The notes beneath the pieces are model-generated. The model did not search any database. It worked only from the letters and a program-made list of their open reading frames with translations, and had not been told where the DNA came from. This document shows positions 1-64,000 of a stretch of DNA of 64,000 nucleotides, one piece after another (the first letter of the stretch is position 1; every line of letters begins with the position of its first letter). Source of the stretch: Lewinellaceae bacterium SD302. GTDB lineage: Bacteria > Bacteroidota > Bacteroidia > Chitinophagales > Saprospiraceae. Made by a program: the position numbers and the translations under genes. Location of the stretch: NCBI GenBank assembly GCA_002591745.1, contig PDLQ01000012.1, positions 62,001 to 126,000 of the forward strand, written 5' to 3'.

Positions 1-1
1 A

Positions 2-1150
2 CTGGCGGGTCTACAAGTCGACAATGTACTCATTGAGATCGACGGGCCCGAAATGCCCATCATGGACGGCAGCGCCCGCCCCTTTGCCGCCGCATTAAAT
101 GACGCCGGCATTGAAGAGCAGGACGAAGAGCGGGAATACTTTGTCGTTGAAACGCCCATCAGTTACCGCGATGAGGAGAGCGGCTCCGAAATGATAGCCC
201 TGCCCTACGATGGTTATGAGGTGCTCTGCATGATCGACTTCGACAGTCCCGTACTCGGCCAACAGTACGCTACCCTGAATGAACTCGGAGAGTACGAAAC
301 GGAAATTGCCCCCTGTCGAACTTTCGTTTTCCTCCACGAACTAGAGCAGCTCTTCGAGCACAACCTGATCAAAGGAGGCGACCTGAACAATGCCATCGTC
401 ATCGCAGACTACGGCGTTCCACAAGACCGGTTAGACCGGCTGGCCAAAAAACTTAACCGTGAAAGCGTGGAAGTCAACGAGGCCGGCATCCTGAATACCC
501 TGGACCTGCAATTCCACAATGAGCCCGCCCGCCACAAGCTGCTGGACGTAATAGGCGACCTACAACTGCTTGGAGCTCCCATAAAAGGCCGGATTCTGGC
601 CAAAAAGCCCGGCCACCGGGTGAATGCCGAGTTCACCAAACTCCTCAAGAAAGCTTACACGGATCAGCGTCGCCTTAAGGGCAAGCCCAAATACGATCCG
701 AACGCAAAACCCGTTTTCGATATCAAGGACATTACTTCCATGATGCCCCACCGCTATCCATTTTCTTTGATCGACAAGATCATCGAATTGGAAGGCAACC
801 GCATCGTGGGTATTAAGAATGTGACCTTCAACGAGAACTTTTTCATGGGGCATTTCCCCGGCAACCCGGTCATGCCGGGTGTATTGTTAATCGAATGTAT
901 GGCCCAGACCGGCGGATTGTTGGTGCTGAGCCCTCAGGAGAATCCCAGCGACTGGGACACCTTCTTTTTAAAAATTGAGAACGCCAAGTTTAAGAGTTTC
1001 GTAGTTCCAGGAGACACCGTGATCTTCAAAATGGAGCTGATCGCCCCCGTACGCCGGGGCATTTGCCAAATGCAGGGGACAGCCTACGTTGGTAACAAGA
1101 TCGTAGCGGAAGCGGACCTGGTAGCACAAATCGTAAACCGGACACTCTAA
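2..1150 (+). CDS. lpxC-fabZ: LpxC-FabZ bifunctional protein, 5' end missing (UDP-3-O-acyl-GlcNAc deacetylase / 3-hydroxyacyl-ACP dehydratase)
   Basis: The reading frame is open from base 2, so the gene begins before the window and the ATG at 53 is internal. The first part is the C-terminal portion of LpxC, the zinc deacetylase that commits lipid A synthesis: it has the IEIDGPEMPIMDGSARPF stretch, the zinc-binding HKLLDVIGD motif and the GHRVN motif. FabZ follows, with the catalytic His in MPHRYPFSLID and the active-site Glu in PGVLLIECMAQTGG; it dehydrates 3-hydroxyacyl-ACP. The fusion is characteristic of Bacteroidota and couples lipid A to fatty acid synthesis. lpxA starts 6 bases after the stop, so the two are probably co-transcribed. 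Confidence 0.97.
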   Translation: MAGLQVDNVLIEIDGPEMPIMDGSARPFAAALNDAGIEEQDEEREYFVVETPISYRDEESGSEMIALPYDGYEVLCMIDFDSPVLGQQYATLNELGEYETEIAPCRTFVFLHELEQLFEHNLIKGGDLNNAIVIADYGVPQDRLDRLAKKLNRESVEVNEAGILNTLDLQFHNEPARHKLLDVIGDLQLLGAPIKGRILAKKPGHRVNAEFTKLLKKAYTDQRRLKGKPKYDPNAKPVFDIKDITSMMPHRYPFSLIDKIIELEGNRIVGIKNVTFNENFFMGHFPGNPVMPGVLLIECMAQTGGLLVLSPQENPSDWDTFFLKIENAKFKSFVVPGDTVIFKMELIAPVRRGICQMQGTAYVGNKIVAEADLVAQIVNRTL

Positions 1151-1155
1151 ATCTC

Positions 1156-1968
1156 ATGGCTCTTCATTCCCTCAGTGTTGTAAATCCTACGGCGAAAGTT
1201 CACCCGAACGTCGAAGTGGGTCCCTTCTCATTCATCGACGATGACGTCGAGATCGGGGAAGGCTCTTGGATCGGTCCCAACGTCTCCATTTTCGCCGGTG
1301 CGCGTATCGGCAAAAACGTGAAAGTTTTTCCCGGGGCCGTTATCGCGGGTATTCCCCAAGACCTCAAATTTAAAGGCGAGTATACCACGGCCTCCATCGG
1401 TGACAATACGACGGTTCGTGAATACGTGACAATCAATCGAGGCACTGAGGCTGCTGGCACCACCAGCGTTGGCAGCAACTGCCTGCTCATGGCCTACGCT
1501 CACGTAGCCCACGACTGTGTGTTGGGCGACCACGTAGTCATTGCCAACAACGTCAATCTGGCCGGCCACGTAAAGATCGACGATTGGGCCATCATTGAAG
1601 GACAGGTCGGCGTACAGCAGTTTACCCGTATTGGTCGCCATTGCTTTATTGCCGGTGGAAGTCTGGTACGTAAAAGCGTACCGCCATATATCCGCGCCGC
1701 CCGGGAACCGCTGAGTTATATTGGCGTAAACCGTATCGGTTTGGAAAGAAGAGGATTCTCCGTTGAGCAGATCAACCGCATCCACGACATTTACCGAGTG
1801 CTTTTCGTGCGCGGACTCAACATCACTAACGCATTAGAGTACCTGCTCAATGAAATGGAGGATTCTCCTGAGCGAGACGAGGTAGTGGACTTCATCCGAG
1901 ACACCGAGCATACCGGCATTTTGCGATCCTTCCAGCAAATCAATGGCAATAAGGTCAATACTAACTAG
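1156..1968 (+). CDS. lpxA: Acyl-ACP--UDP-N-acetylglucosamine O-acyltransferase
   Basis: This is the first enzyme of lipid A synthesis, transferring a 3-hydroxyacyl chain from ACP to UDP-GlcNAc in the cytoplasm. The N-terminal two thirds is a left-handed beta helix of hexapeptide repeats (IGEGSWIGPNVSIFAGARIG and onward). The catalytic His is in the AYAHVAHDC segment, and the C-terminal part is helical, as in the family. At 270 aa it is slightly longer than the E. coli enzyme. It sits 5 bases downstream of lpxC-fabZ and 9 bases upstream of an ABC ATPase gene, forming an operon. Confidence 0.97.
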   Translation: MALHSLSVVNPTAKVHPNVEVGPFSFIDDDVEIGEGSWIGPNVSIFAGARIGKNVKVFPGAVIAGIPQDLKFKGEYTTASIGDNTTVREYVTINRGTEAAGTTSVGSNCLLMAYAHVAHDCVLGDHVVIANNVNLAGHVKIDDWAIIEGQVGVQQFTRIGRHCFIAGGSLVRKSVPPYIRAAREPLSYIGVNRIGLERRGFSVEQINRIHDIYRVLFVRGLNITNALEYLLNEMEDSPERDEVVDFIRDTEHTGILRSFQQINGNKVNTN

Positions 1969-1977
1969 CTCAGGGCA

Positions 1978-2607
1978 ATGCGCATTGAACTGGAAAAGCT
2001 GAGTAAACGCTACGACCGTGAGTGGATCATTCGCTCGTTCAGTTACGTTTTCGAATCCGGAAATTGTTACGGAGTCAACGGCAGGAACGGAGCCGGCAAA
2101 TCTACTCTGTTACGCATTCTTTCCGGCCACCTTACCCCCAGCCGCGGGCGCATCACTTTTTCAGCCGACGATAAGGTCATTGCTACCGAAGATCTCTATC
2201 CCCACCTTAGCCTGGTAGGCCCCTACATCGACCTGATCGAGGAACTCACCCTCACTGAAGCGATCGACTTTCACTTTCAATTCAAGAAGCCACGTCCTGG
2301 CATTGACAAAAAATTGCTGCCTGACCTGCTGGAATTGAACAAGTACAAAAAGCTGAAGCTCAATCAGTTTTCTTCGGGCATGAAGCAGCGAGTTGCACTG
2401 GGGTTGGCCCTTTTTGCCGATACCGAGCTTTTGCTCCTGGATGAGCCGACAACCACCCTCGACCGGGAGGCACGCGAATGGTTCCAGCAGAATCTGGCGA
2501 AACAACAGTCTGGAAGATTAGTAGTTATCGCCACCAACGTAGAAGATGATTTGCAAAATTGCAATCACCTCATCGATATGGCTACGGTTCGAGGCGAGGT
2601 GAAATAG
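1978..2607 (+). CDS. ABC transporter ATP-binding protein (single ATPase, no adjacent permease)
   Basis: A single nucleotide-binding domain of 209 aa. The Walker A motif GRNGAGKST is at residues 35-43, the signature is the variant FSSGMKQRV (SSGMK in place of LSGGQ), and Walker B is LLLLDEPTTTLD. The short length and variant signature resemble CcmA-like or ABC-2 export ATPases. No membrane partner gene lies beside it. Its start 9 bases after lpxA suggests co-expression with lipid A synthesis, so an envelope substrate is a guess; the substrate cannot be read from the sequence. Confidence 0.85.
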   Translation: MRIELEKLSKRYDREWIIRSFSYVFESGNCYGVNGRNGAGKSTLLRILSGHLTPSRGRITFSADDKVIATEDLYPHLSLVGPYIDLIEELTLTEAIDFHFQFKKPRPGIDKKLLPDLLELNKYKKLKLNQFSSGMKQRVALGLALFADTELLLLDEPTTTLDREAREWFQQNLAKQQSGRLVVIATNVEDDLQNCNHLIDMATVRGEVK

Positions 2608-2783
2608 GTCAGCTGCAAAATGACATTCTTTCCAATTAAGGATTGGATGGCAGTTCTTAAAGGACTTTGTACCTTGCAGCCTTATTCAGGAGCCCTCTGA
2701 TGATTTTTGTTGTCTGATCCTAATGGATCCTTATCCCGCGGAAATCAGCGGAGATCGTTTTAACTCACCCGGTATACAACTAC

Positions 2784-3860
2784 ATGGCCTACCGCTACGT
2801 AGAAAAATCGCACCCATTCGTTCTCAGTCCAGAATCCCTGGACCGCTACCTCGCGCGTGGTTGGTACCGTATGGGGAGTAACATTTTCACTACCCACTTC
2901 CTCTGTTTTCAGCAACAACTCTTTTCAGCGATCTGGCTAAGATTGGATCTAGAAACCTTTCGGTTTAGCAAAAGCCAGCGCAAATTAATGCGACGAAACG
3001 CGCTGAAATTTGAGCACCAGGTAAACTACCGCTGCTTTACTCAGGAGAAGGAAATCCTTTACAGTCGCTACGCCGCTGACTTCAACGGCCGTCTTTCCAG
3101 CACTCTGCGTGATAATTTGGAGGATTACGACCAAGAGAGTATTTACAATACCTACGAGGTCAATATTCGCGACCGGGAGAGCCGGGAACTGGTAGCAGCC
3201 AGCTACTTCGATCTCGGCAATAACTCCGTGGCCAGTATTCTGGGCATCTACGAACCAGGTTACAAAGCACACAGTCTGGGTTACTACACAATGTTGCTGG
3301 AAATCGCCTACTGCCTGGAGAATGGCTTTCGGTATTACTATCCTGGTTACGTTGTGCCTGGATATGACCGATTTGATTACAAATTACGCATCGGCCCCTG
3401 TGATTTCTACGACCTTCCTACCTCCAGCTGGCGCCCCTGGATTGACTTCAGTCCCGAAATAGGTCCAGTAGAGGTACAGCGAGATGCCTTATCCGGACTT
3501 CAAAGTAGCATAGCTGAATTTGGCAAAGAGAGTGAACTTTGTATCTATCCACTATTTGAGGCAAGGCTGTATCATATCTGGGACGCTGAATACCTTCCCT
3601 ACCCTTACGTGCTGTTGCTCAACGGTATGCCTCGTCAACAGGAAGACTGCTTCGTGGCGATCTACGATCCACGCGAGAAAGAATATCAGTTATTGCGCTT
3701 ACTATCTCTTGAAGAGATGCGTTACCTCTTCAGCGAAAGTTATCTGGCTTCTTTTCCAAAGCGTGGTTTCGTACGTTCTTTACTCCAGATGGAAGAGATC
3801 ATCTATTCAACTCCTGACAAGGCTACGATGGCCTCAGTCATTAAAAACATGCACATATGA
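2784..3860 (+). CDS. Arginyl-tRNA--protein transferase-like protein (ATE C-terminal/GNAT-type fold)
   Basis: The middle of this 358 aa protein matches the C-terminal domain of arginyl/leucyl-tRNA-protein transferases: ELVAASYFDLGNNSVASILG, a YEPGYKAHSLGYYTM segment and the aromatic RYYYPGYVVPGYDRFDYK. Such enzymes attach an amino acid to protein N-termini and mark them for degradation. The N-terminal cysteine motif of eukaryotic Ate1 is not visible, so substrate and even activity are inferred. One copy of the dispersed GCTACTTTG word lies in the gene (3501-3509, as CAAAGTAGC). The stop overlaps the start of the next gene (ATGA), indicating translational coupling. Confidence 0.65.
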   Translation: MAYRYVEKSHPFVLSPESLDRYLARGWYRMGSNIFTTHFLCFQQQLFSAIWLRLDLETFRFSKSQRKLMRRNALKFEHQVNYRCFTQEKEILYSRYAADFNGRLSSTLRDNLEDYDQESIYNTYEVNIRDRESRELVAASYFDLGNNSVASILGIYEPGYKAHSLGYYTMLLEIAYCLENGFRYYYPGYVVPGYDRFDYKLRIGPCDFYDLPTSSWRPWIDFSPEIGPVEVQRDALSGLQSSIAEFGKESELCIYPLFEARLYHIWDAEYLPYPYVLLLNGMPRQQEDCFVAIYDPREKEYQLLRLLSLEEMRYLFSESYLASFPKRGFVRSLLQMEEIIYSTPDKATMASVIKNMHI

Positions 3861-4417
3861 ATTCGGTTTTCAAGCTTTTCACCGCTACCCTACTGTTAAT
3901 GCTGCTTACTACCAGCTGTGGAGAATCGACTCCGGAAGAAACTATCACTATTGACCCAGCCAAGGAACACAAGGAGCTTATGATTGCATTTCAGGAGCTA
4001 GCGGACCCTCAAACTGGTCTCCTGGATCAAACTGCCTCCACGGCTTACGTAGAACGGGCCAATAATTTTTCCAACCAATTCCCAGAAGACAGCCTGGCCG
4101 CTTTGCCACTGTACCGCAGCGCAGAGATATCCCGCTCCATCGGCAAGCCCAAAGAAGCCATCGACACTTATAAAAAAGTGTTGGAACGCTACCCCAACTT
4201 TTACAAAGCCGCCGAAGCCCGCTTCATGCTGGCCTTTAGTTACGACGAGGACCTCAAGGACCTGGACCAAGCCCGTGTTGCTTACGAAGACTATCTCAAG
4301 CGTCATCCGGAACACACCTTTGCCGACGATGCCCAAATGCTGCTCCGCAATTTAGGTAAGAGCGATGAGGAGATTCTACAAGAACTGGAAGCTCAGTTGA
4401 ACGCCGCCGGCAACTAG
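3857..4417 (+). CDS. Tetratricopeptide-repeat lipoprotein
   Basis: A predicted lipoprotein of 186 aa: hydrophobic signal LFTATLLLMLLTTSC with the lipobox cysteine at about residue 21. TPR-like helical repeats follow (for example SLAALPLYRSAEISRSIGKP, KVLERYPNFYKAAEARFMLA, YEDYLKRHPEHTFADDAQML), similar to YbgF/BamD-type outer-membrane-associated lipoproteins. The start codon overlaps the stop of the upstream gene, so the two are co-translated. The residues after the cysteine (GESTPEE) are mildly acidic. Its role is probably in envelope assembly or protein interaction, but no specific partner is shown. Confidence 0.8.
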   Translation: MNSVFKLFTATLLLMLLTTSCGESTPEETITIDPAKEHKELMIAFQELADPQTGLLDQTASTAYVERANNFSNQFPEDSLAALPLYRSAEISRSIGKPKEAIDTYKKVLERYPNFYKAAEARFMLAFSYDEDLKDLDQARVAYEDYLKRHPEHTFADDAQMLLRNLGKSDEEILQELEAQLNAAGN

Positions 4418-4441
4418 CAGGATGAAAATCCAGTCGCCCGT

Positions 4442-6982
4442 TTATTTCACGATCGAAGCATAATCCAGCCAGTAGATCACCTTCAAAGAAAGGTTGTCAT
4501 TCGTCGGGCTATTGCGCCACAGTTTCCGCCAGTTATTGAAATAACCGCGTTGTGGATCTTGATCGGCTACTGAGACGTTACTCTTGTAGACCAGTAATAT
4601 ATCACTACCGGGGGCGAAACGCCAACGATAGATCAGGTCGACGTTGAATGCGTCGAAATCCAAATCATGATGATCGTTGTAATCCGTATCGCTCAGGTTA
4701 CCATCTTCGTTCAGGAGATGAAAACTGTCGTAATTGACCCGGTCCCAGTAGTGGCGTACCCGCAGGTTCAAAGTCATATTGGCGGTAAAGGAGTATTTTC
4801 CATCCAGACCTACTTCCATGACACGACGAGTACGTCGTCCCATAAATACATCAGTAGCCTCGTACTCCAGGCCATCTTCTCCGGTATAGCTGCGGTCTTC
4901 CCGATTTACGTAGCCCAGGTCGCCGTGGCTATTTCCCCGAAAGGCATAACTACTTAAACTGAAGCGATTACTGAAACGGTAACGTAGATTGAGGTTATAG
5001 CGAAATTCCCGTCGCTCGGCCTCGTCTCCCCAATAACGGTCGGTGTTGAAATTTGCGCTCACCCGTAGCTTCTTCCGATTGTCAGATCCGATCCACCCAC
5101 CGACGTTACTGCGTGGGTTGATACGTACGTAACGCCCTTCCACTCGAGGCTCGAAGTAATCGTACCAATTACTGTAATCATGATCCGTCCAGAAATTGAC
5201 GTTCCAGAAGTGTTTGGTCTGGCCGTACACCCAGAATTCCACATTATCACCTACGTACTTATTGTCCCGGTAGAGCCGATCCTGGCCCAGCCACATTCCG
5301 GCCCCGCCGTTCAGGAAAAAGCCGTTCAGGAATGGCTCGAACTTATTGTAGTTGATCCGCCCCCAGAAATTACGCTCGTTGTTGTTGAATAAAAGCCCCA
5401 GGTCGTTGGGGTTATAAGTATCACTTTCTTCACTGTAGGAGATCCGGAATTGCCAGTTACCCGTGATCTCCGCCAAGGTCAGGTTCAAGCGGTGCCCCCT
5501 TTCCGTATCGTCGGCCATGAAGCGCTGAGAGTACCCCCCTGAACCACCCAAAGAATAGGAATTGGCCTTGTTGCGTAGATTAAATACCAGACCGGTAACG
5601 TTGGCGTCCGTAGCCGCGCCTTCGCGCATAACGTTCGTATTGATCAGGGTTACGGAGCTATTGTTCGGCAAATTCTGGTCGATAACGGCCACGTTGTAGT
5701 TAGTGAAAGGATGGATGACTTCTTCCCTGGTATTACCGTCAGCGTCCGTTACCGTAGCGGTGCCCGTCTTTTCAATGGCGTTGAAGAAGCCGATTCCCGT
5801 TCCTTTGGCCGTGCGGCCGGATATTTTAGTGGCGTTGACCAGTTGCGCCTTACTACTGAAATCGGAAAGTTCCTCCCCTTCCGCCAGGCCCCTTCTGACA
5901 CTACCGAGTTTATAATTGCGACCACCCACACGGCGGCTGTAAAAGAAACCACCTTTGTTAAACAACTCAGTTCCTTCGGTGAAAAATGCCCGTTGCTCAT
6001 CGAAGCGTTGCTCGAAAGGGCCGAGATTCAAGATGTTATCATCACTACGTGCCTCACTGAAGTCGGGAATAACGGTCATGTCGAGTGTGAAGGCATCCGA
6101 AAGTCCCAGTTTGAGATCAAGCCCTCCCCCAAGCGAGGTACCGTACTCTTTGGTCGTTTCCGCAGCTGGATTGGTTTGCTTGACCCCGATAGCAGTAACG
6201 AAAGGTGTTAACTGCAGGCGAAAAGGCGCTTTGATATTGACGATATCCGTTAACTGGCCGGCCTGGGTGAGAAATCCATCTACGTCAGGTCGGATCTCCG
6301 ACCAGAAAGATTGCTCCTGTTCCCGCTGGATCTTACGAACAAAATTTAACCCCCAAGTCTGCTCACTGGTTTTCGGGAAACGAATGGCGGAGTAAGGAAT
6401 GAACATCTCCACCACCCAGCCTTCGTCGGTGATGCTGGTACTGGAGGACCAGACGGCATCCCAGTTGGTATCTTCTCCCCGGTCTTCACTGGTGGTGGCG
6501 TCAAATTGTACGTTCCCCGGCGTTACCAGGAATTCAAATCCGTTGAGGCCGGATTGGTAGGTATCGATAATGAAGCCAAAAAAATCGGTATTCCCCAATT
6601 CGTCCCTTTCCGTCAGTTCGTTGAGAATGGAATCAGGATTTTCGTCGTAGAGCATGGCCCCAACGTAGACCCCACTATCATCATACAATACACTTACCCG
6701 ACTGGATTGAGAAGACTTTGTTCCCGGGTTGGGTCGGCGTTCAATAAAGTCGACCGTTTTTTCAGCCTGGCTCCAAATAGCTTCATCCAGATTGCCATCT
6801 ACCCGAATATTGTCGGTAATCCGCAGGGCGCTAAGTACGGTATCTCTTTGGGCTGGCAACTCAGAAGACGAAGGAAGCTCAGCGAACTTTTCTTCTTGGC
6901 TGACAAAGTAGCAATGCTGATTGCGAGCTAAAGTAGCAGTGCTGATAAAAAGGCAGCAGGCTACGATTAAGAAATTTTTCAT
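4442..6982 (-). CDS. DUF5916 family protein: CBM9-like domain plus outer-membrane beta barrel
   Basis: An 846 aa protein with a signal peptide (MKNFLIVACCLFISTATLA). From about residue 50 there is a carbohydrate-binding family 9-like domain (ITDNIRVDGNLDEAIW, VSVLYDDSGVYVGAMLYD, GWVVEMFIPYSAIRFP). A long C-terminal half rich in alternating aromatic/polar strands is typical of a DUF5916 outer-membrane barrel. DUF5916 proteins are common in Bacteroidota, but their substrate is unknown. One exact and one near copy of the dispersed repeat word fall in the signal peptide region, encoding HCYFVS (6904-6912) and TATLA (6929-6937). It ends convergently with the TPR lipoprotein gene, 24 bases away. 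Confidence 0.82.
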   Translation of the reverse strand: MKNFLIVACCLFISTATLARNQHCYFVSQEEKFAELPSSSELPAQRDTVLSALRITDNIRVDGNLDEAIWSQAEKTVDFIERRPNPGTKSSQSSRVSVLYDDSGVYVGAMLYDENPDSILNELTERDELGNTDFFGFIIDTYQSGLNGFEFLVTPGNVQFDATTSEDRGEDTNWDAVWSSSTSITDEGWVVEMFIPYSAIRFPKTSEQTWGLNFVRKIQREQEQSFWSEIRPDVDGFLTQAGQLTDIVNIKAPFRLQLTPFVTAIGVKQTNPAAETTKEYGTSLGGGLDLKLGLSDAFTLDMTVIPDFSEARSDDNILNLGPFEQRFDEQRAFFTEGTELFNKGGFFYSRRVGGRNYKLGSVRRGLAEGEELSDFSSKAQLVNATKISGRTAKGTGIGFFNAIEKTGTATVTDADGNTREEVIHPFTNYNVAVIDQNLPNNSSVTLINTNVMREGAATDANVTGLVFNLRNKANSYSLGGSGGYSQRFMADDTERGHRLNLTLAEITGNWQFRISYSEESDTYNPNDLGLLFNNNERNFWGRINYNKFEPFLNGFFLNGGAGMWLGQDRLYRDNKYVGDNVEFWVYGQTKHFWNVNFWTDHDYSNWYDYFEPRVEGRYVRINPRSNVGGWIGSDNRKKLRVSANFNTDRYWGDEAERREFRYNLNLRYRFSNRFSLSSYAFRGNSHGDLGYVNREDRSYTGEDGLEYEATDVFMGRRTRRVMEVGLDGKYSFTANMTLNLRVRHYWDRVNYDSFHLLNEDGNLSDTDYNDHHDLDFDAFNVDLIYRWRFAPGSDILLVYKSNVSVADQDPQRGYFNNWRKLWRNSPTNDNLSLKVIYWLDYASIVK

Positions 6983-7070
6983 TTGGTGGGTGTGCAGGGG
7001 AAAATATGAATAGTGGTTGCACAGTAATGACGATAGAGAATGTTAAGGGTTGCAACACGATCTACTTTAG

Positions 7071-7223
7071 AGCTTGTTTGGGAATTGCTATGAACTGAAA
7101 AACAATGATTTATGGTTCTGACTATACCATAAAATTGTGAGCTTGGCGGGTCAAGCGATCTATTTTTGGTGACGCCAGGTTTATAAATGCTTGTTTTTCA
7201 GGAAATAGAAATCCAAACAAGCT
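7071..7223. repeat. Element bounded by inverted repeat AGCTTGTTTGG / CCAAACAAGCT
   Basis: The 11-bp arms at 7071-7081 and 7213-7223 are perfect reverse complements about 131 bases apart. Similar arms flank a much shorter hairpin at 13526-13579. Both lie just downstream of minus-strand genes and next to a GCTACTTTG word. It could be a small non-autonomous mobile element or a diverged processing/termination element. Confidence 0.5.
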
Positions 7224-7243
7224 TTTAGCTCGCGACAAACGCT

Positions 7244-7252
7244 GCTACTTTG
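7244..7252 (+). repeat. Dispersed signal word GCTACTTTG (intergenic copy)
   Basis: Exact copy in GCTGCTACTTTGTCAGACAA. The AG and the A-rich tail at the same distance downstream are shared with most other copies. It lies 54 bases beyond the stop codon of the minus-strand gene ending at 7306. Confidence 0.8.
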
Positions 7253-7305
7253 TCAGACAAAATTAAAAACTTGCTGATCGCCCTAAGAGTTGAAGCCAAA
7301 AATCC

Positions 7306-8205
7306 TTACCAGTGAAATTCGTAACCAATAAACGGAAGGGGAATCAATGGTCCGTCGAAGGGTGTCAATACATTAAAAAATCCGTAGCGCCAGCGGTGGC
7401 GCCTGATGGTGTGGGCCGCGCTGAAGGCCGGCATAACGATAACGTCGAACCCATCATCAATCACGGACATCTCTCCGTAGATATGCCATTGTTCAGAGAT
7501 TCGACCGCCGAGGGATACGTTGAAGTGTGCCAGGCGTTCAGTATCATCAGTGTTGTAAAAGAAACCGCCCCCGAAATTCAGAAAACGGTTTTCATTTCCG
7601 AGGGTAAAATTCGCATTAAGGTCTCCAACTAAAAAGAGCGGCCCCAATTCAATGGTGACCATTAGTGCTTGATTAGACAAGCCAAAATGTAAATCTTCTC
7701 CTAGTCCGAATCGTAGTCGTTGGGTAGTCAGGAAACCGAAGGGAACTAAAACTCCCGCACCTAGTTGGAAGTTATCACTCAGCTTGAATTCTGCGACATT
7801 GTAAATGGCATTCAGGTTACGGTACTGCCCTTTTCCGAGGGTCGGTAAAGCCGTTCGATGGTAAGTAGCGTCGGTGAATGCGGGCCGGCCGCTTTCAGGG
7901 ATACGCGGCTTTATCCGTCCGTTGCGGGTAGTGATGGACTGTGAAGTCGGTACATCGTACAAACCCAGAAAACGCACTTCGTTCTTGGGTATCACCGTAA
8001 CTTCAGATGCTTCCCGTAGTCTGAAATAGACAGTCTTTTCATCAATGTCCAGGCAGGTGCCCAGTAACTTAGAATAATCTACCAGGATCAATTCATGCAG
8101 CTGGTTTTCCTCTCCGATCAGCACTCCAGGCCCAATACGAAAAATATTCTGGCCATGAACGGTAGTACTTGCGGCAACAAGCAGGATAGCAAAGAGAAAA
8201 CGCAT
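7306..8205 (-). CDS. Exported protein of unknown function, probable outer-membrane barrel
   Basis: I do not recognise this family. The start at 8205 is chosen because it begins directly with a signal peptide (MRFLFAILLVAASTTVHG); an in-frame ATG at 8250 would add 15 charged residues before it. The mature part has a short N-terminal domain with VYFRLREASEVTVIPKNEVRFLGLY. Many alternating strands follow (FQLGAGVLVPFGFLTTQRL, FTLGNENRFLNFGGGFFYN), and it ends in aromatic FIGYEFHW, the typical end of an outer-membrane beta barrel. The DUF5916 barrel gene lies downstream on the same strand and a GWxTD gene downstream of it in the map. Confidence 0.6.
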   Translation of the reverse strand: MRFLFAILLVAASTTVHGQNIFRIGPGVLIGEENQLHELILVDYSKLLGTCLDIDEKTVYFRLREASEVTVIPKNEVRFLGLYDVPTSQSITTRNGRIKPRIPESGRPAFTDATYHRTALPTLGKGQYRNLNAIYNVAEFKLSDNFQLGAGVLVPFGFLTTQRLRFGLGEDLHFGLSNQALMVTIELGPLFLVGDLNANFTLGNENRFLNFGGGFFYNTDDTERLAHFNVSLGGRISEQWHIYGEMSVIDDGFDVIVMPAFSAAHTIRRHRWRYGFFNVLTPFDGPLIPLPFIGYEFHW

Positions 8206-8304
8206 AGGATTTTGGATGGGCGGATGAAAGTTTCGTGTTCTAACCTTCAAGACGTACGGAAGCAGCCCGAACGTTTGCCAAAATAAGAAGATTCGGTTAG
8301 CTTC

Positions 8305-9777
8305 CTAGAAATCACTCATGATCCGTCGGGCATTCCTGCCCATATTGTCCTGCATCCTGGATTGACCGGCATTCAGATCCTGCGGTTTTTCTCCATTCGG
8401 CGCATTTTGATAGAGCATGACTTCCCAGTTGGGGTTATAGCGTTCTCCATTGACGTCGCTGTGCAGTAATTCGAAGCCTCCGGTGGATAAATCAGGATTG
8501 TAAAAAATGAAGCGGCGGTTCTGTTGCTTGGTAAGGTCTACGTAGTTATAGGACCAAACTTCGTAGGGCGGGGCAGATGGATCGTTCTCTACCCGGGTAA
8601 TGTCACTGGGTGCTCCGTATTTGATAAAGATATAGCCACGATCGGATTCAAAACCGAGACGAAAACCACTATAGAACTTACGGTGTACGAGGTCAGCAAC
8701 CTGCATAAATTCACGGTAACCTGCTTCGGGCGCAGTGGGGTTTTCCCTCGTCCAGAAAGCATACAGGTACATCCGTAAACCCTCCTCATTTTTCTTCCGG
8801 GCCAAATCATTGACCGAAGAAATTTCGTTCTGGGGCAAAAGCGGCACCAAGGCCCTTACAGCGTAGTGAAGGCTGTCAAAATCCATCTGCCCCAGGAAGG
8901 TTTCGGCGATATTCACGGTGGCCAGTAATTTTTCCCTTTCCATTTCATCAACCAGCGGGTTAGCGCGATAGAAGGGTACCTCCCGCCGGCAGATCAATTC
9001 ATTTTGGGCGTCGCGAATCTCTACAGCCAGCAGGTATTGACCAGAACGCAATTTGCTGATGTCCAGCTGCTGTACGATCGGAATCAGCTCGTCCTGCGGC
9101 TTGACCTTATTAATGGCCATCACCGGCTTGGCATTTCCGTTAATGAGCTGTTCTATCTTGGTCAGGATCAGTAGTCGCTCACCGGCGATGCTATCGCTGC
9201 GGTAAATTTCGTTGTAGTAGGCGAGCGTATTCACTCCCCGACCATAAAAAGAATGGGGCAAAGGTTCCATAGAGAGTCCGTGGCGATAAAATGGATTATT
9301 CTCATCTTCCGATGATTCTACGCCGGCCAGTAGCACGATATCAGACTGAGCGGGTGTCTGCGGCCAGTTATCGATGCTAACTTTTGTCTTGAACTCTTTG
9401 GCATTTCCCGGGTCGAGTTGATCGGCCACGTATATTTCCAGCTGGTACTCCTGCCCAGCTTCGACTGCGTAGCGTCTTAGATCGACAAAATCCGACGGCT
9501 CACTGAACCCGGGACTATTCAGTACAAAGCGATCACCAACGATAACCTCATCTCCTTGTTTCAGGACGATAGTAAATTCAATCCGGGCTTGCTGCAAACT
9601 ATCCTCTCCATCCACCGGCTCCCAACTGACGGTACTTCCCGCCAGGTGAGTATGTAATTCCAGGTAAGCAGCATTTGCTGTCAAAAAACGTGCAAAAGAC
9701 ACGCTTACGTCAATGGCCGCAAGGTGGGCGGAACAAAGGGAAAAAGTAAAAGCGAACAGAAGGAGTAAGGCACGCAT
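8305..9777 (-). CDS. GWxTD domain-containing protein
   Basis: A 490 aa protein with a signal peptide (MRALLLLFAFTFSLCSAHLA). The C-terminal third matches the GWxTD family: a helical YAFWTRENPTAPEAGYREFM segment, then GYIFIKYGAPSDITRVEND and the aromatic PPYEVWSYNYVDLTKQQN strand. The N-terminal part looks like beta-rich extracytoplasmic modules. GWxTD proteins are widespread in Bacteroidota and other bacteria, but their molecular role is not established. A TATCTTTA box 18-25 bases upstream of the start on the minus strand resembles a Bacteroidota -7 element, without a clear -33 partner. Confidence 0.85.
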   Translation of the reverse strand: MRALLLLFAFTFSLCSAHLAAIDVSVSFARFLTANAAYLELHTHLAGSTVSWEPVDGEDSLQQARIEFTIVLKQGDEVIVGDRFVLNSPGFSEPSDFVDLRRYAVEAGQEYQLEIYVADQLDPGNAKEFKTKVSIDNWPQTPAQSDIVLLAGVESSEDENNPFYRHGLSMEPLPHSFYGRGVNTLAYYNEIYRSDSIAGERLLILTKIEQLINGNAKPVMAINKVKPQDELIPIVQQLDISKLRSGQYLLAVEIRDAQNELICRREVPFYRANPLVDEMEREKLLATVNIAETFLGQMDFDSLHYAVRALVPLLPQNEISSVNDLARKKNEEGLRMYLYAFWTRENPTAPEAGYREFMQVADLVHRKFYSGFRLGFESDRGYIFIKYGAPSDITRVENDPSAPPYEVWSYNYVDLTKQQNRRFIFYNPDLSTGGFELLHSDVNGERYNPNWEVMLYQNAPNGEKPQDLNAGQSRMQDNMGRNARRIMSDF

Positions 9778-9816
9778 AAGCTCTATTTACCGTAAAGATA
9801 AGGCTTAGCAGTGCTT

Positions 9817-10296
9817 CTAACTGGTAGTATTCCCCCTTTCGTCGGCTGCCCGCCGCAGTAAAAACTCAAACCGGTAGTTACCTACGGCAGATCTCAGGAC
9901 TAATTTTTCATCCGTCAGCTCAATAATATCGTAAGTGGTCAGCAGACTGATACCATCAGTGACGATCGTATTTTCTTCACGGGTAAAGGTGCCACTTTCC
10001 GGCTTGGAACTTACGTTGGTCACTAGTTTGTCTTCGGGGCCGAAGCGAAAATAGAGGTCCGCGGCGGATTCAGTGGGGCGGCCATTCCTGAGGGTTTGCT
10101 CAATGGCCCAATAACCGTCGAGGTCGGGGCCTGCTTCCACTTCCTGGTCACTGCCGCAAGCAACGGAAGCCAGTAAAATCAACAAAAAGGAAATAAATGT
10201 AAAGGCCTTGGGCAGGCCAGCCCGGGGATTCGTCACGGAGCAAAAGACTGTTGGTTGCGTGTATAACGCAAGTTTGGGGCAAAAGTTATTTAGCAA
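9817..10296 (-). CDS. Putative lipoprotein, lipocalin-like
   Basis: The hydrophobic stretch FTFISFLLILLASVACGS ends in a lipobox, so this is probably a lipoprotein with the cysteine at about residue 47. The long N-terminus before it is unusual: a GTG at 10236 (VTNPRAGLPKAFTF) would give a normal signal length and may be the true start. The mature part has the pattern DLDGYWAIEQTLRNGRPTES ... LYFRFGPEDKLVTN ... GTFTREENTIV, as in small lipocalin-like Bacteroidota lipoproteins. Function is unknown. Confidence 0.6.
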   Translation of the reverse strand: MLNNFCPKLALYTQPTVFCSVTNPRAGLPKAFTFISFLLILLASVACGSDQEVEAGPDLDGYWAIEQTLRNGRPTESAADLYFRFGPEDKLVTNVSSKPESGTFTREENTIVTDGISLLTTYDIIELTDEKLVLRSAVGNYRFEFLLRRAADERGNTTS

Positions 10297-10435
10297 TGTC
10301 GTACAAGTAAATTACCAGTTATTGCAGATCTAAATTCTAATGCACCTAAGGCTACATTTAGCTTCACCCCCGCTGCTGGAAAACACAATAACCTGTGCTA
10401 GACCGGTTAGCTAACCATAAGCCGTTCCTCAGTAC

Positions 10436-11431
10436 CTATTTAGCCGCCGCTCGTCTCAGGCGATCGTTGATGGCCCGACCAAGTCCACGTTCCGGAGCCA
10501 GCGATGCAACGATGGCATCGTAATTGCCTTCATCCAATTCACGTAATGTGGCAAAAAGTGAGCTGGCGGCGGTGATTATCCCCTCATCCGAAGTTTCAAA
10601 ACGATAAACCCTTGAGTCCGTACATCCTGCAACTGTGGTCTCCCCGAAAAGAAGATAGGCCTTACGCTCCGATGGAAGGCGCTCCAGTTCCTGCGTCAAC
10701 TGATTACTACTCTCCATTTCGTCGGCCAGATAAAATTTTGTGGCGGGCGAATAATGTTTAGCCAACATACCCGGTGCCTGGGGATTGCTGCTGCTATGGG
10801 TATTGAACTCAACCGGATGCCCCAGCACTCCTTCGATAGCTTCTATGGTTAAACCACCCTTGCGTAATAACAAAGGTGCTGAGTCCGTAAAAGAAACGAT
10901 CGTGCTTTCCAGGCCGACCGGACAATTTCCACCGTCCAATACGTAGGAGATCTTCGCCCCCAACTGTTTCTGTACGTGCTTCGCTCTGGTAGGACTGATG
11001 TAACCAAAAGGGTTGGCACTCGGTGCAGCCAGGGGGAAATCCAGTTTCTTGAGCAATTCCTGAGCCAAAGGATGGGCGGGCACCCTGATGGCCACGGTTT
11101 TCAGGCCCGAGGTCACCAGATCAGGAACAATGGGCTTTCGCTTGAATACCATCGTTAGCGGTCCGGGCCAGTGAGCACGAGCCAATTTGACCGCAGCTGC
11201 GGGAATTTCGGTCACGTAATCTGCTACTCGTTCCAAACTTGGGAGGTGCATGATCAAGGGGTCAAATGAAGGGCGCTCCTTGACCCTGAAAATAGAAGCG
11301 ACTGCCCTAGCGTCTAATGCATTACCCGCCAGACCATAAACCGTTTCCGTCGGTATACCAACCAATTCGCCGCTGCGCAGCAGTTTTGCTGCCCGATCCA
11401 GATCTGTTCCAATTTCGGCGATCCTACTCAT
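10436..11431 (-). CDS. Threonylcarbamoyl-AMP synthase, Sua5 type
   Basis: This enzyme makes threonylcarbamoyl-AMP from threonine, bicarbonate and ATP for t6A37 modification of ANN-decoding tRNAs. The YrdC/TsaC domain shows GIPTETVYGLAGNALD, a KERPSFDPLIMHL motif and APSANPFGYISPT. The extra C-terminal Sua5 domain follows (APGMLAKHYSPATKFYL), so it is the long form. I take ATG 11431 as the start because AAAGGGA lies just upstream; a GTG at 11449 overlapping the stop of the upstream gene is possible but less likely. The gene abuts the PorE-like gene on the same strand. Confidence 0.93.
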   Translation of the reverse strand: MSRIAEIGTDLDRAAKLLRSGELVGIPTETVYGLAGNALDARAVASIFRVKERPSFDPLIMHLPSLERVADYVTEIPAAAVKLARAHWPGPLTMVFKRKPIVPDLVTSGLKTVAIRVPAHPLAQELLKKLDFPLAAPSANPFGYISPTRAKHVQKQLGAKISYVLDGGNCPVGLESTIVSFTDSAPLLLRKGGLTIEAIEGVLGHPVEFNTHSSSNPQAPGMLAKHYSPATKFYLADEMESSNQLTQELERLPSERKAYLLFGETTVAGCTDSRVYRFETSDEGIITAASSLFATLRELDEGNYDAIVASLAPERGLGRAINDRLRRAAAK

Positions 11432-11448
11432 TGATTTTCCCTTTAGCA

Positions 11449-13425
11449 CTATTTGAGGATACGGAAAGTAGTCCGGCGGTTTCGTTGATACTCTTCGTCA
11501 GTACAACGGTTACACACACAATCCACGGCCGGCACTTCTTCACCGTAGCCTTTGGCGACCAGACGGCCGGCGTCGATACCTTCATCAATTAGGTACTGGA
11601 CGGCCGAAGCAGCTCTTTCCTGGCTCAAACGCTGGTTGTAGGCATCGGTACCCTGGCAATCCGTATGAGAACCTAGTTCGATATTTATATCCGGATTCAG
11701 TTTCATGATCTCTACCAATTCGTTCAGTGAAGGTTTGGCATCCTCACGAATGAAGGATTCATCCAGATCGTAGTAGATATTTTCCAGTACAATTTCCCGA
11801 TTTTCGAAGATCTTATCCAGTGGGATCTCCAGTTCGTAACGTTGCTCCGGATTGGCCGGATCTTGAGTCAGTCCGCGACTACTGAAAATGGCTTCCTGAT
11901 TGAGGTAACCCTCTTCACTGGCCCGAAAGCGGTAAGTTTTATCGTTGCGAAGCACCAAACTCAATTTACCTTCTTCGTTCGTGTTCACGTTTTTCTCGTC
12001 CTTGCCCGTCCAGATCGTCAGGCTGGCATTTTCAATCGGGCGGCGGCCCAGAACCTTGCTCGCGGGGTTGGTAGGATCCTCGAGAATGTCAGTCACTACG
12101 TAAACGTCTAGTACGTTCCGGTATACGATCGGCTTCGTTTCGTCAACCGGTGGTGGCGGTGGCAATGGGCGTTGCTGGAAACGATAAATATCGTCACTCC
12201 CCTTTCCTCCTGGGCGAGAACTACTGAAATAGCCCGTGGCCATTACGCCGTCCGCTAGTTGCTGGCGTTCCAGGTAGTAGCCAAAGTCATCCGCTCCACT
12301 GTTCAACGGTGGTTTGAGATTGCGGGGGGAAGACCAGCTTCCATTGGCTAGCGGGTGTACCTCGAAGATATCCAGTCCGCCCATACCCAGATGGCCGTCA
12401 CTGGCGAAGTAGAGCGTATCTCCATCCAGGAAAGGAAATTGCTCGTTCTGACTGGTATTGATGGACCGACCAAGCATTTTAGGCTCCCCCCAAACGCCAA
12501 TGTTATCTTTTTGTACGACGAACAGATCGTAGCCTCCCCAGCCGTCTTCAGTTCGGGCGCTGTAGTACAGGGTCTGACCATTGGCACTCAAAGCCGGGTG
12601 CAGGTAATTCTCTCCCTCAGTGACGAAAGGCAAATGTTCCGGGATGCTCCAGACGTCACCCTGGCGCTCGGAAAAATACAAACCACAAAAAGCATCTTCC
12701 CGTTTGCCACCATCGCAACGGGTAAAGACCATTTGCTGATAATCTTTGCTAAAGGAAGCAACGCCTTCGTGGGCAACACTATTAACCCGGCTATCAAAAG
12801 GATCAACCGCCCCGCTGCGAGGGTCTACGAGAAAGAGATCGGCAAAATTGCCGCCCGTCCAGGCATAGGTGGCATCGCCAGTAGTTTCACGGCGGTCACT
12901 GGTAATGACCAGCTGTCCATTGCTGTAACCGGTCGGTGCGTAATCCGACTGGGCCGAATTGAATTCTACCGGTTCCACTTCAAAGGCCTTAAATTCTTCG
13001 GCCAGCCAGCCCTGGGCCAGTTCCGCTCCGAGGATATCTTTGCGAAACTCATATTTACTGCCGATCTCATTACCCAGTTCCGTGTATGTCTCAATGGCTT
13101 CATCGTAAAGCTCCAATCGCTTTTGGGCAGCTGCTTTGCCTTTCAGAGCTTCTACACCGCGGCCATTGTTGTAAGCCTGGGTGTACCACTCAATGGCTTC
13201 TTCATCTTTACCAGTCCGCACATAAGCCAGGGCGAGGTCTTCGGCAACTTTACCTTTTTCGCTCCGGCGTTTTGCTTTGCGAAACTCTGATTTTAGTAAA
13301 GGGATGGCCACGCTGTATTGCTTACGATCGATAGCCGTAGCCCCGTCGGTTACCTTGGTCGTGTAGGCACAGGAACCGAACAGGAAAATCAGCGAATAAA
13401 ACAGGATGGAAGGGAAGCTCTTCAT
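11449..13425 (-). CDS. PorE-like OmpA-family lipoprotein (TPR, beta-propeller, OmpA C-terminal domain)
   Basis: A 658 aa protein with a lipobox signal (YSLIFLFGSC). Domains in order: TPR repeats (about 35-130); PD40/WD40-like beta-propeller repeats (GQTLYYSARTEDGWGGYDLF, GDTLYFASDGHLGMGGLDIF, FSSSRPGGKGSDDIYRF); a carboxypeptidase-regulatory-like fold (about 445-540); and a C-terminal OmpA peptidoglycan-binding domain (IELGSHTDCQGTDAYNQRLS). This architecture is that of PorE, a periplasmic T9SS component that anchors the machine to peptidoglycan. Several T9SS cargo genes in this window agree with that role. Similar OmpA/PD40 paralogs exist, so the assignment to PorE itself is moderate. Confidence 0.72.
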   Translation of the reverse strand: MKSFPSILFYSLIFLFGSCAYTTKVTDGATAIDRKQYSVAIPLLKSEFRKAKRRSEKGKVAEDLALAYVRTGKDEEAIEWYTQAYNNGRGVEALKGKAAAQKRLELYDEAIETYTELGNEIGSKYEFRKDILGAELAQGWLAEEFKAFEVEPVEFNSAQSDYAPTGYSNGQLVITSDRRETTGDATYAWTGGNFADLFLVDPRSGAVDPFDSRVNSVAHEGVASFSKDYQQMVFTRCDGGKREDAFCGLYFSERQGDVWSIPEHLPFVTEGENYLHPALSANGQTLYYSARTEDGWGGYDLFVVQKDNIGVWGEPKMLGRSINTSQNEQFPFLDGDTLYFASDGHLGMGGLDIFEVHPLANGSWSSPRNLKPPLNSGADDFGYYLERQQLADGVMATGYFSSSRPGGKGSDDIYRFQQRPLPPPPPVDETKPIVYRNVLDVYVVTDILEDPTNPASKVLGRRPIENASLTIWTGKDEKNVNTNEEGKLSLVLRNDKTYRFRASEEGYLNQEAIFSSRGLTQDPANPEQRYELEIPLDKIFENREIVLENIYYDLDESFIREDAKPSLNELVEIMKLNPDINIELGSHTDCQGTDAYNQRLSQERAASAVQYLIDEGIDAGRLVAKGYGEEVPAVDCVCNRCTDEEYQRNRRTTFRILK

Positions 13426-13525
13426 AAATCTGCAAACGCCATTATTCGGGGAAATGTTGTTAGTGTTGCTATAGCTAAATACTCCGTGTCGCGAAGCCGA
13501 TGATCGCCAAAAGTAGAACGAGTAA

Positions 13526-13579
13526 GAGCTTGTCCGGGAATTCTCTCTTCATTCGAAATCGGAAATCCCAAACAAGCTC
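13526..13579 (-). terminator. Hairpin of the GAGCTTGTTTGGG family downstream of the TonB receptor gene
   Basis: Arms at 13526-13541 and 13564-13579 pair with a few mismatches around the CCGGG/CCCAA step. On the minus strand the hairpin follows the stop of the receptor gene ending at 13658. There is no clear T run, so it may be a repeat element with structural function rather than an intrinsic terminator. Related arms occur at 7071-7223. Confidence 0.45.
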
Positions 13580-13627
13580 TGTTATTGATCGGTGAAGGGA
13601 CACCACGTTGAGGACTATCAAAGCACG

Positions 13628-13636
13628 GCTACTTTG
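13628..13636 (+). repeat. Dispersed signal word GCTACTTTG (intergenic copy)
   Basis: Exact copy in ACGGCTACTTTGTTAGTTAA, 22 bases beyond the stop codon of the minus-strand receptor gene and next to the hairpin at 13526-13579. Confidence 0.8.
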
Positions 13637-13657
13637 TTAGTTAAACAACAGATTGCT

Positions 13658-15607
13658 TTACAAACTCCACTTCACCCCAGCCAGGAACCAACGACCAGGC
13701 ATTCGGGCACCCAAGATATTCTGGTACTCCGTATCGAAAAGGTTCTGGACCTGGATGTTCAAGCCGAAGCCTTCCGTAATGCCCAGGCCGAGACGGCTAT
13801 TGATCAGGGTGTAAGAATCCTCCAACTCGCTATTGAGGCCGCTGGCGATCCGGCCTTCACGGCTTTTGTGCAGCGCGCTGATTCCCAGATCCAGCATACG
13901 GTAATTCAGCATCAGCTGACTGGTTACCAAAAGATCAGCGTGGCTGGAGATGTAGACGGAGATGACATCTTCCTCATTGGAAGTACTCAGGCTGGTGAGA
14001 CCCAGATTCCAGGTCAGCCTGGCATCCGTACCTAGCTCCTGACGTAAATTGGATTGCAGTTCTACCCCACTGGTGTTCACATCGGTGATGTTTTGGGCGA
14101 AGAAATAATCGGCATCCGCTTGCAGACTACCGACCTGACTGATGGAGCCAATTTCCCGCTCGTTGGTAGAAACGTAATCGATCAAATTACTGGATTGGCG
14201 GGCAAAGCCGGTAACTTTCAGCGTCCAGCCAGGAATAACGGTATAATCAAGGCCGAGTTCCTCCGACCAACCGCGCTCGGCCAGCAGATCGGGATTACCC
14301 AGACTACGGCCGGGAGTCAGATTCATCAAATTGTTGGAAACAAAGCGTTCCGTATAATCGGCTGCACGAATGCTGCGACCTACGGAGCCGCGCAATACCA
14401 GACGATCAAGCACGTAGCTTACATTCAGCTGAGGAGAGAATTCGAACTCGTAGTTAGCATCGTAATCGCCACGGAGCGAAGCTGTTAAATTTAACCGGTC
14501 CTTGCGGTAGACACCCATGGCGTAAGCTCCGAAGTGAAAATCGTCGTGGTTACCCCGGTCGTTGCTTTCAATCTCACGCTGATCTGCTTGCAGCCCCGCC
14601 TGTAGAGTGAGCTCGCGGTTAATCTCCCGCAGGTGGTTCAACGTCAGGTTATAAAAACGGGTGGTATGGCTATTGGTAGAGGGAAAGTCGGGGCTGAAAA
14701 CAAAAACGTCGGTTCCGTACTTATAGGCCAGGTTCAGATCGGTGGCACTTTTGTTGTCAAGCTTTTGCACTTGCACCTGATTCCACCAGGTATTCACCGT
14801 TTCAGTGGATTTATCAAAAGCGCTGGTGGTGTAGAAGTAGCGGGCACCGAAATCGCGGTAATCGTAGGCGGTACGGGCCCGCACCGACAGACCGTTAGCG
14901 AATTCATAGCCAAAGGCTGCGCCCACTGTTTGCAGGTCGAAATTATTATTGTAGCTCTCGAGAGTAGTATTGGTGTCGATGACCATTTCAGGGATAAATT
15001 CTCCTTCGGAACGAGTGAGTGATGCCCCGCCACTCAGGCTCATTTGTCCTTTGCGCATGGAAAACCCCTGGTAACCATTTACCAGTTTATGCTCTCCGAA
15101 ATTGAGGGCACCGGCCAGATTCACACCTTCTCGCTGGCTGCTGCTGAAGGTCTTGGTCCGGATGTTGATCACTCCTCCAACGGCATCGGCACCATACATG
15201 GCTGCGGCGGCTCCGCGCAGAATTTCAATGCGCTCGATCTCGGCCAGGGTCACCGGAATGTAGCTGTTGAAATGTCCGGTCAGTGGATCGTTCATCTTCA
15301 TGCCGTCCACCAAGATCAGCACCTGAGTGAATGTTGAGCCCCTCATGAGGATATCGCCTTGTACACCGAATGCACCACGACTCTGGACTTCAACGCCAGC
15401 AACAGTTTGCAGTACTTCGTCGATGGATGTTGCGGGTAAGGTCCGGATTTGCTCGGCGGTCACTACCGTAATGTTGCGGCCGGTTTCCTGAATCTTCATC
15501 GGCACGCGCAGGCTACTTACCTGAATTGTGTCAATGGAAAGATCGGTCTGGGCGACCAATGTAAAGCTGATCGATAAGACCAAGAATAAGAGGTAGAAAT
15601 TTCTCAT
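13658..15607 (-). CDS. TonB-dependent outer-membrane receptor (BtuB/FepA-like)
   Basis: A 649 aa protein with a signal peptide (MRNFYLLFLVLSISFTLVAQ). The plug domain spans about 40-150 (RNITVVTAEQIRTLPATSID, VEVQSRGAFGVQGDILMRGS, ILVDGMKMNDPLTGHFNSYI, RIEILRGAAAAMYGADAVGG). A 22-strand type barrel follows, ending in NIQVQNLFDTEYQ and the terminal aromatic strand RWFLAGVKWSL. It lacks the N-terminal carboxypeptidase-like extension of SusC proteins and has no SusD partner, so it resembles BtuB/siderophore receptors. The ligand cannot be read, and I saw no cobalamin riboswitch upstream. Confidence 0.88.
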   Translation of the reverse strand: MRNFYLLFLVLSISFTLVAQTDLSIDTIQVSSLRVPMKIQETGRNITVVTAEQIRTLPATSIDEVLQTVAGVEVQSRGAFGVQGDILMRGSTFTQVLILVDGMKMNDPLTGHFNSYIPVTLAEIERIEILRGAAAAMYGADAVGGVINIRTKTFSSSQREGVNLAGALNFGEHKLVNGYQGFSMRKGQMSLSGGASLTRSEGEFIPEMVIDTNTTLESYNNNFDLQTVGAAFGYEFANGLSVRARTAYDYRDFGARYFYTTSAFDKSTETVNTWWNQVQVQKLDNKSATDLNLAYKYGTDVFVFSPDFPSTNSHTTRFYNLTLNHLREINRELTLQAGLQADQREIESNDRGNHDDFHFGAYAMGVYRKDRLNLTASLRGDYDANYEFEFSPQLNVSYVLDRLVLRGSVGRSIRAADYTERFVSNNLMNLTPGRSLGNPDLLAERGWSEELGLDYTVIPGWTLKVTGFARQSSNLIDYVSTNEREIGSISQVGSLQADADYFFAQNITDVNTSGVELQSNLRQELGTDARLTWNLGLTSLSTSNEEDVISVYISSHADLLVTSQLMLNYRMLDLGISALHKSREGRIASGLNSELEDSYTLINSRLGLGITEGFGLNIQVQNLFDTEYQNILGARMPGRWFLAGVKWSL

Positions 15608-15751
15608 CTATTTTGCTAGGCTTGTTTCAGCGCGCAAAGCTAGTTGGAAATAACAGATAATCAAACCTCCTCAGTACTGATCTTAAGCCCGACGAAGGTT
15701 TCCTGGAAGCTTCAGTTTTCTAAAATATACCATAACCTCCCCATCTACACT

Positions 15752-15813
15752 GCTACTTTGACAGTCCAGAAAATTGTTTGCTGACCAATAGATGTTATGG
15801 CTAACAAAGTAGC
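15752..15813. repeat. Inverted pair of the dispersed signal word
   Basis: GCTACTTTG at 15752-15760 and its reverse complement at 15805-15813, 44 bases apart, face each other between the receptor start and the end of the GH109-like gene. The right copy extends to a 15-mer GCTACTTTGTTAGCC (15799-15813, minus strand), which is also found at 25506, 50207 and 60328. Such a pair can form a long-loop hairpin and recalls the inverted uptake-sequence pairs of other bacteria. Confidence 0.75.
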
Positions 15814-15850
15814 AATGTCGGTGAAAACATGCGGCAGTTCACCGTCGAGA

Positions 15851-17251
15851 CTAATCGATAATTGCCAACGGTTTCGTTTTCCGCCATTCGTTCCGCGTAA
15901 AGTCAGGAAAGCGTTGTGGCGCGCCATCGGCCTCTACCGATGCTTCGCTGAGTGGAGCGACGGCACTCCAGTAGCAACCCTCGTAAACATTTTGGTCCAA
16001 TGGCAAACCGTTATGGAGGCACTCTACGATACGGTACATCATGATTCCGTCCATGCCCCCATGACCGCTATTGGCCGCCGTTTCGTTCAAGCGCTTGTAG
16101 AGCGGGTGATCGTACTTTTCGTAAAGAGCGGTCAGCTGTTCGCCCTGAGCCCAGGAGTGGTGATTTTTGGTGATCCCAGGCACGCCACCTTCCAGAGCGA
16201 TTCGCGTAGGAAATCCGGCCATGACTCCCAAGGTCCCCTGGATCAAATTGTGACGGGTATAGGGCCGTGGACTCGTTTCGTCCCATTGTACCATGATGGT
16301 GCGTCCCAACTGTGTTTTGATGATGGATGTATTCAGGTCGCCTCCCTGAAAGTCCAGCTGGTTCCACTGATGGTCGGCCGAATAATTTTCCTTCGCCCAG
16401 CGCTGGCGCCCCATGGCCGGGGTGGAAAAAGAAACGAGACTTTTGAAGTTGTCTTCGCTACGCCCGAGGTTCATGTATTGGGCTACCGGGCCGAGACCGT
16501 GGGTAGGATACAGATTGCCATTGCGACGAGCGTAGTGCCCCGTCCGCCAGGAGCCGGTCCCGCGCTCCACTTCCTCCATTTGCCAACGCAGTTCGTGGAT
16601 GTAGGCAGCTTCGGCGTGCAGCAGATCACCCAGCAGCCCCTGACGTACTATATTGAGGAACATCAACTCGTCGCGGCCGTAATTGACGTTCTCCATCATC
16701 ATACAGTGGCGCCGGGTATTTTCGGAGACTTTGACGATCTCCCACATCTCTTCAACGGTCAGGGCCAGGGGAACTTCGACAAAAGCATGGGCGCCCGCCC
16801 GCATACTGGCAATGGCCATGGGCGCATGATTGGCCCAGTTGGTGGAGATGAAAACGACGTCCGGTAGTACCTCTTCCAGCATTTTTTGCCAGGCATTCTC
16901 TTCGCCGTAGTAGGTTTTGATCCCTTGGTGCCTGCCACTTGTTTTACCGATGTTCCCTGCTTCCTCGCTCCACCTGACCGCATGATCTTCGTAGAGGTCG
17001 CTGATGGCTACGACCTCCGTTCCCGGCAAGCCGGCGAAAAATTTGAGGTGAGATGGTCCGCGTGCACCAACTCCGATGAAGGCGGCGCGGATAGTCTCCA
17101 GTTTGGGGGCTGCAAAATCTCCCATATACCTAGCTGGATCGCTGGTTATCTCACTGACCGGGGAATCAGTTGCAAATAGTGAGCGGCCGGCGGCCAATAT
17201 TGCTCCGGAGAAAGAGGCCTTTTTGAGGAAGGAACGGCGTTTTATTGGCAT
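15851..17251 (-). CDS. Gfo/Idh/MocA-family oxidoreductase, GH109-like (alpha-N-acetylgalactosaminidase type)
   Basis: The start at 17251 gives a twin-arginine-type leader (MPIKRRSFLKKASFSGAILA), implying export of a folded, cofactor-bound enzyme; the frame is open further upstream to 17317 without a signal. The N-terminal Rossmann domain has RAAFIGVGARGPSHLKFFAG and FVEVPLALTVEEMWEI. The C-terminal part has ENVNYGRDELMFLNIV, YPTHGLGPVAQYMNLGR and YTRHNLIQG, as in GH109 enzymes, which use NAD-dependent redox-assisted hydrolysis of alpha-GalNAc. Substrate specificity is inferred from the family. It stands alone on the minus strand. Confidence 0.8.
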   Translation of the reverse strand: MPIKRRSFLKKASFSGAILAAGRSLFATDSPVSEITSDPARYMGDFAAPKLETIRAAFIGVGARGPSHLKFFAGLPGTEVVAISDLYEDHAVRWSEEAGNIGKTSGRHQGIKTYYGEENAWQKMLEEVLPDVVFISTNWANHAPMAIASMRAGAHAFVEVPLALTVEEMWEIVKVSENTRRHCMMMENVNYGRDELMFLNIVRQGLLGDLLHAEAAYIHELRWQMEEVERGTGSWRTGHYARRNGNLYPTHGLGPVAQYMNLGRSEDNFKSLVSFSTPAMGRQRWAKENYSADHQWNQLDFQGGDLNTSIIKTQLGRTIMVQWDETSPRPYTRHNLIQGTLGVMAGFPTRIALEGGVPGITKNHHSWAQGEQLTALYEKYDHPLYKRLNETAANSGHGGMDGIMMYRIVECLHNGLPLDQNVYEGCYWSAVAPLSEASVEADGAPQRFPDFTRNEWRKTKPLAIID

Positions 17252-17402
17252 GAGCTGGACGGCCTGCGGCCTTGTAGGCGCTTCACTCACGAACGACGAC
17301 ATGCGTCTTGTGAACACTAGTTCCTCGTATGTGGGCGCCCTGATTATAGAATGAGGTGCTTCGCCAATTTACATTATCATTATCAATAATCCAGCTATCC
17401 AA

Positions 17403-18200
17403 CTAGTCCATCATTGCCAGAGGATTGATTGGTTGATTGTCTTTGTGTAACTCATAGTGCAGGTGAGGGCCAGTTGAAGCGCCGGTGGTGCCGACCGCAC
17501 CGATCATTTCACCAAGGTCTACCGACTGACCTACCTCCACCAAGTGAGTCTGCAAATGACTGTAAACAGTAGTGTACCCGTCTTCGTGTTTAATAACGAC
17601 TTGAATACCGTTTTTACCATTACGACCAGCGAAGGTGATTTCACCAGCGGCGGTAGCCAATACCGGGGTACCCATTTCCGCTTTAAAATCGATACCACGG
17701 TGGAGCAGCTGTTTTTTGTGAATGGGGTGAGTACGCATCCCGAAGCCGGAAATAAAGTCGTCCAGTTTTCTACCTGCCAGAGGGCTGGCCGTGGGAGGCT
17801 CTAATGCAGGGTCCAGTAGAGTCAATTCAAGTTCGAAGTCTTTCGCATCCGCCGATTCAAAAACAACTTGCGTATGCTTGTTAGGTGAAGGAGAATTTCC
17901 AAATGGGGACAACAAAAAGAAAGCGGCGACAATGGCCGTTAAGCTACTCAGTCTGATAAGCATTGGTTTGGTTTTTGTGGTAAAATTGATAGTACGGTCG
18001 AGCTTCCTGAGGCGTTCCTTTGACCAGTCGTGGGTAACTGCCGAGAAAGCCTCCTCGAAAGTGACATCACTTGAAGTCATCGCTTCCTCGATCTCGCAGC
18101 AGAGGTGATCCAGTAAAGATTCAGACAATGATGCTTCCAGAGCGGCTTCGTCGAGGTGAACGGCGACCAGATTTATTTGCGATTCGTTTAGTTCGGTCAT
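17403..18200 (-). CDS. M23 family metallopeptidase with N-terminal cytoplasmic domain and one membrane segment
   Basis: Residues 1-75 form an acidic helical domain (LNESQINLVAVHLDE...LCCEIEEAM) like those coded next to PadR regulators. One transmembrane helix follows (about 82-103, LTAIVAAFFLLSPFG), then a short linker and an M23 peptidase domain. The zinc ligands are visible in HRGIDFKAEMGTPV and HLHYELH. M23 enzymes are LytM-type and cleave peptidoglycan cross-bridges outside the membrane. The start overlaps the stop of the PadR gene (ATGA), so the two are translated together and probably share one operator. Fusion of a PadR-partner domain to a cell-wall hydrolase suggests regulated wall remodelling. 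Confidence 0.85.
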   Translation of the reverse strand: MTELNESQINLVAVHLDEAALEASLSESLLDHLCCEIEEAMTSSDVTFEEAFSAVTHDWSKERLRKLDRTINFTTKTKPMLIRLSSLTAIVAAFFLLSPFGNSPSPNKHTQVVFESADAKDFELELTLLDPALEPPTASPLAGRKLDDFISGFGMRTHPIHKKQLLHRGIDFKAEMGTPVLATAAGEITFAGRNGKNGIQVVIKHEDGYTTVYSHLQTHLVEVGQSVDLGEMIGAVGTTGASTGPHLHYELHKDNQPINPLAMMD

Positions 18201-18535
18201 GTACGGTCGGGATTTAGGTCTAGGATACGTTGCATGGTAATCAGGAAGTTCTGGAACTCCTCACGGCGACTAGTAGCGGCACTTCTCCCCTTTTCAGTGA
18301 TCCGGTAGTACTTGCGGGGTCGTCCGTTGACGGTTTCTCGTTCGGCTACGACCATTTCTTCTTTTTCCAGCTTGGCCAGTAGCGGATAAAGCGCACCCTC
18401 AGTAAGCTGGTATTTTCCATTGCTGAGTTCCCCTACCCGCTTGTTCATCTGGTAGCCGTACATGCGCCCTTCGTTGTCGAGCAACTTTAAAACCACGGTT
18501 TGCAAAGTGCCCTTGATCAGTTCTTTTGAATACAT
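18197..18535 (-). CDS. PadR family transcriptional regulator
   Basis: A small winged-helix regulator: ELIKGTLQTVVLKLLDNEGR, then YGYQMNKRVGELSNGKYQLT, TEGALYPLLAKLEKEEMVVA and the beta wing GRPRKYYRITEKGRSAA. I choose ATG 18535 (MYSKELIKG), since the upstream ATG at 18550 lies inside a perfect palindrome that is more likely the operator. The gene overlaps the M23 peptidase gene by 4 bases. In this widespread pairing, PadR represses its own operon and is relieved by an unknown signal. Confidence 0.92.
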   Translation of the reverse strand: MYSKELIKGTLQTVVLKLLDNEGRMYGYQMNKRVGELSNGKYQLTEGALYPLLAKLEKEEMVVAERETVNGRPRKYYRITEKGRSAATSRREEFQNFLITMQRILDLNPDRT

Positions 18536-18544
18536 AGGGCAATA

Positions 18545-18565
18545 ATACATCTAAAATAGATGTAT
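18545..18565. promoter_or_regulatory. Probable PadR operator: perfect 9-bp palindrome arms
   Basis: ATACATCTA (18545-18553) and TAGATGTAT (18557-18565) are perfect reverse complements separated by AAA. The site ends 10 bases upstream of the chosen padR start. PadR proteins bind ATGT/ACAT-type dyads, so autoregulation is the natural reading, though binding is inferred. Confidence 0.65.
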
Positions 18566-18685
18566 GCAAAGGAAAATTCACTTTTAACAGATAATGCGCC
18601 TATCTGATGTGAGGTCCAGCGGGACCAGCAGTATTGGAAGAATCTTTTACCCAGCTTATGGCCCATGAGCAATTCTAAGCTCCTC

Positions 18686-18916
18686 TCAGTATTTCCCTCG
18701 CTTTGGTTTAGCTTTATATATTTTCAATCCCCCCGCAAATATCAGATATAGCCCGGCTAATAGAATCGCTGCCCCTTTCAGCCAAGTTGGGCCACCAGAG
18801 GCGGCAGTTGGATCCGCTGGAGGAGACATAATGTTTTGGTAGCCGACGAATGCGACTACTGGCCCGGCTATAAGCAGAAAGTAGCCGAAATTGAGGTTGC
18901 GAATAAACTTGATCAT
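18686..18916 (-). CDS. Small membrane protein, unknown function
   Basis: 76 aa from ATG 18916 (MIKFIRNLNFGYFLLIAGP). A longer frame to 19015 exists, but its extra residues look unstructured and unlike a protein start. There are two predicted transmembrane helices (about 10-28 and 47-66) separated by a Pro/Ala-rich loop, and a basic C-terminus (KIYKAKPKRGKY) probably in the cytoplasm. I do not recognise a family. It stands alone between the PadR operon and trxB. Confidence 0.5.
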   Translation of the reverse strand: MIKFIRNLNFGYFLLIAGPVVAFVGYQNIMSPPADPTAASGGPTWLKGAAILLAGLYLIFAGGLKIYKAKPKRGKY

Positions 18917-19097
18917 GGTAACTGGGGATCTAAGAGGCGGTAAGCTTACGGCTAAATGATGATTGATGCAGCGATACCACAGCTCAAAAGGCGCATGGCG
19001 ACAAAAGCAGTCCAATGATCCTTAACCTTGGCTGTGCTAGAGTGTTATTTTCTGGGCGAGATACTATACCTTCGCCGAAACTCTAAATTATATCGAA

Positions 19098-20042
19098 ATG
19101 TCAAACGGAAAAGAACCACTTAAGACCGTTATCGTAGGCTCCGGCCCCGCCGGTTATACTGCCGCTATCTATGCCGCCCGTGCTAATCTCAGTCCCGTAC
19201 TGTACACTGGCAAGGAGCCCGGCGGTCAATTGATGATAACGACCGACGTGGAGAACTTCCCCGGTTACCCCGATGGCATCATGGGGCCGCAAATGATGGA
19301 GGACCTGCGGAAGCAAGCTGAGAGATTCAATACCGAGGTGAAATTCGAAATGATTGAAAAAGTAGACTTCTCCGGTCCGGTCCATAAAGTCTACACCGAA
19401 GCCGGTGAGGAAATTCAGGCCCATACCGTTATTATTTCCACGGGTGCCAGTGCCAAATGGCTCGGACTTGAAAGTGAGCAACGGCTGACCAACAAAGGAG
19501 TTAGCGCCTGTGCAGTTTGTGATGGTTTCTTCTACCGGGGCAAGGAATGTGCCATCGTCGGTGCCGGCGACAGTGCCTGTGAGGAAGCACTTTATTTGAG
19601 TAACCTCTGCCCGACTGTTCACATGTTCGTACGCCGCGATGAAATGCGCGCAAGCAAGATTATGCAGGACCGCGTGAAAAAGCAAAAGAATATAAAAATA
19701 TACTGGAACACCGAAACTCAGGAAATCCTGGGCGAAGACGGAGTGACCGGTGTACGGGTTAAAAACAACAAGACGGGCGAAGAGCAATCTATCGATATCG
19801 CCGGTTTCTTCGTAGCCATTGGTCACACCCCAAATACTGCCATTTTCAAGGACTGGCTGGAGATGGAGGATACCGGTTATCTGATACACCAGCCCAACAG
19901 CACTAAAACTAACGTGCCAGGTGTGTTCGTCAGCGGTGACGCCGCCGACCACGTTTATCGCCAAGCCATCACCGCCGCTGGTACGGGATGTATGGCTGCC
20001 CTGGACGCAGAACGGTACCTGGGTGAACAGGGAATTATCTAA
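19098..20042 (+). CDS. trxB: Thioredoxin-disulfide reductase
   Basis: This flavoenzyme passes electrons from NADPH through FAD and a redox-active disulfide to thioredoxin. Visible features are the FAD-binding VGSGPAGYTAAIYAARA, the redox CAVC in NKGVSACAVCDGFFYRGKE, the NADPH-binding GAGDSACEEALYLS and the C-terminal FAD motif VFVSGDAADHVYRQAITAAG. The length of 314 aa is typical. TACCTTCG at 19067-19074 may be a -7 box, with no good -33 partner. A strong terminator follows the stop. Confidence 0.97.
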   Translation: MSNGKEPLKTVIVGSGPAGYTAAIYAARANLSPVLYTGKEPGGQLMITTDVENFPGYPDGIMGPQMMEDLRKQAERFNTEVKFEMIEKVDFSGPVHKVYTEAGEEIQAHTVIISTGASAKWLGLESEQRLTNKGVSACAVCDGFFYRGKECAIVGAGDSACEEALYLSNLCPTVHMFVRRDEMRASKIMQDRVKKQKNIKIYWNTETQEILGEDGVTGVRVKNNKTGEEQSIDIAGFFVAIGHTPNTAIFKDWLEMEDTGYLIHQPNSTKTNVPGVFVSGDAADHVYRQAITAAGTGCMAALDAERYLGEQGII

Positions 20043-20070
20043 AGTCCTGTTTTTCAGACGCTAAAATTCC

Positions 20071-20104
20071 AAAGCGGCTTTTCTTCTAAGAAAGGCCGCT
20101 TTTT
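20071..20104 (+). terminator. Intrinsic terminator of trxB
   Basis: A 13-bp stem (AGCGGC then TTTTCTT pairing with AAGAAAG then GCCGCT) with a 2-base loop, followed by TTTT. It starts 29 bases after the trxB stop. Confidence 0.85.
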
Positions 20105-20161
20105 ATGTAACGCTATTTGTCGTCGACCCCATAAAGGAGTAAACAACCCAATACTTCTTTT

Positions 20162-20641
20162 ATGAAAAACTTATTTCCTTTACTCGCTTTAGCCTTGGTC
20201 GTACTCTTTTCCGTGGGCTGCAACAAAGATGACGATGATGATGGCGGCGGCGGTGGAACCGGCGGCGACAACGATGATCTGACCATCACCCTGACCTGGG
20301 AAACCGCCGGGGTAGACCTCGACCTTTCACTGGTAGACCCGGGCTTCGGAAGCGTAGGTGGTGGATTCTCCTTCAATTCCAACGGACTATCCAGCGGCGA
20401 CGACCTTGAAGGCCCAGGCGAAGAAGTGATTACTTTCGACGACAATGCGCCAGACGGTCAGTACATTATCTCCGTAGATGCGATTGATGAAGACATCAGT
20501 ATCCCCTTTACGCTCAGTGTACAAAGTAAGACTGACGGCCGGGAATTCAATGAATCTATTTTTGATGATCCTGACCTGGCCAATGATGGGCTTTTCATGG
20601 TCATCGTTGTGAAGGAAGGTAGTAACCTGAATTTTCAGTAA
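20162..20641 (+). CDS. Surface-type lipoprotein, DUF2135-like
   Basis: A 159 aa lipoprotein (MKNLFPLLALALVVLFSVGC). The cysteine is followed by NKDDDDDGGGGGTGGDNDD. An acidic run right after the cysteine matches the lipoprotein export signal known in Bacteroidota, so display on the cell surface is likely. The mature part, TLTWETAGVDLDLSLVDP onward, resembles DUF2135/YfaP-like beta domains, and the protein is strongly acidic overall. It has its own terminator and is flanked by trxB and the aldolase gene, with which it shares no obvious function. Confidence 0.7.
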   Translation: MKNLFPLLALALVVLFSVGCNKDDDDDGGGGGTGGDNDDLTITLTWETAGVDLDLSLVDPGFGSVGGGFSFNSNGLSSGDDLEGPGEEVITFDDNAPDGQYIISVDAIDEDISIPFTLSVQSKTDGREFNESIFDDPDLANDGLFMVIVVKEGSNLNFQ

Positions 20642-20663
20642 GCTGGTCTAACTTACTAGCATT

Positions 20664-20672
20664 GCTACTTTG
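20664..20672 (+). repeat. Dispersed signal word GCTACTTTG (intergenic copy)
   Basis: Exact copy in CATTGCTACTTTGATAGTC followed by AAAAAAT. It lies 22 bases after the lipoprotein stop and before the terminator at 20704-20740. Confidence 0.8.
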
Positions 20673-20703
20673 ATAGTCAAAAAATACAATCATTGCTGAT
20701 TGC

Positions 20704-20740
20704 ACGGCTCGTTTCCTTTTTGGAGACGGGCCGTTTTGTT
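20704..20740 (+). terminator. Intrinsic terminator after the lipoprotein gene
   Basis: A 13-bp stem with two G-U pairs (20704-20716 with 20722-20734), a T5 loop and a trailing TTTGTT. Its T tract overlaps the -33 box of the aldolase promoter. Confidence 0.8.
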
Positions 20741-20765
20741 TAGGGCATTGAGTTTCGCATCTTTG
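20735..20765 (+). promoter_or_regulatory. Bacteroidota-type promoter of the aldolase gene
   Basis: TTTG at 20735-20738, a 19-base spacer, then CATCTTTG at 20758-20765. This is one mismatch from the consensus TTTG-N19-21-TAnnTTTG. It predicts a leader of about 25 bases before ATG 20798. Confidence 0.65.
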
Positions 20766-20797
20766 GGACTTAATTGAAAAACCTAAATTAAGCAATA

Positions 20798-21874
20798 ATG
20801 GCAAAGCAAAAATTCCGGGCCGGCGTATTGTACGGCGACGAAGTTACCCAGCTCTTCAATTACGCCAACGAGCAGAATTTCGCGATCCCTGCGGTTAACG
20901 TGACCAGCAGCAGTACCGTAAATGCCGTTTTAGAAACAGCTCGTGACCTCAACTCTCCCGTCATTATTCAATTCAGCAACGGTGGAGCTTCTTTCTTCGC
21001 CGGAAAAGGATTGGACAACTCCGACCAAAAAGCCGCCATTCTCGGTGGTATCAGCGGTGGCATGCACGTACATGCCATGGCCGAGGCTTACGGTGTACCC
21101 GTAGTACTGCACACCGATCACTGTGCCAAGAAAATCCTGCCCTGGATAGAGGGATTGCTGAGTGCCGGCGAAGAGTTCTACGCCAAGCGTGGTTACCCAC
21201 TGTACAGTTCTCACATGCTGGACCTCAGTGAGGAGCCACTGGAAGAGAACCTGGAGATCAGCTCCCGTTTCTTCAAGCGCATGGCCAAAATCGGTATGAC
21301 GATCGAGATCGAACTCGGCGTAACCGGTGGTGAAGAAGACGGCGTAGATAACACTGACGTAGATAGCAGCCGTCTTTATACCCAACCCGAAGAGGTCTTC
21401 GAATCTTACCAGGCCCTGAGCAAGATCGACAACAAATTTACCATCGCCGCAGCCTTCGGTAACGTTCACGGTGTATACAAGCCCGGGAACGTGGAACTGC
21501 GCCCGGTAATTCTCAAAAACAGCCAGGACTACCTGAAAGAAAAGCTGAACATCGAGGAAGACAACCCCATCAATTTCGTATTTCACGGTGGTAGTGGTTC
21601 CAGTCAGGAAGACATTCGCGAAGCCATCAGTTACGGTGCCATAAAAATGAATATCGATACCGATCTTCAGTGGGCTTACTGGGACGGCGTGCGCGGCTAC
21701 GAGGCCAAAAACAAAGACTACCTGCAAGGTCAGATCGGCAACCCCGACGGCGAAGAGGTGCCCAACAAAAAGTATTATGACCCCCGCAAATGGGTACGCG
21801 TGGCCGAGCAGAGTTTCAGTACACGGCTGAAGCAGGCTTTTGAAGATTTGAATTGCGTGGACGTACTTGGGTAA
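20798..21874 (+). CDS. fbaA: Class II fructose-bisphosphate aldolase
   Basis: A zinc-dependent aldolase of glycolysis/gluconeogenesis that splits fructose 1,6-bisphosphate into dihydroxyacetone phosphate and glyceraldehyde 3-phosphate. At 358 aa it belongs to the longer FbaA (class IIA) type. Visible motifs are PVVLHTDHCAKKILPW with zinc ligand and catalytic Asp/His, MTIEIELGVTGGEEDGVDN, AAAFGNVHGVYKPGNV and VFHGGSGSSQEDIREAISYG. It has its own promoter and no operon partner. Confidence 0.97.
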   Translation: MAKQKFRAGVLYGDEVTQLFNYANEQNFAIPAVNVTSSSTVNAVLETARDLNSPVIIQFSNGGASFFAGKGLDNSDQKAAILGGISGGMHVHAMAEAYGVPVVLHTDHCAKKILPWIEGLLSAGEEFYAKRGYPLYSSHMLDLSEEPLEENLEISSRFFKRMAKIGMTIEIELGVTGGEEDGVDNTDVDSSRLYTQPEEVFESYQALSKIDNKFTIAAAFGNVHGVYKPGNVELRPVILKNSQDYLKEKLNIEEDNPINFVFHGGSGSSQEDIREAISYGAIKMNIDTDLQWAYWDGVRGYEAKNKDYLQGQIGNPDGEEVPNKKYYDPRKWVRVAEQSFSTRLKQAFEDLNCVDVLG

Positions 21875-21908
21875 TTAGACACAAGATGTCTCGCCGGCCA
21901 AACCGTTT

Positions 21909-22043
21909 CGTAAGAAGGATACCATAGGCGACTTATACGCCAGTAGGAATGGGTTAGCTCGGGCTACGCTGCGCCCGCCGTTTGGGGAGCCTCGTGCACA
22001 CATTCCCATGAGCGTACTCGTTTAATTGGATTTCCTTCCTACG
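21909..22043. repeat. Long imperfect inverted repeat between the aldolase and BCCT genes
   Basis: The left part (from CGTAAGAAGGA at 21909) and the reverse complement of the right part (CGTAGGAAGGA, ending at 22043) align over roughly 60 bases with small gaps, sharing CGTA-GAAGGA, CCA, CGA, TACGC and GGAATG in order. This would fold into a long imperfect hairpin 27 bases before the BCCT start. It could be a small mobile-element relic or a structured leader. Confidence 0.5.
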
Positions 22044-22070
22044 CAGTGAGCGAAGCGAGCAAGCAATCTT

Positions 22071-23573
22071 ATGTCTGTCAATATGTTAAAACTCAGACTC
22101 TTCGTCATTCTTCCTCCGGTCGTCCTGCTATTCACCGGCCTGGCGTTCAGTTTGATAAATGAGGTAGCTTTTGTAGCACTACTTCAAACATTAGTGGGCC
22201 AATTGATCAGCCAATTCAACTGGTTGTTCAGCTGGTCCACTTTTTCATTCGTTTTGCTGGTAGTAGCCGTCTACATTTCACCACTGGGCACACGAAAGAT
22301 CGGTGGCCCGGATGCCGTGCCAATTCTGACGCGCTGGCGCTGGTTCGCCATCACCCTGTGTACCACTATTGCTACCGGTATACTTTTTTGGGGGACGGCC
22401 GAGCCGATCTTCCACCTTCGCGATTATCCGCTAACCGGTGAGCCCGATCCGGCTTTCGCCATGTCTACTCTCTTTCTGCACTGGACCATTACGCCCTACG
22501 CCATATATACCGTGGCGGGGCTGGCTTTTGCATTAGCTTATTACAATCGCAAGCAGCAGTTTTCGCTGGGCAGTATGCTTTTTGCCTTGCGTGATCGTCC
22601 GGTATCCGAACGGACAGCAGCGCTAGTCGATAGCATCTGTCTTTATGCTTTGGTGGCGGGCATGGCCGCCAGTTTGGGTGCAGGTGTATTGACGCTAGCG
22701 GGTGGGATGGAGCAATATTATCCGGGTTTTTCTGGCCCCTTTGGATATGGGCTAATTTGCCTGGCCATCGTTCTGGCCTTTATCCTATCAGCCGGCTCGG
22801 GTTTGCAACGGGGAATCCGTTGGTTGTCCGGCTTCAATTTTATCGGTTTCAGCCTGCTGGCCGTACTGATCTTCTCCGTTAGTCCGACTGGTGAACTCTT
22901 GGAACTTGCCGCAGTCGGCCTGAGCGATTTTTTCATCAATTTTCTTCCGCGCAGTACCGACATTAATAGCGGTATCCCCGCCGACTGGCAGCAAGACTGG
23001 ACCATCTTTAACTGGGCCAACTGGTTTGCCTGGGCACCGATTTCGGCACTGTTTCTGGGCAGACTCTCCGTGGGATATACCGTACGGCAATTTATCCGAG
23101 TCAATTGGCTATGGACATCTCTGTTCGGTGGGGTATGGATGGTCATCTTCGGGGGGTCCGCAATCGCAATGGACGAGCAGACTGGTGGAGATTTGCAGTT
23201 GCTGTTAACGGAAAGCGGAGCGGAAAGTATTGTATATGCGCTCTTTGCTACTTTGCCAGGACAAAAAATTATCGTTCCCTTTTTCCTGCTTCTCGTCTTT
23301 CTGAGCTACGTAACCGCCGCGGACAGCAACGTATCCGCCATGAGCGCACTTAGTATAAAAGGTATCAGTCCGGAACATCCGGAGGCACCGCTGAGGGTAA
23401 AGATTTTCTGGGGTTCCGTAATTGGTTTGGTTGCCTGGACGATGGTTTCCAAAGCGGGGCTCGACGGGATCAGGTCGATCTCTATCCTGGGTGGTTTTCC
23501 GGCGATGCTGCTGATCATTCTGGTGGCCATTGGGCTGGTCCGGACTATGGTGAACAGTTTTGGCCCACGATAA
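22071..23573 (+). CDS. BCCT family transporter (betaine/choline/carnitine type)
   Basis: A 500 aa secondary transporter with about 12 transmembrane helices. The BCCT signature is clear: GGPDAVPILTRWRWFAITL, then TGILFWGTAEPIFHL, and the tryptophan-rich ANWFAWAPISALFLGRLSVG. The family imports trimethylammonium compounds for osmoprotection or catabolism, usually with Na+ or H+. Long cytosolic regulatory tails are absent, so osmosensing like BetP is not evident. A copy of GCTACTTTG (23247-23255) falls in a coding segment (YALFATLPGQK). A large inverted repeat lies just upstream. Confidence 0.93.
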   Translation: MSVNMLKLRLFVILPPVVLLFTGLAFSLINEVAFVALLQTLVGQLISQFNWLFSWSTFSFVLLVVAVYISPLGTRKIGGPDAVPILTRWRWFAITLCTTIATGILFWGTAEPIFHLRDYPLTGEPDPAFAMSTLFLHWTITPYAIYTVAGLAFALAYYNRKQQFSLGSMLFALRDRPVSERTAALVDSICLYALVAGMAASLGAGVLTLAGGMEQYYPGFSGPFGYGLICLAIVLAFILSAGSGLQRGIRWLSGFNFIGFSLLAVLIFSVSPTGELLELAAVGLSDFFINFLPRSTDINSGIPADWQQDWTIFNWANWFAWAPISALFLGRLSVGYTVRQFIRVNWLWTSLFGGVWMVIFGGSAIAMDEQTGGDLQLLLTESGAESIVYALFATLPGQKIIVPFFLLLVFLSYVTAADSNVSAMSALSIKGISPEHPEAPLRVKIFWGSVIGLVAWTMVSKAGLDGIRSISILGGFPAMLLIILVAIGLVRTMVNSFGPR

Positions 23574-23653
23574 GGTGATTTTGCCACCTTAGCACAGACA
23601 TCAAGTCGGGCGTCTCAAACTAGGGGCCTCCGTCGTCAATCAGCGGCGTACAA

Positions 23654-24529
23654 TCAATCTACGTACCGCCGCAAAAGATTGCTGTAAGCGTCTATTCTCC
23701 GGTCCCGGAAAAAGGGCCAGATCCTGCGTACCTCTTCGGTACGTTGGCGATCAATATCTACGACTACCGCAATTTCTTCGTCGGCCGGAGCTTGGTAAAG
23801 GAGCTCGCCCTGGGGGCCGGCCACGAAGCTTTGGCCCCAGAAAGTAATCCCCCCCGTTGTCCCGCTCGGGTCGGCCTCGTATCCGGTACGGTTAACCGCC
23901 ACCACTGGCAGTCCGTTGGCTACGGCATGGCCGCGTTGGCTGATCTGCCAGGCATTGAATTGTCGCTGTTTCTCATCGTCGGGATCCGTACTTTCCCAAC
24001 CGATAGCCGTTGGATAAATCAGGATTTCAGCTCCGGCCAGGGCCATCAACCGGGCGGCTTCGGGGTACCATTGGTCCCAACACACCAAGACACCCAACTT
24101 ACCCAGGCTGGTAGAAATCGGCTGAAAGCCCAGATCACCCGGCGTGAAATAAAATTTCTCGTAGTAAGCCGGGTCATCCGGAATGTGCATTTTGCGATAG
24201 ATACCCGCAATGGAACCGTCCTTTTCCAATACTACGGCGGTATTATGGTATAAACCGGGCGCGCGTTTTTCAAAGAGGGAGAGTACAATAACCAGTCCTA
24301 ATTCTTTAGCGACACTCCCAAATTCTTCCGTGGAAGGACCCGGAATTGTCTCGCCCTGGTCAAAAACATCGACGTTTTCCGTTTGGCAAAAGTACAGTCC
24401 GCAGTGTAATTCCTGCAGTACGATCAACTCAGTTCCACCCGTGGCCAGTTGACGGATTTTGGCTATCAAAGTAGCAATGTTTTCTGCTCGGCTGGCGGTG
24501 TTCCGCTGCTGAATGATTCCGACTTTCAT
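23654..24529 (-). CDS. aguB: N-carbamoylputrescine amidase
   Basis: A nitrilase-superfamily amidase that releases putrescine, CO2 and NH3 from N-carbamoylputrescine. The Glu-Lys-Cys triad is visible in VLQELHCGLYF, IYRKMHIPDDPAYYEKFYF and VLVCWDQWYPEAARL, and the sequence pattern is that of AguB. The preceding enzyme, agmatine deiminase, is coded at 33203-34300. Near the N-terminus the dispersed word is translated as NIATLIAKI (24467-24475). The gene lies 42 bases downstream of rsmE on the same strand. Confidence 0.93.
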   Translation of the reverse strand: MKVGIIQQRNTASRAENIATLIAKIRQLATGGTELIVLQELHCGLYFCQTENVDVFDQGETIPGPSTEEFGSVAKELGLVIVLSLFEKRAPGLYHNTAVVLEKDGSIAGIYRKMHIPDDPAYYEKFYFTPGDLGFQPISTSLGKLGVLVCWDQWYPEAARLMALAGAEILIYPTAIGWESTDPDDEKQRQFNAWQISQRGHAVANGLPVVAVNRTGYEADPSGTTGGITFWGQSFVAGPQGELLYQAPADEEIAVVVDIDRQRTEEVRRIWPFFRDRRIDAYSNLLRRYVD

Positions 24530-24557
24530 GGACTAAAATATACTGATCAAGTGAATT

Positions 24558-24569
24558 AATGATAAAATG
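24558..24569 (+). repeat. Second dispersed word, AATGATAAAATG
   Basis: This 12-mer is exact here and, in reverse complement, at 42610-42621 and 61855-61866. It lies between rsmE and aguB. Confidence 0.6.
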
Positions 24570-24571
24570 AG

Positions 24572-25276
24572 TTACAACAACCTGGCGTTTGCAACTTCGC
24601 TCAAGGCAACGATAGCCGCCGTCTCCGTCCGTAACCGATTCTTACCCAGACTTCCTGCTTTAAAACCGGCAGCGATTGCCAGCCTAGCTTCATCTTCAGA
24701 AAAACCTCCTTCCGGCCCGATGAGAATGTAAACGTCCTTTTCCTTTTCAAAACGACTTAGCAGCGGGGTGTTAATTTCCTCATCGATCCAGGCCAGTAAC
24801 CCAATAGTAGTCGGTGCAAGTTCCAGTAGATCATTGAATTTGCGCAAAGGAGCCAGCTCTGGCAACCAAGCTTGTAGAGACTGTTTCATGGCACTTTCCA
24901 GAATTTTTTCCAACCGCTCCGGTTTAAGTTTTCGTCTCTCACTGTGGTGGCTGATGAAGGGCTGCAGCACATCCACTCCGATCTCTACGGCCTTTTCCAG
25001 CAGGAACTCTAATCTATCGGCGGTTTTGGGTGGACCGAATGCCAGGGTGACCTGCTGATTGGTCCGCTTTTCCTCTCTGCGCAAAACAGATACATCCAAC
25101 GAACAGGATTTCTTACCCGTCTCTGTGATCTGACCACTGAACCAGCCTCCCTTACCGTCTACCAAATCGATCCGATCACCGACTCTCTTACGTAACACCT
25201 GTACAACGTGGCGGGCTTCACTTTCGGGAAGTTCATAGTGGCCGTCGACCAGATCGGGAGCATAGAATAGCTGCAT
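24572..25276 (-). CDS. rsmE: 16S rRNA (uracil(1498)-N(3))-methyltransferase
   Basis: A SPOUT-class methyltransferase that methylates U1498 of 16S rRNA using S-adenosylmethionine. The N-terminal PUA-like domain contains SEARHVVQVLRKRVGDRIDL. The C-terminal SPOUT knot shows VYILIGPEGGFSEDEARLA and SLGKNRLRTETAAIVAL. The length of 234 aa is typical. Confidence 0.95.
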   Translation of the reverse strand: MQLFYAPDLVDGHYELPESEARHVVQVLRKRVGDRIDLVDGKGGWFSGQITETGKKSCSLDVSVLRREEKRTNQQVTLAFGPPKTADRLEFLLEKAVEIGVDVLQPFISHHSERRKLKPERLEKILESAMKQSLQAWLPELAPLRKFNDLLELAPTTIGLLAWIDEEINTPLLSRFEKEKDVYILIGPEGGFSEDEARLAIAAGFKAGSLGKNRLRTETAAIVALSEVANARLL

Positions 25277-25638
25277 TAAACTGTTTTAGAATTAAGTAAA
25301 CTGTTAAACACTGAGAACTATTGGTTAGTGTTATCGCGGAGCTAGAAGTTTAACCACAACCAAGCGACCGTTCTCATCATAAAGTATAGGTAAATAGATG
25401 GCGTTTATAGACCGACTAAAACAATTCAGACCGGTACATGACCGAAAGTAAGTCGGCCCCCTTGCTTGACCAAAAACTACGCTACTTTAATGCGAAACCA
25501 AGCTTGCTACTTTGTTAGCCAGACCAATAAAAGCTCACTAATCGTTCATCATCCTTAAAACTGTAGGCCATAAAATCATGAATCCGACAATACAGATCGT
25601 AAATCGTAAATTTGGACTCTCATCCCAACCAACTAAAT
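25277..25638. other. Intergenic region with two signal words, no gene seen
   Basis: The 362 bases lie between the divergent rsmE and T9SS cargo genes and should carry both promoters. They contain a near copy GCTACTTTA (25481-25489) and an exact GCTACTTTG (25506-25514) in the same orientation. No convincing ORF, RNA gene or promoter pair was seen; a TTG at 25612 in frame with the cargo gene is unlikely to be its start. Confidence 0.6.
25506..25520 (+). repeat. Extended copy of the dispersed word, GCTACTTTGTTAGCC
   Basis: One of four exact 15-base copies in the window. A near copy of the 9-mer lies 16 bases to its left. Confidence 0.8.
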
Positions 25639-28600
25639 ATGCGCCTAGTCCTTACCGGCCTATTCCTTAGCCTCTTTTTTTCCCTGACCGCACAGCAGCA
25701 AAGCGCCCTGAACCTCGTTCAGATCGATACTTGCGCCAATTATTTCATCGTAGACGAGGCCATTGCGGCGCCCTATGACGCGGCAGGTACTTTCCTCTTT
25801 TTCCACCAGCATCGGGGCGCAGCCATCATTACCGAGGACAGCGATCAGTTCGGCAGTATTAGTGAGCTGAACGGTACCGGACGCTACGAACTGAACCGCG
25901 TGGCAGCCGTAAACGGCGATACGGTATTCGCCCAATTCAAATTACGGCACGACTATCTGACTGATGACAATTCAACTTCAGTCACCTTCGCCACCCCGGT
26001 GGATGCACCCGTTTCCGGTCCGCTCAGTCCCGCCCCTTTCAACGGCAACCGGGGTGGAATTCTCCTGCTCGGAAGCGACGACCCCATCACTATAAACGGC
26101 GACCTGGATGCCAGTAAGCTCGGTTTTGCCGGTGGCCAGGAATCCATCCGCGATAGCGACTGTGGTTTTCTGACCAACGCCAATGACTACTTCTACGACT
26201 CCGACAACTGGCGTGGTGCCTTCAAAGGCGGCGGAGCTGCCGCCCTGAGCTTCCTGAACGGACGGGAAACCGGACGCGGACCCAACCTCAACGGCGGCGG
26301 CGGCGGCAACGACCACAACTCCGGTGGTGGCGGCGGAGCCAATATCACAAACGGTGGAGAAGGAGCCAGCAACGAAGAACCCGGTTTTTTCAATTGCAGC
26401 GGTAACTTTCCCGGCTTAGGCGGACGACCATTACCGGGCAACGAGGCCAGTATTCAACGCATCCACTTTGGCGGTGGCGGAGGGGCTGGCCACGGTAACA
26501 ATCCGAATCCGACGGCGGGCGGAAACGGCGGCGGGATCATCGTGGTCTCCGCCCCCGGAATAGTTTTCAATGGCTCCCCTACCCTCAGCGTGAAGGGCGG
26601 CGATGCACTCGAAGTTGGCGGCGACGGCGGTGGCGGCGGTGGCGCTGGCGGCAGCATTCTACTATTCACTGAATCCGTAAGCGGTGCGGCCACTATGGAC
26701 CTGAGTGGAGGAAACGGTGCTGACGTGAATAACGAAGGACAGAACCGTTGCTTTGGCCCCGGTGGCGGAGGAAGTGGTGGTCGGCTACTGTACAACGGCC
26801 CACCCACCGGTGAGTGGAGCCTGTTGGTTGCAGGAGGAACTGGCGGGGAAAGCATCAACGGTCTGGCCTGTGCCCCCGGAGAAAATGTTGCCCAAAACGG
26901 ATCAGTCGGATTGTCCGAAGCTGCCATACAACAACCACAGACGATCCAGGAAGCTTTGAATTATCCTTCGGAAACCATTGTTCTGGAAGCGGCCTGCATC
27001 GGTTCCGCCCTGGAAATCGGTAACGCGGAAGACCAGAGTTGTTTTGCCGCACAGTGGTTCATCAATACTCCCAATGCATTCGAAACCCTGGCCGGTAATC
27101 CAGATTATGGCCCCACGAACCTACCTTCGCTTAACATCCTGTCTCTGCCCGAACCAGTAATCGGCGGCACGGTAGAATACCGTCTGGAGCGCTACGGACC
27201 CAATGGTCAAATCGTGGCGGTACTGTCCATTCGAATCCCGCTGATTGATGGCCCGACTGCTGCATTCACGGCAGTAACCGATCAACTTACCGTCGCCTTC
27301 ACCAATAACAGCACAGGAGCCAGCGGACAGCAATGGTTCTACGGGGACGGGCTGGTGAGTACCGAGGAAGATCCTGAGCATACCTACTCCGCCAGTGGCA
27401 CTTACGAGGTTACGCTGGTTGTATCAAGTGATTGCGGTAATGATACTTTGATCCAGGAAGTTACCGTGTTGGCCACAGTCCCGACGGCCGCTATCGGGGT
27501 GAGCAGCGAAGGTGTTTGCTCAGGCGACACTATTTTCCTTTACAACCTGAGCGAAAACGCCACTTCGGTGGAATGGAGTGGCCCCGTGGAATTTATGCCT
27601 GATGCTATCTCAGACACGGTTTTCGTAGTGCTGGATGCACCCGGTACGGAAACCGTAATGCTCACCGCCCAAAATGGCGATATGCAAAATGTAACGTCTA
27701 TCGAAATCTTTGCGGCGGAGCCTCCCCTATTTACTCTTACTGCCAGTGTAAACGGCAATGTCCTTACCGCGCTGGCCGAATCATTGATGAATGGAGCAAA
27801 TTTAACCTGGGAAATTTCAGGGGTTGGCACTTTCACCGGCGAATCAATCACCGTGGAACTTCCAGGCCCGGGTCTGTACGATGTTATCTTTACGGCCGAT
27901 AACGGCCTGTGCCCTCCACAAATCGAAGTCTTTACCGTCGAAGTTTTCGAACCTACGGTAGCAATTATCGACCAAACCATTACGGCTGGTTGTGCTCCAC
28001 TTTCTGTACAGTTCAACAACTTGAGTACCGGCCCCATCGATAGCCTCCGCTGGAACTTTCCCGATGGTGACCCCGCAACGGGCAACCAGTCAACGGAAAA
28101 CGTCACTTTTAACGAACCTGGCACTTACGAGGTCGAGCTGACCGTCTTCTCCCCTACCGGCCCACAGATCGCCACCCAAACGATCCAGGTTTTTGAACCG
28201 CCGGTAGCCAGTTTCACAACCGAAGAAGATCTGGGCTTTCTCATAACCACTAACCTCTCAATGTCTGCTTCCAGCTACCAGTGGGATTTTGGTGATGGGA
28301 GCGGCAGTAACGAATTTGAGCCCACTCACCAGTACGAGGCCACGGGCACCTACGAAGTTACCCTCAACGCTTTCAATGATTTCTGTAGCCGCGCCATCAG
28401 CCAAACTGTTTTCGTGGATATGATCAGTAGCGTAGCGAATCCAGAAGACATCGGCTTGGCGATCTACCCTAATCCCACTTCCGGCCAATTGCAAATAACT
28501 GGCCCCGCAGGCCAATTCAGCGTAGTAAATGCCCTTGGGCAGACCCTGTTTAGTAATCACCCAAAAGCCAGAGGAAATATGAACGTAGACCTGGGTAGTC

Positions 28601-28674
28601 AGCCGGCGGGTATTTACTTACTGCGGTTCGAGCATGAGGGAACTAGTTACACTTTCAGGATTCAGAAGGATTAG
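25639..28674 (+). CDS. Secreted PKD-domain protein with glycine-rich region and T9SS type A sorting domain
   Basis: A 1011 aa protein from ATG 25639, chosen because it begins with a signal peptide (MRLVLTGLFLSLFFSLTAQ). A region at about 195-400 is very rich in glycine, with runs of four to six Gly (for example NLNGGGGGNDHNSGGGGGAN). At least three PKD-like modules follow: FTAVTDQLTVAFTNNSTGAS with YGDGLVSTEEDPEHTYSASG; VQFNNLSTGPIDSLRWNFPD; YQWDFGDGSGSNEFEPTHQY. The C-terminus is a type A sorting domain (LAIYPNPTSGQLQITG ... AGIYLLRFEHEG), which directs T9SS export and surface attachment. The ligand is unknown; adhesion or polysaccharide binding is plausible. Confidence 0.85.
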   Translation: MRLVLTGLFLSLFFSLTAQQQSALNLVQIDTCANYFIVDEAIAAPYDAAGTFLFFHQHRGAAIITEDSDQFGSISELNGTGRYELNRVAAVNGDTVFAQFKLRHDYLTDDNSTSVTFATPVDAPVSGPLSPAPFNGNRGGILLLGSDDPITINGDLDASKLGFAGGQESIRDSDCGFLTNANDYFYDSDNWRGAFKGGGAAALSFLNGRETGRGPNLNGGGGGNDHNSGGGGGANITNGGEGASNEEPGFFNCSGNFPGLGGRPLPGNEASIQRIHFGGGGGAGHGNNPNPTAGGNGGGIIVVSAPGIVFNGSPTLSVKGGDALEVGGDGGGGGGAGGSILLFTESVSGAATMDLSGGNGADVNNEGQNRCFGPGGGGSGGRLLYNGPPTGEWSLLVAGGTGGESINGLACAPGENVAQNGSVGLSEAAIQQPQTIQEALNYPSETIVLEAACIGSALEIGNAEDQSCFAAQWFINTPNAFETLAGNPDYGPTNLPSLNILSLPEPVIGGTVEYRLERYGPNGQIVAVLSIRIPLIDGPTAAFTAVTDQLTVAFTNNSTGASGQQWFYGDGLVSTEEDPEHTYSASGTYEVTLVVSSDCGNDTLIQEVTVLATVPTAAIGVSSEGVCSGDTIFLYNLSENATSVEWSGPVEFMPDAISDTVFVVLDAPGTETVMLTAQNGDMQNVTSIEIFAAEPPLFTLTASVNGNVLTALAESLMNGANLTWEISGVGTFTGESITVELPGPGLYDVIFTADNGLCPPQIEVFTVEVFEPTVAIIDQTITAGCAPLSVQFNNLSTGPIDSLRWNFPDGDPATGNQSTENVTFNEPGTYEVELTVFSPTGPQIATQTIQVFEPPVASFTTEEDLGFLITTNLSMSASSYQWDFGDGSGSNEFEPTHQYEATGTYEVTLNAFNDFCSRAISQTVFVDMISSVANPEDIGLAIYPNPTSGQLQITGPAGQFSVVNALGQTLFSNHPKARGNMNVDLGSQPAGIYLLRFEHEGTSYTFRIQKD

Positions 28675-28735
28675 CAATCGTTGAATCCACAAAAAACCGT
28701 TTCAATCCGCGTGATCCGTGGCTTGAACTGTCCAT

Positions 28736-28753
28736 AGCGACCGGGAGGTCGCT
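28736..28753. repeat. REP-like hairpin AGCGACC-GGGA-GGTCGCT
   Basis: A perfect 7-bp stem with a 4-base loop lying between the cargo gene stop and the polX stop. It is the reverse complement of the copy at 32028-32045; related copies occur at 51278-51363. Confidence 0.7.
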
Positions 28754-28761
28754 GGCTAAAC

Positions 28762-30390
28762 TTATTTCCCGAACCAGGCTAAAAAATCCTTAACTCCCCG
28801 CGTATTCAAGCACATCTCCGCCGTCAGCCCGCCTTTTCGAGCAGCCAGTACCCCGTAGCGGATGTCGTGAATCCCCCCCACGGAGTGGGCATCGGGGTTG
28901 ACACTGATCGGCACACCCTTTTCCAGGGCAACGGGAATCCAGCTCCAGTCCAGGTCCAGGCGATAAGGATTGGCGTTCAGTTCGATGCAAACACCATGTT
29001 CGGCACAGGCTTCAATCACGGCCAGATGATCGATTGGATAGCCTTCCCGACTCAACAGCAATCGACCGGTGGGGTGCCCGAGGATATGGGTATAGGGATT
29101 TTTAATGGCCGTGATCAAACGTTCCGTCGCCTTTTCCTTGTCCATACCCAGATTGCTGTGAATGGAGGCTATGATAACATCGAAGCCGGCCAGCACCTCG
29201 TCGGGGTAATCCAGGGAGCCGTCGTTGAGAATATCGCTTTCGATTCCCTTCAGGATCCGAAACGGGGCCAGTTCCAGATTCAGGGCATCCACTTCGGCCC
29301 ACTGTTCTCTTAGTCGATCTTCTTTGAGGCCGTTGGCGTAAAAGGCTGATTTTGAATGGTCGGTGATCAATAGATATTCATATCCAGCGTCACGGGAAGA
29401 CACGGCCATTTCACGCAAGCTATTGATTCCGTCGGAATAGGTAGAGTGACTATGCACCACCCCTTTTATATCGCTCTCTTCCAATAGTTTAGGAACCTCT
29501 TTCTCACCTTTTGAAACAAGCCAATCTTTGGCCTCTCTCAACTCCGGCGACACGAATTCCAGCCCCAACTTCGCAAAAACTTCGGCTTCCGTTTTGAATG
29601 CACCTACTTTACTGATGCCCGCTACATACTCCGAACTGCCAGTGCGTTCGAATTGCACCGTCCCCCAATTATCAGCAGTAGCCGGATAAATGATGACCGG
29701 TACTTCTTCGTAGGTAGCTTTAAACAAAGCCTCACTGCTCATATTTTCAAAGCTTTCCAGCTCCGAAATTCGGTCGAGAGGCAGGTCGGTGATCAACTCG
29801 ATTTCCGTTAAAGTTGGCATCCGGCGACGTAAAGCTCCGGTAGCAGCCCAGCGCACTTCCTCTCCGAATTGTTTCTTCAGTTCCGCAAAGAGTTGCCTGG
29901 CCAGGACTTCCAGCGTCCGGTAGTGAAACTGACCGCTACTGCGCTGCACGAATTCCAGTTTCTTCTTGAGACTTGCCTGGGTCTTTGCTCCAAACCCCTT
30001 CAGTTCCACCAGACGATTCTCATTGACGGCGTACAGCAATTCTCCAATACTTTCCACGCCCAGTCCTTCCCAGACGGCTTTTACTTTTTTGGGGCCGAAA
30101 CCGGATATTCCCAGCATTTCCACCACGCCGGGTGGGGTTTGGGCCAGCCACTTATCCAGCGTCGGCATACTCCCGGTGGTTCTCAGGGCATCAATTTTTT
30201 CGGTGATCGCCTTACCGACACCGGGAATGGCGCTGATCTCTTCCAGGCTCATATCCGCCAGGGGACGCTCCAGCTTCCGCAATTTCATATATGCGTTGCT
30301 GTAAGATCGGATCTTGAAGGGGTTGTCACCGTGTAGTTCCATGATCTTACCAAGGAGCTGAAAGGCGCGGGCGATTTCCGGGTTTGTCAT
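28762..30390 (-). CDS. polX: PolX-type protein: HhH, polymerase X fold and PHP phosphoesterase
   Basis: A 542 aa protein. The N-terminus has helix-hairpin-helix units (EISAIPGVGKAITEKI, LGISGFGPKKVKAVWEG, LVELKGFGAKTQASLKKKL). In the polymerase palm the usual GS-RR and DxD pattern reads ATGALRRRMPTLTEIELITD, so the catalytic carboxylates appear as ExE and the GS as GA. The C-terminal PHP domain keeps its metal ligands (VHSHSTYSDG, LITDHSKS, GIESDI, IASIHSN, ILGHPTG, NPDAHS). PolX acts in base excision repair; here a 3'-5' exonuclease or phosphoesterase role without polymerization is likely. It diverges from the neighbouring cargo gene with only 35 bases between starts. Confidence 0.9.
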   Translation of the reverse strand: MTNPEIARAFQLLGKIMELHGDNPFKIRSYSNAYMKLRKLERPLADMSLEEISAIPGVGKAITEKIDALRTTGSMPTLDKWLAQTPPGVVEMLGISGFGPKKVKAVWEGLGVESIGELLYAVNENRLVELKGFGAKTQASLKKKLEFVQRSSGQFHYRTLEVLARQLFAELKKQFGEEVRWAATGALRRRMPTLTEIELITDLPLDRISELESFENMSSEALFKATYEEVPVIIYPATADNWGTVQFERTGSSEYVAGISKVGAFKTEAEVFAKLGLEFVSPELREAKDWLVSKGEKEVPKLLEESDIKGVVHSHSTYSDGINSLREMAVSSRDAGYEYLLITDHSKSAFYANGLKEDRLREQWAEVDALNLELAPFRILKGIESDILNDGSLDYPDEVLAGFDVIIASIHSNLGMDKEKATERLITAIKNPYTHILGHPTGRLLLSREGYPIDHLAVIEACAEHGVCIELNANPYRLDLDWSWIPVALEKGVPISVNPDAHSVGGIHDIRYGVLAARKGGLTAEMCLNTRGVKDFLAWFGK

Positions 30391-30425
30391 GCGGTAAAGA
30401 TAAACGGGTTCCCTACATTGTACGC

Positions 30426-32012
30426 ATGAAAATAAAGCTAACGCTCCTATTTTGTGTCTTGGCCGGAAGCCTGGTCGCCCAGTATGATTTCCCGGTTGTC
30501 ATCAATGGATTGTCGGTTAGTCTGGACTACCAAAGTAGCAAAGCTTTTGCAGCCAGAGACTGGTTGGCCGGCGAAGATTCAGCTTGCCTAACGGACTCCG
30601 TCTTGATCAGTTTCACCATTTTTCCCCGGGAAGAGACTCCACCGCCGGGCGCCGCGGATAGTATCTATTTGGACTGCGCCAACTTTACTTCCGAGAGTGT
30701 AGAGATCTGGTGGAAAGGTAGCCAGGGTCAGTGGTTGGTCACGGACAGCTACGCCCTGATCGGCGGTTTCGACGGCTGTGACTGTACCATGGATTGTCCG
30801 GCGGCCACTTCACCGATACTCATCAATGGCCTCGCTGCGGCCTATGAAGACACTGGCAGTTTCGGCCTCCTGGCCCGCGACCTGGTAGCCAAGCAACGTC
30901 CGGATCACTCCTACAGCTTCAGCGACGATGCAGCCGACAGCATCCGAACTTATGTGTGTGAAGACGGCGAAGTACTGGTTCTGGACATCTTCGCTCACGC
31001 GCCGGGACTCTCCCCGCGCTCGGCCCAAACCTACGTAGCTCTCAACCCGGCCAATTGCAATGGCGAAGACATTGCCGGCCGCTCGCCCAGAATTATTCAG
31101 GGATTAAGTGTTCCCACCGACCAGGGAGGACTGATCACCGTCCCCGCCCGAATGTTTGCAGCCCCGTTCGCGGAAAACCAGCAGCTTTCGTTCGGTACTG
31201 ACCCCGGTGACAGTCTGTTTAGTTTCAATTGCAGCCAGATCGGGACGGGAGGAATCTTGCTTACACTCTACAACCATCAAAACGGATCACCGGGTCCGGC
31301 TGCCTCTACTTACGTGATCGGAGACGACGGCCGGCGCTTCTGCGCTGGCTTCGCCCCTCCCATTGCCTTTAATGACGACCAGGAGGACGCAACCGAGGTC
31401 AGCAGTTGCGAACAATTCGCCCAGTTCCAGTTTGCCAGCCGGGAAGCGGGCGAAGCCGATCCGGATAGTACCGGCGGTGCGGGCAATACTGTCTGGCACC
31501 ATTTTCCTTTAGCAGTTGAGGGTGAAAACACAAACCTGACCATCAGACCGGTCGACAGTCTCTACCTCGCCGTCTATGAGCCAGTAGAAAACCCGGGAAC
31601 ACCCATCGTCAGTGGCCTGATAACGACCGACACCACTATCAACCTCTGCTGGAAGGGCGAGCCGTTCGAAAGCTGGTCACTGCAAATCCAGCAAATCCGA
31701 CCGGATAAAGTGACGCGTTACTATCTCCAAACCGGGCTGGAAGGCGCTTGCACCAGTAGTTTAGAAGAAAGCACTGCTACTTTGGTAGACCTATTTCTCT
31801 TTCCCAACCCAAGCAGGGGGCGTTTCAAAATTGGCGGTTTAGCCGGTAATCAGCAAATAGAAAAACTCGAAGTTTACAGCCCCACCGGACGATTGATAGG
31901 TGGACTTCAAAGTAGCCATGTCTTTGATCTGACTGGTAGGCCGAGCGGAGTTTACTATGTTCGCGTATTTGTGAACGGAGAAAGTAAGATGTTGAGCGTC
32001 TTGCATCATTGA
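30426..32012 (+). CDS. Secreted protein with T9SS type A sorting domain, unknown function
   Basis: A 528 aa protein. The start at 30426 begins a signal peptide (MKIKLTLLFCVLAGSLVAQ). The body has repeated beta modules of about 100 aa beginning with similar phrases (PVVINGLSVSLDYQ, SPILINGLAAAYEDTGSFGL, PRIIQGLSVPTDQGGLITV), each with an ARD/ARM motif and cysteines, so internal duplication is likely. The C-terminus is a type A sorting domain (LFLFPNPSRGRFKIGG ... SGVYYVRVFVNG). Three copies of the dispersed word lie inside the gene (30531, 31776, 31908). I do not recognise the repeated module. Confidence 0.75.
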   Translation: MKIKLTLLFCVLAGSLVAQYDFPVVINGLSVSLDYQSSKAFAARDWLAGEDSACLTDSVLISFTIFPREETPPPGAADSIYLDCANFTSESVEIWWKGSQGQWLVTDSYALIGGFDGCDCTMDCPAATSPILINGLAAAYEDTGSFGLLARDLVAKQRPDHSYSFSDDAADSIRTYVCEDGEVLVLDIFAHAPGLSPRSAQTYVALNPANCNGEDIAGRSPRIIQGLSVPTDQGGLITVPARMFAAPFAENQQLSFGTDPGDSLFSFNCSQIGTGGILLTLYNHQNGSPGPAASTYVIGDDGRRFCAGFAPPIAFNDDQEDATEVSSCEQFAQFQFASREAGEADPDSTGGAGNTVWHHFPLAVEGENTNLTIRPVDSLYLAVYEPVENPGTPIVSGLITTDTTINLCWKGEPFESWSLQIQQIRPDKVTRYYLQTGLEGACTSSLEESTATLVDLFLFPNPSRGRFKIGGLAGNQQIEKLEVYSPTGRLIGGLQSSHVFDLTGRPSGVYYVRVFVNGESKMLSVLHH

Positions 32013-32451
32013 CAAAAGAATATGGCTAGCGACCTCCCGGTCGCTTTATGGGATATGCTGCTCTCCGAGCGCGAGCCAGTAAGGTCTGTTTGGCTTTCAA
32101 CACAGGGTCCTTCGGCCCGGCCTGACGAAGCAAAATAACCATCTGCTCTTCTGCGGTCCTCCGCATGAAACCATTTGTGATCAAGTAGTCTAGCTTGTAT
32201 TTGCCAATTTAACGAGTAGTTCGGACCGGAGGTCCTCGACCCAATGAAACTGATCGTTCTGGTTTCTTGTAAATACTTCTGAACAGTTTAATATTATACC
32301 TTACCGCTCTCAATTTAATATCGCCGGTCCGTCCAACCGGGCTAGGGGCTGGCTCCATAGTGAAATTGAATCGACGTTTCTTCAGAAACTATCACCGGAC
32401 AATAATTTAACACTTTTGACGCTTTACACTTTTAAACCAACGCAACTACTC
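32013..32451. other. Intergenic region with a REP-like hairpin, no convincing gene
   Basis: The 439 bases between the T9SS cargo and OmpA lipoprotein genes hold the hairpin at 32028-32045. A minus-strand 46-codon frame (32166 to 32026) runs into that hairpin and looks spurious. The 3' part (about 32270-32450) is AT-rich and probably contains the promoter of the OmpA gene. The region may be decayed coding sequence, but no homology is recognisable by eye. Confidence 0.5.
32028..32045. repeat. REP-like hairpin AGCGACC-TCCC-GGTCGCT
   Basis: A perfect 7-bp stem, 4-base loop, 15 bases after the stop of the cargo gene, preceded by TATGGCT. It is the same element as at 28736-28753 in the other orientation. 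Confidence 0.7.
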
Positions 32452-33237
32452 ATGAAATATCCGATTTTGATCGCTTCGTTGCTGCTTTTGACGTTCACCT
32501 CCTGTAAAAACAAGGAAGTGGAGCGTTTGCAAACGGAGTTACGACTGAAGAGTGAGCAAACCAAACAATTAGAAAACCAGCTCGAGAACTCTCAACTGAC
32601 CAATGCCAACTTGCTGGATCGTATGGAAGATCTCTCCGTCATCAGCAAAGAAGGGGCCAGCAGTATCCGGGCTTCGCTGGAAAGTATCAGCGGGCAAACG
32701 GCCTTTATTCAGGACATGAGCCGTGAGATGCAACGTAAAGACAGTCTGAATCTCGCTCTGGTGATGAACCTGAAACGCTCTCTGAACAACGTCAATGACA
32801 ACGACATCCAGGTGGAAGTACGTGGCGGCAAAGTACATGTAAGCATCAGCGACCAGATGCTGTTTGGCTCCGGTAGCGCCCGGGTAAACTCGGCCGCAAA
32901 CGAAGTATTGGGCAAAGTAGCCACCGTTCTTAACGATCACCGCGACCTGGACGTCATTGTGGAAGGCCACACCGATAACGTGCCGATCAAAGCCAAAGGC
33001 ATCCGCGATAACTGGGAGCTGAGTACCATGAGGGCCGCCGCCGTAGTGCGTGTGCTTTCTGACGAGTATTACGTAGATCCGGCGCGCCTGAGTGCCGCCG
33101 GCCGCGCCGAATTCGATCCGCGTGGTGACAATGCCACCGCTAACGGCCGGGCCATGAACCGCCGTACCGAGATTGTGATCACCCCGAAACTCGACGAATT
33201 CTTTAAACTGATGGAACAACCGGGCAGCCCGGGATAG
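32452..33237 (+). CDS. OmpA-family lipoprotein with N-terminal coiled coil
   Basis: A 261 aa protein. The start at 32452 gives a lipobox signal (MKYPILIASLLLLTFTSC). Next comes a coiled-coil region rich in Gln/Leu/Glu heptads (about 20-105) and a C-terminal OmpA domain with VIVEGHTDNVPIKAKGIRDN, ELSTMRAAAVVRVL and NRRTEIVITP. This domain binds peptidoglycan, so the protein probably links the outer membrane to the wall. One GCTACTTTG copy (as CAAAGTAGC at 32913-32921) lies in the gene. Its 3' end overlaps the convergent aguA gene by 35 bases. Confidence 0.88.
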   Translation: MKYPILIASLLLLTFTSCKNKEVERLQTELRLKSEQTKQLENQLENSQLTNANLLDRMEDLSVISKEGASSIRASLESISGQTAFIQDMSREMQRKDSLNLALVMNLKRSLNNVNDNDIQVEVRGGKVHVSISDQMLFGSGSARVNSAANEVLGKVATVLNDHRDLDVIVEGHTDNVPIKAKGIRDNWELSTMRAAAVVRVLSDEYYVDPARLSAAGRAEFDPRGDNATANGRAMNRRTEIVITPKLDEFFKLMEQPGSPG

Positions 33238-34300
33238 CAGGAATCTGCATGGTCAGACAATGAATGCTGCCGTGCTGTTCAAGTAAAAAGTCCGCCGACT
33301 GGAGGACGATGGAGCGATCCGGAAAGGCCCGTTGCAAGACGGCTACCGCTTCCGGATCGCTTTTTTTGTCTATGGCCGGTACGATCACCGCTCCGTTGGT
33401 GATGAGAAAGTTGGCGTAGCTGGCTGGAAGCCGACGCCGATCCTCCTGGCTGTATACCGGTGAGGGCCAGGGAAGCGGCAGCAATTCATAATTTACCCCT
33501 TCCGTATTTTTAAAGGTAGCCAGTTGCTGGGCCATGCGCTGAAATTCATTGTAGTGCTCATCATCGGGATCATCGCAGGCCTGGTAGACAATAACATTAC
33601 CGGGAGCAAAACGGGCCAGGGTGTCGATGTGGCCGTCGGTATCGTCATTTTCCAGATGACCGTAATCCAGTAGTAGCAACTGTCGGATGCCCAGGAATCG
33701 CTTGAGTAACATGATAAGTTCTTCCCTGCTGTGATGCGAATTTCTCCTGGTGTGAAACAGGCACTTACTGGTGCTCATGACCGTACCGGCTCCGTCACTT
33801 TCGATACTGCCACCCTCCAAGACAAGGGGCAGAGGGTTGTACTGAGCACCGTACAAAATCGCTCGTGCGACCAAACCACGGGTGACGGCATTATCCAGCT
33901 CAGCGGGGTATTTTTCACCCCAGCCGTTGAAGGTAAAGTCACAAACTGTAGCTCGGCCATTTTCGATGATCGTAATGGGGCCGAAGTCCCTGGCCCATAC
34001 GTCATTGGTATCCAGATAGACCAGATAAAGCGGATACCTGAAAGCATAGATGATACGATCGAAACGAATATTCTCCGGTCCTCTGACCTCTTTCTCATTT
34101 CTTTCCGTCCAGACTTGATTGAATAATTTTTGGTCTGACAGAACCAAGATAACGGGCGTATATTGACAGATCGTAGCACATAAGTCCAGGTGCTGACGGG
34201 CGGTGGGAATACTCAGTTCGCCGTAGTCACCACCCCGGCGTGGGAAGCTGAGTAAAACAACTTGTTGGGGGTGCCATTCGGGGGGTAAGTGGTGGTTCAT
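33203..34300 (-). CDS. aguA: Agmatine deiminase
   Basis: A peptidyl-arginine-deiminase family enzyme that converts agmatine to N-carbamoylputrescine. Visible motifs are TNDVWARDFGPITIIENG, LVLEGGSIESDGAGTVMST, LLDYGHLENDDTDGHID with the active-site His, and the C-terminal catalytic Cys in QHGSIHCLTMQIP. The start is set at ATG 34300 (MNHHLPPEWHPQQ), which fits the family N-terminus. The last 35 bases overlap the end of the convergent OmpA gene. Together with aguB at 23654-24529 it completes putrescine synthesis from agmatine. Confidence 0.93.
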   Translation of the reverse strand: MNHHLPPEWHPQQVVLLSFPRRGGDYGELSIPTARQHLDLCATICQYTPVILVLSDQKLFNQVWTERNEKEVRGPENIRFDRIIYAFRYPLYLVYLDTNDVWARDFGPITIIENGRATVCDFTFNGWGEKYPAELDNAVTRGLVARAILYGAQYNPLPLVLEGGSIESDGAGTVMSTSKCLFHTRRNSHHSREELIMLLKRFLGIRQLLLLDYGHLENDDTDGHIDTLARFAPGNVIVYQACDDPDDEHYNEFQRMAQQLATFKNTEGVNYELLPLPWPSPVYSQEDRRRLPASYANFLITNGAVIVPAIDKKSDPEAVAVLQRAFPDRSIVLQSADFLLEQHGSIHCLTMQIPAIPGCPVVPSV

Positions 34301-34319
34301 GGTTCGTGTTTCCCCACCA

Positions 34320-34384
34320 GAGTACGCCACTATCCGAGCGGCTAGAACTATTTCGCTCCTAGCTGCTCGGATAGTGGCGTACTC
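34320..34384. repeat. Near-perfect 26-bp inverted repeat
   Basis: Arms 34320-34345 and 34359-34384 match at 25 of 26 positions, with a 13-base loop. The element begins and ends with GAGTACGCC / GGCGTACTC. It lies between aguA's start and the stop of the DUF4403 gene, both on the minus strand. There is no T run, so it is not a classical terminator. Confidence 0.7.
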
Positions 34385-34407
34385 CGGAGGCGGTCAAAGA
34401 ATAAGCT

Positions 34408-35790
34408 TTACTCCGGTAACAACTGCGTCAATCCCTGCACGTCCAAATCTAAACGGCCGGTCAGTTTTACCACTACTTCGATCCCCTCGCGGGTAAGGTA
34501 AGTTCGGGAAAGGCCCAGCTGGTCCAGTTCGCCACTTAAAGTAATGCCCTGAGCCAGTTCCTGCTGCTTCAATTCTTTTTCCAGTTGTTTACGCAGGTCG
34601 TCCAGGTTGTCGTCCAGCATTTCGTTCATATTATCTTGTAGCTGGCGCTTGAGTTTGCCCTTCAGTAGCCAGGCGGCCGACTTGGTGAGGAAGCTCTTGG
34701 TGGAAAGGGTAAAATCCAGATCATCGATGCTGAGGCGGTCGCGACCGGTATCGTACTCGGGCAAGCCGCTGAGGTAGATAGAACCGTTGTATGATCCACT
34801 GGTGGTAAGATCGACGATAAGTTTACCGTCTCTGCCAAACAGATTTAATTTATCTACGGTCACGCTGCGGTTTCCGCTGGTGAATGTTTCGTTCAGCACA
34901 GATTCTCCGGCCAGTCGTTCGGCTTCAGCGTAGGTGATACTGGTACCGAGGTTGAGGTTGAAATTTTCGTCACGCTCTCCAGAAGTTGCGTAAGCAAAGG
35001 CAGGGAAAGGGCGGGGCAATTCACTCGGAGCTTCTGGCCCGAAAGTAAGTCGTGGAACGGCTTCCAGAACGATGTCGGCGCTAATGCGCTCCTCATTAGC
35101 GCTGAGAGGTGTCATCTTAAGTGCAATTGGCCGGATGCTGAGCCAAGCCTGGTTTTCCGGAGAAACCATGATGGGTTTTTGCAGTTGGTTCCAGGCGTCG
35201 GTCACGTAAGTTTGAAGTGCGATCTGCTGATCTACGGCCAGGTCAATCGCCCTTTCCACACTGCCCTCGGCCCGGCGGATAGCGTAGTTGGCTACCGAGG
35301 TGATGGGTAGGGAAATGCCGGCAACGTTGATCTTTGGCTCGTCGATCCATTCGTGACTGATCAATTTGGTCTGGGTAGCTAGTCGCCAGCTTGAGTCGAT
35401 CTTAAACTCAGAGCGGAAGTCAAGTGCCAGGATGCCTTCGGCCTTTGGCTTGGCGATCCCCAGGTCGTAGGCGATGTCCAGTTTCAGCGGCACACGGTAG
35501 CGGATCTGCTCGTTGAAAACTTCGATTTTGATGGGCTCGTCGGCTTTGCTGACTTTCAAATCCAATTTACGGTCCTCACCGGCGGCTTCGCCCAGATCAA
35601 GATCAGCGGTCTGCTGTTCGATCAGTTCTTCCAGTTCTTTAATTTCGATGCGCAGGGGAATGGCCACGATGGATGGCTCCGGGTCCTCTACAGTCTGGTA
35701 CAGAGCCTCTTCCCGATCCGGGCGGTTGGCACCGGATTTGCAGTTAAAGAAGAGAAGAGGCAAGAGAAAAAGGAAAGCGATTTGCCGCAT
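34408..35790 (-). CDS. DUF4403 family lipoprotein
   Basis: A 460 aa protein. The start at 35790 gives a lipobox signal (MRQIAFLFLLPLLFFNC); an upstream in-frame ATG at 35838 adds no sensible signal. The body is long and beta-rich, with features of DUF4403 such as IRYRVPLKLDIAYDLG, IKIEVFNEQ and a C-terminal part with repeated Lys/Gln helices (LLKGKLKRQLQDNMNEMLDD). DUF4403 proteins belong to the BPI/SMP-like lipid-binding group in some classifications, so a role in outer-membrane lipid handling is a guess. Confidence 0.75.
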   Translation of the reverse strand: MRQIAFLFLLPLLFFNCKSGANRPDREEALYQTVEDPEPSIVAIPLRIEIKELEELIEQQTADLDLGEAAGEDRKLDLKVSKADEPIKIEVFNEQIRYRVPLKLDIAYDLGIAKPKAEGILALDFRSEFKIDSSWRLATQTKLISHEWIDEPKINVAGISLPITSVANYAIRRAEGSVERAIDLAVDQQIALQTYVTDAWNQLQKPIMVSPENQAWLSIRPIALKMTPLSANEERISADIVLEAVPRLTFGPEAPSELPRPFPAFAYATSGERDENFNLNLGTSITYAEAERLAGESVLNETFTSGNRSVTVDKLNLFGRDGKLIVDLTTSGSYNGSIYLSGLPEYDTGRDRLSIDDLDFTLSTKSFLTKSAAWLLKGKLKRQLQDNMNEMLDDNLDDLRKQLEKELKQQELAQGITLSGELDQLGLSRTYLTREGIEVVVKLTGRLDLDVQGLTQLLPE

Positions 35791-35878
35791 AACGTATTGA
35801 CTTTGGGCGAAAGCTAGACAATTTCCGAAAACAATCAATCATACCAACCGTTCCTGCTACTTTCAACTTCAATTTAAC

Positions 35879-36547
35879 ATGCCCCAATACCGCGCCTTTA
35901 TCTCCGACCTCGACGGAACCCTCGTAGATTCAGAACCCCAACACGCCGAAGCCTGGCTCGCTGTTCTGGCCGGTTACGGCCTCGATTACGACCACCACTG
36001 GTTCGATCAGTACGTAGGTACCAGTGACAGTTTCCTGGCTAATGATGTGATCCGCGATCATCAGTTGGGCAAAACCGTTCGGGAATTGCAAATTGAAAAG
36101 CAGGATCGTTACCATGACACAATGCGGCAAACCGGACAACTCTTTACCGGGGTCATTGAAAAGCTGACTCAGATCCAGGCAAAATTTCCGCTGGCCATCG
36201 GGACAAACAGCGGTCGCAAGGATGCCGAAGTTGTCTTCGATGCCACCGGACTACGCCCCTACGCTTCGGTATTCGTTACGGCTGATGACGTTGAAAATCT
36301 AAAACCGGCTCCGGATATTTTCTTGCGCGCTGCTACTTTGCTAGGCATACCCCCCTCCGAATGTATTGTGTGTGAAGACAGTCCCGCGGGAGTAAAAGCA
36401 GCTAAAGCGGCCGGGTGTTACGTTATTGGCATTACCAGTAGCCAGCCGGCAGAAAAGCTGAGTCTGGCCAATGAGATTTTCGAAGATAATGCGGAAGCTT
36501 TGGAACGGGTGTTTGAGATTTTGAACGAAAGTCACCAACAGGGTTAG
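35879..36547 (+). CDS. HAD family hydrolase, beta-phosphoglucomutase-like
   Basis: A 222 aa subfamily IA HAD protein with the nucleophile motif FISDLDGTLVDSEPQHAEAW, a helical cap, motif II IGTNSGRKD, motif III Lys in NLKPAPDIFLRAA and the acidic motif IV CIVCEDSPAGVKAAKAAG. It is a probable sugar-phosphate phosphatase or phosphomutase. Substrate is not predictable from sequence alone. A GCTACTTTG copy (36332-36340) encodes part of RAATLLGIP. Confidence 0.88.
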   Translation: MPQYRAFISDLDGTLVDSEPQHAEAWLAVLAGYGLDYDHHWFDQYVGTSDSFLANDVIRDHQLGKTVRELQIEKQDRYHDTMRQTGQLFTGVIEKLTQIQAKFPLAIGTNSGRKDAEVVFDATGLRPYASVFVTADDVENLKPAPDIFLRAATLLGIPPSECIVCEDSPAGVKAAKAAGCYVIGITSSQPAEKLSLANEIFEDNAEALERVFEILNESHQQG

Positions 36548-36619
36548 AGACTTAATCAGCTGCAAGAAATTTGACTTGTGTTCCTTCCTGCTCCTTAGAG
36601 TACTCGTGGTTAATTACCT

Positions 36620-37636
36620 TTGTCGAAAATCAACCCCTTCTCTTTGAAAGCCACCATTGAATCACTCTACCGCCGTGAAGCCCTGAGCCGTGAAGACGCT
36701 CGCCAGACCTTGCTCAGGATCGGCCGGGGCGAGATCAACCCCGCCCAGATCGCTGCCTTCATTTCCATTTTCAATATGCGCCCCATAACCATGGATGAAC
36801 TCCAGGGTTTTCGTGATGCCATGCTGGAACTGGCCGTTCCCCTGGACCTGGAAGGAAGGGAAACCATCGACGTGGTCGGTACTGGTGGTGATGGAAAGAA
36901 TACTTTCAACATCAGTACGTTGAGTTGCGTCGTGATCGCCGGTGCCGGCTATCAGGTGAGCAAGCACGGCAGCTACGGTGTCAGCAGTGCGGTAGGCAGC
37001 AGCGATGTATTGATCGCCCTGGGCTACGAGTTCACCAACGACGGTGATAAGCTCCGACGCCAGTTGGATGAAGCAGGCATCTGTTTCCTCCACGCGCCGC
37101 TTTTCCATCCGGCCATGAAAGAAGTAGTGCCCATTCGCAGGGAATTGAAAATGAAAACATTTTTCAACTGGCTCGGTCCATTGCTCAACCCGGCGAAGCC
37201 TAAATTCTCCGTCATGGGTACTTACGGATCGGAGATCAGTCGGCTCTACGATTACGTGATGCAGGAAGAAACGGGACGCGAATACGCTATCGTACATAGC
37301 CGAGATGGCTACGATGAGGTCAGTCTTACCGGTGGCGGTACTCAGGTGCGTAGCCGCGAAGGCCAGCAACTTCTCTATCCCCAGCACTTCGGCCTTCCTC
37401 AACTGATGCCCGCCGGTCTGCACGGCGGCGAGACCAAAGATGAGGGCGCGAAAATTTTCCTCGACATCCTCGACAACAACTGCTCAGTGGCCCAAAAGGC
37501 CGTCGTTTGCGCCAATTCCGCCCTGGCCATCCGACTGATGGGCCCCGACAAGAGCCTGGAAGAGTGTGCCGCCGAAGCACGGGAGAGTATTGAAAGCAGT
37601 AAGGCGCGGGAGGTACTAAATAAATTGCTGAGGTAA
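36620..37636 (+). CDS. trpD: Anthranilate phosphoribosyltransferase
   Basis: Transfers phosphoribose from PRPP to anthranilate in tryptophan synthesis. Visible motifs are the PRPP-binding DVVGTGGDGKNTFNISTLSC, KHGSYGVSSAVGSSDVL, and NPAKPKFSVMGTYGS. The frame starts at TTG 36620 (MSKINPFSLKATIESLY); another TTG at 36644 would also fit, and no ATG lies near. TACCTTTG at 36615-36622 matches the -7 consensus, which would argue for the later start. No other trp genes are nearby. ribF follows 37 bases downstream. Confidence 0.94.
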   Translation: MSKINPFSLKATIESLYRREALSREDARQTLLRIGRGEINPAQIAAFISIFNMRPITMDELQGFRDAMLELAVPLDLEGRETIDVVGTGGDGKNTFNISTLSCVVIAGAGYQVSKHGSYGVSSAVGSSDVLIALGYEFTNDGDKLRRQLDEAGICFLHAPLFHPAMKEVVPIRRELKMKTFFNWLGPLLNPAKPKFSVMGTYGSEISRLYDYVMQEETGREYAIVHSRDGYDEVSLTGGGTQVRSREGQQLLYPQHFGLPQLMPAGLHGGETKDEGAKIFLDILDNNCSVAQKAVVCANSALAIRLMGPDKSLEECAAEARESIESSKAREVLNKLLR

Positions 37637-37673
37637 TTATCAATGCCTTTCCTAATCTATCTTCGCCCCTGTA

Positions 37674-39734
37674 ATGAAAGTTCACCATCACCTCGACCAA
37701 CTCCCCCTTTTCCGGCGGGCAGTACTGACCATCGGCAGTTTCGACGGCCTCCATCTGGGGCACCAGTCGTTGCTCCGGCGGGTGCGTGAACTGGCGGAAG
37801 AGGAAGGCGGTGAAAGCGTTGTAGTTACCTTCGATCCTCACCCGCGTAAAGTGCTGAGGCCTGAATTGCCGCCCCCCGTTCTGCTTACCAGCCCACGGGA
37901 AAAGATCGACCTGATCCGGGAAGCGGGTGTCGATCATCTTGTCTTTGTTCCCTTTACCAAAGAATTTTCCAGCCTCAGCGCCGGAGCCTACGTCGAAGAA
38001 TTTCTCGTCCGTCGTTTTCAGCCGTCACGTATTGTCATCGGTTACGATCATAAATTCGGAGCGGGCCGTCAGGGAGATTTGCAATTGTTGCGTTCCTTCG
38101 GCGAAAAGCACGACTTCAGGGTGGAAGAGATCGGCGCAAGGGAGATCGAGGAAATGGCCGTCAGTAGTACCAGAATACGCAAGGCGATCAGTGGCGGTGA
38201 GATCAAGGAAGCGAACGAGCTGCTCGGTTATAATTACCGGCTCAGTGGCACCGTAATCACCGGACGCCAGATCGGACGTTCCATCGGTTATCCTACCGCC
38301 AACGTACAGCCGGACCATCCGGATAAGCTCATTCCCGCCGAAGGTATTTACGCCGCCGAGGCCGAGTTGTCCAGCACTTCGAAAAGACTGCGGGGCATGC
38401 TCTACATCGGTCAGCGACCCAGCCTCAACGACGGCCGCGACCTGACCATCGAACTCAATATCTTCGATTTTGACCGCGACATCTATGGTCAGGACATCAG
38501 TATTCGCATCACCGACTTTATTCGCCACGACCGTGAGCTGGATGGTCTGGAAGCATTAAAGGCGCAGCTTATGGCTGACAAAGTAGCCGTGTTGAAAACC
38601 TTCGAAGAAAAAATTCCGCTATCGGGCGAGCAGTCGACCGTGACCGACTCCGCCCCGATCGATCTGGATACCGCCATCGTCATCCTTAACTACAACGGCC
38701 GTCAATATCTGGAGTTATTTCTGCCCCCCCTGATCGACAGCCTCATTGAGGGTTCCCGGATCATTGTGGCCGATAACCTGAGTACCGACGACTCCGTGGC
38801 CTGGATGAAAGCCAACCACCCGAACATCGAGTTGATTGAAATGCCCGAAAACTTCGGTTTTGCGGGTGGCTACAACCATGCGCTGGAGCAGGTGGAAGCC
38901 GATATTTTTGTCCTCTTGAACAGCGATGTGGAAGTGACCAGAAACTGGTTGACGCCCTGTCTCCGGATGTTTCAGGACGACGAGATGGTGGGAGCTTGCC
39001 AACCTAAAATTCTGGCCCAGCACGATAAGAGCCGCTTCGAGTACGCCGGAGCCGCCGGAGGGTGGATAGATTCCCTGGGCTATCCTTTTTGCCGGGGCCG
39101 CATCTTTACCCATACCGAGGTTGATGATGGTCAGTACGATACCCCGCAGGAGATTTTCTGGGCAACCGGTGCTGCCTTGTTCATCCGTTCCAAGCTTTTT
39201 AAAGATTTAGGTGGCTTCGAAGCCGAGTACTTCGCCCACGCCGAGGAGATCGATCTTTGCTGGCGCCTCAAGCGATCCGGTTACAAAGTGATGGCTCAAC
39301 CGGCTGCTACGGTTTATCACGTCGGCGGCGGCACCCTGGCCTACAAGACCCCCCGTAAGACCTACCTCAACTTTCGCAATACGCTTACCACCAGCTTCAA
39401 AAATGAGCCAGGCATCAAGCTATTCTGGTGGCTTCCACTTCGCCTACTGCTTGATGGAATGGCCGGCATGCTGTTTTTGGTACAGGGGGACTGGGCACAC
39501 ATTAGCGCCATTCTCCGCGCCCACTGGCACGTTTACCCCCGATTGCGTTTTTGGTACCGTCGTCGCCAACTGCGCAAACAGCAGATCGAAGCCGTACGGA
39601 TCGGACCCGACCGCTCGGACGTAGGCACTTTACACGACAGCGTGGTATTGCACTACTACTTCCTGAGGAATAAGCGTTTCGATCAAATCGTACATAAGCA
39701 ATTTGATCTGGTTCATCCCGATAATCAACAGTAG
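37674..39734 (+). CDS. ribF: Fusion: RibF (riboflavin kinase / FAD synthetase) with C-terminal family 2 glycosyltransferase
   Basis: One uninterrupted 686 aa frame with two complete enzymes. Residues 1-310 are RibF: the adenylyltransferase motif IGSFDGLHLGHQSLL, VIGYDHKFGAGRQGD, and the kinase motif GRQIGRSIGYPTANVQ. After a linker (about 312-324) comes a GT2 of the rhamnosyltransferase type: TAIVILNYNGRQYLELFLP, ENFGFAGGYNHAL, the DxD-like LLNSDVEV, ATGAALFIRSKLFKDLGGF and AHAEEIDLCWRLKRSGYKVM. The dispersed word (38579-38587) lies in the last RibF helix, close to the junction. RibF makes FMN and FAD in the cytoplasm; the GT acceptor is unknown. No functional link is known to me, so the fusion may reflect loss of a stop codon in an operon. 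Confidence 0.93.
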   Translation: MKVHHHLDQLPLFRRAVLTIGSFDGLHLGHQSLLRRVRELAEEEGGESVVVTFDPHPRKVLRPELPPPVLLTSPREKIDLIREAGVDHLVFVPFTKEFSSLSAGAYVEEFLVRRFQPSRIVIGYDHKFGAGRQGDLQLLRSFGEKHDFRVEEIGAREIEEMAVSSTRIRKAISGGEIKEANELLGYNYRLSGTVITGRQIGRSIGYPTANVQPDHPDKLIPAEGIYAAEAELSSTSKRLRGMLYIGQRPSLNDGRDLTIELNIFDFDRDIYGQDISIRITDFIRHDRELDGLEALKAQLMADKVAVLKTFEEKIPLSGEQSTVTDSAPIDLDTAIVILNYNGRQYLELFLPPLIDSLIEGSRIIVADNLSTDDSVAWMKANHPNIELIEMPENFGFAGGYNHALEQVEADIFVLLNSDVEVTRNWLTPCLRMFQDDEMVGACQPKILAQHDKSRFEYAGAAGGWIDSLGYPFCRGRIFTHTEVDDGQYDTPQEIFWATGAALFIRSKLFKDLGGFEAEYFAHAEEIDLCWRLKRSGYKVMAQPAATVYHVGGGTLAYKTPRKTYLNFRNTLTTSFKNEPGIKLFWWLPLRLLLDGMAGMLFLVQGDWAHISAILRAHWHVYPRLRFWYRRRQLRKQQIEAVRIGPDRSDVGTLHDSVVLHYYFLRNKRFDQIVHKQFDLVHPDNQQ

Positions 39735-39749
39735 TTAAAAGTAGTGCTC

Positions 39750-39781
39750 TTCGTCTTATCAAGATCAGCACCGTACTTTTG
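39750..39781 (+). promoter_or_regulatory. Candidate promoter of the FG-GAP gene
   Basis: TTCG (39750-39753), a 20-base spacer and TACTTTTG (39774-39781), an exact TAnnTTTG box. The predicted leader of about 65 bases would contain the hairpin at 39804-39840. Confidence 0.45.
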
Positions 39782-39803
39782 GTAAAATTATCCAATTGAT
39801 ATT

Positions 39804-39840
39804 CTCCTCTGATCAAATGCGATCAGAAAGGAGCATTTTT
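39804..39840 (+). terminator. Hairpin with T run after ribF-GT2 / in the FG-GAP leader
   Basis: CTCCT and CTGATC pair with GATCAG and AGGAG across a 2-base bulge and a 6-base loop, followed by TTTTT (39836-39840). It probably ends the ribF-GT2 transcript, but it also lies downstream of a candidate promoter, so attenuation of the next gene is possible. Confidence 0.55.
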
Positions 39841-39853
39841 ACTAAAGCGCTCT

Positions 39854-41221
39854 ATGAAATACTCTTTACTCTTCTGCGGCTGTCTGGCCGCCAGCTCCCT
39901 ATTTAGTCAAGGTTTCAACCAAATTTCCACCAACCAATCCACCTTGAGCCAATTTGCCGTCGGTGATTACAACGGCGATGGACGCGAAGATGTCCTGGGC
40001 TACCAGATATTCTTTTCTGGAAGTTCCAACGTCAAGCTCTGGCTAAATGACGGAAATACTCCGGCAACCCTTGTAGAAACTCCACTGGGTTTTGACGTGG
40101 CCGTACAGGGCCGCCCCGTAGCTGCCGACTTCGACGGTGACGATGACCTCGACCTGGCTATTACCCTTGACACAGAAGACGCCCAAGTGGCTTTCCTGAT
40201 CAATAACGGTAACGCCGAATTCACTTTGGATGACAGCCGTAACCTACCCGGCGGAGGCTTACTGGAATCAGCTGACTTCGACGACGACGGGAATCCTGAT
40301 CTGGCCGCATTCAATGACGAGTTGAACACCCTCACTCACTTTGAAAACAATGGTGCCGACTGGGAAGCTGACGTCCTCATTAGCGGAGACTTCAATCTAA
40401 AATTTCTCCAACTGGCCGACATTGACAACGACGGTGACGTAGACATACTACCTGGCTACACCAGTGGGCAAAATCGCGTCAGTATCTTGCAAAATAGTGG
40501 TTTCGGCACCTTCAATTTTGAAAACCTGATTACTGAAGGTTCCTTCATCAAAAATATGGTGGTAGGTGATTTCAATGGTGACGGCTTACCGGACATTTAT
40601 ACTGCTTATCCTTTTGCCAGTGATGTCAGGGTCTATTTGAATCAGGGCAATCTGCAATTCGCGCTAGAATCTTTGGGTGTCCCTCCCGCTTCGGTCAGTT
40701 CCATCCTGCCCGCCGATTATGATGGCGACGGACTGGAAGATATTTCGGTCGGCACGGGCAACGCGCCCATAGTTTGGTTCAAAAATCTGGGTACCGACCC
40801 TGCCAGCACCGAACGTTTTGACGTAGGTGAAGTTACCTCGGCTTTTTCACAAGCTACGATCGATCTGGAAAATGACGGCGATCTGGATATTCTGGTTGGC
40901 AACGGTGATTTTTGGATCTACGAAAATACCCTGGAGCAAGACCCGAGCTCAACGATTGAATTCGGCCTTCCCGGACCGAAGATTTATCCGAATCCGGCTC
41001 ACGACCAATTAACGGTTCATTACTCATTACCTTACGCTGATAATCGGGTAACGATCACCGTTTACGATGCCCTGGGTCGGATAATGACGCAGCAAACCGA
41101 TCAATCCGGTGGTAAGGATCGTCAGTTCACGCTCTCCGTAGATCACCTGACCGCCGGCAACTATCATTTGTTCATCAATAGTGGTAGTGACTTTTCAACT
41201 GCCAGATTTAGCAAGCGATAG
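39854..41221 (+). CDS. Secreted FG-GAP/VCBS repeat protein with T9SS type A sorting domain
   Basis: A 455 aa protein with a signal peptide (MKYSLLFCGCLAASSLFSQ). It has seven FG-GAP/VCBS repeats, each with a calcium-binding DxDxDG-like loop (GDYNGDGREDVLG, ADFDGDDDLDLAI, ADFDDDGNPDLAAF, ADIDNDGDVDILPG, GDFNGDGLPDIYT, ADYDGDGLEDISVG, DLENDGDLDILVG), which should form a beta propeller. A T9SS type A sorting domain follows (GPKIYPNPAHDQLTVHYSLP ... LTAGNYHLFINSG). It is probably attached at the surface or released; ligand unknown. A terminator follows. Confidence 0.88.
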   Translation: MKYSLLFCGCLAASSLFSQGFNQISTNQSTLSQFAVGDYNGDGREDVLGYQIFFSGSSNVKLWLNDGNTPATLVETPLGFDVAVQGRPVAADFDGDDDLDLAITLDTEDAQVAFLINNGNAEFTLDDSRNLPGGGLLESADFDDDGNPDLAAFNDELNTLTHFENNGADWEADVLISGDFNLKFLQLADIDNDGDVDILPGYTSGQNRVSILQNSGFGTFNFENLITEGSFIKNMVVGDFNGDGLPDIYTAYPFASDVRVYLNQGNLQFALESLGVPPASVSSILPADYDGDGLEDISVGTGNAPIVWFKNLGTDPASTERFDVGEVTSAFSQATIDLENDGDLDILVGNGDFWIYENTLEQDPSSTIEFGLPGPKIYPNPAHDQLTVHYSLPYADNRVTITVYDALGRIMTQQTDQSGGKDRQFTLSVDHLTAGNYHLFINSGSDFSTARFSKR

Positions 41222-41249
41222 GCAATTGCAGCCATTGCAAAACCAAAAC

Positions 41250-41283
41250 CGCCCACCCTCCAAAAGGAGAGCGGGCGATTTTT
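41250..41283. terminator. Terminator between the convergent FG-GAP and sucC genes
   Basis: A 12-position stem with two mismatches (41250-41261 with 41266-41277), an AAAA loop and TTTTT at 41279-41283. A-rich sequence on the left side makes it usable in both directions. Confidence 0.7.
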
Positions 41284-41307
41284 CAATTTGAAACGGGGTG
41301 CCTGATA

Positions 41308-42516
41308 CTAAGCCAGCACCTCTTTCACCCGGTCCGCAGCGTCTTGCAGCAGTACGGCGGATTTTACGTTCAGGCCAGATTCATCGATCATCTTTTTCGC
41401 GATGTCAGCATTGGTACCTTGAAGTCTAACGATAATCGGCACTTTGATGTCACCAATGTTCTTGTAGGCGTCGATCACACCTTGAGCTACGCGATCACAA
41501 CGAACGATCCCGCCGAAGATGTTGATCAGGATGGCTTCTACTTTGTCGTCGCTCAGGATCATGCGGAAAGCCTTTTCCACCCGGGCGGCGTCGGCCGTAC
41601 CACCTACGTCGAGGAAGTTGGCGGGCTCTCCACCGCTGAGCTTGATGATGTCCATCGTGGCCATGGCCAGTCCGGCCCCGTTGACCATACAGCCTACGTT
41701 GCCGTCCAGGTTAACGTAATTGAGGCCGTACTCGCCGGCTTCAACTTCTACGGGATCTTCCTCGGTAACGTCGCGCATCGCTGCCAGGTCTTTGTGGCGG
41801 TAGAGGGCGTTGGCATCCAGGCTAAACTTACAGTCAACGGCAATGATCTCATCGTCCTTCGCCGTATTGTGCATACAGGGATTGATCTCGATCATGCTGG
41901 AATCAGATCCCAGATAAGCCTGGTAAAGCTTGCTGATGAATTTGACCATATTTTTGAACGCCTGACCGGACAGGCCCAGGTTGAAAGCAACCTCGCGGGC
42001 GTGGAAGCCCTGCATGCCCTGTTCGGGGTCCAGATAAGTGGTGTGTACCAGGTGAGGGGTCTTTTCAGCCACCTCCTCAATATCCATACCACCTTCAGTA
42101 GAGTGAATGATGACATTGGTTTTAGCCGCGCGATCCATCAGGATAGAAACGTAGTACTCCTTACAGGCATCGAAGTCGGGCGCGTAGGCGTCTTCGGCAA
42201 TCAGGATCTTATTGACCTTTTTACCGGCACCGTCCATACCACCGGGGGTCTGGGGTGTTTTGAGCATCATGCCCAGGATAGCTTCGGAATTTTCCTTAAC
42301 GGCCTCACGGTCCTTGCTGAATTTAACCCCGCCGCCTTTGCCACGGCCACCGGCGTGAATCTGCGCTTTCACAATAGCGGCGTCTCCACCGGTTTCTTCT
42401 TTCAACTTGTCGTAGGCAGCCAGAGCTTCCTCAACAGTGTCGGCTACGTAGCCGCGCTGGATCGGCACACCATATTTGGCGAGAATAGATTTTCCTTGGT
42501 ATTCGTGGAGATTCAT
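41308..42516 (-). CDS. sucC: Succinate--CoA ligase (ADP-forming) subunit beta
   Basis: The beta subunit of succinyl-CoA synthetase of the TCA cycle, which makes succinate and ATP from succinyl-CoA. The N-terminal ATP-grasp domain has [37 protein letters not shown] and [11 protein letters not shown]. The C-terminal ligase domain has [33 protein letters not shown] and [17 protein letters not shown]. The length of 402 aa is typical. sucD is not adjacent, as often in Bacteroidota. Confidence 0.97.
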
Positions 42517-42544
42517 ACGGGGTTGTAATGGTTTTATTCGAAGG

Positions 42545-42576
42545 CGAAGGTATCAAATATTGATCTAATGATTAAA
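42545..42576 (-). promoter_or_regulatory. Candidate sucC promoter
   Basis: On the minus strand, TTTA (42573-42576), a 20-base spacer and TACCTTCG (42545-42552), each one mismatch from the Bacteroidota consensus. It predicts a leader of roughly 20 bases. Confidence 0.45.
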
Positions 42577-42621
42577 TGAGTTCATGATTCAATCACCAGA
42601 TTATCCAATCATTTTATCATT
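42567..42621. repeat. Inverted pair of the AATGATWWAATG word
   Basis: AATGATTAAATG at 42567-42578 and the reverse complement of AATGATAAAATG at 42610-42621. The right copy overlaps the stop codon of the downstream-ending EEP gene (ATG ATA AAA TGA in frame). Confidence 0.6.
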
Positions 42622-43697
42622 ACCTCCAAATACACCGGCTGATGATCCGAAAAGGCAAACTCCTGGTTGATCGTTTTCACCTTCCTTAACTGTAAGTTGG
42701 GGCTGACCAGATAGTAATCAATCAGGGATTTCAGAGAATTTTCGCTGTCGTACACTTCGTTGGTCTTTCGGTTGGTGGGTAAGGTCGGGTCATAGGCCCA
42801 TAGCCAGCCCTCGGGAGCATAATCGAAGTCAATAGCGATCTGCTCGAATTCAGCGCGGCGCTCCGGACTGAATTTAGCGTAATCGAAGCCCGGCGGCACC
42901 TGGTTCCAGTCACCTCCTACAATCACGTGGTTTCCCGCCGCGTAATCCGCTGTAAAGTGCTCCTTCAGCCAGGCCATTTGTTGTCGCTTCACGACCCCAC
43001 CCTTGTCATAGGCCGCCAGGTGAATATTGTACACGACCAATTTCTGGTCGCCTTTAACGGAAAATTCCTGCCGCAGCACACAGCGGTCCAGTTCGAAAAG
43101 ATTGGTCGGCCATTCCAGCTCCCCCGGCAAGCTTTCCCGGGTTGAGATCAACGGTGCATACCCATTCATACTCACCAGTCCTCCCCTGACGTAACCGTAA
43201 TGATCCCAGGGCTGAAAAACGGGTATCGGGACTCGCTCGTTGCGATAATTCATAGCAAAGAAAACGGCGTGATTGGCCTGCTTTAACGCCATACTATCCA
43301 GCTGATTGGTATAATGCGATCTGCGACTTGACGTATCTACTTCCTGCAATAGATAGAAATCGGCCTGTACCGCACCAATCGTTGTTTCCTGGCCATTCAC
43401 GGCCTTATCCACCGTAGCCGATTCCTGCCTGGCGTGACCGGGTGTAGTCCAGAAAAAGTCGCCCTCGTCGTAGAAAAAAGCGACCTCCTCCCCTAGTCCA
43501 CCGTAACCGACGTTCCAGGTCAATAAGCTGATCACCGAATCCTGAATCACGGCTTTCGGATTGCCCGGGTGTATAACGGTGAGGACTTCCTGTTCCTCGG
43601 GTTCCCAGTCGGTCATGGTGCCGTAGCCGAGGAAAAGAACGAAATAGAGGATTAGGGAAATCGCGATATAACTAAAAATACGAATGATCTTCTTCAA
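42609..43697 (-). CDS. Endonuclease/exonuclease/phosphatase family protein, membrane anchored
   Basis: A 362 aa protein with an N-terminal transmembrane helix (about 8-28, FSYIAISLILYFVLFLGYG) and an EEP domain. Catalytic motifs are SLLTWNVGYGGLGEE, YLLQEVDTSSRRSHY, VIVGGDWNQVPPGFD and FAFSDHQPVYLEV. The family includes DNA/RNA nucleases and lipid phosphodiesterases; an anchored version facing the periplasm might act on lipids or nucleotides. Substrate is unknown. It precedes sucC on the same strand with 92 bases between. Confidence 0.85.
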   Translation of the reverse strand: MKKIIRIFSYIAISLILYFVLFLGYGTMTDWEPEEQEVLTVIHPGNPKAVIQDSVISLLTWNVGYGGLGEEVAFFYDEGDFFWTTPGHARQESATVDKAVNGQETTIGAVQADFYLLQEVDTSSRRSHYTNQLDSMALKQANHAVFFAMNYRNERVPIPVFQPWDHYGYVRGGLVSMNGYAPLISTRESLPGELEWPTNLFELDRCVLRQEFSVKGDQKLVVYNIHLAAYDKGGVVKRQQMAWLKEHFTADYAAGNHVIVGGDWNQVPPGFDYAKFSPERRAEFEQIAIDFDYAPEGWLWAYDPTLPTNRKTNEVYDSENSLKSLIDYYLVSPNLQLRKVKTINQEFAFSDHQPVYLEVMIK

Positions 43698-43764
43698 AAT
43701 AGTGGTGGATTATTATGGCTTCAACTCCGAGGAGTTACTTTAAATTTAGTCGTTATTTGACTAG

Positions 43765-43831
43765 CAAAGTAGCAGTGGTTAGTTAATGCAGAAATTAGTT
43801 TTTTTGCGACGATCACCGAAGGTAAAGTAGC
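43765..43831. repeat. Two copies of the dispersed word in direct orientation
   Basis: CAAAGTAGC at 43765-43773 (exact) and TAAAGTAGC at 43823-43831 (one mismatch), 58 bases apart, in the 224-base gap between the EEP and sulfotransferase genes. No gene is visible in that gap. Confidence 0.7.
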
Positions 43832-43921
43832 AATGTTTTATGAAAATCCTCGTCTGCACCGTCGATGAAAGAGCGGGACTGTAGGCTATCGAATCTTAAA
43901 CAAGTCTTCAGCCCGCCCACG

Positions 43922-44716
43922 TCAGACTGTGTCAGGCCGGATAAACTCCTCCGACGAGCGTACTGACGACGAGTGTGACATCATTTCCTCGTACAGCGGC
44001 ATCACCCGCTGGGCGATCTCTTCCAGCTCACTATCCAGCTGGACATCCTTTTCTACGTATGGCTGAAAACCCGTACTCTGATGTACATTTTCGTACCAGT
44101 ATTTAGCCCAGACGCCATCCTCTGGGATCGGGCCCGCCGGCCAACTGAGCATGCGATCGGTATAACTGATCTTCAGGCGGCGGCAGAGTTCTTTTAGGAC
44201 GCTCGCCGGATTCAGGAGTAGTTGCTTCGCTTCCAGGATGGCCGTCAGTTTCCCTGCTGTTTTGAGTTCTTTGAAGAGTTCGTATTGTTGGGGCAGACCG
44301 ATGTCTTCAGCCGTTACTTCATCAACCACTTTGGCAAAAGAAGCCAGTATCTTGCGGGGGTCGCGAAGTAATAGCACGTTATGAATCGGTTCGTCAGCGT
44401 CGGCATTCTGGTCCAAACCCAACATTGCTACTTTGCTAGTCCGACTAAAGCCACTCAAATGGTGCGTCATTTGTTTGAAGACCACAATCTCACGGCCATA
44501 GTTTTGGGTAGTCATTTGTGCAACCAAAGTAGTTTCATCACTTTCCAACTCAGTCATTATTTCCTCCCTTCCCGGGTGAATAGCGGTGGTCGGCTGATGG
44601 GCCAGATAGTGGGCGTAGAGCGGCTCATCGACGACCTTGGTATCCGGCCGACGGGCGAGCGCATACATGAGGGCCGTTGAAATATTGCGGGGGCTGGACC
44701 AGAGGTGAATGCGCAT
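43922..44716 (-). CDS. Sulfotransferase-like protein
   Basis: A 264 aa protein beginning with a P-loop-like phosphosulfate-binding motif (MRIHLWSSPRNISTALMYAL) in place of the usual GxPRSGTT. It includes the 3'-phosphate region LLLRDPRKILASFAKVVDE and the kinase-like C-terminal helices of P-loop sulfotransferases (AKYWYENVHQSTGF). This subgroup occurs as stand-alone proteins and next to branched-chain aminotransferase domains; its substrate is unknown. A GCTACTTTG copy (44427-44435) and a near copy (44525-44533) lie inside. Confidence 0.72.
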   Translation of the reverse strand: MRIHLWSSPRNISTALMYALARRPDTKVVDEPLYAHYLAHQPTTAIHPGREEIMTELESDETTLVAQMTTQNYGREIVVFKQMTHHLSGFSRTSKVAMLGLDQNADADEPIHNVLLLRDPRKILASFAKVVDEVTAEDIGLPQQYELFKELKTAGKLTAILEAKQLLLNPASVLKELCRRLKISYTDRMLSWPAGPIPEDGVWAKYWYENVHQSTGFQPYVEKDVQLDSELEEIAQRVMPLYEEMMSHSSSVRSSEEFIRPDTV

Positions 44717-44772
44717 TGGGGAATTTTAGTAAAGAAGCACTTATCTTGGAGCAAGAAACATAAAAACCCACA

Positions 44773-45231
44773 ATGAAAAGCAAATACCACAACGATTTTA
44801 AAATGATGCAGACCATTCATTATGCGCTGCTCTCCGGCATATTGCTCTTTGCCGCCGTCGCCTATTTTGTGGACCCGGTAAATCCGAAAGTGGAGGGGCT
44901 TTACGATCTCTTTCGCTACCTGGTGCCCGGACTTGCAGCAATGACGTTGTTGGCCGGTCGCTTCGTCACCAAACCGATCTTTGCCACGGCCGCGAACAAA
45001 GAATCCTTAAATGCCAAGCTGGATGTTTTCCGCACCGGCATGCTTATCCGCTGGGCCCTGGCAGAAGGTGCTGCCCTTTTTGCCATCGTCGCGTTTATGC
45101 TGACCGGTAATCTAGTGATGCTGCTTGTGGGTCTGGCTCTGGCATTATACCTCTTTACCTTACGCCCTAGCCCGGAAGCAGCCGGAGCTGCTCTGGAATT
45201 GAGCGAATCGGAATACCGGGAATTCTTTTAG
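44773..45231 (+). CDS. Membrane protein of unknown function, four helices
   Basis: 152 aa. Four predicted transmembrane helices lie at about 13-31, 46-64, 91-109 and 112-128, with a short acidic C-terminus (ELSESEYREFF). No family is recognised. It diverges from the sulfotransferase gene with 56 bases between, so the two may share a regulatory region. TATCTTGG 27-34 bases upstream resembles the local -7 boxes. Confidence 0.65.
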   Translation: MKSKYHNDFKMMQTIHYALLSGILLFAAVAYFVDPVNPKVEGLYDLFRYLVPGLAAMTLLAGRFVTKPIFATAANKESLNAKLDVFRTGMLIRWALAEGAALFAIVAFMLTGNLVMLLVGLALALYLFTLRPSPEAAGAALELSESEYREFF

Positions 45232-45391
45232 GTGTAAAGGGTAAGGGCACACGGAGGTGCTCACTTTTAATATAGGAGGTTTTAAAGGACAGGACCGCTT
45301 CGCGATTCGAGAACTTGCACGTGAAATCCGTTGCCCCCGATTAATCCCAGGGCTACGTTATCGCATGAGAGGACACATCTTTACTCATTTT

Positions 45392-46123
45392 TCAGGCTGG
45401 ATTGATGCGCTCCAACGCATTGATGTGTTTAACCAGGTCCGCAACTTCCCAGGCATCCTCCAGGCGGAAGGGGCCGATGGTTTCCCGGCATAAAGCAGTC
45501 AGATAACCACCGCTATTGAGAATTTTGCCGAGATCGTAGGCTAATGAGCGAATGTAGGTGCCTTTGCTGCAATCAACTTTGAAATCAACTTCCGGCAATG
45601 CGATGCGGCTGGCGGAGAACTCCGCGATGTGGACGGGCCGCGGTTTGATCTCCACGACTTTGCCCTTGCGTGCTTTCTTGTAGAGCGGCTGACCGTCAAC
45701 TTTGATAGCACTGAACATAGGCGGCACCTGCTTTAGGTCACCGGTGAGTTTTTCCAATCCTGCCCTTACGCTGGCTTCATCGAGATGATCGATAGAAAAA
45801 ATTTCCGTTTCTTCTGTTTCAAGGTCGTAGCTCGGAGTGGTCGCCCCCAGTTTTATGGTGCCGGTATAGGTTTTTGGCAGCCCCTGGAGTTGCTCCAGTC
45901 GTTTGGTCCATTTACCCGTACAGATAACAAGTAAGCCCGTGGCTTTGGGGTCGAGCGTGCCGGCGTGACCGACCTTGAATTTCTTCTGCCCGTAGAGCCG
46001 GCGAATAGAAAAACGGATTTTATTGACTACGTCGAAACTTGTCCAGTCGAGTGGTTTGTTAACGAGCAAGAGCGCGCCCTCTTTAAAATCAAAAGGCGGG
46101 CTGGATACTTCGGGCAATTCCAT
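45392..46123 (-). CDS. truB: tRNA pseudouridine(55) synthase
   Basis: Isomerises U55 in the T-psi-C loop of nearly all tRNAs. Visible motifs are LLVNKPLDWTSFDVVNKI, the catalytic Asp in FKVGHAGTLDPKATGLLV, and KVDCSKGTYIRSLAYDLG. At 243 aa it is the short form, without the C-terminal PUA domain of E. coli TruB. The stop-to-start junction with uppP overlaps by one base. It is the last gene of the ftsX - DUF3098 - uppP - truB unit. Confidence 0.96.
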   Translation of the reverse strand: MELPEVSSPPFDFKEGALLLVNKPLDWTSFDVVNKIRFSIRRLYGQKKFKVGHAGTLDPKATGLLVICTGKWTKRLEQLQGLPKTYTGTIKLGATTPSYDLETEETEIFSIDHLDEASVRAGLEKLTGDLKQVPPMFSAIKVDGQPLYKKARKGKVVEIKPRPVHIAEFSASRIALPEVDFKVDCSKGTYIRSLAYDLGKILNSGGYLTALCRETIGPFRLEDAWEVADLVKHINALERINPA

Positions 46124-46935
46124 TATGAGGTAGCTGTGAGATTAAAACCGGACAAATAAAGCCCGGCGGCCAAAGCTGCCACGGCAAAACAGTAATAAGC
46201 GAAATAACGCAAACTGGCCTTACGCACCAAGCGAATCATCCAGATACAGGCGATTACACCAGTAACGAATGCGGCTACAAAAGCCACCGCAAGAGCCAAG
46301 GGCTGGGTCGTTTCGGTCAGGTCGCCATCGAGTAAATCTTTCGCCATTTTACCCAGGATCAAGGGTACGACCATCAGGAAACTAAAGCGGGCCGCCTTAT
46401 CCCGGTCGATACCCAGTAGCACGCTGGTGGAGATTGTCGCTCCACTCCGACTGATGCCCGGTAAAATAGCAATCGCCTGTGAAATGCCGATGATAATGGC
46501 ATCTTTCCAGCCTACTGCTTTTTCCGTTGTCCTGGCCCGGTCCGCCAGAATCAGCAGCCCACCGGTTACCAGCAGCATGAGGCAAACGAGTAGAATTTGT
46601 TGGTTGAACAAGACTTCCAGCGCATCGTCAAATAATACCCCGACCAGGGCCGCGGGAAACATAGAAGCAATGATCAGCGCACTGAATTTGGTGCCGTCGT
46701 TCCATTTGAATTTGAACAGGTCGACCAAAATTTCCAGCACTTCTTTTCGAAAAACCACTAGTGTTGCCAAGGCCGTTGCTGCGTGAACGGTTACCGTCAT
46801 CAACAGGCTTTCCTCGGCCAGGCTCTGGTCGTTCATCAGCCATTTGGTCAATTCCAGGTGACCGGAACTACTAACGGGTAGAAACTCCGTAATCCCCTGC
46901 ACAATGCCGAGAATCAGGGCTTTGATTAATTCCAA
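46123..46935 (-). CDS. uppP: Undecaprenyl-diphosphate phosphatase
   Basis: A membrane enzyme that recycles undecaprenyl pyrophosphate to the lipid carrier for peptidoglycan and other wall polymers; overexpression of the family gives bacitracin resistance. About eight transmembrane helices and both BacA motifs are present: QGITEFLPVSSSGHLELTKW near the N-terminus and LPGISRSGATISTSVLLG. Length is typical (270 aa). It is coupled to truB and preceded 5 bases away by the DUF3098 gene. Confidence 0.96.
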   Translation of the reverse strand: MELIKALILGIVQGITEFLPVSSSGHLELTKWLMNDQSLAEESLLMTVTVHAATALATLVVFRKEVLEILVDLFKFKWNDGTKFSALIIASMFPAALVGVLFDDALEVLFNQQILLVCLMLLVTGGLLILADRARTTEKAVGWKDAIIIGISQAIAILPGISRSGATISTSVLLGIDRDKAARFSFLMVVPLILGKMAKDLLDGDLTETTQPLALAVAFVAAFVTGVIACIWMIRLVRKASLRYFAYYCFAVAALAAGLYLSGFNLTATS

Positions 46936-46940
46936 TGTTA

Positions 46941-47291
46941 CTATTTCTTGAAGATGGCATAAGTCACCACGCCTAATCCACCCAGGATGATGATCGGGGC
47001 CAGGGTGATGCGGCGGAAGGAATAAATGATGCTTTCGTCCCAGACGTTCGGGTCAGGCATTTCGCCACCGGTCATCAGCAACATCCCGATAATTACGAGC
47101 AGGAAACCGCCCCCCACCCATTTGTAAAATTCGGGGCCGTAAGTGAGTTCGCGGGCCGGAGCGGAGACTGCCGCCGCCTTCTTGGCTCTTGTTTTCACTT
47201 TCGCTTTGGCCGGAGCGGCGGCCGGCTGGGCAGCATATTTGTTTGCGGAAGCAGATTGCTTTTCTTTCCGGGTTGCTTTTCTCTTACTCAT
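46941..47291 (-). CDS. DUF3098 family small membrane protein
   Basis: 116 aa. The basic, Ala/Lys-rich N-terminal half (about 1-48) is probably unstructured and cytoplasmic. The C-terminal half has two transmembrane helices: YKWVGGGFLLVIIGMLLMTG, then a loop MPDPNVWDESIIYSFRR, then LAPIIILGGLGVVTYAIF. This pattern is DUF3098, which is nearly always coded between ftsX and uppP in Bacteroidota. A role in division or wall synthesis is inferred from this context only. Confidence 0.88.
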   Translation of the reverse strand: MSKRKATRKEKQSASANKYAAQPAAAPAKAKVKTRAKKAAAVSAPARELTYGPEFYKWVGGGFLLVIIGMLLMTGGEMPDPNVWDESIIYSFRRITLAPIIILGGLGVVTYAIFKK

Positions 47292-47323
47292 AATCTTAAA
47301 ATTTTAAACGGCACGGCCAGTAG

Positions 47324-48208
47324 TTAGTAAAGATCGTCGACCCGCATTTTCAGGTAACGACGTACGGTGAAAAAATGGCTCAGCCAATTGATCAAAACTC
47401 CCAGCAGGATCATCCCACCATAGAGTCCGGCCAGCCAGCGGGGGCGGGCGAACAATTCCAGTTCGGGCATTTGCTGGTGCAAAGCGTATTGCAAACCAAA
47501 CAAGGTACCCGCCGCCAACAGGCCACATAAGAGGCCGTAACCGGCGGCACGGCGAAGATACGGACGGGAAATGAATCCCCACGTAGCCCCCACCAATTGC
47601 TGACTCTTGATCAAAAAGCGATTAGCGTAAAGCGATAGCCTGACCGTATTATGGATCAAAACCATCGCGATCAGTACCAGTATTACACCGACCACCAGAA
47701 ATACCCAACCCAGTCTGCGGGCTTTTTCCATAATTCCGTCCACGAAATTGTCTTGGTAGTACACATCCAATACGGCAGCTTCTTCCCGCAGGCGGATCGT
47801 TATCCATTCCAGACTATCCTTTTGGAGGTAATCGGCCGCTACATTGAAGGACAGCATATCCCGAAACGGATTGGGCAGGTCCAGCTCCCTGAGGTCCTGG
47901 GTGATCTCATCGCCCATTTCGGCCAGGGCATTTTCCTTGTCCCTGAACTCCACACTCCCACCCACTACGTAGGGTAATGCTCCCAAACGGGTGGAAAGAG
48001 ATTTACGGTTTTCCTCACTGGTTCCTTCCCGGAGCTCAACCAGGATGTCTACGTTTTCTTTCAGACTTTTATCCAGGTGAAAGGCTTGTAGCATCCACAG
48101 ACCGAAGATGCCCACCAGCAACAACACCAGTGAGACACTGATTATGGTGTAGGTAAAGTTGGGCTTGCGGCCGCTGGTCTTGAGTGTGGGAGTGACGGGT
48201 GAGTTCAT
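47324..48208 (-). CDS. ftsX: Cell division protein FtsX
   Basis: 294 aa. The start at 48208 (MNSPVTPTLKTSGRKPNF) gives a normal short cytoplasmic N-terminus. The fold is typical of FtsX: one transmembrane helix (TIISVSLVLLLVGIFGLWML), a large extracytoplasmic domain with EENRKSLSTRLGALPYVVG, and three C-terminal helices with the FtsX domain (LGWVFLVVGVILVLIAMVLI onward). FtsEX controls peptidoglycan hydrolases at the septum; ftsE is not in this window. The next two genes handle the lipid carrier and tRNA. Confidence 0.92.
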   Translation of the reverse strand: MNSPVTPTLKTSGRKPNFTYTIISVSLVLLLVGIFGLWMLQAFHLDKSLKENVDILVELREGTSEENRKSLSTRLGALPYVVGGSVEFRDKENALAEMGDEITQDLRELDLPNPFRDMLSFNVAADYLQKDSLEWITIRLREEAAVLDVYYQDNFVDGIMEKARRLGWVFLVVGVILVLIAMVLIHNTVRLSLYANRFLIKSQQLVGATWGFISRPYLRRAAGYGLLCGLLAAGTLFGLQYALHQQMPELELFARPRWLAGLYGGMILLGVLINWLSHFFTVRRYLKMRVDDLY

Positions 48209-48237
48209 GGCTGTTCGCAAAGGTAAGCAATGGCTAC

Positions 48238-49326
48238 TTAAGCCATTATCATTCCACACAATTCCAGAAGTTGCTCGGTCCGGCGGCGGGTGGTGTGTTC
48301 AGCCAATACTCTTTCCCTGGCCAGGTCACCCAGTTTACTCCGTTCGAATTCCGAACTGATGTAGAGGGCATCCAGTACGCTGTGGCAATCCGAGATGACA
48401 AATATTTCCCGGTTGGGCTCAAAAAAATCCGGCAGGCCTTCCCAGTCATCACTCAGGATCGGCACCCCGCAGGCCGCAGCAGCCAATAGTCGTTTAGAAG
48501 GGGTGTGACCCAACTTCGCCCGATCCGGACGCGCGAGCACCAGGGAACAATGTTGGCGATTATAAAAACTTACGTGATTAGACTCGGGCAGGTGTTCTAC
48601 GTATCGCATGTTATCCGGCCAGTTGAAATCATCGGGATAATTGGCCCCGGCCAAAACGAAGTTGCGGTTAGGGGTACGGATAGCCGGTTGCAGTAGCATT
48701 TCGTTGAGCTGCTGGTCCCGGTCTTGCTTGAAGTTGCCGATAAAGCCGAGATCGTACTGCTTCAGAACGTCGGTGCGGTAGTAAAAATAGGGATCGATAC
48801 TTTCGTATAGCGGGAAAGCCATCGGGCAATTGAATTCGTCACAGATCCGCTGAATTGCCGTACCGCCGGTCGTGCTGAGAAAAAGGTCGAACAGACATAT
48901 ATCCGCAGCTTCCAGACAGTCGTCCCGCTTGTTCGTTCCATCGAGGTGACCGAAAGTGCGCGCCAGGTCAGTATCGTAGTACACCTTTGCTCCTTTAGCT
49001 TCCTCGGCGATCCAGTGGGCAATACGGCTACTGTCGTGTACGCCGTTGCCCAATAAAACGACATCGGCTACCCGGATGGCGTCTCTGTATTCCGTCAGCA
49101 AATCCTGTGTTCTTCCGTAAGTCCAAACCTCACAGTAAGGGCTCCGCAACATATCGCGCTGTTTGCGATGGCAAGGGTCTTCCTGCTCCAGGAAAACCGT
49201 CCGGTGCCCCAGGTGTGCTAATTCCCCGACCAGCCCACGGTACAGATCGGCCTGCGGATTATTGAATGATGACAAGATGGATTTTCCGATGAATACGAAA
49301 TCCAGTGTATGGCGTTTTGCGTTCAC
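48238..49326 (-). CDS. CgeB-like glycosyltransferase
   Basis: A 362 aa cytoplasmic GT-B-type protein. The N-terminal part, TLDFVFIGKSILSSFNNPQA ... LGHRTVFLEQED, and the C-terminal donor domain with the glycosyltransferase motif TPSKRLLAAAACGVPILSDD and WEGLPDFFEPNREIF match the CgeB/Glyco_trans_1_2 group. Such genes occur in capsule or glycan clusters; here only an SDR gene lies upstream on the same strand, so acceptor and donor are unknown. It ends 29 bases before the ftsX start. Confidence 0.8.
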   Translation of the reverse strand: MNAKRHTLDFVFIGKSILSSFNNPQADLYRGLVGELAHLGHRTVFLEQEDPCHRKQRDMLRSPYCEVWTYGRTQDLLTEYRDAIRVADVVLLGNGVHDSSRIAHWIAEEAKGAKVYYDTDLARTFGHLDGTNKRDDCLEAADICLFDLFLSTTGGTAIQRICDEFNCPMAFPLYESIDPYFYYRTDVLKQYDLGFIGNFKQDRDQQLNEMLLQPAIRTPNRNFVLAGANYPDDFNWPDNMRYVEHLPESNHVSFYNRQHCSLVLARPDRAKLGHTPSKRLLAAAACGVPILSDDWEGLPDFFEPNREIFVISDCHSVLDALYISSEFERSKLGDLARERVLAEHTTRRRTEQLLELCGMIMA

Positions 49327-49363
49327 GTTACGAAGGTAAAAATTTATCCCTCCCTCACAAGCT

Positions 49364-50128
49364 TTAACGCAGATAGCTGGCCCCGTTCAGGTCCAGCACG
49401 CAGCCGGTGGTGAATCGCGCCTCTTCGCTGGCCAGGTAAAGTATGGCCTGGGCTACTTCTTCCACACTGGCCACCCGATTCAGGGGACTTTGTGCTTTTA
49501 CGGCGATGCCCGCCTCCCCTTGTAAATGCGGTCGGGCCATGGCCGTCTCGATGAATCCCGGCGCAACGGCGTGGACCGTGATGCCATATCCTCCCAGAGC
49601 CTGGGCCAGGGATTGTGACATAGCGTGCAGGCCTGCTTTGGCCGCGCCGTAACCGGGTTGCCCGGCCTCCCCCCGAAAGGCTCCCCGGCTACCCACGTTG
49701 ATGATCTTTCCGCTACCCCTTTCCCGCATGTGAGCCGTTACGGCGTGGCAGGCTGCCGCCGGGCCAACCAGGTTCACCGCCAGGGTACGTTGAAAGTTTT
49801 CCAGGTATTCTTCGAAAGGCATTTTAGTGATGTCGTGCGGCAAAAAGATGCCGGCGTTGTTGACCAGCACGTCGATTCGCCCAAGTTTTTCCAGGGCACT
49901 TTCCACCAGCACCCTCACTTGTCGGGGGTTGGAAAGATCCGCTCTCAGTAAAGCGTGGCCGCCACCGTCCAGGGCCTGAAAAGTGGCTTTCGCCGCCGCC
50001 ACATCTTCGTTGTAGTGTACGCAGACCCTTGCGCCGGCCCGGGCAAAAGCGATCGCAGTAGCTCGCCCGACACCGCGGCTGGAACCGGTAACTAATACGG
50101 TCTGATTGGTAAAATTATGCGTAATCAT
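49364..50128 (-). CDS. SDR family oxidoreductase (FabG-like)
   Basis: 254 aa from ATG 50128 (MITHNFTNQTVLVTGSSRGV); a longer open frame to 50245 runs through a dispersed-repeat copy and is unlikely to be translated. A classical SDR: cofactor motif TGSSRGVGRATAIAFARAG, structural NNAG, catalytic Ser in IINVGSRGAF, and YGAAKAGLHAMSQSLAQALG with Tyr and Lys. The substitution of RG for the usual helix-capping residues is minor. The family uses NAD(P)H to reduce ketones; substrate unknown. Confidence 0.88.
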   Translation of the reverse strand: MITHNFTNQTVLVTGSSRGVGRATAIAFARAGARVCVHYNEDVAAAKATFQALDGGGHALLRADLSNPRQVRVLVESALEKLGRIDVLVNNAGIFLPHDITKMPFEEYLENFQRTLAVNLVGPAAACHAVTAHMRERGSGKIINVGSRGAFRGEAGQPGYGAAKAGLHAMSQSLAQALGGYGITVHAVAPGFIETAMARPHLQGEAGIAVKAQSPLNRVASVEEVAQAILYLASEEARFTTGCVLDLNGASYLR

Positions 50129-50206
50129 AGGTTTTATGACTTTTTTAGGGAGGCGCAATGTACTAATCCCCGGCCAACTGTCGTCTAAAGGTTGTTGATG
50201 TCTTTT

Positions 50207-50221
50207 GGCTAACAAAGTAGC
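50207..50221 (-). repeat. Extended copy of the dispersed word, GCTACTTTGTTAGCC
   Basis: Exact 15-base copy on the minus strand in the 198-base divergent gap between the SDR gene and the secreted protein gene at 50327. The gap shows no other feature. Confidence 0.8.
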
Positions 50222-50326
50222 AATGCTTGATTGTTGCAAATCCAATAACTACCCGTAACGATCAGCGAAGCTGAAACTGTGATGCTTTCCATCAGTCTCT
50301 CCACCTTCTTTCCTTTAATCCCTCGT

Positions 50327-51271
50327 ATGCACAAGCTCATCCAGTTCCTCTTTATTACCATTTGCACTGTTGGTTCCTTGTCCAGCCAGAGCGGACAGCT
50401 CACTGAAGAAGCCAGGGAAAAGATCGCCATTGCGGAGGATACCCTGAGCGTTTTTGCCTACACGGTTTTACACGATAGTCTGGAAACGAATCGTTACGCA
50501 GCCTGCCGGGAGATGATTCCGCTATTGGTCAAGACCCTGAAGAATGAGAATTCCTTCCGCTACCCTTTCGAGCGTTTATCGTCTATTTCCATCCAGTATC
50601 CCGCCGATAGCAGTTTCAGGATCTTTACCTGGCAGCTATTTATCAGTAAGGATGAGTATAAATATTATGGTGCAATTCAGATGAACAGTCCAGACTTGAA
50701 ACTGTATCCGCTCATCGACCGGTCCGCAGCCATTTCTCCCGTAGAGTTGGAAGGCCGGGAGATGCCGCACGATAATTGGTACGGCAACGTAGTTTATGAT
50801 ATTCAGTCCGTTGAGCACAAAACCGGAGACTACTATTTGCTATTTGGTATGGATACTTATGAGTCTTATCGCCGTCGCAAACTGATCGACGTATTATCCT
50901 TTAACGAAGTATCCGGCAAGCCTTCATTCGGTAAGCCCGTCTTCGTGGAAGAAGCCACTTACGAAGGTGGATACCCGACCGTCCGGATGCGTTTGGTTCA
51001 GGAATACAGCGCGGCCAGCTATGCTACTTTGAAGTACGACCCCGAACTCGAACTGATCATGCAGGAAAATCTGATCACCGTCTCCGGCAGCTACGGTGAA
51101 GGACCGGTCAACGTACCCGACGGCAGTTACGTAGGCTATGAGCTGGGCAAAGACGGCCGCTGGCATTCCGTTAAGAAAGTCTACAATCACGTTTACGACG
51201 AAGCCCCCCGTACGCCGCGCGCCGATGACGATGGAAACAAGCGAGACCTGTTAGGCCGGCGTAAGCACTAA
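50327..51271 (+). CDS. Secreted protein of unknown function
   Basis: 314 aa. The start at 50327 gives a signal peptide (MHKLIQFLFITICTVGSLSS). Conserved-looking phrases include RYPFERLSSISIQYPADSSF, FRIFTWQLFISKDEYKYYGA and the aromatic DNWYGNVVYDIQSVEHK, which recur in hypothetical proteins of Bacteroidota. The C-terminal tail is basic and unstructured (APRTPRADDDGNKRDLLGRR). No sorting domain is seen, so it is probably periplasmic. A GCTACTTTG copy (51023-51031) encodes SYATLKY. Confidence 0.7.
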   Translation: MHKLIQFLFITICTVGSLSSQSGQLTEEAREKIAIAEDTLSVFAYTVLHDSLETNRYAACREMIPLLVKTLKNENSFRYPFERLSSISIQYPADSSFRIFTWQLFISKDEYKYYGAIQMNSPDLKLYPLIDRSAAISPVELEGREMPHDNWYGNVVYDIQSVEHKTGDYYLLFGMDTYESYRRRKLIDVLSFNEVSGKPSFGKPVFVEEATYEGGYPTVRMRLVQEYSAASYATLKYDPELELIMQENLITVSGSYGEGPVNVPDGSYVGYELGKDGRWHSVKKVYNHVYDEAPRTPRADDDGNKRDLLGRRKH

Positions 51272-51380
51272 CCGGTTAGCGACCTCCTGGTTGCTCTCTA
51301 ACCGGCTAGCGACCTCCTGGTCGCTCCCTGAATTAAAAAAAAACGAGCGACCAGGAGGTAGCTAGCCGATTGGGAGATCG
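51271..51380. repeat. Cluster of REP-like units between convergent genes
   Basis: Two direct units TAGCGACCTCCTGGTTGCT / TAGCGACCTCCTGGTCGCT (51277-51295, 51307-51325) are followed by an A9 run and an inverted unit (51346-51363). The second and third units, with flanking CTAACCGGCTAG and CTAGCCGATTGG, form a long hairpin. It probably works as a bidirectional terminator for the genes ending at 51271 and 51392. Confidence 0.75.
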
Positions 51381-51391
51381 CTGATCAATGA

Positions 51392-54300
51392 TTACCTAAG
51401 CAAACTAACCGCCCCGCTCATCCGTCGCTCTTCTCCGTTGATCAGCCTTACCCGAATGAGGTAAACGAAAACCCCGGGATCAAGTGGCTGACCGTTTTTG
51501 CCGGTCCCGTCCCATCCGGTTCTGAGACTACCTCCGTCAATATTCTCCGCAAAAACTTCTCCTCCCCAACGGTCATAAACTCTGAACTCCAGCAGTTCTG
51601 CGAAGCTTAAGTCCGGAAAAAAAGTGAACAGATCATTGATTCCATCCTGATTGGGAGAAAAAGCATTGGGAACGTAAAGATTGCCGGTCCCTTCCACGGC
51701 CACGAAGAGGCTGTCGGTAGCCGGGCAACTTCCCTCTTCCGTCAGTACCGTAATGGTGTAAAGCGTACTTTCCAGCGGAGTGACCATAGGATTGAGGCAA
51801 TCCGTACAACTCAGTCCGGTTTCCGGTGACCAACTGATCATTCCCGGTATTCCTCCCACCGTCTGCGCCGATATCCGATCGCTATCTCCCAGTCTGATCA
51901 CCCGATCGTTACCCGCCTCTACGAAAAGAGCCTCCGGAAAACTTACCATCACGGCATTGAGAGAACGGGCGTTACATCCGTTCGCATCCGTAACTTCCAA
52001 TTCATACTCACCTTCAGCTAAACCCAGAAAGGTTCCGCTAGCACTGGTGTCGGCAAATTCCCCATTGGTTATCCGGTACTGGTATGGCGGTAATCCGTTG
52101 CCGGCAGCTACCTGAATCCCTCCGGACAGGACAGGTTGTTCGGGCGTAGGGCAATCAACGAAGAGTGGCTCTCCGGTCACCGATAACTGAGGTTGTGTAA
52201 TGACCGTAAATAAGATCACTTCCTGGCAATTACCCCCGGGATTGGTAAGTCGTAGCTCGTAATCACCCGGCGGTAAACCGGCTACCGTATTTGTTGAACT
52301 GGCGATCAATACATTCTCTCCAGCCGCGAACCATTCAATAGCCCAACCGGCCAACTCTGGGGTGATTTCGAAATCAGCCACTGAGTTGCCGCTGCAAGGG
52401 CCTTCCAGAGTAACGTCCAGACTAATGTCTACGCTATTAGGATTAAATGGAACCTCATAGAAATAGGTTTGGCGGCAAATAGTGTCATTTCCCTGAACCG
52501 CAGAAACGTACAACGCGTAGTTACCGCTTTCCGTTACGATCAGTTCCGGTCCGTCCGCAGCTAGTGAAACGCCTTCGAAAAACCAGTCGAAGACCAGTTC
52601 ATCGGTACTTTGGGGAGTGACCGCCAGAACGCCACTTTCCTGGCTGCAGCTCAGGAGAGGAATCATTGCGTCTGCGATCAGGATATCAGCAGGGTCAAGA
52701 ACCACCTCGAACTCTCTGGTGTACGAACACTCACTGTCCGTTGCAAAAAGTGTCAGGGAATATTCACCAGCCAGAGAAATATCTACGCTATCCGCTATCG
52801 AGATGACATCTCCCGTAGCATCTTGCCAAAGGAAAGTGAACTCTCCATCGTCTATGGTCGGGGCAATCAGTTTAGCCGTTATGACCGGCTGATCGCAACT
52901 CAACATATTCGTGGAAACTGAAAAAGGAGGACCATCCACATTGATGATCAGTTGGTCGTTGAAGTTGTCTAAGCAGGCGGTCCCATCCACCCGAAACTCG
53001 ATGAATCCGGGTTGATCAATGATGAAGGTTGCGGTATCTCCCAGGCCGACGAAAGAGAAAAAATCATTCCCGAAAAGACTGGCATTGATTTGCCAATCTG
53101 TCTCGATATACGTGCTGATGGTATCTCCCAGGCAATAGACTTCTGGCTCGACAACCCAGTTATAAGTGGGCATTGCGTCATCAGTCACAACGATCGTCTC
53201 AATCGTCTGGGTACAAAAAGAGGTAATGGTCACGCTGTAATTACCCGGCTCATCCACTACCAAAAAAGGATCGGTGGAACCATCTTGCCACTGGAATGAC
53301 TCGATTAGCGTGGTAGACGTCACGGGGGTGATTGCGTTGAATCCGACATCACAGAAAAAAACCGAATCCTGAAAGGCATTGGTAACTAGTGGCCGAATCA
53401 GTTCTACCGGCCCCGCTACGCCACAACCTTCCGGCGTTACGATCCGGCAGGAGTAGAGACTGGCAAATTCATTATCCAGGGGCGGGTAATATTCCGTATC
53501 AGTGGCTCCGTTTATTGCAACTCCGTTACGGTACCATTGATAGCTTGCCTCCGGGAAAGTCTCGACCATCATCGTGGCATCGTCGTCACAAATATCGTCA
53601 CCAAATATACTAATGCCGCCTACGGTTATGGTGGAATTGAACGTATTGACAGTATTCAACAAAAGATCGTCCACGAAATAATAGTGCCGCAACAGGTTGA
53701 AATTAGGCGGAAAAAAGACTGGATCGCAGGTGCCGCCCACTGCCAGGGCCGCGTAACTTTGCGTTGGTACGAAGTTTACAATTACGTTTTCCCAACTCGG
53801 CACCTGACTTGCCGAAGCACTGAAAGTGGTGATCAATTCCCAACCGGAGGCACCCGCGTTCTCGGGGCATTGATTGCTGAAAAACGGGATATCGTCACAA
53901 TCCACTATGCCGTAAATCGCCAATTCCACGTTTTCCGGGGAGGAGACCAGGCTATCGATTCCGTTTCCGGTATCCGCACCGAAACCGAGTTGAAAATCAA
54001 GACGATACTGTACGCCCGGAATCGTCGGACCGTCGGGTAAGCAAGCGCCAAAATATTCCCGGTAGCCGGGCACCTCGTTGACCGCCGTAAAGAAACCGGC
54101 AACGGCCAATCCACTCGGGATTGGCTGCGGAATGCTGCCGGGCCAAAATGGAGCGTTTCCGTTGTAGGTCAATAAGTGCCAGGCGTCGGTCGTGGCATTG
54201 GAAGCCTGTTGCCAGCCGGCGATGCAGTTGGCTTGCCCGGGTCCGTCGGGAGCACCATTCGACTGGCTGGAAGCGCACTGAGGAGCGTTGGAAAATTCGT

Positions 54301-54487
54301 CAAAGGAAGGGTTGGGGAACAAACTTTCTACTTCGGATACGAAAGCACAGCTACAATCAATCGTATCATTAAGGTCAATCAGCCCATCGTTATCATCGTC
54401 CAGTCCGTTGTCACAAATTTCCTGAGCCGACAGAGGAATCAGGAGAAATCCGAAAAAACACAACAGCAAAACTTTAGATATCGGCAT
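51392..54487 (-). CDS. Giant secreted protein with T9SS type B (gliding-motility-associated) C-terminal domain, paralog 1
   Basis: 1031 aa from ATG 54487 (signal MPISKVLLLCFFGFLLIPLS). The N-terminus carries an acidic calcium-loop-like motif EICDNGLDDDNDGLIDLNDT. A conserved module of about 230 aa follows (PNPSFDEFSNAPQCASSQSN ... FFTAVNEVPGYREYFGACLP). Then come Ig-like/SprB-like beta repeats, including one copy of an ~85-aa unit ending in CRQTYFYEVPF. The C-terminus is the type B sorting domain LYVPNAFSPNQDGINDLFTF with FRVYDRWGGEVF. Such proteins are surface adhesins or gliding-related. No PorP/SprF-type partner gene is next to it. Confidence 0.85.
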   Translation of the reverse strand: MPISKVLLLCFFGFLLIPLSAQEICDNGLDDDNDGLIDLNDTIDCSCAFVSEVESLFPNPSFDEFSNAPQCASSQSNGAPDGPGQANCIAGWQQASNATTDAWHLLTYNGNAPFWPGSIPQPIPSGLAVAGFFTAVNEVPGYREYFGACLPDGPTIPGVQYRLDFQLGFGADTGNGIDSLVSSPENVELAIYGIVDCDDIPFFSNQCPENAGASGWELITTFSASASQVPSWENVIVNFVPTQSYAALAVGGTCDPVFFPPNFNLLRHYYFVDDLLLNTVNTFNSTITVGGISIFGDDICDDDATMMVETFPEASYQWYRNGVAINGATDTEYYPPLDNEFASLYSCRIVTPEGCGVAGPVELIRPLVTNAFQDSVFFCDVGFNAITPVTSTTLIESFQWQDGSTDPFLVVDEPGNYSVTITSFCTQTIETIVVTDDAMPTYNWVVEPEVYCLGDTISTYIETDWQINASLFGNDFFSFVGLGDTATFIIDQPGFIEFRVDGTACLDNFNDQLIINVDGPPFSVSTNMLSCDQPVITAKLIAPTIDDGEFTFLWQDATGDVISIADSVDISLAGEYSLTLFATDSECSYTREFEVVLDPADILIADAMIPLLSCSQESGVLAVTPQSTDELVFDWFFEGVSLAADGPELIVTESGNYALYVSAVQGNDTICRQTYFYEVPFNPNSVDISLDVTLEGPCSGNSVADFEITPELAGWAIEWFAAGENVLIASSTNTVAGLPPGDYELRLTNPGGNCQEVILFTVITQPQLSVTGEPLFVDCPTPEQPVLSGGIQVAAGNGLPPYQYRITNGEFADTSASGTFLGLAEGEYELEVTDANGCNARSLNAVMVSFPEALFVEAGNDRVIRLGDSDRISAQTVGGIPGMISWSPETGLSCTDCLNPMVTPLESTLYTITVLTEEGSCPATDSLFVAVEGTGNLYVPNAFSPNQDGINDLFTFFPDLSFAELLEFRVYDRWGGEVFAENIDGGSLRTGWDGTGKNGQPLDPGVFVYLIRVRLINGEERRMSGAVSLLR

Positions 54488-54551
54488 AATGGAGGGATTA
54501 AAGACCAAAATAAGTAGCCCGGTTCACAAGAGTAGCTTTCTCCAATCTTCT

Positions 54552-57500
54552 TTAACGTAATAAATTTACCGCGCCGGTTAGCTTTCGTTCTTCTCCATTG
54601 AGCAGCCGTACGCGCAACAGGTAAACGTAAACGCCCGAATCACAGGCTTTTCCGTTGACAGCATTGCCATTCCAGGCTGCGCGGGTCGATTGTTCGTTAT
54701 CAGCCACGAATACCTCACCACCCCACCGATTGTAGACCCGAAATTCAAGCAATTCAGCGTAACTCTGATCCGGAAAAAACCTGAAATCATCGTTTACACC
54801 ATCCAGGTTTGGTGAGAAGGCATTCGGTACGTACACCTGCCCGGTAGCATCTACCCCAACAAATACACTGTCGGTTGCGGGGCAGGCTCCCTGAGTGGAA
54901 ATGACCGTAACGGTGTACACATTGTTTTCAATCGGTGTTACGGTGGGATTCAGACAGTCCGTACAACTCAGACCAATTGCCGGTGACCAGATAATGGTAT
55001 CTACTTCGGGGCCCCCGGTCTGCGCACGCAAGGTGCCTGATTCACCGAGTTTAATAATTTGGTCAGTGCCGGCTTCAACGACCAACAGATCAGGAAAGCT
55101 GATCGTCAACGGGGAATCGATTACAGCCGCGCAGCCGCTATCGTCCTTGACTTCCAGTTGAAAATCGCCCTCCGGCAAGTCCAGAAAGATTCCAGTCGAA
55201 TTCGAATCCAATAGTCTTCCGTTATCGTTCAGCAGATAGAACTGATAAGGCGCCGTTCCATTTTCACCAATAGCATTCAAGCCACCGGATTGAACGGGCT
55301 GCTCCGGAGTCGGACATTCAAGATTAAGCACCTCGCCAGTTAACGTAAGCAATGCCACCTCCTCCAAATCAAAAGCCACCGTTTGTGAGCAAAGTCCGTC
55401 ATCACGATCCAATCTCAGCGAGTAACTCCCGGCCGACAAATCCGTCAGGCTATCGGTGGCGGTAGCAAATGGCAACAAACTATCATTTTCAAACCAGGCA
55501 GTTGCCCAGCCGTCCAGTGCTGTGGTCCGGATGAAATCAGCTCGGTAAGTGCCCGTACAATTGTCGTCGACCATCGTTTGTAAGTCAACCGGTACTTCCG
55601 TCTCTTCGAATGTTACGGTATAGGCGTATTCCTGACGGCAAAGCGTATCACCAGCGTCACCAAGGAGGAAAGCCGACAATTGATAATCGCCGCTTTCGCT
55701 GACGATCAACTGATCTACATTAATTGCCAATTGTTCTCCTGCGGATGACCAGATTAGATTAGTGGCCTCAGGATCGGACAACTCTACTGAAAGTTCTGCC
55801 TCTCGCGTCGAACAATCCAAAATCGGCACCTCCGCAGATGTCACCAGCAGGTCCGCTGGTGAAAAAAGGACCTCGTAACTATACTGCTGCCGGCATAAAG
55901 TGTCGCCCCCATTGCTGAGTGAAATGGCCTCCAGATTGTAAGTTCCATTTACGTTTACCACCAGATCCGGATCATTGGTGGGTAATACGCTTCCATCAAA
56001 AGACCATACAAGGGTGGTAACCTCTGGGTGAGTCAAGCTGACCGACAAAGTATCCTCCGGGCTTTCACAGCTAAGTTCAGGCACACTGGCACTCTCTACC
56101 AGTAATTCTGTGTCGTCAAAAGTTACCGTATAAGAATACTGCTGTATACAGAAAGTGTCCGTCGGGTCCATTGGGTTAATGACCAATACGGTGAGTCCGT
56201 ATTCTCCTGCTTCAGAGATAGTGATTGCAGCCGTATCCGTTGCCAACGTACTTTGCCCGAAGGTCCAGAAAGACTGAGTACTGGCCGGATCATCCAGGGT
56301 AACGGAGATAGTTTCAGGAGCGCCAGTGCAGCCAAGAGTAGGTACTTCAGCGGCAGTAACTAATAGGTCATTCGGGTCGATGCTGACGCTAAAATCAGTA
56401 GTAAAGGAGCAGTCGCTCCCATCACTAGGGAAAAGCGATAGGCTGTAATTCCCGACGATGTTCAAATAAACCGTATCGCTAACACCTATCAGGTTTCCGC
56501 TTTCATCTCGCCATTCAAAGTTATATAGATCAGGGTCAAAATCAATACCCGTCAAGGTGGCGGTAAATGGATCACCGCTACAATCCAACAAACCATCCTG
56601 CACCGCGACGTTGGGAGCAGAAGGGTCTAGAAAAACACTTTCATCTTCAAAAGTAAAGCAGCTGAACCCAAATTCGGAGAGTTGTAAAAAGATGGGTTCA
56701 TCGAGGATGAAAGTAGCCGTATCACCTATCTCAAGCAAATCACCCCCACCCGGTATCCCAAAAACGAATAGCTGCAATTGCCAATCACTAGACAAATAGG
56801 TAGTTATCGTATCGCCCTGGCAATAGATTTCCGGTTCGATCACCCATTCATAACTGGGTTCAGTCTCGTCAGTAACTACAATGGTTTCCACCGTTTCTTC
56901 ACAAAAGGAAGTAACGGTTACGGAGTAAATACCTGTCTCCGTCACAAACAGATTGGGTTCAGTGGAACCATCGTCCCATAGGTATGATTGTACCAGTCCT
57001 CCGTTTACGTTGGGGATTATTTCGACGAACCCATCACAGAAATACACTGAATCCTGAAACGCATTGGTCACTACGGGTCTGACCAGATCTACCGGCCCGG
57101 CAACCCCACAACCTTCATCAGAAGTGATTCGACAGGTATAAGTTCCGTTGAAGTTTTCGTCCAGAGGAGGGAAATACTCCAGTCCCGTCTCCCCTGCTAT
57201 GGCCACGCCATTGCGGTACCATTGGTAAGTGACGTCCACACCGTCAAAAGGTTGTACGAACATTCGGGCATCATCACTGCAAATATCATCTCCTTCTACA
57301 CTAATGCCGCCTACGGTAAGTGTATTCTCAAATTCTTCAACTGTATTCAGGATAATGTCATCGACGAAATAGTAATGGCGATAAAGGAAAAATTCCGGTG
57401 GAATCGTTACCGGGTCGCAAGTACCCCCGAAAGCCAGGGCGGCGTAATTTTCGTCGGTAGTAAAATCAACCATTACATCTTCCCAGCCAGGTACTGCAGC

Positions 57501-58178
57501 GGCCGTTACCGTAAAGGTGGTGATCAGTTCCCAACCGTTTGCACCGGCAACTTCGGGGCACTGGTTGCTGGCGAAGGGGATATCGTTACAATCAAGAATA
57601 CCGTAAATCGCTAATTCTATGGTTTCGGGTGAAAACACTATCTCATCAAAGCCGTTGGTCGTTTCATCTCCAAAGCCTAATTGAATGTTCAGGCGGTATT
57701 CCTCGCCTATTTCGGTGTTTCCTTCCGGTAAGCAGGCTCCGAAATACTCCCGGTAACCATCTACGGACTCCACGGCGGTAAAAAAGCCGGCCACGGCTAC
57801 GCCACTTGGTATCGGCTGGGGAATCGCCCCGGGCCAATTCGGCGGGTTGCCATTATAAGTAAGCAAGTGCCAGGCGTCGGTCGTGGCCTCGGAGGCCTGC
57901 TGCCAGCCGGCGATACAATTTGCCTGACCAGGGCCATCAGGGGCGCCGTTCGACTGGCTTGAAGCGCACTCCGGGTCATTAGAAAACTCATCGAAAGAAG
58001 GATTCGGAAACAGGCTTTCCACTACGGAAATGAAATCACAGGCACAATCGGTGGTATCATTGAGATCGATGAGTCCGTCGCCGTCGTCATCAAAACCATT
58101 GTCGCAGATCTCCTGGGCAGATAAGGTGAAGGCGGCAAATACGCAGAATAGAAATAAGGTAATCCTCAATGATAACAT
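54552..58178 (-). CDS. Giant secreted protein with T9SS type B C-terminal domain, paralog 2 with expanded repeats
   Basis: 1208 aa from ATG 58178 (signal MLSLRITLFLFCVFAAFTLS). It is colinear with the next gene over most of its length: the same EICDNGFDDDGDGLIDLNDT motif, the same NCIAGWQQAS.ATTDAWHLL module, and the same type B end (VYVPNAFSPNLDGVNDDFRF). It is longer because the ~85-aa beta unit, with the pattern LLV.SA.VP.L.C ... W.F ... GDTLCRQ.YSY.V.F, occurs about four times in tandem (about residues 610-930 of the frame) against once in the paralog. This points to tandem gene duplication followed by repeat gain or loss. Confidence 0.85.
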   Translation of the reverse strand: MLSLRITLFLFCVFAAFTLSAQEICDNGFDDDGDGLIDLNDTTDCACDFISVVESLFPNPSFDEFSNDPECASSQSNGAPDGPGQANCIAGWQQASEATTDAWHLLTYNGNPPNWPGAIPQPIPSGVAVAGFFTAVESVDGYREYFGACLPEGNTEIGEEYRLNIQLGFGDETTNGFDEIVFSPETIELAIYGILDCNDIPFASNQCPEVAGANGWELITTFTVTAAAVPGWEDVMVDFTTDENYAALAFGGTCDPVTIPPEFFLYRHYYFVDDIILNTVEEFENTLTVGGISVEGDDICSDDARMFVQPFDGVDVTYQWYRNGVAIAGETGLEYFPPLDENFNGTYTCRITSDEGCGVAGPVDLVRPVVTNAFQDSVYFCDGFVEIIPNVNGGLVQSYLWDDGSTEPNLFVTETGIYSVTVTSFCEETVETIVVTDETEPSYEWVIEPEIYCQGDTITTYLSSDWQLQLFVFGIPGGGDLLEIGDTATFILDEPIFLQLSEFGFSCFTFEDESVFLDPSAPNVAVQDGLLDCSGDPFTATLTGIDFDPDLYNFEWRDESGNLIGVSDTVYLNIVGNYSLSLFPSDGSDCSFTTDFSVSIDPNDLLVTAAEVPTLGCTGAPETISVTLDDPASTQSFWTFGQSTLATDTAAITISEAGEYGLTVLVINPMDPTDTFCIQQYSYTVTFDDTELLVESASVPELSCESPEDTLSVSLTHPEVTTLVWSFDGSVLPTNDPDLVVNVNGTYNLEAISLSNGGDTLCRQQYSYEVLFSPADLLVTSAEVPILDCSTREAELSVELSDPEATNLIWSSAGEQLAINVDQLIVSESGDYQLSAFLLGDAGDTLCRQEYAYTVTFEETEVPVDLQTMVDDNCTGTYRADFIRTTALDGWATAWFENDSLLPFATATDSLTDLSAGSYSLRLDRDDGLCSQTVAFDLEEVALLTLTGEVLNLECPTPEQPVQSGGLNAIGENGTAPYQFYLLNDNGRLLDSNSTGIFLDLPEGDFQLEVKDDSGCAAVIDSPLTISFPDLLVVEAGTDQIIKLGESGTLRAQTGGPEVDTIIWSPAIGLSCTDCLNPTVTPIENNVYTVTVISTQGACPATDSVFVGVDATGQVYVPNAFSPNLDGVNDDFRFFPDQSYAELLEFRVYNRWGGEVFVADNEQSTRAAWNGNAVNGKACDSGVYVYLLRVRLLNGEERKLTGAVNLLR

Positions 58179-58319
58179 GCGTGCTGGGTTGGGTAAACAA
58201 AACAAGCTAATAAAAATATCGCGCCGTGGTTTTGAATTTCTACGCATTTGTTGTCTTGCGGTCTTTTTAAGCCTGCGTCCTTAGCAGCCTAGGCGCTTAG
58301 GTGAGCACACTCAACCCAC

Positions 58320-58357
58320 TAAAAAAAGCCCCAACGGCTAAGTGCGGCTGGGGCTTT
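58320..58357 (-). terminator. Intrinsic terminator on the minus strand with no assigned gene
   Basis: On the minus strand AAAGCCCCA (58349-58357) pairs with TGGGGCTTT, followed by seven T. It lies between the divergent starts at 58178 and 58475, so no annotated minus-strand gene ends here. It may end a small RNA from the 58360-58470 region or attenuate the giant-protein gene. Confidence 0.65.
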
Positions 58358-58461
58358 GAAGAAGGTTCGCTCTGAAAATCAACTCGGATATACAACTACA
58401 AGACACCCCCTTTTTCCAATTCGTGGCCTGGGGAGAGAATTTTTTTAATCTTTTTTTGACC

Positions 58462-58469
58462 TAGCTTTG
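58462..58469 (+). promoter_or_regulatory. Candidate -7 box TAGCTTTG
   Basis: An exact TAnnTTTG match ending 5 bases before ATG 58475. It lies in a T-rich context, and a -33 box is only weakly matched. If used, the transcript would be almost leaderless. Confidence 0.35.
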
Positions 58470-58474
58470 CAATC

Positions 58475-58942
58475 ATGCTTGATCCGAAGATTTTCCTAAC
58501 CATTGGCATATTATTCTGCCTTAGATTTTTACCCGCTCAACCTCTGTTACAATTGCCCGAGGATTCTATCTCGGGTGTCTGGGTAGGCAGCCTTTACCAG
58601 CAGGAAGGTGGTATTGCCGACGAGTTCTATTTCTTACTCGAAATCAATCAGCAGGGCCTTTACGCCGAAGGTATCAGCCGGGTAGGACTGGAAGACATAC
58701 AAGCCGCCATTACTTTCGTAGCTACCCGTGAGCTAGCTGGTCACTGGGCCTTCACCGAGCGGGAGATCACCAGTAGTCGCGCTCCGGATAACCTGGAGTG
58801 GTGTTATAAGCAATATCACCTCAAGCTCAAATATGCCTCTGATGGCAGCATGATCTTGACGGGCCCCTGGTGGGGGCGATCCAAAAGCGGAGCCTGTATT
58901 CCCGGCACCATCATTCTGAAAAAAAGTAAGACCAGGGCCTAG
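58475..58942 (+). CDS. Small exported protein of unknown function
   Basis: 155 aa with a signal peptide (LTIGILFCLRFLPAQ). The mature part starts SISGVWVGSLYQQEGGIADE and continues with alternating strands to LTGPWWGRSKSGACIPGTII, reminiscent of small lipocalin-like beta proteins; two cysteines late in the chain could form a disulfide. No family is recognised. It converges on the HMG-CoA lyase gene with 7 bases between the stops. Confidence 0.65.
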   Translation: MLDPKIFLTIGILFCLRFLPAQPLLQLPEDSISGVWVGSLYQQEGGIADEFYFLLEINQQGLYAEGISRVGLEDIQAAITFVATRELAGHWAFTEREITSSRAPDNLEWCYKQYHLKLKYASDGSMILTGPWWGRSKSGACIPGTIILKKSKTRA

Positions 58943-58949
58943 GAGCTTC

Positions 58950-59798
58950 TTAGTGAGGAAACACGTCGGTCATCATTTTTCGGGCCTTGCCGAAGGCTTC
59001 ACGATCGATACCCAGGCTCTCCGCTCCGAAATAACCGACCAGGTTTTCGGTGGGCATATTGCCGGTGAGTTCATCACGAGCCATGGGACAACCTCCGTAG
59101 CCACCCAGGGCGCCGTCGAAACGACGGCAACCAGACAGTGAGGCGGCGGCAATCTTTTCTTCCCAGGTACTCGGTGTAGTGTGCAAGTGTGCCCCGATTT
59201 CCAATTCCGGATATTTGGGAATCAGGTTTGAGAAAAGGTAGTTGATGTTCTCCGGCGTACTTACTCCGATGGTGTCTGACAACTGAAAGATTCGGATACC
59301 CAAACTCTCGTGCAGTTCATTCACCCAACGCTCTACCACGTCCACGTTCCACGGATCGCCGTAAGGATTGCCGAACCCCATGCTGATGTAGATCACCATT
59401 TCCTTACCGCCCGCCTGCGTCATTTCCTGGATCGCGGCTACCCGTTCCACACTTTCAGCCAGGGTGGCATTTGTGTTCCTCAATTGAAAGGTTTCACTGA
59501 TACTGAACGGATAGCCCAGATAATCAATTTCCGGATGGCTTAGCGCCGCTTCGGCTCCGCGACGATTGGCTACGATGGCCAGCAGGCGGGTATCGGTATC
59601 GGAAAGATCCAGGCCGGCCAGCACTTCGGCCGTATCAGCCATTTGAGGAATCGCCTTGGGGCTCACGAAGCTTCCAAAGTCCAGAGTATCAAAACCACAG
59701 CGCAGAAGCTGTTGAATATATTCGGTCTTGGTGGCCGTGGGAATAAAATCGCGAATCCCCTGCATGGCATCGCGGGGGCAATCGATCAGCTTGATCAT
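58950..59798 (-). CDS. Hydroxymethylglutaryl-CoA lyase
   Basis: Cleaves HMG-CoA to acetoacetate and acetyl-CoA, the last step of leucine degradation. The TIM-barrel family pattern is present: IDCPRDAMQGIRDFIPTATK at the N-terminus (the usual PRDGLQ reads PRDAMQ), YISMGFGNPYGDPWN, LSDTIGVSTPENINYLF, GAHLHTTPSTWEEKI, and the catalytic Cys loop GALGGYGGCPMARDELTGN. The 282 aa length is normal. The A for G and M for L change in the first motif should be noted but also occurs in related Bacteroidota proteins as far as I recall. Confidence 0.88.
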   Translation of the reverse strand: MIKLIDCPRDAMQGIRDFIPTATKTEYIQQLLRCGFDTLDFGSFVSPKAIPQMADTAEVLAGLDLSDTDTRLLAIVANRRGAEAALSHPEIDYLGYPFSISETFQLRNTNATLAESVERVAAIQEMTQAGGKEMVIYISMGFGNPYGDPWNVDVVERWVNELHESLGIRIFQLSDTIGVSTPENINYLFSNLIPKYPELEIGAHLHTTPSTWEEKIAAASLSGCRRFDGALGGYGGCPMARDELTGNMPTENLVGYFGAESLGIDREAFGKARKMMTDVFPH

Positions 59799-59916
59799 AA
59801 GGTTGGTTGGTAGGGCAATTTGTAAAGGTGTAAGCTAACAAGAAAGTTGAATATTTGACCGACCAATGGCCCGGCGGCTTAGGCAAAAGCGTAAATTTGC
59901 GGCATAAAATTTACTC

Positions 59917-60138
59917 ATGCTGCGTCAATCCACCACCCTCACCGTCATCGGTTTCATCCTGGCATTCCTGGGCATTTTTTCCCTCTTCCTCAATATGGTG
60001 GGTGTAGACCTGATCATTTTACGCTGGCTCTATGATTTGGGCGGGCTCTTTTCAGCTCTGGTTCGCATTATCATGGTCATATTGGGTTTTGTGCTGATTT
60101 ACGTCGGCCGGGTAGATTGGGAGCGGGAGGAGGTATAG
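59917..60138 (+). CDS. Small membrane protein, unknown function
   Basis: 73 aa, two transmembrane helices (about 8-28 and 45-65) and a charged end (GRVDWEREEV). A TAAATTTG box (exact TAnnTTTG) lies 18-25 bases upstream of the start. No family is recognised; it is supported by coding pattern and length only. Confidence 0.55.
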   Translation: MLRQSTTLTVIGFILAFLGIFSLFLNMVGVDLIILRWLYDLGGLFSALVRIIMVILGFVLIYVGRVDWEREEV

Positions 60139-60149
60139 TATTTTGACTT

Positions 60150-60158
60150 CAAAGTAGC
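60150..60158 (-). repeat. Dispersed signal word GCTACTTTG (intergenic copy)
   Basis: Read as CAAAGTAGC on the plus strand, 12 bases after the stop of the small membrane protein gene. Confidence 0.8.
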
Positions 60159-60291
60159 AAAGTTGGTAGCTCTCGTCCCAACGCACGAGAAGGAACGACG
60201 AGGCGGCCTGAACTGTAACTTTGAAGAAAAAGACAATCGTCAGACCGAAATTTGAGCCGTCTTCGTCCGAAGTCATGCTTATCTTGTCCCC

Positions 60292-61803
60292 ATGAGAATA
60301 TCCAACCTCCGACTCCTCGTCAGCCTTGCTACTTTGTTAGCCATAATCTCCCTGGTGAATGGTCAAAAAATACATCAGCCGGTAGATACCGCTTTCAGTA
60401 GCCTGCACAATACCACAATAAAAGGACAGTCGATTGATTATAAAGCTACCATTGGTTTTCAACCGGTTTGGGACGAAAAGGGGATGCCCGTAGCTACGCT
60501 GCACTATACCTATTATACCAGAGAAAATGCTGGTGATGTGGGCAAACGGCCCCTGCTTATTTCCTTTAATGGAGGCCCCGGCTCCGGCTCAGTCTGGATG
60601 CACGTTGCCTATACCGGCCCGGAGGTGTTGAACGTGGACGAAGAGGGTTACCCCGTACAACCCTACGGCACCAGCGACAATCCGTTTTCGGTGTTGGACG
60701 TGGCGGACATCGTTTTTGTGAACCCGGTCAATACCGGCTACTCCCGGACCATCCCTGCCTCGGGACCAGAAGTAGACCGCAGCCGCTTTTTTGGGGTCAA
60801 CGCCGACATCAAATACCTCGCCGAATGGATCAACACCTTCGTCAGCCGTAATCAGCGTTGGCGGTCGCCCAAGTACATCATTGGTGAGAGCTACGGCGGT
60901 ACCCGCGTGGCCGGGTTGGCCCTGGCCCTGCAAGAACAGCAATGGATGTACCTTAACGGAGTCATCATGGTCAGCCCCGCCGATTATCAGGCGCGGGCGT
61001 CGGACAGTCCGGTTTCTTCCAGTATCAATCTTCCCTACTTTACCGCCGCGGCCTGGTTTCACAATAAGTTACCCGCGGATCTGCAAGCCAAAGATCTGGA
61101 TGAGGTACTGCCCGAAGCAGAAGCTTACGCCATTGATGTGCTGATGCCCGCTCTGGCCAAAGGCGGCTTTCTGTCCGATTCAGAACGCAACGAGATCGCC
61201 GGTGAGATGGCGCGCTTCTCCGGCTTGACCAAAGAAGAGATTTTGCACCAGAATTTGGATATTCCTACCCGTTACTTCTGGAAGGCGCTGCTGCGTAACG
61301 ACGGCGGCTACACCATCGGCCGGCTGGATTCCCGTTACCTGGGCATCGACCGTAAGACCGGCGGCGAACAGCCAGATTACAGTGCCGAGCTCACCAGCTG
61401 GCTGCACGCCTTCACCCCCGCCATCAACAGCTATTTTTCCGAAGAGCTGGGATTTCGTACCGACCTGAAATATAATATGTTCGGCCCCGTACGCCCCTGG
61501 GATTTTGAAGATAATAACGTCCGCGAAGATTTGCGCAAAGCTATCGCCGAAAATCCCTACCTCAACGTCTTGGTCCAGTCCGGCTACTACGACGGGGCCA
61601 CCACCTACTTCAATGCCAAATACACCCTCATGCAACTGGACCCCAGTGGCCGATTGCGTGACCGTTTGCACTTCGAAGGTTACCGCAGCGGACACATGAT
61701 GTATCTCCGGCGGGAAGACCTGGAAGCAGCCAACGAGCACTTACGGGAATTTATCCAAAAAAGTTCGGCGGGTGGAAAGGCGGCTAAGTATGGTAATGAT
61801 TGA
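60292..61803 (+). CDS. Secreted S10 family serine carboxypeptidase
   Basis: 503 aa with a signal peptide (LRLLVSLATLLAIISLVNG). An alpha/beta-hydrolase of peptidase family S10: the oxyanion-region motif ISFNGGPGSGSVWMHVAYTG, nucleophile Ser in YIIGESYGGTRVAGLAL, Asp in LVQSGYYDGATTYFNAKYT, and His in GYRSGHMMYLRREDL. It removes C-terminal amino acids, probably in the periplasm or outside for peptide use. The signal peptide itself contains a 15-base extended copy of the dispersed word (60328-60342), translated as LATLLAI. Confidence 0.93.
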   Translation: MRISNLRLLVSLATLLAIISLVNGQKIHQPVDTAFSSLHNTTIKGQSIDYKATIGFQPVWDEKGMPVATLHYTYYTRENAGDVGKRPLLISFNGGPGSGSVWMHVAYTGPEVLNVDEEGYPVQPYGTSDNPFSVLDVADIVFVNPVNTGYSRTIPASGPEVDRSRFFGVNADIKYLAEWINTFVSRNQRWRSPKYIIGESYGGTRVAGLALALQEQQWMYLNGVIMVSPADYQARASDSPVSSSINLPYFTAAAWFHNKLPADLQAKDLDEVLPEAEAYAIDVLMPALAKGGFLSDSERNEIAGEMARFSGLTKEEILHQNLDIPTRYFWKALLRNDGGYTIGRLDSRYLGIDRKTGGEQPDYSAELTSWLHAFTPAINSYFSEELGFRTDLKYNMFGPVRPWDFEDNNVREDLRKAIAENPYLNVLVQSGYYDGATTYFNAKYTLMQLDPSGRLRDRLHFEGYRSGHMMYLRREDLEAANEHLREFIQKSSAGGKAAKYGND

Positions 61804-61818
61804 ATGATCAAATAAAGT

Positions 61819-61890
61819 AATGATTTAATGCGGCTTCAAATGACGACGCGGCTCCATTTTATCATTGCATCATCATTTCATTAAATCATT
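61819..61890. repeat. Cluster of AATGATWWAATG words with inverted arms
   Basis: AATGATTTAATG at 61819-61830, its exact reverse complement at 61879-61890, and the reverse complement of AATGATAAAATG at 61855-61866. They occupy most of the gap between the S10 peptidase and the NadR-like kinase genes and could form a hairpin. Confidence 0.6.
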
Positions 61891-61895
61891 GACCT

Positions 61896-62423
61896 ATGAA
61901 GATACTCGTCACTGGTCCCGAAAGCAGCGGCAAGACTACCCTCTGCAATCAGCTCGCCCGTGAATACGGTGCGGTAGTCCGGCCCGAATATGCCAGAACA
62001 TACTTGAATGAATCTGGTCCAAAATATGATCTTGAAGACTTGATTAAGATTTGGGAAACGCAAGTAAATATCGAGAAAACTCTGGATGAGGAAAAGGATT
62101 TACTATTTTGCGATACCGGGCATTTTGTAATGGCCATTTGGAACGAGGTGAAATTTCAATCGCCGAGGTTGAGCATGGACCAACTGGCGGACGACCTGCC
62201 GCTGAATTATGCCCACGTTTTACTATGCTCACCAGACCTCCCATGGATTGCCGATCCCCAGCGGGAGAACCCTGACCTCCGGGAAAGGAAAGCTTTATTC
62301 GAGCGGTATCGGGGCTTGATTGAGGCTCAGGGAATGACTTACTCTGTGATCAGCGGGATGGAGGATCGGATGGGTATGGCGTTAAAAGCCCTGGATTTAG
62401 CTCCGCCCTCAATTGTGTCATGA
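61896..62423 (+). CDS. P-loop ATPase, NadR-like nicotinamide riboside kinase
   Basis: 175 aa, with the P-loop at the very start (MKILVTGPESSGKTTLCNQL), then VRPEYARTYLNESGPKY, LLFCDTGHFVMAIWNEVKFQ and a C-terminal lid ENPDLRERKALFERYRGLIE. This is the kinase part of NadR (AAA_28), which phosphorylates nicotinamide riboside to NMN. The adenylyltransferase domain of full NadR is missing, so it is a stand-alone kinase. No pnuC is nearby. Specificity is family-inferred. Confidence 0.82.
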   Translation: MKILVTGPESSGKTTLCNQLAREYGAVVRPEYARTYLNESGPKYDLEDLIKIWETQVNIEKTLDEEKDLLFCDTGHFVMAIWNEVKFQSPRLSMDQLADDLPLNYAHVLLCSPDLPWIADPQRENPDLRERKALFERYRGLIEAQGMTYSVISGMEDRMGMALKALDLAPPSIVS

Positions 62424-62479
62424 GCCGCCATGGCTCACTTATTACCTTTGACTGGTAGGGCCACAAACGCTCATACCTA

Positions 62480-64000
62480 TTACGAACGGGGTACAGAGCG
62501 CATTTCCCCCAGAATACTATCCGCAAACTCCCGGTGATTGGCCAGCCGGGGGACTTTATGCTGCCCGCCCAGTTTACCACGTTGCTTCAGCCAACGGCGA
62601 AAAAATCCGGTGGGCAAGCTGTGTAATCTTAGTTTACCCATCCCGAAATCGTTGAGGCGCTTGGCGGCGTAGTTATAATTGCGGGATTGTAATGCTTCAT
62701 CCAGGGTAGTCCGAAACTTATCCGGGCAAGACGGACTGGTCAAGAATTCGATAAACCATTCGTGGCAGCCGGCTCCCTCGAGTGAGGTATAACGGGGAGC
62801 GATCGTAAAGTCGACGATCTCACAATCGTGCTGGGCACAGGCAGTTTTCAAAGCGTCTTCCGCTTCCGCCCTCAGCAGATCTTCCCCGAAGGCGTTAATG
62901 AATTCCTGGGTGCGGCCCAAAATCCGTAGACGATAAGGGTGAGTAGTCGTGAATTCAATCAGGTCACCCATCGGGTAGCGGTAAAGCCCGGCGTTGGTCG
63001 TAATGAGCATAACGTAGACCTCACCGGTTTCCACTTCTGCCAAGGGAACCGCTCTTTCGTATTCCCGTCGCTGAAAAGCTTCGAAGGGAACGAATTCGTA
63101 GTAAATTCCGTTGGTGAGCAGCAATTTCATCCCTTCGTGATCCGCCAGGTCCTGAACCGCGAAAAAACCTTCCGTAGCGTTATAGATTTCCTGGAAGACA
63201 AAATCCTCACTCGGGAAAAGTGCTTCGAACTGACTGCGGTAAGGTCCGAAATTTACTCCGCCGTGTTTGAAGGCCTGAACGTTGGGCCAGACGTCCAGCA
63301 TATTTTCACCACCGTGGATTTCAAGAATCCGGCGAAAAAGCGGCAGGTTCCAGGTCGGCACGCCACCCAATACGGTGATATCACGTTCTTTGGCAGCCAG
63401 TTGTGCAATGCGCTCGATCTTGTCTTCGTAGTTGACCTGGGTGGCCAGTTCCATATCCGGGATATAGAAATACTGTAATGCCTTGGGTATGGTCCGGATC
63501 ATGATGGCACTAATGTCTCCGTAAGGCACCCCCAAAGTTGGATGCTCCCCTTTGATGGAACCACCTACCAACAGATTGTTACTCGAAAACACTTGAATGT
63601 CCGGCTTGCGATTATACAAGCAAGCCAGGGAAAGCCAACTACCCTTACGGTAGCTATTGCGGATAGCCGAGGCACAAAGTGGTAAATATTTGGTCGCCCC
63701 GGTGGTACCACTGGTCGTAGCTACCCACTCGGGTGACTCGGCGGTGAGCACGGCAGATTCTCCCGCCAGAGTCCGCTCGATGTAGGGTAAGTGTTCTTCG
63801 TAGCTGCGTACGGGTAGACGGGCAGCATAATCAGCGTGCTTGCCATCCACTAGATCAGCGAAGCCATGTTCGCGGCCGAATACGGTGTCCTCGTTATTTA
63901 AAATGATATCGGCCAGCGTCTGGCGCTGTAGTGCTGCTGATTCGGTTGCGTAGCTTGCCAATTCATCCGCGTATCTACTGATGTAGGTCCTTAACAAACT
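62480..64000 (-). CDS. GH3 auxin-responsive promoter family protein, N-terminus beyond the window
   Basis: The minus-strand frame is open to the last base, and the TTG at 63997 does not look like a start, so a few dozen N-terminal residues are missing. The ANL-type acyl-adenylate/amido synthetase features are present: the ATP loop WVATTSGTTGATKYLPL, IYNATEGFFAVQDL, GLYRYPMGDLIEFTTTHPYR and the C-terminal GQHKVPRLANHREFAD. Plant GH3 proteins conjugate amino acids to acyl-adenylates; the role of the many Bacteroidota homologs is unknown. Confidence 0.9.
   Translation of the reverse strand, partial: SLLRTYISRYADELASYATESAALQRQTLADIILNNEDTVFGREHGFADLVDGKHADYAARLPVRSYEEHLPYIERTLAGESAVLTAESPEWVATTSGTTGATKYLPLCASAIRNSYRKGSWLSLACLYNRKPDIQVFSSNNLLVGGSIKGEHPTLGVPYGDISAIMIRTIPKALQYFYIPDMELATQVNYEDKIERIAQLAAKERDITVLGGVPTWNLPLFRRILEIHGGENMLDVWPNVQAFKHGGVNFGPYRSQFEALFPSEDFVFQEIYNATEGFFAVQDLADHEGMKLLLTNGIYYEFVPFEAFQRREYERAVPLAEVETGEVYVMLITTNAGLYRYPMGDLIEFTTTHPYRLRILGRTQEFINAFGEDLLRAEAEDALKTACAQHDCEIVDFTIAPRYTSLEGAGCHEWFIEFLTSPSCPDKFRTTLDEALQSRNYNYAAKRLNDFGMGKLRLHSLPTGFFRRWLKQRGKLGGQHKVPRLANHREFADSILGEMRSVPRS

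Follow-up and report, generated by a model that had tools for sequence, protein, structure and literature searches.

The window, a stretch of 64,000 nucleotides from Lewinellaceae bacterium SD302, contains on its forward strand, at 37674-39734, a single open frame that runs from ATG to TAG over 686 codons and encodes a protein with a calculated mass of 78 kDa. The N-terminal half of the protein is a RibF enzyme, in which an FMN adenylyltransferase domain precedes a riboflavin kinase domain that closes with a helix at residues 292-312, while the C-terminal half is a GT2-type glycosyltransferase (Table 1). Three Pfam models score well above their cut-offs, namely FAD_syn (PF06574, residues 14-167, 172.7 bits against 27), Flavokinase (PF01687, residues 184-307, 117.3 bits against 19.6) and Glycos_transf_2 (PF00535, residues 335-457, 68.5 bits against 23.3). 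The RibF half also passes the NCBIfam equivalogs NF004160 (301.6 against 295) and TIGR00083 (241.3 against 184.35), so that both domains of RibF are present, in the correct order and above curated thresholds. These data bear out the claim of an earlier note on this DNA that one unbroken frame encodes both a bifunctional RibF and a GT2 domain, each of them complete. The order of the domains given there stands, but their limits (residues 1-310 and from about 325) lie slightly too early, as RibF extends to 312 and GT2 begins at 332. The GT2 half exceeded the cut-off of none of the NCBIfam equivalogs; the identities MftF and rhamnosyltransferase were rejected as the respective models score far below threshold. 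In a search with the fusion query, the fusion is the sole RibF match in the window's genome, which suggests that its RibF half provides the FMN and FAD of the organism. The second match in this genome is a GT2 paralogue that displays 28% identity.

Table 1. Features at and around the fusion gene, in window coordinates.
Feature	Position	Strand	Evidence
TrpD, anthranilate phosphoribosyltransferase	36620..37636	+	TIGR01245, 297.6 bits against a cut-off of 199.05
RibF half, residues 1-312	37674..38609	+	Pfam and NCBIfam above cut-off, structure match, invariant motifs
9-base word copy GCTACTTTG (minus-strand reading)	38579..38587	-	inside last RibF helix
Interdomain linker, residues 313-331	38610..38666	+	low model confidence; length and sequence vary among relatives
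GT2-type glycosyltransferase half, residues 332-686	38667..39734	+	PF00535, GT-A fold, invariant residues

The AlphaFold2 model of the fusion protein (mean pLDDT 87.1) displays ordered RibF and GT2 domains; the last RibF helix is followed by a disordered segment at 314-326 (pLDDT below 50), and the first strand of the GT2 domain begins at residue 333. The model thus depicts two confidently predicted domains joined by a loose tether, with a pTM of 0.56 that leaves their mutual placement unfixed. The RibF half aligns with the FAD synthetase of Corynebacterium ammoniagenes (5fnz_B) over 310 residues with a Z score of 32.9. It resembles the prokaryotic FAD synthetases of known structure, such as those from C. 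ammoniagenes (2x0k) and Thermotoga maritima (1mrz), in containing both domains, in their order and in its invariant motifs, the Z scores against solved enzymes being about 33 over about 310 residues. The GT2 half comprises a GT-A domain followed by C-terminal helices at 560-577, 580-603 and 607-641, and is similar to GT2-type glycosyltransferases in its fold, its metal-type motif and its match to PF00535. The structural matches are headed by polypeptide GalNAc-transferases (Z scores of 22.6-25.4 and 13-18% identity; 6e4r_A aligned over 295 residues with a Z score of 25.4 and 14% identity), followed by GlfT2 and others. This likeness shows the GT-A fold, but says nothing on the sugar, the acceptor or the substrate. 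The C-terminal helices may occupy a position at the membrane surface. The most hydrophobic 19-residue stretches of the GT2 half fall at 583-603, within a C-terminal helix, and their mean value is only 1.42 on the Kyte-Doolittle scale, so a membrane seat for this half is a guess.

The checked motif residues of both halves are invariant in an alignment of 40 fused proteins, through which the window protein runs without frame breaks. In the RibF half H27, H30, T208, A209 and N210 are present in all 40 sequences, and P207 in at least 90%; H27-x-x-H30 is presumably the nucleotidyl-transfer motif, and we take T208-A209-N210 to be part of the kinase motif. The invariant residues of the GT2 half (again 40 of 40) are D367, N368, S370, D372, N416, D418, E524, E525, I526, D527 and H549, of which N416-x-D418 and E524-E525-I526-D527 presumably represent the DxD-type metal motif and the catalytic acid.

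The trpD gene ends 37 bases 5' of the fusion gene on the same strand, and a gene encoding an FG-GAP/Por secretion tail protein follows on the 3' side. The window differs in both respects from the surroundings that recur in the family. Among 157 family loci (L001-L161, many with only about 1.5 kb of flank), an RNA pseudouridine synthase gene (PseudoU_synth_2), which we take to be of the RluA type, lies downstream on the same strand in 90, a gene for a NUBPL/Mrp-type iron-sulfur ATPase is divergent upstream in 76, and a NifU-like gene is located upstream on the opposite strand in 31; the names of neighbouring genes, here and at the free-standing RibF loci described below, derive from one member per family. 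A scan for promoters and terminators across the fusion gene revealed no excess over shuffled sequences, and no tandem repeats were found at the locus. Inspection by eye showed an imperfect inverted repeat followed by a T-rich run at 39804-39834, about 70 bases past the stop codon of the fusion gene; this is possibly a terminator, although it is absent from the output of the scan.

The fusion is widespread in the family of the window. The family is that of the genome classification used (code f1); in the NCBI taxonomy Neolewinella aurantiaca and Lewinella cohaerens belong to the Lewinellaceae, order Saprospirales. Matches were obtained in 143 of 150 family genomes drawn, with none at the threshold in the other seven, and 142 loci were examined, one matching genome (G090) being excluded at this stage. 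The two halves are fused in 111 of these loci and encoded by adjacent, separate genes in 27. In one locus (L059) they are separated by a gap of 1,407 bases (1.4 kb), which was counted as separate, two loci are cut by contig ends, and in one genome (G110) the halves are unlinked, on two contigs. When the loci are grouped by genus, 84 of the 108 genera contain only the fused form and 19 only the adjacent form, while one contains both and four show other states; genus g31 comprises one fused and one split species. A search of 40 genomes, among them the window's own, covered 21 of its genus, and 18 of these carry the fused gene. The exceptions are a genome that is 55% complete, one whose halves sit at the ends of two different contigs, and one with a broken gene. 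Named carriers include N. aurantiaca SSH13, whose protein displays 61% identity, and L. cohaerens DSM 23179. The joined frame is also present in 40 of 46 related loci (L197-L242), many from Saprospiraceae metagenome assemblies, which were kept out of the totals because they overlap with the sampled genomes. The broken gene from the window's genus (L076, G011:C3:102000-111500) is found in several pieces in different frames, perhaps through base-call errors in that assembly; its broken frame led to its exclusion from later counts.

Outside the family no joined match was listed in the samples searched. The fusion protein was used to search a sample of 198 genomes from the order, 37 of them from the family (E 1e-50, matches listed down to about 316 bits), and a sample of 198 genomes from the phylum, six of them from the family (E 1e-40, down to about 245 bits). 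Among the matches listed, a joined match, which in these samples may run across a stop, occurred in 34 of the 37 family genomes and in none of the 161 non-family genomes of the order sample; the corresponding figures for the phylum sample, again among the matches listed, are five of six and none of 192. With matches listed only down to these bit scores, a strongly diverged fusion may have escaped notice. A second match was taken as the other half without individual checks. On this basis 138 of the 161 non-family genomes of the order have at least two matches, 20 have one and three have none at E 1e-50. In the phylum sample at least two matches are present, at E 1e-40, in all 43 order- and class-mates and in 99 of the 149 more distant genomes; the one match in each of the other 50 suggests that the GT2 protein is widespread but not universal. 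Both halves were located in 14 of 15 order relatives; they were adjacent in none, and in one they share a contig, with about 10 kb between them. A joined frame in independent genomes, with orthologues that are separate elsewhere, is the pattern of a Rosetta stone fusion. The earlier note had proposed comparison of the junction in related genomes; with 111 of 142 family loci fused and 27 adjacent but separate, the fusion holds.

In contrast to the fusion, which bears a second enzyme at its C-terminus, the free-standing RibF proteins of other families comprise 306-374 residues (12 loci), and their genes lie beside truB in seven of the 12 loci and near uppP (BacA) and ftsX in six each. Orthologues of the GT2 half in other Bacteroidota, with identities of about 40-55%, are likewise free-standing, unlike their counterpart in the fusion. 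Proteins of 329-379 residues are encoded at 18 of 20 such loci in other families; in the remaining two the frame is longer, but spuriously so. A 717-residue frame (L180 and L193) was considered as a second GT2 fusion in another family and rejected, as the additional sequence is apparently a non-coding frame in front of the start codon. A lipid A acyltransferase gene is located directly 5' of the GT2 gene in seven of 38 non-family genomes, comprising every genome of families f23 (five) and f24 (two) in that set (G335, G344, G408, G422, G426, G448 and G463). The same-strand order of acyltransferase (PF03279) and GT2 is also found at L162 and L171, from two more families, giving four families in total, and is recorded for L172 and L175. 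In the remaining 31 of the 38 genomes the GT2 gene has no acyltransferase neighbour. A WbqC-like gene is near GT2 in four loci, and the other neighbours encode an HSDR_N_2 protein, the delta subunit of DNA polymerase III and a dehydroquinase. Judged by the annotation of these genes, the neighbours of RibF and of GT2 indicate different processes, and no shared pathway is known.

The separate pairs within the family illustrate how the fusion may have arisen. Relative to the stop codon of RibF, the first possible GT2 start codon is positioned at -4 or -1 in ten of the 27 pairs and within -40 to +35 in 20, and such overlapping or closely spaced genes are the easiest source of a fusion through stop loss. 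The suggestion of the earlier note that a stop codon was lost in an operon is thus probably correct as history, given the adjacent and often overlapping genes. On the tree of the joint alignment parsimony requires 12 changes between the fused and separate states (11 without L076), compared with a mean of 26.7 and a minimum of 23 when the states are shuffled; the separate trees require 16 and 14 changes (15 and 13 without L076). In a likelihood tree of 61 rows (29 of the 126 fused rows and five of the eight outgroup rows, with L062 and L076 omitted) the well-supported branches alone force at least four changes. As the deep branches of this tree are weak, and one outgroup row is placed inside the family, one ancestral fusion that was split many times afterwards and repeated separate fusions fit equally. 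The fused and split states have nevertheless swapped more than once, the changes being counted without direction, which shows that the link, although common, can be dispensed with; almost all split pairs remain adjacent. Fused sequences are only slightly farther from the outgroups than split ones (1.95 versus 1.82 for the joint alignment, 1.84 versus 1.77 for RibF and 1.91 versus 1.75 for GT2, with standard deviations of 0.17-0.19 and kinship ignored), and these distances give no sign that the fused genes are decaying.

The sequence comparisons make it probable that the fusion is a genuine and old three-activity polypeptide of the Saprospirales, in which translationally coupled neighbours were joined in frame and both halves are active. 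In the sequence of events that we propose, ribF and an unrelated glycosyltransferase gene would have become neighbours at an early stage of the family's history, in many cases with an overlap of a few bases that would couple their translation, and loss of the intervening stop codon would have fused them into one frame. Transitions between the fused and split states would then have followed more than once, with the genes staying side by side in nearly all cases, and splits probably occurred as well. The RibF half would be an ordinary producer of FMN and FAD, and on the inner side of the cytoplasmic membrane the GT2 half would transfer a single sugar to a glycolipid of the envelope or to a lipid-linked glycan. 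An envelope glycolipid is probably the target, as the acyltransferase neighbours in some families, the fold and the helices suggest; a more precise assignment to lipooligosaccharide would be a guess. The gain from the fusion would be joint, one-to-one production of the two enzymes, not the passing of an intermediate between them.

This plain joining of coupled genes suffices as an explanation; a functional tie between flavin synthesis and the glycosyltransferase is possible, although nothing demands it. Such a tie could take the form of a GT2 half that anchors FMN and FAD synthesis at the cytoplasmic membrane, so as to serve flavoproteins of the membrane or the supply of flavin to the periplasm, or of a flavin level or state that paces the envelope glycan, with selection keeping the link in either case. 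The exclusively fused state of 84 of the 108 genera, the adjacency retained in 27 of the 31 examined non-fused loci and the location of the most hydrophobic stretch in a C-terminal helix are consistent with such coupling. It is rendered rather unlikely, however, by the switches between the fused and split states (at least four, and 11 to 12 by parsimony), by the variable and disordered linker, by the separation of the genes in the 14 order relatives that possess both, and by the frequent pseudouridine synthase gene downstream, which suggests no common pathway. If it were true, flavin cofactor synthesis and envelope glycosylation would be seen physically linked for a first time, with selection maintaining the fusion across a whole bacterial family.

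The linker also bears on whether the frame yields one polypeptide or two. Counted between RibF residue 303 and GT2 residue 334 in the 126 fused loci, it comprises 14-30 residues (mean 22.5). In 62 of these loci it contains no in-frame ATG, GTG or TTG, and the GT2 half can there be made only by read-through from RibF. In the other 64 an in-frame start codon is present, preceded in 15 loci by a purine-rich 4-mer; the window belongs to this second group, with a GTG at 38640, and separate re-initiation of the GT2 half is thus possible in this strain. Translation that restarts in the linker, or cleavage of the fusion, would release the halves as two separate proteins. As a general account this is quite unlikely, in view of the 62 linkers devoid of any start codon and of the AlphaFold2 model, in which a start deeper inside GT2 would cost the first strand of the glycosyltransferase fold. 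Together with the joined frame at 111 loci and the motifs that are invariant in 40 of 40 proteins, these linkers support the true two-function protein that the earlier note had offered as one of its two readings. That a stop or frameshift missed in the assembly falsely joined two separate genes is scarcely conceivable: 27 of the 142 loci do have two neighbouring unfused genes, but an open frame shared by 111, including those of SSH13 and DSM 23179, and a window protein that aligns without frame breaks reject a lost stop or sequencing error as the cause here.

The fusion is a real enzyme fusion that joins two known enzyme families and is widespread in its own bacterial family; no description of it was found in the literature searched. 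Among the matches listed from the open-licence literature, in the portions accessible, a fusion of RibF or FAD synthetase to a glycosyltransferase is undescribed, including for Saprospiraceae, Lewinella, Saprospira and Haliscomenobacter. It is comparable to the Rosetta stone fusions of vitamin B pathways, where separate genes are joined in frame and adjacent unfused intermediates exist (PMC4921024, as far as its accessible text extends). The riboflavin fusions covered in that part of the source consist of the two RibD halves, the two RibF halves and an N-glycosidase (COG3236); the partner described here differs in being a glycosyltransferase, none of which is named among the fusions of the accessible main text. 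FpgA of Flavobacterium psychrophilum (PMC4293000), a protein of 319 residues with a catalytic domain at 4-178 in the accessible part of that report, was compared by description and not adopted as an orthologue of the GT2 half with a known phenotype. A review states, in its accessible part, that the core machinery of protein O-glycosylation in Bacteroidota is unidentified (PMC12871550). The widespread GT2 protein is a candidate member of the machinery for the O-glycan core, although the acyltransferase neighbours favour a glycolipid instead. Retention of the fusion in most of the sampled genera provides a lead on the role of the GT2 enzyme and its site of work, and the fused and split species of genus g31 offer material for a direct test. 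Automatic annotation may designate such proteins simply as RibF, thereby hiding the glycosyltransferase.

A 10-mer, TGCTACTTTG / CAAAGTAGCA, is enriched in the window, with 18 copies on both strands compared with 0.09 expected from the dinucleotide content; examples are located at 15805-15814, 20663-20672, 25505-25514 and 43765-43774. Seven of the 18 copies lie between the longest frames, although these frames cover 92% of the window, and visual inspection lengthens the word to about TTGCTACTTTGTTAGCCAAAA. A role as a promoter-like element or as a protein-binding site is possible. The copy that the earlier note had placed in the last RibF helix is present there, not as the full word but as the 9-mer CAAAGTAGC, antisense to the fusion gene (Table 1). 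This 9-mer was found near the end of RibF or in the linker in only three of 154 family loci, the window's included, and the word thus bears no general relation to the fusion; its relevance to the joint, raised in the same note, is not supported, and a role as a joint-making element was rejected on this count. Elsewhere in the window, the frame at 33203-34330 scores below the equivalog cut-offs for agmatine deiminase and encodes a member of the Porphyromonas-type peptidyl-arginine deiminase/agmatine deiminase family (PF04371, 334.5 bits).
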